This document shows positions 1 through 20,219 of a stretch of DNA of 20,219 bases, in pieces. Under the pieces are notes generated by a model that searched no databases, was not told the DNA's origin, and was given only the letters and a program-made list of their open reading frames with translations. The position numbers were made by a program, and so were the translations under genes. The DNA is from a virus. The DNA lies in IMG/VR virus record IMGVR_UViG_3300019760_000015, positions 1 to 20,219 of that record; one strand, written 5' to 3'. Every line of letters starts with the position of its first letter. Within the stretch, counting starts at the first letter, position 1.

Positions 1-570
1 ATTGAGGCGGTAGAGGAACTTAGCCACGCGGCGGTCGGCAAACCACCAGGTCACCACGGAGACGGTCAGGTAGATGACGATGTCCACCACCCGGGAGAAG
101 AGGGCAGCGGCTTCGGATACGCCCAACAGGCTCTCTTTGGCCGACAGTATTTCAGCAGCATAGTAAGTGATCCAGGTGGTGAGGGCCACCAGGTAGAGGG
201 TTAAGCCGGGGCGCATGAGGCCTTTCAGCACATCCACCACCGCCAGCAACAATACCAGAAGAGATCCCAGCCAGGCGGTCCACTGGCTGTCAAACAGCCG
301 TTCGATCACCTTATTGTCAATGCTGCGCTGGTTGGCCAGCTCCAGATTCTTGCCATAATTGCTCTCCTCCAGCCGGAGCAGTTCACCCTGCACCTGTGTT
401 TCCGTGACCTGAATGTTCATATTAGCCTCCGCCATCATGGCTTCCGTTTCCAGTTTCACCATGTTGGCTTCATGCTCATTTTTGAGCTTCTGTGTTTTGT
501 AATTGGTGATGGCGGTGAGTGCCGTTCCAATCAAACCGGTTAATACACCGGTAATGCTTTCTAGTACCAT
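1..570 (-). CDS. Partial multi-spanning membrane protein of the lysis/tail end of the phage operon
   Basis: An open frame starts at the ATG at 570 and runs without a stop to the window edge, giving 190 residues with the C-terminus missing. The first 22 residues are a glycine/alanine-rich hydrophobic segment (ESITGVLTGLIGTALTAI). A long charged, probably helical stretch follows at about residues 23-95. Three further hydrophobic segments lie near 98-116, 122-138 and 160-177. It starts 10 bases inside the end of the DUF5675 gene, so it is translationally coupled to it. Its place after a holin-like and a DUF5675 gene suggests a lysis or phage membrane role, but I recognise no family. What I see is membrane topology and context; the lysis role is inference. 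Confidence 0.75.
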   Translation of the reverse strand, partial: MVLESITGVLTGLIGTALTAITNYKTQKLKNEHEANMVKLETEAMMAEANMNIQVTETQVQGELLRLEESNYGKNLELANQRSIDNKVIERLFDSQWTAWLGSLLVLLLAVVDVLKGLMRPGLTLYLVALTTWITYYAAEILSAKESLLGVSEAAALFSRVVDIVIYLTVSVVTWWFADRRVAKFLYRLN

Positions 571-983
571 TTGATGATGAGTTTATAGGTTTCATTATTC
601 ATCAGACTCATGAATTGACGCACCGTGATGCGGCTGTTTAAAACCGCCATCTGACCACTAATCCGTCCCATCTTTTTACCCAGAAGGATGCAGCCCATGG
701 TGTGACTCTTCAGCTTCAGCTCCCGATCACCGGCAAAATTCCCGGAGTGTTTCAGGATGTAGGATCTGTTCTTCACGTTCTTCACATGAAAGATGAGTCC
801 ATATTTGGGGCTTTGGCGGATCTTCACCAGGTACTCACCCACCGGGATGCAACTCACACAAGAGCGGTTGTTTTTCCACGGGGGCTCCCCGGTGAAGCAA
901 CTGAAGCCAATGTCCGGACAAAACAGATGGCCAAAGGTGCCGTGTGATGTGGACGGTAATCTATTCAGATAGACGGTTTTCAT
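561..983 (-). CDS. DUF5675 family protein
   Basis: The 140-residue product has the conserved features of DUF5675: an E-P-P-W motif (33-36), SCIPVGEY (44-51), a central V-K-N-V-K-N-R-S block (67-74), HSGNFAGD (79-86) and a GCILLGKK block (97-104). The family is small, single-domain and frequent at the lysis end of phage and prophage operons of Bacteroidota. Its fixed His, Asp and Cys positions suggest an enzymatic or cell-wall role, but its activity is not established. The gene overlaps the holin-like gene by 23 bases and the following membrane gene by 10, so the three form one lysis-like cassette. Family assignment is from motif recognition; a murein-related function is inference. Confidence 0.8.
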   Translation of the reverse strand: MKTVYLNRLPSTSHGTFGHLFCPDIGFSCFTGEPPWKNNRSCVSCIPVGEYLVKIRQSPKYGLIFHVKNVKNRSYILKHSGNFAGDRELKLKSHTMGCILLGKKMGRISGQMAVLNSRITVRQFMSLMNNETYKLIIKWY

Positions 984-1218
984 GGTTTGATTTCAATTGC
1001 TTTAAGCGTTCATTGAGTAACTCATTTTCCTTCATGGAGACCTGTCGCTTGAGCCGGTAGGACATGATGCCCAGGGCCACTCCGATGACGGCGGCAATGA
1101 TGGAAATGAGCGGGGCCAGTTTGACGGCCCAGGCGAAGATGCCCACCCCGCCTCCGGAGATGGGGGCCAGGATCTCCATTTTGGTGGTGGTGAACATTTT
1201 GAATAATTGATCTCTCAT
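961..1218 (-). CDS. Holin-like small membrane protein
   Basis: The 85-residue protein has a short polar N-terminus, a Gly-rich turn (residues 21-25) and one long or two close hydrophobic helices between about 25 and 53. It ends in a highly charged tail rich in Lys, Glu and Arg. This size, topology and charged C-terminus are typical of phage holins, although holins share little sequence. Its start overlaps the end of the DUF6712-like gene by four bases (ATGA), and its end overlaps the DUF5675 gene by 23. A frame of 73 residues in the same place (1022-1243) is less likely because it lacks both the membrane segment and the coupling. Confidence 0.65.
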   Translation of the reverse strand: MRDQLFKMFTTTKMEILAPISGGGVGIFAWAVKLAPLISIIAAVIGVALGIMSYRLKRQVSMKENELLNERLKQLKSNHENRLSE

Positions 1219-2183
1219 ACCCAGACAGTTTTTTTATCGGCATTATCGCGCCGTAAGGGATTTGTATTGGTCAGGTCGGTTTGTGTAAAATCAGGATAGG
1301 TATCCGCATTGGTTTTCAAATAATCCAGTAACATCTCCTTGTAGCGTTTACCGTTCAGCTCCGCTTTTTCTTTGAGTACTGCCGTCTGCTCAGCGGTGGC
1401 CAGGGTGGTTTGCACGTGACTGTTCATGGTCGATACCTGTGTTTCGAAGAAGAGGCCCTTTTCGGTCACCTGCAGGCCTATCTCATCCAGACCTTCCGCC
1501 ACAGCCAGATAAGCCAGGGGCTTGCGGATATGAGGCACCAGAGCCATCAGATTGGCATCCGGATCGCTTTCCTTTTTCATCTCAGCCACTACCTTATCAA
1601 ACAAGGTGCACCCCAGGACCGGCACAATCTGAAAATCGATCACCTGATCGAAGAAACGTTCGATCTGGAGAAACACCAGGCGACTGTTACCAATGACATA
1701 AATCTTGTTAAAGACCATGGTGGTTGGAAAGAAGCTGCCTTTCAGTTCCAGATAAAAGTCACTGGTTTTGAATTTCTCAAAGGTGGTGAGGTTCGCCTGG
1801 AGGTATTCCAGAATGGTATCCATGGCATTGAATCCTTCACTCTTAAACACATCTTTCAGGTTTTCCTCCTGGTAACGGTAAAGACCACGATCTTTGGCCA
1901 CCCGTTCAAAACCGGCATCATCAAAGCTCACATTGAGCATGTCGAAGCCTTTGAACAGCATCAGGTGCACCAGGCAATAACGTACCTTTTTCAGGAGTGT
2001 CTTTTGCTCTGGTGTACCGGTATCTGCTGCCAGATTATTCAGTTCGGTATATAGCTCCAATCCCAACAGTGGAATGATGTACTGATCTTCAGCAGCATCC
2101 ACATAGGGTTTGAAAATTTTAAAAGAGGCAGTGCCGTTTACAGGTACCACTTCTTTTATCTGTTGTGTGCTTGTGATTAACAT
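1215..2183 (-). CDS. DUF6712-like phage head-tail connector candidate
   Basis: This 322-residue protein begins with a pattern I associate with DUF6712 proteins of Bacteroidota phages and prophages (an ...IKPYV-like segment with YIIPLLGLELYTELN at about residues 37-51). It has no membrane segment and mixes helical stretches with hydrophobic strands. It starts one base inside the portal stop and runs into the holin-like start by four bases. A protein of this size directly after a portal is usually a connector, adaptor or head-completion protein. The position strongly supports a structural role; the precise role is inference and the family name is from memory. Confidence 0.6.
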   Translation of the reverse strand: MLITSTQQIKEVVPVNGTASFKIFKPYVDAAEDQYIIPLLGLELYTELNNLAADTGTPEQKTLLKKVRYCLVHLMLFKGFDMLNVSFDDAGFERVAKDRGLYRYQEENLKDVFKSEGFNAMDTILEYLQANLTTFEKFKTSDFYLELKGSFFPTTMVFNKIYVIGNSRLVFLQIERFFDQVIDFQIVPVLGCTLFDKVVAEMKKESDPDANLMALVPHIRKPLAYLAVAEGLDEIGLQVTEKGLFFETQVSTMNSHVQTTLATAEQTAVLKEKAELNGKRYKEMLLDYLKTNADTYPDFTQTDLTNTNPLRRDNADKKTVWV

Positions 2184-3535
2184 CAGCTGAGTGTTTTTTG
2201 GGTACCTGCACCACTGTCCAAAGTGGTGAGGATGGTGTTTCTAAAGCGTAGCTGCACATCGGTGATGCCATTGTATTCCAACACCAGCTCCAGTGGATCC
2301 AAAAGCGCCTGCCGATCGAGCCACGCCAAAGCGATGTTCACCAGAAAGGCCTCCCGGATATTGGAACCACCTTGATTTCCGGCGTAGGTTCCTCCAGGCA
2401 TACCGGCCCCAAACACATTGGGATTGATCATCAATGCAAAACAAATCTCACTGTTGGCTGCTGCCGATGTGATGAGCTGATCATTGGCTTTGGATTTATC
2501 ATCCAAGGCAGTGATGATCCATTGCTCTTCCACCTTTCCGGACGGGTTCATCTCGAACATCGAGAAAATGGCTTTATTGGCATTCTCCACTCCTGTCAGA
2601 CTTTTCTCAATGAGATCCATCTCATCCTGGATGGCTTTTTTGCGCTCCTCCACCGTTTTATATTCCGTTTCCGGATACTTCTTCTCCCAATAGGCATAGG
2701 GGATCTGCACGTGCCATTTAAAGGTGATCTGATTCTCATACATCTTCACCAGGAAGGTGGGAACCTTATGAGCGATACCGATCCAGCCGGCACGTTGGGC
2801 ACTCCACCAGACGGGCAGCGGATGGTATTCGTTATTACTCCATTCATCACGCAGCGGATAGATAAAGGTTTTACCGGCTGTTTGATTCAGTAGCCGGCGA
2901 CTCTCCATATCCGCAAAAGGATCGTAATTATCCAGGAGCGATACCTGTGTGTAATCTTTACTTTCGGATGGACTGTCGGGCCATTTACCGGAAATAACCA
3001 CACCGGGAATGACGCCGTTTTTCTTCTCCAGGTAACGGCCAAACAATGCGTTTTTGGCATCGATGCCCACAATCTTTTTTCCATCCACATTGGGGATCAG
3101 TTCCGGATAGGCGGTACCAAACTTGAAATAGTCGCGTGCCGTATTGGCCAGGTAACGGCGCACCATGCGACTGTTGAGCAACTTGGTTACTTCTGGATTA
3201 TTCACCACGGCCAGCTCTTCATTACCTTCCGCATCATAACCGGTGACCTGGCAGGGAAAGATACCCTGCCCCAATGTGAAGCGCTGAATGAAGCGCAGAC
3301 CGGTATTGAGCACACCTGTTTTACCAATGATGTCCTCAGCCGTTTGCGGGAAACTGTTACCATTTCCCCAGGCAGCCACCTTGAGGTTACCCACCGAAAC
3401 GGTTTCATCCAGTTCGGGTGTGACCTGGGTAATTTGTTTGGGATCGAACTCGGGGGCACCGGTAGTGGTAGCCATGTAACTCCGACCATACCCTGCTAAA
3501 GGGATCCCCTTATCGTTAAAAAGCACTTCAGACAT
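2183..3535 (-). CDS. Phage portal protein (putative)
   Basis: The 450-residue product has portal-like features: an N-terminal disordered region, and a helical segment with NTGLRFIQRFTLGQG (about residues 97-111). Next comes the VVNNPEVTKLLNSRMVRRYLANTARDYFKFGTAYPEL stretch that resembles the 'neighbouring helix then D...G.A' part of portals. A long helical region (about 290-320) ends the recognisable part. Portals form the dodecameric channel at one capsid vertex through which terminase drives DNA. The gene overlaps its neighbours by one base on each side. The length fits small portals (400-500 residues). No catalytic motif can confirm the call, and the normal terminase neighbour is 5 kb away because of intervening accessory DNA. 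Confidence 0.65.
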   Translation of the reverse strand: MSEVLFNDKGIPLAGYGRSYMATTTGAPEFDPKQITQVTPELDETVSVGNLKVAAWGNGNSFPQTAEDIIGKTGVLNTGLRFIQRFTLGQGIFPCQVTGYDAEGNEELAVVNNPEVTKLLNSRMVRRYLANTARDYFKFGTAYPELIPNVDGKKIVGIDAKNALFGRYLEKKNGVIPGVVISGKWPDSPSESKDYTQVSLLDNYDPFADMESRRLLNQTAGKTFIYPLRDEWSNNEYHPLPVWWSAQRAGWIGIAHKVPTFLVKMYENQITFKWHVQIPYAYWEKKYPETEYKTVEERKKAIQDEMDLIEKSLTGVENANKAIFSMFEMNPSGKVEEQWIITALDDKSKANDQLITSAAANSEICFALMINPNVFGAGMPGGTYAGNQGGSNIREAFLVNIALAWLDRQALLDPLELVLEYNGITDVQLRFRNTILTTLDSGAGTQKTLS

Positions 3536-3801
3536 TACAGATACACTTTTTTACCGTTGAACTCTGTAATGCGATCGATACTCATGGGTGTGGGATGATG
3601 GATCTTATTCAGTTGATCATCCACCGGCTGTACACCGCGCACGCGGTTCTTTTTCATATTACCACGTACCCCACAACTGATGCCCTTGGGTATAAAGATG
3701 TGCTCTCCTTCTTTGCTGCGAAATTTAACGGAGAAAACCACCGGCTTGCCACCCGGTGTTTCTTTTATATCAAGCTCTTTTAGTACCTCATGTCGCTTCA
3801 T
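3535..3801 (-). CDS. Small phage protein preceding the portal
   Basis: The 88-residue protein is basic in its central part (GNMKKNRVRGVQPVDDQLNKIHH) and has no membrane segment or recognisable domain. Its stop overlaps the portal start by one base, so it belongs to the portal transcription unit. The start at 3801 is preceded by GAAGG at a spacing of seven U residues. That GAAGG lies inside the 3' arm of a strong hairpin (3805-3838), so initiation may depend on reading through or opening it. I do not recognise the family; conserved small proteins here often serve as head decoration or portal accessory factors, but that is a guess. Confidence 0.65.
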   Translation of the reverse strand: MKRHEVLKELDIKETPGGKPVVFSVKFRSKEGEHIFIPKGISCGVRGNMKKNRVRGVQPVDDQLNKIHHPTPMSIDRITEFNGKKVYL

Positions 3802-3804
3802 AAA

Positions 3805-3838
3805 AAAACCTTCATTTGTTTATGCAAATGAAGGTTTT
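3805..3838 (-). terminator. Hairpin terminator overlapping the ribosome-binding site of the next gene
   Basis: A perfect 14-bp inverted repeat (AAAACCTTCATTTG / CAAATGAAGGTTTT) with a six-base loop lies 26 bases after the stop of the 199-aa gene. On the minus strand the 3' arm runs straight into seven U residues, the classic intrinsic terminator form. The arm also carries the likely Shine-Dalgarno sequence of the 88-aa gene whose ATG follows. On the plus strand the 3' end is also U-rich but shorter. Confidence 0.8.
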
Positions 3839-3863
3839 GGTTGTTTCTTTAAAAAGGACAGGG

Positions 3864-4463
3864 TTAGTTCAGTTTCTCTGTTATATCAAACCAGGAATGA
3901 GCTTTGGCAAGATAACCTAGTATTATAGATAAAATAGTTGCACCAATTGTGATATACTTCCAGAGTTTTAAGCCAGAATCAAGTTTTGCATTAATACTGG
4001 TTAGTTTACCATTATCAATATTTAACTGCCTTAGTTCTTCCTTTTTATCTTGGATGGTTTTTTCGTATTCGGCATTTTCATTCTGCAACTTTAAGTTTTT
4101 ATTCGTAAGAATTAGATTCTCTTCCTGAACCTGTTGAAACACATCTTCTTTTTCACTTTTCTCTTGCAACTCCTTATAGAACTTTTTGAATCCGCCATTA
4201 TTTTTTACTTCATTTCCCTTTTTCGAAAGTTTCCACCGAACATTACTAGCCTTAACCAATTCTATTAAACCAAATTCACTTAATGGTTCAAAAACAAGTG
4301 GCATTAATTCTCGACGATCAATTCCATATTTACGGGCGAGACCCATAGTATGCATACTTTTATGCTGTACCAAACTCAACGAATCTATCACCTCATGACA
4401 GATCTCAAGTTTCATTTCTTCAGTTAAGGGTTTGTATTCCTTTTCGCTCATTTCAAAACTCAT
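3864..4463 (-). CDS. Membrane-tethered protein with winged-helix-like N-terminus and coiled coil
   Basis: The 199-residue protein has three parts. Residues about 12-77 are a helical, winged-helix-like segment (KLEICHEVIDSL ... MGLARKYGIDRRELMPLVFEPLSEFGLIELVKASNVRWKLSKKGNEV) resembling small DNA-binding or phage regulatory modules. Residues about 85-160 form a long charged coiled coil. Residues about 168-187 form one transmembrane helix (YITIGATILSIILGYLAKA). It lies between the cassette palindrome at 4578-4757 and a terminator, and its AT-rich sequence differs from the surrounding structural genes. It is probably cargo (a moron) rather than a virion gene. A DNA-binding or ligand-sensing N-terminus joined to a membrane anchor suggests sensing or signalling, but this is inference. 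Confidence 0.7.
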   Translation of the reverse strand: MSFEMSEKEYKPLTEEMKLEICHEVIDSLSLVQHKSMHTMGLARKYGIDRRELMPLVFEPLSEFGLIELVKASNVRWKLSKKGNEVKNNGGFKKFYKELQEKSEKEDVFQQVQEENLILTNKNLKLQNENAEYEKTIQDKKEELRQLNIDNGKLTSINAKLDSGLKLWKYITIGATILSIILGYLAKAHSWFDITEKLN

Positions 4464-4577
4464 AACTATTCAATATCAACATTCAACAATACTTTACCTA
4501 ACTCTTGAAGCTTCTCCTCCACATTTTTTTCTTAGCTGGAGAGATGGGGTATTTCTCCGGATTGGTTACACAGTTGG
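4464..4577. repeat. Spacer with a short Bacteroidota-type dispersed repeat
   Basis: This 114-bp spacer between the 199-aa gene and the cassette palindrome carries GGGGTATTTCTCC at 4546-4558. The same 13 bases occur in reverse orientation at 18215-18227, within a longer C/G-rich repeat. An untranslated fragment (stop, then about 18 codons ending at 4471) could be the end of a lost gene. I see no convincing gene here. Confidence 0.4.
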
Positions 4578-4757
4578 CAACGGTCTATGTATGTTTTCGT
4601 GCGGGACTTCAACGGACTGCCGTTTCAAGTTACCACAAGCCAAATTTGCGGTTTACCTTTTTATTCAAACGTCAAAATCGCAAATTTGGCGGTTTTTCAT
4701 TCAATGCTCAAAACTTTCAAAACTCTCCAAAACCCGCATGAAATATACATTTTGTTG
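4578..4757 (-). repeat. attC-like recombination site A (imperfect palindrome)
   Basis: The site is bounded by CAAC at 4578 and GTTG ending at 4757. Outer arms 4578-4605 and 4733-4757 pair imperfectly (CAAC then TATGTAT, TTTTCGTGCGGG against CAAC, AATGTAT, TTTCATGCGGG), with extra bases GGTC only on the left arm. An inner perfect 12-bp inverted repeat, GCCAAATTTGCG / CGCAAATTTGGC, lies at 4639-4650 and 4679-4690. Read on the minus strand, the gene-proximal edge is ACCCAAC, which matches the attC R'' consensus RYYYAAC. The asymmetric arms and the location immediately 3' of the cassette genes fit integron attC sites. No integrase is present in the window, so function is inferred from structure only. 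Confidence 0.75.
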
Positions 4758-4764
4758 GGTGGCG

Positions 4765-5490
4765 TTATTTATCGGACTCTATCAAAGATTGAGCTAAAGC
4801 ATTAGTTAATGATTTCCATAAATCCTGATGGTTTTTATATAATATTAATTTATTTGACTGCAAATCAAAAGGTATTGATTCAAATGATTTAGTGTCAGAA
4901 ATAAGTATTACAGGTTTTCCTACTGCATGAGCAATTCCTAATTCATAATAAACATTTGGATTTCTTCCATTTAGATTTGCTATTACAATTCGGGACGAGA
5001 GAATCTTCTCAAGAATGTATTTTAAAACATTTCCTTTTACAAAATCTTCATCACCTCTTGAGCATTTTAACCCAAGGTCATAACAGATTTTCTCTATATA
5101 CATAAATTCTTCTTTATAATCAGTATGAAAAGGAGTTAAGAAAAAGACCAAATCTTTTTGGATATTAATTTTTTCAATGTTCACTCCAAGATTTTCAAAG
5201 AAATTATATGAGAATGGCTTTGTTGAAGCTTTGAGTTGTTCGTTGTCGTTTTTATTTAGAAGTAGATGATTTACCTCTTGCCATCTTGATGAATCTGAAT
5301 ATAATTTATTATTTAGCTCATACATTTGACGTTCAATCCTCTCACGTAAATAGCTCAACTCTGCACGAGTTTCTCGTGCTTCATCTCTTGACTTTCTTTG
5401 TCTACTATTTATATAAAGAACAGTTGAAAAAATTACTGATATTATAGCAACTATAGGTATTATATCTTGAAATAAGTCTGTTAAATTCAT
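4765..5490 (-). CDS. Membrane-anchored TIR-like / nucleoside 2-deoxyribosyltransferase-like protein
   Basis: The 241-residue protein has an N-terminal transmembrane helix (about residues 9-28), a charged coiled coil (30-65) and a C-terminal alpha/beta domain (about 112-240). The domain carries IVIANLNGRNPNVYYELGIAHAVGKPVILISD at 168-199. The N-P-N-V-x-Y-E-L-G-I-A-H-A signature, with Glu183 as the probable catalytic residue, is the hallmark of the TIR-like/deoxyribosyltransferase-like superfamily; related proteins cleave N-glycosidic bonds of nucleotides or NAD. Membrane tethering and pairing with a four-helix membrane protein two bases upstream, on a mobile cassette, resemble a two-part defence module. 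The superfamily assignment is fairly sure; substrate and defence role are inference. Confidence 0.8.
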   Translation of the reverse strand: MNLTDLFQDIIPIVAIISVIFSTVLYINSRQRKSRDEARETRAELSYLRERIERQMYELNNKLYSDSSRWQEVNHLLLNKNDNEQLKASTKPFSYNFFENLGVNIEKINIQKDLVFFLTPFHTDYKEEFMYIEKICYDLGLKCSRGDEDFVKGNVLKYILEKILSSRIVIANLNGRNPNVYYELGIAHAVGKPVILISDTKSFESIPFDLQSNKLILYKNHQDLWKSLTNALAQSLIESDK

Positions 5491-5492
5491 AA

Positions 5493-5933
5493 TTACTTAA
5501 TATTAATGCAATTTAAAATATACCACATAAAAGAAACTGAAAGAGTTGTGTTGATTATACCATAAACACCTATTAAAAAGCTGTTTGTAGTATCTTTAAA
5601 ATACTGATTTAAAGCTAACCTTCTTAAGGTTGAATTAACTAATGCTAGAACAATGCAAAACAATATCATTATCCTACCAAATACTGTAGACTCAATATCT
5701 AAAAAGAAGTATGTAAACACAAAAGTTATTCCTATGAAACCAAAGTCTACGGGAAATTCTAAAATAAACTCCAATATAGATTTTTTATCAAAATTGTTTC
5801 CAAAAAAATATTTCAAGGCATATATTATTACTAATAACAGCAATGGAACTATTATTACTTCATGGTTCGATAAATATTCGACAGAGCCTTGAACTACTGA
5901 TGTTGAATCTTTTGCTATCGTTTCTTTAATCAT
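5493..5933 (-). CDS. Four-transmembrane-helix protein, partner of the TIR/DRT-like effector
   Basis: The 146-residue product is almost wholly membrane-embedded. Hydrophobic helices lie at about residues 26-46, 62-80, 85-105 and 118-141, separated by short polar loops (for example NNFDKKS at 50-56 and NQYFKDTTN near 110-118). No known family is recognisable. It is the first gene of the cassette and ends two bases before the effector start (stop TAA, TT, ATG), so the two are surely co-translated. Its leader from the cassette edge is only about 56 bases. It could be a pore, a sensor or a scaffold holding the effector at the membrane. Confidence 0.75.
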   Translation of the reverse strand: MIKETIAKDSTSVVQGSVEYLSNHEVIIVPLLLLVIIYALKYFFGNNFDKKSILEFILEFPVDFGFIGITFVFTYFFLDIESTVFGRIMILFCIVLALVNSTLRRLALNQYFKDTTNSFLIGVYGIINTTLSVSFMWYILNCINIK

Positions 5934-5986
5934 TTAATATTCAATTCTATGTATTTGTTAATATTATGGTTATTTATAATGACACC

Positions 5987-6113
5987 CAACGTCTGGCTAT
6001 AGTTATTGAATATACTTCGACTATATAAGTTGAACATACACCGCCAAAATCAAGGAGTATGTTCAACTCATACAAGCATTATATATTTATTTAACTCTAT
6101 TCAAAAATAGTTA
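5987..6113 (-). repeat. attC-like recombination site C, upstream border of cassette 1
   Basis: A palindrome of about 127 bp begins at CAAC (5987-5990). An inner perfect 12-bp inverted repeat AGTTGAACATAC / GTATGTTCAACT lies at 6028-6039 and 6057-6068, with a 17-base loop. The outer arms pair less well (TATAGTTATTGAATA against TATTTTTGAATA). The far edge on the minus strand is ATTTAAC, matching RYYYAAC. The CGTTG edge sits where the previous site would meet cassette 1. The outer boundary is less certain than at sites A, B and D. Confidence 0.55.
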
Positions 6114-6370
6114 AATTGGAATATATTCCAATCAAACAGAAGAAAACTCCTATTAGTTTTTTTGTTCACCTCGTAGAGAATGGCCCAAGAGAGAAGGCCC
6201 AGGTGAATGGAAATAGATCACATCATCATTATCAGTTAGGGTATTTTGGAACAAAATTCAGGGCATCGCCCCGGGGCCACGCACCGCCCTCAACTGATAA
6301 TGATACCTTTTCCCGGAGCGCAGCGGAGGGCGCGCGCAAAAGCACGGCCCTGGGAGAGAGAGAAAAACTT
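6114..6370. other. GC-rich structured spacer (nested hairpins) downstream of the ArdC-N-like gene
   Basis: This 257-bp gene-free stretch contrasts with the AT-rich DNA on its left. It contains a perfect 13-bp inverted repeat ATCATTATCAGTT / AACTGATAATGAT at 6225-6237 and 6292-6304, flanked by GGG/CCC. Its loop contains GGGCATCGCCC (6261-6271). A second hairpin pairs TTCACCT (6165-6171) with AGGTGAA (6201-6207) and encloses two GGCCC blocks. It could be a structured RNA, a transcription terminator region or a nicking/recombination site of a mobile element. Only the pairings are certain. Confidence 0.5.
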
Positions 6371-6700
6371 TTATTGCACTTGTAAATTCGAAAAGAGGTA
6401 ACAGAGCGGCCAATATTTGTATTCTTTGGGTTCGTTGCTGTCGTCGGGTGTTTGTTCTGTTTTACGGGGAGAGCCCCACACTAAAAACGCTTTGGAGCCT
6501 TTTATAATTTTTCGGCCTTCGGCTTTCCATTGGCCAAAGGTTTTAAACTCTTCGATTGTGGGGTCTTGTTCTTTGTAGATGCCATCTACAATGGCCTCAT
6601 TCACGCGGTCAAAATCGCCCATTTCCATTAGTTTCTTGGCTATTTGGCTGAGTTCAATTAATCGGTCTCTATTGGCTTGATATTGTTCTTTTTTGGTCAT
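6371..6700 (-). CDS. ArdC N-terminal-like (DUF1738-type) protein
   Basis: The 109-residue product contains a segment typical of the ArdC N-terminal single-strand DNA-binding fold: TIEEFKTFGQWKAEGRKIIKGSKAFLVWGSP at about residues 49-79 and YKYWPLCYLFSNLQVQ at the end. ArdC family proteins are antirestriction factors with an N-terminal domain and a C-terminal protease. Here only the N-terminal domain is present, a form often seen on Bacteroidota mobile elements next to methylase-like genes. The start overlaps the methylase-like stop by four bases (ATGA). The short length could be the natural short family or a truncation. Confidence 0.7.
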   Translation of the reverse strand: MTKKEQYQANRDRLIELSQIAKKLMEMGDFDRVNEAIVDGIYKEQDPTIEEFKTFGQWKAEGRKIIKGSKAFLVWGSPRKTEQTPDDSNEPKEYKYWPLCYLFSNLQVQ

Positions 6701-7431
6701 GCTGTGAGGATTTTAAGTAGTTCTAATTGTTCGGGAGTGTGTTGGTGTTGTAGCGGTTTTGGCTCCGCTTTTTTAGGAGTGGTTTTTTCGACCTGTTCAA
6801 AAAGATAATAATTGCACTCTTCAGGCGTGAGCTTAATCACTCCTAAGCCGGTTTCAGGCATGTAAACACGATAACCGCCGTATATATTCATGCAAATGGA
6901 ATCCATGTGTATAACCACGCCTTTCATGCCATATAACACCATGTTAATCACGCACATTTTTACACATCTATGGTCTATGTCTTGCGCGGTGTAGAAATTT
7001 TGAAAGCGGTTATTGGGGTCGAGTCGGTCGGCAGCAATTAAGCAGCGGCCACTACCCGCGGCGCAATCATTTACACTGCTGCCTTTGGGCTGTGTTATCT
7101 CTGCCAATAGGTCACAAATATGAGTAGGTGTAAAAAACTGCCCACGTGCGGAGCGGTCAAACTTACCGCTGTGCTCTTCAAAAAATTCTCCTAAACCATC
7201 CACCCAGCTGCTTTTTATGCTGCCTTCGGTGTAGTACTGCACCAATGCACCCAGCAACTGAGGGAAAAGGTGTTTTTCCTTTTCGTTGTAGTTCTCCAGT
7301 GTTTTCAAATATTCCTCCTCGTATCGTTGCATCCCAAACGCGCAGATAGTAAGGGTTAAGAAATCATCAAAAACAGTCATGTATTGGTGACGGTAGGCGA
7401 GCTGTTCAAAAACTCGGTTAAAGTCTTTCAT
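6697..7431 (-). CDS. N6-adenine DNA methylase-like protein lacking the NPPY motif
   Basis: The 244-residue product has an N-terminal helical region, then GQFFTP (96-101, motif X-like), NDCAAGSGRCLIAADRL (120-136, the SAM-binding motif I) and AQDIDHRCVKMCVINMVLYG (149-168). These match the N-6 DNA methylase (HsdM-like) family. After the MDSI segment, where the catalytic (D/N)PP(Y/F) motif should occur, the sequence runs CMNIYGGYRVYMPETGLGV with no NPPY, so the enzyme is probably non-methylating. The C-terminus has a proline/lysine-rich tail. It is coupled to the ArdC-N-like gene and follows RadC, a known accessory trio on mobile elements. It may bind DNA or SAM as a regulator or decoy. Confidence 0.75.
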   Translation of the reverse strand: MKDFNRVFEQLAYRHQYMTVFDDFLTLTICAFGMQRYEEEYLKTLENYNEKEKHLFPQLLGALVQYYTEGSIKSSWVDGLGEFFEEHSGKFDRSARGQFFTPTHICDLLAEITQPKGSSVNDCAAGSGRCLIAADRLDPNNRFQNFYTAQDIDHRCVKMCVINMVLYGMKGVVIHMDSICMNIYGGYRVYMPETGLGVIKLTPEECNYYLFEQVEKTTPKKAEPKPLQHQHTPEQLELLKILTA

Positions 7432-7441
7432 AAACTACTAT

Positions 7442-7933
7442 TTACAAAAGTCCATCATCCGCAAAACTCAGATAGTCTCCATCGGCAGTAATTACCACAT
7501 GATCTAAAAGCGGTATATCAAGCGCGGCGCCTGCCTCTTTTAGTTTATTTGTGATGGCCTTATCTGATTCACTGGGGGCGGTGTTTCCGCTGGGGTGGTT
7601 GTGAGCTGCAATAATTGAACTACTATTGGCTAACAAAGCAGATTGAAAAATCTTCCTTACATCAACTAGGCAAGAACTTGTGCCGCCTTCGCTCACCTTA
7701 TAAATTCCTAATACCTTATTACCCTTATCGAGTAACATCACTTTGAAGGCTTCAAAGTATTCTATTGTGTCAGTATCCCAATGATTAAAAAAAATATCGG
7801 CTGCGTCTCTGCTACTCATTATTTTTTGAGGTTGCTTTTGCTGGCTTGCCTTTTTATAAATGAGTTTCACCTCTCCAATTTGAGCGGGAAAAATCAATTG
7901 TGTTTGTTGTGGTAATGTTGTACATTTGTTCAT
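7442..7933 (-). CDS. RadC-like JAB-domain protein
   Basis: The 163-residue protein carries the complete JAB-type metal site: E61 in the fold core region, then HNHPSGNTAPSESD (residues 111-124) and LLDHVVI (141-147). These correspond to the H-x-H-P-S-G-x...S-x-x-D motif of RadC. The N-terminal HhH region of long RadC proteins is absent, so this is the short mobile-element form. These proteins are common on Bacteroidota integrative elements, and their biological role remains unclear; a deubiquitinase-like or DNA repair role has been suggested from family homology only. Translation starts just after a 14-base element shared with the next upstream gene. Confidence 0.88.
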   Translation of the reverse strand: MNKCTTLPQQTQLIFPAQIGEVKLIYKKASQQKQPQKIMSSRDAADIFFNHWDTDTIEYFEAFKVMLLDKGNKVLGIYKVSEGGTSSCLVDVRKIFQSALLANSSSIIAAHNHPSGNTAPSESDKAITNKLKEAGAALDIPLLDHVVITADGDYLSFADDGLL

Positions 7934-7934
7934 A

Positions 7935-7948
7935 GCGAAATGATTTAG
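7935..7948 (-). promoter_or_regulatory. Shared leader element (copy 2), before the RadC-like gene
   Basis: GCGAAATGATTTAG (plus strand) lies one base before the ATG of the RadC-like gene, reading CTAAATCATTTCGC then T then ATG on the minus strand. The identical 14 bases precede the 144-aa gene at 8449-8462. Identical sequence at the same distance from two start codons suggests a translational operator or a duplicated leader. Confidence 0.6.
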
Positions 7949-7973
7949 TGAGAAACGTGTTTTTTACTAAGTC

Positions 7974-8005
7974 AAAGCCCTGAAAGCAGCCACTTTCAGG
8001 GCTTT
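7974..8005. terminator. Strong bidirectional hairpin terminator
   Basis: A perfect 13-bp inverted repeat AAAGCCCTGAAAG / CTTTCAGGGCTTT with a CAGCCA loop lies eight bases after the stop of the 144-aa gene. On the plus strand it is followed by a clean U tract; on the minus strand the tract is shorter. It would separate the 144-aa gene from the RadC-like gene, implying a promoter just after it. Confidence 0.8.
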
Positions 8006-8012
8006 TTTAGTT

Positions 8013-8447
8013 TTAAAGGGTGAGCTTGCCTTTTAGGTCTTTTATTTTGGTATCAATCTCCACCGTAACAGAGTCTAACACTGTAGAAATCACAAGGGGG
8101 TTGGTGATATTAAACACCGTCTTTTTCTCCCCATTGGTAGCCGTTAAGGATAGCGTGTAAATTTTGGTTTCAAAATCGCCGCTCTCGGTTTTCTCCTTCA
8201 CTAATTTGGTAGCTTCAGCAATTACGCCGCGTTTATCCTGGAACTTTTGCAGGTGCCCTATTACCTGCTGTTGAAATTGGAAAAATTGAATTTGTTCCTC
8301 GTAGGTGCGTTCGGGCTTGGGTTGCTTCTTTTCCAACTCTTCCACCCTTTTTAAAAGCTCTGCATTTTGATTTAATACCTGTTGTACTTGCTCAGCAGAC
8401 ATAACTGTCTCATTAACTCCTTTTGGAGTTTCATTTTTTCTTGCCAT
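8013..8447 (-). CDS. Unknown coiled-coil protein of the accessory block
   Basis: The 144-residue protein has a polar N-terminus and a coiled-coil region rich in Glu, Gln and Lys (about residues 18-85). Its C-terminal half has alternating hydrophobic residues (IYTLSLTATNGEKKTVFNITNPLVISTVLDSVTVEIDTKIKDL), probably a small beta-rich domain. I recognise no family. Its start follows the 14-base leader also found before RadC, suggesting co-regulation. A terminator closes its transcript. It lies directly downstream of the large terminase but across a 465-bp spacer, so it is probably cargo. Confidence 0.7.
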   Translation of the reverse strand: MARKNETPKGVNETVMSAEQVQQVLNQNAELLKRVEELEKKQPKPERTYEEQIQFFQFQQQVIGHLQKFQDKRGVIAEATKLVKEKTESGDFETKIYTLSLTATNGEKKTVFNITNPLVISTVLDSVTVEIDTKIKDLKGKLTL

Positions 8448-8448
8448 C

Positions 8449-8462
8449 GCGAAATGATTTAG
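8449..8462 (-). promoter_or_regulatory. Shared leader element (copy 1), before the 144-aa gene
   Basis: GCGAAATGATTTAG lies one base from the ATG at 8447, exactly as at 7935-7948 before RadC. Upstream on the minus strand are AT-rich sequences suited to a promoter (8463-8530). Both copies look like a common leader or protein-binding site. Confidence 0.6.
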
Positions 8463-8912
8463 AATAAAATTAATACTAAAAAAGCCATAACTATCTGACT
8501 TTCATATATTAAATATACTAAAAATCAATGACTTGGCCAAATTCCACACCGCAAAAGTTCATCCAGTTTAAAAAAAATCAACTTCCTGAAACACTGGTTT
8601 TTGATTGCTACCAAAAGCAATTCAAAAACCAGTTAGACGGAAGTCTTCCCGGTCCCGCCCTACAGAGCGAAGCAACTGCCCAGAGGCAAAAAAGCAGGAA
8701 ATATGAGCGCCGGGGGCGGTCCTAACTGCCTCGGCTGGCTGCTTGCTGACTGCCTCCATTGATTGGATAGATATAGGCAACTGCCCGAAGGCAGTTCTAA
8801 ATCATATCAATTGCATGTAGTGTAACGGAATGGTGTTGATGCCTATGAGCTATAGGCAGTGCGCAGGTAAGGCAGTGGAGTGCTTACTGCTGTGGATGAT
8901 TGGGATGGTTAT
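8463..8912. repeat. Gene-free region with a long hairpin and ACTGCC repeats
   Basis: A hairpin pairs ACTGGTTTTTGATTGC (8593-8608) with GCAATTCAAAAACCAGT (8617-8633), with CTTCC / GGAAG (8582-8586 and 8639-8643) outside it. Next come repeats of ACTGCC (near 8675, 8725, 8749 and 8780) and its reverse GGCAGT (near 8790, 8855 and 8871). AACTGCC and GGCAGTT form a palindrome at 8779-8796. A 65-codon plus-strand frame here is not convincing. The region separates terminase from the accessory cargo and may be a regulatory or recombination site. Confidence 0.45.
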
Positions 8913-10649
8913 CTACTTGCCAAACCTGGCTGAAACAAATATAGAACTACGGCGGTTGAGTAGGTGTCCGTACTTCGTCCAGATGCGTTTATCTACGGCA
9001 TCACTAAAGTGAGTGGCTTGCTCAGCAGGGATACTGTTCTTTCGTTCACTGCTCTTATCCTTATCCCACTTCCCATTTTTATCAACCACCTTGGTATTGT
9101 TCATGGAGATGAGTGTGTACTTACATTTCTGCCCGTTGAATCGGATATTAGGATAGCGCTTATCATCCACTTCTTTCTTGAGAATATTGGCCCACAACAG
9201 ATACTTTTCATGCTGTGGTGGCTCCATACCTCTGTGGTGCTTACTGGTAACCATCCAACCTTTGGTCTTGAATCGATCGATTGCCTGTTGGTTATAGGTT
9301 GTAGAGTTCTTGGCATTGGGTTGTTTGTGATCGCCATACTTATCGTGATAGTAGAATATCTCCCTGCAGGCGTGATGCTGATAGTATTCACAAAACTGAT
9401 CCACCAGGTCATTGATCATCACGCCCGGTGACTGATCCGGTTTATTGAAAAACTCATTGATGAAGTTATCACAGGGAATGGCCATCTTGGAAGCGAAATC
9501 AAAGTTGCGTTCCTGTCCAATGGAGAACAGGGCAATTTTAGCCCCCCAATCGGGGCAAATCTCCAATGGCTTCTTTGTATCGCAGTCCAGATCGAAACGA
9601 CTGTCCGGCGTGCCTAACTTATTAAAATCCCAATTGGTATTCTCAGCATAATCACGTAAGAATGAATCGTTATAGGCCCCGTAATACACATGCTTCTTCG
9701 TATCAATAGAGTAGTAACAATCCTCCACCACATCAAGCACCATGTTCATGAACTCAATCAGGAAGGTTAAGAGGGTTTGTTTCTCGTATTCGCGCATCAG
9801 GTAGGAGAAACCAACATTCTCAATATTATCCAGGGCATTTGCCAAAGTGAATAGCGTACCATTTTTCGAAACAAAAGGGGCAATTTGCCGCTTGAGTCGC
9901 ACCGTTTCATTCCAGATATCTTTGAACAGTTTCCGATCATTATCACGTTTGGCATCCAACAGCTGAATCTGCAGATTAACAATGCGGTTCCAGATCTCCA
10001 GTATGCGGATCCCTCTCTCCTCTTCATAATACTTGGCGTAATCCAGCAACCACTTTTGCTCATTGGTATAAGGCATGGAACTCACATAATGAAAGCCATG
10101 ATGCCAGGGCACCGGGTTGCGTGATCGTGTGCCCCATTTCTCCTCATTACCCCTATTGGTCGGTGATGTTTCCTCGTCGTAGCGCTCTTTGTTGATGGTA
10201 AGCGCTTCATCCAGTATCTCATAATCCACATTAGCACCACGAGCCGATCCGGCACGGTCCTGGCTCAATAACACAATCGCATTGCCGTTGGAGATGCTAA
10301 TGATGTTATCATGCTTCATAATCTCCTCATAAGGCCGATGCCAGTGCTCAGGTGGTTTCCGACCAACCACGTAGTTACCAGGATTCTTTCTGCTCTCATG
10401 CCGCTTATAACCCAGCGACTGCAGAAACTTAAAGGTGGAGGGCAATGTACGGGTGAGCAACTGCCCGAAGGTTGAACCGGTAACTGCCGTCACCGATCGT
10501 GGCATCATGCGGTTCACCATGTTCACATCCCATCCCACCTGATAGGATTTACCGGTACCACGCCCTTCTATGTTTACCTTATTTTTAGGAGCCAATAAGA
10601 TGGTGCGTTGCTGGGCGGCATTGAGATGAATAAGTTCGTGATCCGTCAT
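8913..10649 (-). CDS. terL: Phage terminase large subunit
   Basis: The 578-residue protein has the expected ATPase and nuclease arrangement. An N-terminal Walker A-like GRGTGKS (29-35) is followed by Walker B VDYEILDEAL (141-150, Asp/Glu at 147-148), and a motif III-like SSMPYT (190-195). The C-terminal half has acidic residues suited to an RNase H-like nuclease: D367 in CPDWGAKIAL, D436/D440 in YHDKYGDH and D550 in FSDAVDKR. It translocates DNA into the prohead and cuts genome ends. Its start overlaps the upstream gene by four bases. Length is normal. The portal, usually next, is absent here and lies beyond accessory DNA. Confidence 0.88.
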   Translation of the reverse strand: MTDHELIHLNAAQQRTILLAPKNKVNIEGRGTGKSYQVGWDVNMVNRMMPRSVTAVTGSTFGQLLTRTLPSTFKFLQSLGYKRHESRKNPGNYVVGRKPPEHWHRPYEEIMKHDNIISISNGNAIVLLSQDRAGSARGANVDYEILDEALTINKERYDEETSPTNRGNEEKWGTRSRNPVPWHHGFHYVSSMPYTNEQKWLLDYAKYYEEERGIRILEIWNRIVNLQIQLLDAKRDNDRKLFKDIWNETVRLKRQIAPFVSKNGTLFTLANALDNIENVGFSYLMREYEKQTLLTFLIEFMNMVLDVVEDCYYSIDTKKHVYYGAYNDSFLRDYAENTNWDFNKLGTPDSRFDLDCDTKKPLEICPDWGAKIALFSIGQERNFDFASKMAIPCDNFINEFFNKPDQSPGVMINDLVDQFCEYYQHHACREIFYYHDKYGDHKQPNAKNSTTYNQQAIDRFKTKGWMVTSKHHRGMEPPQHEKYLLWANILKKEVDDKRYPNIRFNGQKCKYTLISMNNTKVVDKNGKWDKDKSSERKNSIPAEQATHFSDAVDKRIWTKYGHLLNRRSSIFVSARFGK

Positions 10650-11224
10650 GAGTTCATGATTTCTTCAGCTTGTACATCATCAATTTCCTGATCCAGATTA
10701 TCCGTAATGACCTTACGCGCTTCCACCGGCATCTTCAAAAACTGGTTGTAATCAATATTCACTGTTTGATTATTCACCTGGACGGCGATGGTGATTGGGT
10801 GCTTCTCAATCAACTTAGCATCAAGCTCTGTTTCAGGACGCTCACCCATTGCAGTCAACAGGTTTTTATGACCCATGGCCCAGGCTTTAAGGTTCTTTTC
10901 GTTTTTGGCTTCCATAATCATCCCCGCAATATCCTGCAGCAACCAATGGTGCCACCAGTCATAGTCAAAGGTGTGGATGGAATTAAAGATGCGCATGGCA
11001 CGCTTACAGTCCTCAAAGGCTTGGGATCGGGATAGTTTGGGATACTTGACCTGTAAGATGGCCACGGCATGTTTCTGCACCGGATTTTTATCCAGTAATT
11101 TTGCTGCCTGAATAGTACGTTCCAAAGGTTCCTGCAGGTGAGCCGGCAAAGGATGATTTTCCGGATCCAGGATGGCATCTTTTATCAACAGGTGATCTTG
11201 ATCTTCCAGTGCTTTACGGCTCAT
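10646..11224 (-). CDS. Probable packaging accessory / terminase-associated protein
   Basis: The 192-residue protein is largely helical. It has a segment around residues 50-85 (HAVAILQVKYPKLSRSQAFEDCKRAMRIF) that looks helix-turn-helix-like, a WWHHWLLQD motif near 90-98 and a helical stretch 100-130. It lies between the 92-aa small-terminase-like gene and the large terminase, with ATGA overlaps on both sides. That is where small terminase or packaging accessory proteins normally sit. I cannot decide whether this gene or the 92-aa one is the DNA-recognition subunit; they could work together. Confidence 0.6.
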   Translation of the reverse strand: MSRKALEDQDHLLIKDAILDPENHPLPAHLQEPLERTIQAAKLLDKNPVQKHAVAILQVKYPKLSRSQAFEDCKRAMRIFNSIHTFDYDWWHHWLLQDIAGMIMEAKNEKNLKAWAMGHKNLLTAMGERPETELDAKLIEKHPITIAVQVNNQTVNIDYNQFLKMPVEARKVITDNLDQEIDDVQAEEIMNS

Positions 11225-11499
11225 AGATGTAGTTTATTGTGTAGCTGATATTCCCGCATCATTTGCTGTGCCGGGCTACTACCATTTTCGGCAGCTTTGG
11301 CAATGGCTCTTCTGAGGGTGATATCACCCTGCAGCCAACCTTTCATGTAATATTTGAAAGCATCCCCTTCTTTGGCTTTCAAGGTGGTGGTAAAGTCATC
11401 CGGATCCACTTCAATATTGATGGCTATTTCTTCCGGACTGTAAAACAGCTCCGCCATCATTTCAATGGTACTAAGTTGCGCCTCGTTCAAATTCTTCAT
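11221..11499 (-). CDS. Small terminase-like DNA-binding protein
   Basis: The 92-residue product has an N-terminal helix-turn-helix-like segment (AQLSTIEMMAELFYSPEEIAINIEVDPDDFTTTL, about residues 7-40) and ends with AIAKAAENGSSPAQQMMREYQLHNKL. That ending closely resembles the 'G-S-x-x-A' helix pattern of terminase small subunits. A protein of this kind recognises the packaging site and recruits the large subunit. It overlaps the phospholipase D-like gene upstream by 29 bases and the next gene by four. Context supports packaging; the length is short for a complete small subunit. Confidence 0.65.
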   Translation of the reverse strand: MKNLNEAQLSTIEMMAELFYSPEEIAINIEVDPDDFTTTLKAKEGDAFKYYMKGWLQGDITLRRAIAKAAENGSSPAQQMMREYQLHNKLHL

Positions 11500-12055
11500 T
11501 CAATACCTGGTTGTCGAAATCAAAAACAGCCGGATCGGTACTGATCAGGCCGCGCTCTATCTTATTGTTATCGGTGGCATTCATACTGGAGACAATGGAC
11601 ACCTTCCAATCATCACTCTGCAGGGTGGTGACTTTCGCATGTATGGAGGTAGTCCTGACCATGCCGGGAAAGAACCCATATAAGGCCTGAAAAGGTTTAG
11701 GACTCTGGGCGCGTACCCGGTGGTCAATCAAAAACCGGATATTGCGAATCTTGCCTTTCTGCTGTGCTGTCCACAACTGCCTGACTGACTTCTCCGAAAT
11801 ACTGTAGGTACTTATGAAAATATCACACGAACCAATCTGATTCGCCAGGCAAAATAGCAATCGCACACTATTGAAAGTGCCACGACTCCACCAGTGTTTA
11901 GTCACTCCCTGCTCCAACTTGCCAATGACCTTATGCAGTTTCTCATCCGAATTGATTAATTCAACATCCCCATTCTCCACCGAACGGGAAGGCACACCCG
12001 TTTCAGGTGTGCCTTGTGTTTGTTTTGGTTCTGATTTACTTATCTGGAGTAACAT
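11471..12055 (-). CDS. Phospholipase D-fold protein in the packaging operon
   Basis: The 194-residue protein matches a single half of the PLD fold. It shows CDIFISTYSISEKSVRQLW (77-95), IRNIRFLIDHRV (103-114), SIHAKV (137-142, with the His and Lys of the HxK motif at 139 and 141) and SSMNATDNNKIERG (156-169). The conserved Asp of a complete HKD motif is not clear, but Asn and Glu at N159, N163/N164 and E167 could serve. Single-HKD PLD proteins can dimerise to form one active site, as nucleases do. Its position before the terminase genes is unusual, and its role may be DNA processing. Confidence 0.75.
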   Translation of the reverse strand: MLLQISKSEPKQTQGTPETGVPSRSVENGDVELINSDEKLHKVIGKLEQGVTKHWWSRGTFNSVRLLFCLANQIGSCDIFISTYSISEKSVRQLWTAQQKGKIRNIRFLIDHRVRAQSPKPFQALYGFFPGMVRTTSIHAKVTTLQSDDWKVSIVSSMNATDNNKIERGLISTDPAVFDFDNQVLNEEFERGAT

Positions 12056-12806
12056 CGTCTTTAGGCTTCAAAAAATCGGTGATAGCCTGGATCTCCTCTT
12101 CCTTCACCTTGATTCGATCTAACACAGCATCACGCTTTTTTCCTTCAGGCATTGGATTTTCTTTATCCAATTTCTTATCCGCCTGGTAAAGGAGTTTATT
12201 ACGATCTTTGGTTAGTGACGAAATCAAATTACCTTTTCGTTGGAGCAAATCAACAGGATCTTTCACCTTTAATCCAAAGGGATCCTCATTGTTTTCATCC
12301 TTGCCCTGGCTACCGGATTCAGTACCTTCATCCTCATCTGATGTTTCCGGATCCGGAAACAATTCCAGTTCATTAGGTTCAGTACCTTCCTTGAAGAATA
12401 ACTCTTTAGCATCATGCAACAACTGATGACGTTCAGCAAGTACGTCAATCAGCTCTCCAATTTGAACAGCTTTCGCCATTGTTTCCTCACTATTATCCTC
12501 ACCTAGATCAACCAACTCTTTATGTAATTCAGCACGTTGATTATAAAGGATAGGTAGCTCCGCCTTAATGCGTAAAATAACCGGAGGCATCGGTTTGGGT
12601 TTGTCAGCTTCTACTTTGGGTAAGTAGCGTTGCAACTCCCATTCAATCTTCTCAATCACCTGTTTCGTATTATGCTTCCGCTGAAGACGAAACACCAAAC
12701 GGTTGTTGTTTGTGACTTCCGATAAAAGCTCCAGTCCTATTGTCCGATCCTTGTTTTCAGAGTCTAACCAGACCTTAATCTTAGCAATTAGTTTTTCATC
12801 TACCAT
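12036..12806 (-). CDS. Unknown acidic coiled-coil phage protein
   Basis: The 256-residue protein is predicted to be mostly helical. The first about 75 residues are a compact basic region, followed by long helices (85-140). A strongly acidic low-complexity linker (about 145-178, rich in Glu, Asp, Gly and Ser) precedes a C-terminal helix pair (KRDAVLDRIKVKEEEIQAITDFLK). No membrane segment or recognised domain is visible. The ATG is preceded by AGGTAA at a good spacing. It follows a terminator and is the first gene of the packaging transcript. A scaffolding or DNA-handling role is possible. Confidence 0.7.
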   Translation of the reverse strand: MVDEKLIAKIKVWLDSENKDRTIGLELLSEVTNNNRLVFRLQRKHNTKQVIEKIEWELQRYLPKVEADKPKPMPPVILRIKAELPILYNQRAELHKELVDLGEDNSEETMAKAVQIGELIDVLAERHQLLHDAKELFFKEGTEPNELELFPDPETSDEDEGTESGSQGKDENNEDPFGLKVKDPVDLLQRKGNLISSLTKDRNKLLYQADKKLDKENPMPEGKKRDAVLDRIKVKEEEIQAITDFLKPKDDVTPDK

Positions 12807-12879
12807 TGTTTACCTGTTAATGGTTAAATCATTAAAAGTTGCAATATCACAAAGGCAGTTGCTTGAAAAAAGGACAAAA

Positions 12880-12915
12880 AAAGCCCGTATATCGTCGGGG
12901 AAATACACGGGCTTT
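12880..12915 (-). terminator. Hairpin terminator between tail/capsid and packaging genes
   Basis: AAAGCCCGT (12880-12888) pairs perfectly with ACGGGCTTT (12907-12915) around an 18-base loop. On the minus strand the 3' arm runs into seven U residues, a standard intrinsic terminator 31 bases after the stop of the 71-aa gene. Confidence 0.8.
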
Positions 12916-12945
12916 GAATCGGAATTATGAAAGAAAAATCACCTG

Positions 12946-13161
12946 TTACTTTGCTTCTTTTTTATCCTCAGTATACAATTCTTTTTTTCCATCTGGAGTT
13001 ACCTCCAGGTAAGGACATTCTGCATCATACAGTTCCTTTACCTTGCTCACAGGTAAGTTCTCATTTGAGAGGTCAATCACACCCGTTTTAGGATGTTGCA
13101 CTTTTCCGGGCTTAATGCCTATCACCTTGAAATAGGTGGTCCATGATTTTGAAGTACTCAT
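12946..13161 (-). CDS. Small phage protein downstream of the tail-tube-like protein
   Basis: The 71-residue protein starts one base inside the stop of the tail-tube-like gene and ends 31 bases before a terminator. It has mixed charge and two possible strands (TYFKVIGIKPGKVQ; YLEVTPDGKKELY). The KVQHPKTGVIDLSN segment may be a small beta-domain. I do not recognise it. Small genes at this place often encode tail-assembly or head-tail factors, but the sequence does not decide. Confidence 0.6.
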   Translation of the reverse strand: MSTSKSWTTYFKVIGIKPGKVQHPKTGVIDLSNENLPVSKVKELYDAECPYLEVTPDGKKELYTEDKKEAK

Positions 13162-13709
13162 TAGGCTGCTGGGGTTAATGGAACTGCACCATCATAATGA
13201 TACAAGTTCTTGGTTTTAAAAGTGAATTCCATCGATACACCAGGACGAGCTGATGTTTCCTTACCGGTACCAGTACCATCAGGTGCACCTTCGTAAGTGG
13301 CCGGGCGTAAAGCATCACCCATCAGGAACTGATTTCCATTATTATCGGGTACAGCAAAGGCCAAATTTTCATTCTTAGCCATATTGATCAGGCCAAGAAT
13401 CTTTTTCTGTAATCCTGGATGGAATAACCGCAAGTGGATCACCCACGATTTACCATCTTTCTCCCCTACACTTTCAAACTCAATCTCACCAGTATCATCG
13501 GTGAGGTACATTTCGAAAAAGTTGGTACCCGTATTCATAGCAAGTGCACCGGTTAAAGTAGCTGACTCTTCAAGATCAGTAACGGTGGCTGAATCCGGTT
13601 CAGTGGGCCAGGTGGCTACATCCTTCCATAAGCCAAAAAATATCTTCTGAGGGATACCACCCATATTGGCTCCACCCGGTAGATTCTTATCAATATTCTG
13701 AAGATTCAT
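13161..13709 (-). CDS. Putative tail tube / major tail protein
   Basis: I take the ATG at 13709 (182 residues, starting MNLQNIDKNLPGG) rather than the upstream GTG at 13730, which lies inside a hairpin. The product is rich in Gly, Thr and Asp and has a beta-rich pattern: TLTGALAMNTGTNFFEMYLTDDTGEIEFESVGEKDGKSWVIHLRLF and MEFTFKTKNLYHYDGAVPLTPA. This layout and length suit a tail tube or major tail subunit. It lies 48 bases after the capsid gene, across the hairpin. The assignment rests on position and composition only. Confidence 0.55.
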   Translation of the reverse strand: MNLQNIDKNLPGGANMGGIPQKIFFGLWKDVATWPTEPDSATVTDLEESATLTGALAMNTGTNFFEMYLTDDTGEIEFESVGEKDGKSWVIHLRLFHPGLQKKILGLINMAKNENLAFAVPDNNGNQFLMGDALRPATYEGAPDGTGTGKETSARPGVSMEFTFKTKNLYHYDGAVPLTPAA

Positions 13710-13724
13710 AAGTAAAGTATAATG

Positions 13725-13742
13725 GAGCACTAAAGTGCTCCG
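13725..13742 (-). terminator. Short perfect hairpin between capsid and tail-tube-like genes
   Basis: GGAGCAC and GTGCTCC form a perfect 7-bp stem around a TAAA loop, between the capsid stop (13757) and the next ATG. On the minus strand it is followed by a moderately U-rich run. It could be a weak terminator or an RNA processing/stability hairpin that sets capsid mRNA above downstream genes. Confidence 0.55.
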
Positions 13743-13756
13743 GGTTAAGCAACTAT

Positions 13757-14734
13757 TTAAACTGGAGTCGTTGGTTGATCGTTCATCATGAACTCACGCG
13801 GATGAATGGAGACAAACTGAGTTCCAAACACATACTTCATAGCAGCAGTGAACAGGTAAGGATTACCGGAGTTAAAAGCTTTCATATCCTTCAAATCTTT
13901 CAGCTTATCAACTCCATACTTCTTATTCTTAGGAGTTGTAATTGTTACACGCTGACAGCCTTCCGGAAGACAACTGATGCGCTTAATACGACATTTTTTG
14001 TTAGTTCCTTCCAAAAACATTTGACCGGCTTGATCGACACCAGGAGGATTATCATGCTCCAGCTTGTACCAATCATCATATAAATCGCCAAGATCATATG
14101 AGATAACCATCACTGTTTTCTTTCGTCTCAAGGTGCGAGGCATCTTTCGCCACATAGCAAGCAACATTTCTCCACAATTGGCCGCTGTCATAATGCCCGT
14201 AGCAAACATATTTCCTATCGCAGCAGAAATTTTACCAGCTGCGATATCTGCATCCAATACAGTATAGAAACCATCAAAAGAATCACTTAATGCTTTTGCA
14301 TCAGGGTCAGCATCATACTTAGCTGTATAAATACAATCATGTAACTCCTCGCTGGCAGTAGTAATACCATCATTAAGCAACCAAGGTTCAAACGGATGTT
14401 TCTTGTCCCAAAGTCCTCCGGCCACATCGGCAATAAATGAACGACGATAACGCTCAGGCTCGTCTGCCATTTCAGCCACACAAGGATAAACAGTTAATGT
14501 TCTGGGCACAATCTTACCAAGGCTCTTATCACCAATAAATACACCATCGTATTTTGAAGAAATTGCACCACCCTCCTTTTTACCTAATACAATTGAATTT
14601 TGTACGCCTGGCATTATCGTACAATCTTCCAACGCCTCTTGAGCATCTAATTTATCAATACTCTCCAATAAATTAGAGTACTTCACAGCACCCTGATTAA
14701 CTGCAGAAATATCAATTGGTAAAGTCAAATCCAT
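13757..14734 (-). CDS. Major capsid protein (putative)
   Basis: The 325-residue protein follows the protease-scaffold gene by 12 bases, the normal place of an HK97-type capsid protein. It has a helical N-terminus, a Gly-rich segment (VLGKKEGGAISSKYDGVFIGDKSLGKIVPRTLTVYPC) and a central helical domain. The C-terminal half is strand-rich (VMVISYDLGDLYDDW, RVTITTPKNKKYGVDK, PYLFTAAMKYVFGTQFVSIHP). No signal or membrane segment is present. Its own sequence does not match a family that I can name, so the call rests on size, composition and position. Confidence 0.65.
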   Translation of the reverse strand: MDLTLPIDISAVNQGAVKYSNLLESIDKLDAQEALEDCTIMPGVQNSIVLGKKEGGAISSKYDGVFIGDKSLGKIVPRTLTVYPCVAEMADEPERYRRSFIADVAGGLWDKKHPFEPWLLNDGITTASEELHDCIYTAKYDADPDAKALSDSFDGFYTVLDADIAAGKISAAIGNMFATGIMTAANCGEMLLAMWRKMPRTLRRKKTVMVISYDLGDLYDDWYKLEHDNPPGVDQAGQMFLEGTNKKCRIKRISCLPEGCQRVTITTPKNKKYGVDKLKDLKDMKAFNSGNPYLFTAAMKYVFGTQFVSIHPREFMMNDQPTTPV

Positions 14735-14746
14735 ATGAGTATCTGA

Positions 14747-15862
14747 TTAAATTTGATTAATATATTCGTTTACAGGATCGGCATTGTCGATCTTTAAGTC
14801 GGCACCACCATTATCCCCACCCGCATGATTAGTAGGCGCAGCACCCGGCTTAGCTGCCAGCTTCACTTTAACAGCATTCACCTTGGCCTCATGGCCTTCA
14901 GCTGCTTTCACGGTCGGGTCAAGCTCATCCAGGGCATTCAACACAGTGGTGCGCTCATTTTGCGCGGTCTCCATGTTGGCTTTTGCGGTCACAGCCTCAG
15001 CCAGGGCGGTATTAATTTGTTCGGCTTGCTCCATGGTGATGTGCACCCCATCAGTAGTGCTTTCCATGGCAGAAAGATTGAGCACGGCAAACAGGGCCGC
15101 GAATTTCGTTTTGTCCATATTGGTCTTGTTAGAATTATTCGATTTTGAAGCGGATCCGGGAAGAATACTCTTGATCCCATCCACTATTTCGTTTTTGAAA
15201 TTACTTAGTGCCTTATTCAGATCCTGTGAGGATTTCTGTAAAGAACCATGAGGCTCATTCTTACGTTGTGGCATAGGCAATCCTGCGGCTTCGACCATGG
15301 CAACTTTAGCCGGATCTTCCAGTAAGTTTTGCTTACCGGTCATCTCAATGATCTCATCAATGAATCCCCATTCTTTGGCTTCCTCAGCCGTTAGCCAGGT
15401 ATTCTTTTTCATAAGGTCAACAATCTCATTGAGAGGCTTACCCGTACGGGAAGCATAGATTTTGGCAATCACCAAATCCATCTTTTTATTTTCCTCTTTA
15501 TCCTGGGTAAGTTTATCGATGACTGCCTGCAGATCATCCTCATTCATGTAACCCCATTCATCGATCCAACCCATTACTTTATGCACCAGGTAAAATGCCG
15601 TAGAATTCATTTTAACACGTTTGGATCCACATGCTGCGACTGTGGCAGAACTGGCCACAAATCCGGATAATCGGGTGGTAACATCTGCATGATCCACAAA
15701 CTGATCGTGAATACCCAGCCCATGATTTAAATCTCCACCTAGTGATGAGATGTTACATAACACAGGATTAGCTCCTGCATTTTTCAGCATGGACTTCACG
15801 AACTGGCGGGAATAGGCCCCTGATCCTATGTAGCCATCAATATCGAAAGTAGTGTTTGGCAT
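14747..15862 (-). CDS. ClpP-type prohead protease with C-terminal scaffold domain
   Basis: The 371-residue product starts at the ATG at 15862, after AAGGAT, rather than the GTG at 15880. The first about 175 residues are a S14-type ClpP fold: I-S-S-L-G-G-D-L (38-45), GFVASSATVAACGSKRV (67-83, catalytic Ser near 71), TAFYLVHKVMGW (88-99, His94) and WLTAEEAKEWGFIDEI (156-171). After a Ser/Asn-rich linker (about 205-247) the C-terminal part is helical and acidic with an Ala-rich tail. This is the usual scaffold that shapes the prohead and is removed by the protease. Capsid maturation is the expected role. Confidence 0.85.
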   Translation of the reverse strand: MPNTTFDIDGYIGSGAYSRQFVKSMLKNAGANPVLCNISSLGGDLNHGLGIHDQFVDHADVTTRLSGFVASSATVAACGSKRVKMNSTAFYLVHKVMGWIDEWGYMNEDDLQAVIDKLTQDKEENKKMDLVIAKIYASRTGKPLNEIVDLMKKNTWLTAEEAKEWGFIDEIIEMTGKQNLLEDPAKVAMVEAAGLPMPQRKNEPHGSLQKSSQDLNKALSNFKNEIVDGIKSILPGSASKSNNSNKTNMDKTKFAALFAVLNLSAMESTTDGVHITMEQAEQINTALAEAVTAKANMETAQNERTTVLNALDELDPTVKAAEGHEAKVNAVKVKLAAKPGAAPTNHAGGDNGGADLKIDNADPVNEYINQI

Positions 15863-15868
15863 ACTTAT

Positions 15869-15912
15869 CCTTTTTCCCACAAATCAAACCCAAATGACCT
15901 GCGGGAAAAAGG
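15869..15912 (-). promoter_or_regulatory. Hairpin sequestering the ribosome-binding site of the protease gene
   Basis: CCTTTTTCCC (15869-15878) and GGGAAAAAGG (15903-15912) are perfect complements with a 24-base spacer. On the minus strand the 3' arm is GGGAAAAAGG, immediately followed by ATAAGT and the ATG, so it contains the Shine-Dalgarno sequence. If the hairpin forms, it would repress translation of the protease until opened. Confidence 0.5.
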
Positions 15913-15920
15913 ACAAACTC

Positions 15921-17156
15921 TTAACCTAAGCGGGTATAATATTTAAAGTTTCGGATCTCAAATGATACATCCAATGGTAGCTTTGGCAGGTAATCGGTAG
16001 TGGTCATAATAAATGAATTAAATGGATTTGGTGACATGGTATTTCCACTTACTTGTACCCACTCATTAACGACTTTACGATCGTAAATCATTCTTTTTAT
16101 GCTTGACAGAAAACCAGAATAGGGATCGATATAATTGGCTGGCCATATATCCACTTCATAAAACTGGCTGGCATTAACCTTCAATTCAAATTCGAAATAC
16201 AATAACTTAAGCGAATCATATTTATAGGGATCACTCTGAACGATGGGATCAAATGCCTGAGCTGGCGAGAAGAGCTGCCAGTGTCCCTGTACAGCTGCAT
16301 GATCTTTCGATTGGAATCTATAATGTTCAGGAGCCACTTGGGACATGTCAAATTCTTGGCCATTGGAATAAAAGTTATTCGGGTGCACTACTTCATTACT
16401 GATTTCCTGCACTTGGTAATAGGCGCTGAATACTTCATTACCAACCTTTCCGGCACTATTACGTGGCAATACACCAAACTGAATGTATTTCAATCCATGT
16501 TCAGCCAGGAGTGTAAGCACATTGCTGTTGGCAATAGTCACTCTATTCAAACCACGATCATTATCAGCCATGTAGAAAGTGAGTTGTGATACGGATTCAA
16601 GCAGTTTATTCGGGTCATAAAAAGCATAGGTACCAATTACCTGGTTGCCCACAGTTGGATTACCTTCAATCATAACCAATGAAGCAACTGGCGGGAAGAT
16701 CTCAAATGGATTTAACAGGAAGCGCGGCCGGATCATCATTTGCCGGGTGAGCTCAAACACATAATGTGACAGGTCTGAAAAGTCCGATCCGGTATCCTGG
16801 TTGCGATCGTAAATGAAATAGTTCAAGGCATCTCCAAATAATAAGGTTTGCCCATTGTAATTCAAGCCCACAACCAGAAAGGGTGATAGCTCCAGTTTGA
16901 GTAAGGACTGATCCAACCCGACACTGTTACCTGGTACTTTCGCTGTGATGGTAATGTGGTAGGCGCCTTTCTTCCACTCCACTTTATACCCACCGGTATC
17001 GGGGGTGAAGTAGAATGGATCCAAACTACTCCCGGCTTCTTTCAACCGGTACAATCCGGAACCGGGTTGAAATACTACCCCTTTAAATTCCTGTAATGGT
17101 AATATCCAAAGTTTGGCTAATCCCCCAACTGTATCACTCGACTTTGCAAAGCTCAT
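15921..17156 (-). CDS. Large unknown virion-associated protein candidate
   Basis: I take the ATG at 17156 (411 residues, MSFAKSSDTVGG), because frame extension to 17306 lies over the preceding gene and has an unlikely composition. The product is rich in aromatic residues and alternating strands, with no membrane segment: YKVEWKKGAYHITITAKVPGN, LVVGLNYNGQTLLFGDALNYFIYD, QLTFYMADNDRGLNRVTIANSN, and a C-terminal VSFEIRNFKYYTRLG. This suggests a beta-rich extracellular or virion protein such as a fibre, baseplate or decoration subunit. It overlaps the end of the upstream gene by 23 bases. I do not recognise a family. Confidence 0.65.
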   Translation of the reverse strand: MSFAKSSDTVGGLAKLWILPLQEFKGVVFQPGSGLYRLKEAGSSLDPFYFTPDTGGYKVEWKKGAYHITITAKVPGNSVGLDQSLLKLELSPFLVVGLNYNGQTLLFGDALNYFIYDRNQDTGSDFSDLSHYVFELTRQMMIRPRFLLNPFEIFPPVASLVMIEGNPTVGNQVIGTYAFYDPNKLLESVSQLTFYMADNDRGLNRVTIANSNVLTLLAEHGLKYIQFGVLPRNSAGKVGNEVFSAYYQVQEISNEVVHPNNFYSNGQEFDMSQVAPEHYRFQSKDHAAVQGHWQLFSPAQAFDPIVQSDPYKYDSLKLLYFEFELKVNASQFYEVDIWPANYIDPYSGFLSSIKRMIYDRKVVNEWVQVSGNTMSPNPFNSFIMTTTDYLPKLPLDVSFEIRNFKYYTRLG

Positions 17157-17700
17157 TTTTATATTTTTTACTGATTGTCCCTGTGCCCGACAAATTTTCC
17201 AAAAATACCTGGTGCAATTTTTTATCCATCTGCCGTAAAAAATTCTCCACATCATCACTCTTCTTGCTTTCCGTGTTGCGGTCCAGGTCCTTTTTAATGG
17301 CGTCAAAGCTCCAGACTTCCTCCTGGAGGTTAAAGCGCTCCTGAAAATTACGGATACACTTCGCCACCGGGTAACCTAAACTGGCCCGATTGGTGATGTA
17401 AGTGCGCATGATGAATTTTAGATCGTGCTCTATCTCTGCATTGAACTGCATCATACCACTGCGCGTCATTTCCCAGCCATGGCGGTAAAACATGTCCTGA
17501 GAGATGACAATGCGAACATAACACTCATCGGGTGGCATGGGCAAGGACTCGAACCGAAGCAGCGGCCGGCGAATGAGTTTTTTAAATAAATCATTGATCT
17601 TAGGCAGCAAAGAGAGATCAACCGGATGACCACAGTTATTGATCAGATACTGCCTGACGTATGGTTTGACTTTGACATCGATGAAAAAGGAATCGGACAT
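17134..17700 (-). CDS. Unknown first gene of the structural operon
   Basis: The ATG at 17700 gives 188 residues (MSDSFFIDVKVKPYVRQYL); a longer TTG-initiated form exists but its start falls inside an operator-like palindrome. The protein is helical and basic, with motifs YVRQYLINNCGHPVDLSLLPKINDLFKKLIRRPL (about 13-46), WEMTRSGMMQFNAEIEHDLKFIMRTYI (75-101) and FQERFNLQEEVWSFDAIKKDLDRN (120-143). The repeated basic helices suggest DNA binding. As first gene under a repeat-rich promoter it may be an autoregulator or a packaging/assembly factor. The family is not recognised and the DNA-binding idea is inference. Confidence 0.65.
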   Translation of the reverse strand: MSDSFFIDVKVKPYVRQYLINNCGHPVDLSLLPKINDLFKKLIRRPLLRFESLPMPPDECYVRIVISQDMFYRHGWEMTRSGMMQFNAEIEHDLKFIMRTYITNRASLGYPVAKCIRNFQERFNLQEEVWSFDAIKKDLDRNTESKKSDDVENFLRQMDKKLHQVFLENLSGTGTISKKYKNELCKVE

Positions 17701-17734
17701 GTACAACTGATTTGTACACAAATGTACAAAATTA
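17701..17734 (-). promoter_or_regulatory. Promoter with overlapping TTTGTACA operator palindromes
   Basis: A perfect palindrome TTTGTACACAAATGTACAAA lies at 17711-17730, with a further GTACAA / TTGTAC pair at 17701-17717. On the minus strand TAATTTTG (17727-17734) fits the Bacteroidota TAnnTTTG box. The palindrome overlaps this box and precedes the first structural gene, an arrangement typical of repressor control. Confidence 0.6.
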
Positions 17735-18214
17735 TTGGATTCAATTTAACAGAATCGCCAAATATGTCCCTAAATTGATGTCACAGCAAAAAAACACCCC
17801 ACCCCTCTTGTCGTTAAAAGGGACACCACTTTTGTAATTATCCGTTTTTTTGCCACTGTAAGTGGCGATTTACCAAACAGATACACCGTTACAAAAGTTT
17901 GTAACCCACCAAATTCAAGTTTGTAACCAACTGATTTACTGACATTACAAAAAGAGGTGGTTTTTGTACGAATTGTAATCAGTGTTTTTTGCTCATTTAT
18001 TAAGTCCAGATAAAAATACTAATGTCCCTAAAATTACGAACTCAAATCAGGTTTGTAACTTTTTTGTAATGGCTTTAACCCCTTTTGAATCTTCCAATTG
18101 AATAATATTAATTACTAAATACAAAAAAATAGTGAAGTTGGGGTTAAAGGGGGAAGGGGCTAAAGGCGGCGGCGCTAACTAGTTTTTTAGTTAGCCGGTT
18201 TTTGTTAAGCTGGT
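17735..18214. promoter_or_regulatory. Intergenic region with TTTGTAAC and TTACAAA repeats
   Basis: GTTACAAAAGTTTGTAAC at 17888-17905 is a palindrome. Related copies follow: AAGTTTGTAACC (17917-17928), ACATTACAAAAAG (17943-17955) and GTTTGTAACTTTTTTGTAAT (18051-18070). The direct repeat ATGTCCCTAAA occurs at 17764-17774 and 18022-18032. No gene is seen. The cluster lies between the divergent structural operon and the plus-strand genes and is likely a regulator-binding or origin region. Confidence 0.5.
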
Positions 18215-18247
18215 GGAGAAATACCCCCTCCGGCTCCCCCTGAAGGT
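18215..18247. repeat. GC-rich dispersed repeat, second copy
   Basis: GGAGAAATACCCC (18215-18227), the reverse complement of 4546-4558, is followed by a C-rich hairpin CTCCCCCT / AGGTGGAG with one mismatch. Such short GC-rich repeats are frequent in Bacteroidota intergenic DNA, so they need not be specific to the phage. Confidence 0.4.
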
Positions 18248-18260
18248 GGAGAGGAAATAA

Positions 18261-18371
18261 ATGCCTCACCATTTACCGGTGGCCATGTTACCAGGTGAAG
18301 GATTGGAGGATTGTCTGGCCATTGATCGAACCGGTAAATACTTCGTGTGTTTCACATATACCAGGAAGTAA
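18261..18371 (+). CDS. Small 36-residue protein, first gene of a plus-strand operon
   Basis: The frame starts ATGCCTCACC and ends with TAA at 18369-18371. Its 36 residues, MPHHLPVAMLPGEGLEDC then LAIDRTGKYFVCFTYTRK, read like a small compact domain. It is preceded by GGAGAGG eight bases from the ATG, a stronger ribosome-binding site than most in this window. The 96-residue gene starts 15 bases after its stop. It may be a regulator, toxin-antitoxin component or a fragment. An inverted repeat (ATTTACCGGT / ACCGGTAAAT at 18271-18280 and 18330-18339) lies inside the coding region. Confidence 0.5.
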   Translation: MPHHLPVAMLPGEGLEDCLAIDRTGKYFVCFTYTRK

Positions 18372-18385
18372 CTTAACTTTGCCAC

Positions 18386-18676
18386 ATGGAAGCATTGATC
18401 AAAGCAGTCATTGAAAAAGAGTTTAAGAGTAATGAAATAGATATGAAAGCCAGGGTGAACCAATATGCCTGGCAATTTGATAAGGTGACTACCTACCAAA
18501 TCATCTTGTTATATTCAGGTAGCCGGCGGGTGCTGGATATATTTATGAATGCCGAAAGACCGTATGTACCAAAATTAAAGCCCTCCAACCCCATTGAACC
18601 ACATAAGATGATACGCCTTTGTGAGATTATTATGGAGGCATTTAAGGAACTGGAGCGATTGAGTGAGCAGGAATAG
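18386..18676 (+). CDS. Unknown helical protein, plus-strand operon
   Basis: The 96-residue product is mainly helical and charged. It has IKAVIEKEFKSNEIDMKARVNQYAWQFDKVTTYQIILLYSGSRRVLDIF (about 5-53), a proline-containing linker (PKLKPSNPIEPHK) and a final Glu-rich helix. No domain is recognised. It lies downstream of the 36-residue gene and is closed by a hairpin terminator three bases after the stop. Its orientation, opposite to the structural operon, suits an early or regulatory gene of a phage, but its role is unknown. Confidence 0.65.
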   Translation: MEALIKAVIEKEFKSNEIDMKARVNQYAWQFDKVTTYQIILLYSGSRRVLDIFMNAERPYVPKLKPSNPIEPHKMIRLCEIIMEAFKELERLSEQE

Positions 18677-18678
18677 AA

Positions 18679-18710
18679 AAACCCGCCTATCGATTAGGAT
18701 AGACGGGTTT
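18679..18710. terminator. Bidirectional hairpin terminator
   Basis: AAACCCGCCTATC pairs with GATAGACGGGTTT, with one C/A mismatch, around a six-base loop. It directly follows the 96-aa gene on the plus strand. On the minus strand it is followed by UUUUUC and would stop transcripts running out of cassette 2 into the plus-strand operon. Confidence 0.75.
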
Positions 18711-18736
18711 CAACTGATTCCCAATTATTAGTATTT

Positions 18737-18926
18737 CAACGGTTAGTATAAGAAACGTAAGTGATTCCGAAGCACTTACCTGTCAATTTACACTGAGCCA
18801 AATTTGCGATTAGACACAAATTTAATGTTTTAAAACAAACCGTCAAATCGCAGATTTGGCGGAGCTGATTAAATGTGCAAACGCCTCGTAAACCACTGAG
18901 CCACTTATGTTTTTTATACATTGTTG
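18737..18926 (-). repeat. attC-like recombination site B (imperfect palindrome)
   Basis: The site runs from CAAC at 18737 to GTTG at 18926. Outer arms pair as CAAC, then TATAAGAAACGTAAGTG against TATAAAAAACATAAGTG, with extra bases (GGTTAG) again on the left arm. Inner arms GCCAAATTTGCG (18797-18808) and CGCAGATTTGGC (18849-18860) match those of site A except for one base. The shared CGTCAAA and TCGCA(A/G)ATTTGGCGG segments show that A and B are related. On the minus strand the outer edge of this site is CAACTGGCTACAAC, complementary to the cassette start. Confidence 0.8.
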
Positions 18927-18936
18927 TAGCCAGTTG

Positions 18937-19425
18937 TTACTCACAGTTTAAAAATGATTCTACTAAATATCTGCCCATTTCACTATCCTTAATGGTATGA
19001 TAATCGACTTCAATCTTCTTTTCTAAGATAGGAGTATATCCTTTATCTTTTCCTGATGTTCCCCCATTCCTTGTCGGCTCAAAGGTTATTAAATCATTAT
19101 CCCTACATATATTTACTGACCTTGAATTCAGCATTTGTTTCTTAATAGAGGAAAATCCAGTTAGCTTTTTATAGTTTTCTTGCATTTTCGTAAAATCAAT
19201 TTGCTTTTCCTTAACCGATTTAGATAACTTTAAATGCTCCAGAACCAAATCAGAAATTTTCCCTACACTTATCGGTTTAGTTTCTATTGTCAATATATCC
19301 GTTCGTGTCCAAACCCATGATTCTAGTTGAAAATATGTTTCAAACACAACTTTATCTGGATAATCTACTGCTACCACCAGTTGTTTAATTTTTTTTTCTT
19401 TTTTAAACTTGAAAAACTTAATCAT
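18937..19425 (-). CDS. Unknown cytoplasmic protein of cassette 2
   Basis: The 162-residue protein begins with a Lys/Phe-rich basic stretch (MIKFFKFKKEKKIKQLVV) and has no signal peptide or transmembrane helix. Most of the rest alternates strands and helices (VVAVDYPDKVVFETYFQLESWVW; ISDLVLEHLKLSKSVKEKQIDFTKMQENYKKLTGF). A TRNGGTSGKDKG loop lies near residues 118-129. No family is recognised. Its ATG overlaps the lipoprotein stop by four bases (ATGA), so the two proteins are made together. Its stop TAA lies directly against the palindrome edge, as is usual for cassette genes. Confidence 0.7.
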   Translation of the reverse strand: MIKFFKFKKEKKIKQLVVAVDYPDKVVFETYFQLESWVWTRTDILTIETKPISVGKISDLVLEHLKLSKSVKEKQIDFTKMQENYKKLTGFSSIKKQMLNSRSVNICRDNDLITFEPTRNGGTSGKDKGYTPILEKKIEVDYHTIKDSEMGRYLVESFLNCE

Positions 19426-19973
19426 GGGTTGTGAAATGAGGTCATAATTATTTTACCATTCTCGGTTATTTGCATGATTTCAGGATGTTCAGAATCTTTG
19501 CAGTGTTTCTCAATAATCAGCTTATTATTAATTGAGCCAAAACAATATTTTTCCGTTCTTCTATTCCAAATTGCAAAATCATAAGAATCTATTATTTCCC
19601 AATCAAGCGAATAAGTTCTAAGTGTAAATTTGTAATCTCGACCAATTGTATCATTCCCATCTCTGAATATCACATGAAGCTTAAAGCTGTCTGTCCTGTG
19701 AATTTCTCCGAAGTCCTTAAATATCGTTGGTTCAGGTAGCACTGTGTCATTTGAAAAGATATTAGATTCAAGGTATCTTGTCTCTTTTATTTCTTCCCAA
19801 TTCAGGAATAATCGAACGCTATCAGCTGAAATCGGTAATATATTTGTTGACTCAGCCATGAATAAAAAATCACTTCGGTGTTCTGTGTTTTCATTAATCC
19901 AAAATAGCTTATCTGATTCCGATTGACAGGAGAAGAATGATAAAGTCAGTATTAATAATCCGTATATTTTCAT
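19422..19973 (-). CDS. Predicted lipoprotein of cassette 2
   Basis: The 183-residue protein has a typical lipoprotein signal: MKIYGLLILTLSFFSC, with basic Lys2, a hydrophobic core and the lipobox Cys at residue 16. The rest has alternating strands typical of a secreted beta-rich domain (IFKDFGEIHRTDSFKLHVIFRDGNDTIGRDYKFTLRTYSLDWEIIDSYDF) and no further membrane segment. In Bacteroidota such a protein would be anchored in an outer or inner membrane. It may be an immunity, surface exclusion or receptor-blocking protein, but I do not recognise the family. It is the first gene of the cassette and is coupled to the next gene. Confidence 0.7.
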   Translation of the reverse strand: MKIYGLLILTLSFFSCQSESDKLFWINENTEHRSDFLFMAESTNILPISADSVRLFLNWEEIKETRYLESNIFSNDTVLPEPTIFKDFGEIHRTDSFKLHVIFRDGNDTIGRDYKFTLRTYSLDWEIIDSYDFAIWNRRTEKYCFGSINNKLIIEKHCKDSEHPEIMQITENGKIIMTSFHNP

Positions 19974-20002
19974 TTTATGCAGTTCGGTTCTTCAATTGGC
20001 TA

Positions 20003-20129
20003 CAACGGCCTGCGGTATGAAACGTTGCGCATTTTGAAATACAAACTTATCAGCCCGCTAAGCCGCCTGTTAAATGTTATTTCGTTCAAATATAGCTCTA
20101 TCCGCGCAATGTTTTATGACCGCGTGTTG
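20003..20129 (-). repeat. attC-like recombination site D, upstream border of cassette 2
   Basis: CAAC at 20003 and GTTG at 20126-20129 bound a 127-bp imperfect palindrome. Outer arms pair as CAACGGC, then GCGGT-ATGAAACGTTGCGC against CAACA, then GCGGTCATAAAACATTGCGC, with extra bases on the left arm as in A and B. The minus-strand far edge is GTTCAAC, matching RYYYAAC. It ends a previous cassette and adjoins cassette 2. No shared inner core with sites A and B is evident. Confidence 0.75.
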
Positions 20130-20165
20130 AACTAAACCCCGCTGACGCGTGGCAGCTTATCAACA

Positions 20166-20219
20166 TTACCGTTCATTACGTATATCACTCATATTATTAA
20201 TTAATTCATTGTAATATGA
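20166..20219 (-). CDS. Possible C-terminal end of an upstream cassette gene (partial)
   Basis: On the minus strand, 17 codons from the window edge (SYYNELINNMSDIRNER) end with TAA at 20166-20168. This stop lies about 33 bases before the far edge of site D, in the same direction as the genes of cassettes 1 and 2. It may be the end of a third cassette gene. Evidence is limited to position and a short open frame. Confidence 0.3.
   Translation of the reverse strand, partial: SYYNELINNMSDIRNER

Follow-up and report, generated by a model that had tools for sequence, protein, structure and literature searches.

A phage-borne gene cassette probably belonging to a Bacteroidota integron-like system with a non-canonical integrase

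Near one end of the viral record IMGVR_UViG_3300019760_000015 (20,219 nt, analysed in full and called the window here) lies a two-gene stretch whose ends are complementary to one another. An initial annotation, made without reference to any integrase, took this complementarity for the specific signature of an integron gene cassette. This raises the questions of whether the stretch is a mobile cassette, to what kind of recombination system it would belong, and how it comes to lie in a viral genome. The reading that we favour, at a probability of about 0.82, is that it is a mobile cassette of a Bacteroidota integron-like system with a non-canonical integrase, carried as phage cargo.

The ends, site and genes of the cassette

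On the minus strand 13 of 14 positions are complementary between the start of the stretch (cassette 2, Table 1), GTTGTAGCCAATTG beginning at 20006, and its end, CAACTGGCTACAAC finishing at 18923; the sole mismatch is A against G at position 11. When 15,696 GTT/AAC pairs lying 200-3000 bp apart on the minus strand of the window were tested, only cassette 2 reached 13/14. Six pairs reached 12/14, one of them being a second unit, cassette 1. The annotated anatomy is borne out in its other details too. The last gene abuts the edge of the palindrome, its stop codon TAA (18939-18937) being followed directly by CAACTGG at 18936, and 32-33 nt of leader separate the cassette start from the ATG at 19973. 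Upstream, too, the boundary is formed by a complete palindromic site (20129-20003); cassette 2 is thus flanked by two complete sites, as a member of an array that runs towards the end of the contig.

Table 1. Positions of the two cassettes and of their parts in the window
Feature	Position	Strand	Basis or remark
Cassette 1 body, same family, start GTTGGGTGTCATTA, end complement GTTGGGTGGCGTTA	4754..5990	-	own ends 12/14
Cassette 1 own attC-like site, CAACAAAATGTATATTTCATGCGGG...CCCGCACGAAAACATACATAGACCGTTG	4578..4757	-	detector score 12
Cassette 1 gene, TIR/deoxyribosyltransferase-like effector	4765..5490	-	Pfam PF05014 below cut-off; PADLOC TIR effector E 2.7e-8
Membrane-protein-like ORF preceding cassette 1 TIR-like gene	5493-5933		
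Cassette 2, 1266 bp, two genes and own site	18740..20005	-	own-end complementarity 13/14; ends of homologous sites elsewhere
Cassette 2 limits, TT after G^TT to G of downstream GTTG	20005 to 18740	-	sequence
Cassette 2 start, R'-like arm GTTGTAGCCAATTG	19993..20006	-	fits family pattern, A against G at position 11
Cassette 2 ORF, 183 aa, lipoprotein-like N-terminus MKIYGLLILTLSFFSCQ	19422..19973	-	no family
Cassette 2 ORF, 162 aa, no known function	18937..19425	-	weak phrog_26910 match
Cassette 2 end, R''-like arm CAACTGGCTACAAC	18923..18936	-	sequence, own-end pairing
Cassette 2 own attC-like site, 190 bp palindrome, type A	18737..18926	-	fold, Persicobacter plasmid matches, alignment
attC-like site of preceding cassette, CAACACGCGGTCATAAAACATTGCGC...GCGCAACGTTTCATACCGCAGGCCGTTG	20003..20129	-	site detector score 13

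The palindrome (18926-18737) had been expected to fold as single-stranded DNA, and it does so with a calculated energy of -25.7 kcal/mol, compared with a mean of -17.5 for shuffled sequences (z -3.0; 1 of 200 shuffles was as good). The opposite strand, which integron convention calls the 'bottom' strand, forms the better fold (-28.8). The site has a G^TT core, an R stem and an inner arm, with a spacer that is unequal on the two sides, AAT against TAACC. Its core GTTGTAG differs from GTTRRRY.

No homologue of the 183-aa protein was found in 395 Bacteroidota genomes or in viral contigs, and none of the 162-aa protein in the same 395 genomes; a DNA search of phage records gave no match. With no such homologue for comparison, movement of exactly this unit is presumptive. 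Searches against Rfam and for tRNA also returned no matches; neither a known RNA nor a tRNA attachment site is thus involved.

Cassettes within a phage genome

Cassette 2 sits in a phage genome, a setting that the initial annotation had missed; the window encodes a terminase, a portal protein and a head-protease. Three cassette sites lie among its phage genes, a feature of phage CALINs. Cassette 1 is flanked by phage genes on both sides, and its ends show the same position-11 mismatch as those of cassette 2, together with one at position 9. The site before cassette 1 (5990-6130) looks damaged; its 3' half ends in ATAGCCAGACGTTG and the matching 5' outer arm is missing, while an inner inverted repeat (6009-6087) is still present. 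Between the cassette 1 site and the portal-side phage genes there is an unrelated 199-aa ORF (3864-4463) with a terminator-like hairpin after it. This ORF may be a cassette minus its lost site.

Related phages carry other cassettes of the same kind, with TIR genes, at both of these phage positions. In the relative L005 the cassette 1 position holds a different complete cassette with a TIR-TPR gene, whose own ends match at 13 of 16 positions. In L024 the cassette 2 position holds a CAP12/Pycsar-TIR cassette (own-end match 14/16); next comes another TIR gene, and beyond it a 992-aa phage primase resembling that of L005. Both cassettes adjoin the same phage genes as do those of the window. At the cassette 1 position L008 and L024 have no room for a cassette. 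We note that a noncoding stretch with many TTACAA/TTGTAA words (17750-18170, and 2732-2925 of L005) adjoins a cassette position and is conserved; it may serve the replication or control of the phage.

Cassette 2 lies at the end of the contig, after a 96-aa ORF on the opposite strand and a terminator-like hairpin, and no phage gene is seen beyond it, so that it might be host DNA flanking a prophage and thus lie outside the phage genome. We regard this as unlikely, given that cassette 1 is placed between phage genes and that the cassettes at the cassette 2 position of L024 are bounded on their far side by the phage primase.

No array-type integrase (described below) was present in the 10 related viral records searched, and the phage therefore probably relies on the integrase of its host. 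Four other viral contigs of 55-96 kb (L133, L134, L135 and L138) contain rows of small cassettes, again with no array integrase in the records. The position-11 mismatch is found in the small cassettes of L133, L135 and L138; in L138 the cassette genes are antisense to the orientation of the sites.

Foldable sites recur with different genes behind an integrase

The initial annotation had pictured a unit that might occur at other locations or as a circle. What recurs is the palindromic site, with other genes; cassette 2 as a whole unit was not found elsewhere in the data searched, and neither a circular form nor a recombination product was seen. A plasmid DNA search recovered the palindrome over its whole length from three Persicobacter plasmids, with identities of 92, 89.5 and 78% and with unlike flanks. 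In the best match (L002) the site is one member of a succession of units built as GTTGxxx-gene-xxxCAAC-palindrome-CCGTTG, and one 749-bp cassette is present twice in this array, the copies being 100% identical with exact ends.

A scan for the 3' arm of the site across the genomes of 84,980 species of bacteria and archaea gave 67 loci, most of which are in Bacteroidota and have clear sites, with two types of palindrome. The type found in the window recurs in many Bacteroidota genomes, among them genera of Flavobacteriales, Marinilabiliales and Cytophagales. One locus, L031, was rejected, the pattern having matched by chance within a coding gene. Standard alignment of palindromes is unreliable. 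In an alignment of the cassette 2 site with 29 others (30 sites) the arms AACAATGTATAAAAAACATA...TACGTTTCTTATAC are nearly fixed, and two-sided compensatory change is seen at 10 of 28 pairs, although several of these separate the two types and may represent few events. The sites are 120-190 bp long, with an inner arm GTATAA...TTATAC. The bottom strand is the better folder in 157 of 178 sites, and fixed A.C mismatches in the arms of the top strand become G.T on the bottom strand.

In 26 genomes picked by site motif, several integrases share a contig with the sites. In L002 and L112-L123 the cassettes are arranged in tandem in one orientation, each gene being followed by its own site. In the integrase loci examined, the array lies directly downstream of a tyrosine integrase on the same strand; the exception is the divergent locus of Zobellia (L114). 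The first cassette begins 0-111 nt past the integrase stop codon in 15 loci, and short inverted repeats lie upstream of several integrase-array junctions, in the manner of an attI site. A further 20 integrase homologues formed an independent set, drawn from random Bacteroidota genomes irrespective of sites; 13 of these loci had sites, and 21/21 of the sites were downstream on the same strand. No site was detected at the other seven homologues, some of which are at contig ends. The detector found 59 sites in 198 kb of integrase loci, compared with 2 in 156 kb of shuffled sequence, and none in 150 kb around XerC/XerD genes (12 control loci from the same genomes as the independent set). A close homologue of the array integrase is present in 93 of 296 sampled Bacteroidota genomes (~31%). 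The integrase of Zobellia uliginosa (L114:16520-17374), divergent from its array, has only 284 aa and is unlike those of the other loci. Cytophagales bacterium Alg240-R148 encodes the array-type integrase at least three times, with two copies lying well away from the array that was examined.

The start of each of 149 cassettes was compared with its own end and with the end of the preceding cassette. At positions 4-10 own ends match in ~73% and neighbouring ends in 38-44%. At position 11 the match falls to only 4%, with A at the start and G in the complement of the end, while at positions 12-13 own ends match again (76/70%). Some cassettes were merged by missed sites, which probably accounts for the poor matches. 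As judged from sequence, the pairing of start with end is a property of the cassette and not of the site in place, and the position-11 mismatch is a hallmark of the family that cassette 2 fits exactly. Extended complementarity of own ends had been a candidate for a family-specific feature, and was rejected because class 1 and canonical Bacteroidota cassettes have it too; only the position-11 mismatch is retained as the hallmark. The self-complementary ends are thus present as annotated, but cannot alone single out the system.

The array integrases differ from IntI in their core. The spacing from GKGxKDR to HxLRH is 58-63 residues in 28 array integrases, 100 in 21 IntI proteins and 64-70 in 12 XerC/D proteins, from which it follows that the array integrases lack the additional domain of IntI (~40 residues). 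That domain has been described as specific to integron integrases and as needed for attC recombination (PMC9668308, PMC4792948). Against TIGR02249 the array integrases score 172-227 (cut-off 265), with profile positions ~181-238 unmatched. Most of the 26 site-motif genomes have tyrosine recombinases that match the integron-integrase model in two pieces minus the middle, well above the level of XerC/D. The best NCBIfam match is NF040815 (XerA-type). In a tree the array integrases, IntI and XerC/D are each set off by a branch, and the array integrases fall with IntI, apart from the 12 sampled Xer proteins, with support of 100/99, under a midpoint root and limited sampling. We tentatively take them to be the sister group of IntI, tentatively because of the midpoint root and the absence of archaeal XerA from the tree.

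Might cassette 2 instead be a canonical integron cassette, with an attC of the ordinary kind and a canonical IntI to move it? Such integrases are present in the phylum, 84 of 296 Bacteroidota genomes having one that scores above the curated cut-off; this refutes an earlier supposition that sub-cut-off TIGR02249 matches were a sign of no true IntI there. They are commoner in random genomes (e.g. L182-L201) than the literature consulted suggests, and several of the loci have divergent classical arrays with a classical attC such as TAACAAGCGTTTCAAGCGGAC...CCGCTTAAACGCCGGGTCGTTA. Canonical Bacteroidota cassettes share the own-end complementarity. Moreover, IntI1 recombines one site of the flavobacterial (Polaribacter) phage P12002L, recombinants being obtained only when the bottom strand was delivered (PMC9892861), although the one to few sites resembling the window type in that genome may not include the site assayed. 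Yet the window type sits in arrays of the other integrase, canonical IntI exceeded the cut-off in 0 of the 26 site-motif genomes, and the length, inner arm and position-11 mismatch of the window site are unlike those of canonical sites. We therefore consider this explanation improbable. As canonical IntI arrays and the array-type integrase are both found in Bacteroidota, there are two systems in the phylum, and the window falls within the second.

A further rival holds that the palindromes are MITE- or REP-like repeats moving alone, with cassette 2 being phage or host DNA caught between two of them. They are indeed dispersed, conserved and AT-rich, and the array integrase is absent from the phage records searched. 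This reading is nevertheless very improbable, as it leaves unexplained the 13 bp outside the palindrome that pair with the other end of their own unit and not with the neighbour, the common orientation of the sites behind the integrase, and the exact duplication of a whole cassette.

Cassette 2 is thus an integron-type cassette, but not a canonical integron cassette. The annotated integron-type signature holds for its anatomy (i.e. self-complementary ends, G^TT boundary, gene followed by site, arrays behind an integrase and an attI-like junction), but not for membership of the canonical IntI/attC family, because an integrase without the additional domain and a codirectional array set the system apart from a canonical integron.

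Proposed mechanism and relation to known systems

In the mechanism that we propose, the host chromosome would carry an IntI-related integrase directly before an attI-like junction, with a codirectional tandem cassette array behind it, each unit comprising one or a few genes and then a foldable site of 120-190 bp. Excision at G^TT would release a circle in which the cassette's own start and end pair over ~13 bp, completing the R stem of the site; for cassette 2 the predicted junction links ...CAACTGGCTACAAC-site-CCG to TTGTAGCC... The folded site, probably as bottom strand, would be the substrate of the integrase, which would put the circle back into the attI-like site, the site of another cassette or a rare site elsewhere, a phage genome being one example. 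The host integrase would act in trans on phage-borne cassettes, and phage transfer would then spread cassettes between cells.

Integrases of a lineage adjacent to IntI, lacking the domain, before arrays of foldable cassettes bear on how integrons arose, and it is for this that the locus is of high interest. The origin of the additional domain has been described as a chicken-egg paradox, in which the domain is useless without attC and attC useless without the domain (Escudero et al., PMC4792948). The lineage makes this question directly testable, and the system may show integrons as they were before the domain evolved. For the broader proposal we see an even chance: that there is a second gene-cassette system common to Bacteroidota and their phages, a living relative of the pre-domain integron, whose integrase is a sister of IntI with no additional domain and recombines long folded sites, and in which phages ferry cassettes, several with TIR immune genes, between cells. 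The phage link is a possible route for the movement of cassettes between hosts. With a close homologue in such a share of the sampled genomes, a large pool of cassette genes may be missed by tools based on canonical attC; published attC taxon models include none for Bacteroidetes (listing in PMC8352920). Searches of the open-access literature for Bacteroidota integrons, palindromic cassettes and non-IntI integrases yielded no description of the present system, which we regard as a variant of the integron-type cassette system.

With canonical chromosomal integrons (class 1, Vibrio and Bacteroidota IntI) the system shares an integrase with an attI-like junction and tandem one-way cassettes, together with the G^TT boundary, a gene followed by a foldable site, self-complementary cassette ends and better folding of the bottom strand. 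It differs in having an integrase without the additional domain and an array that runs in the same direction as the integrase, most integrons being arranged otherwise. Unlike canonical attC, the sites are 120-190 bp long, with GTATAA/TTATAC inner arms and a conserved A against G at position 11 of the stem.

In the reverse integrons of Treponema the integrase and cassettes point the same way, and arrays of the window type are similarly codirectional. In Treponema, integron integrases with attC have been reported; by contrast, the array integrases described here are without the additional domain. In that respect they resemble XerA, XerC and XerD, being two-domain tyrosine recombinases. XerC/D, however, function in dimer resolution and showed no link to arrays in the 12 control loci, and the array integrases group with IntI in the tree.

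A parallel to the setting in the window is provided by the CALINs reported in phages by Qi et al. 2023 (PMC9892861), which were found with canonical attC models and include that of Polaribacter phage P12002L. Both are cassette-like units without an integrase inside phage genomes, flavobacterial phage included. Unlike those CALINs, the unit described here is tied to a different integrase lineage, and the relatives of the phage show cassettes exchanged at fixed phage positions.
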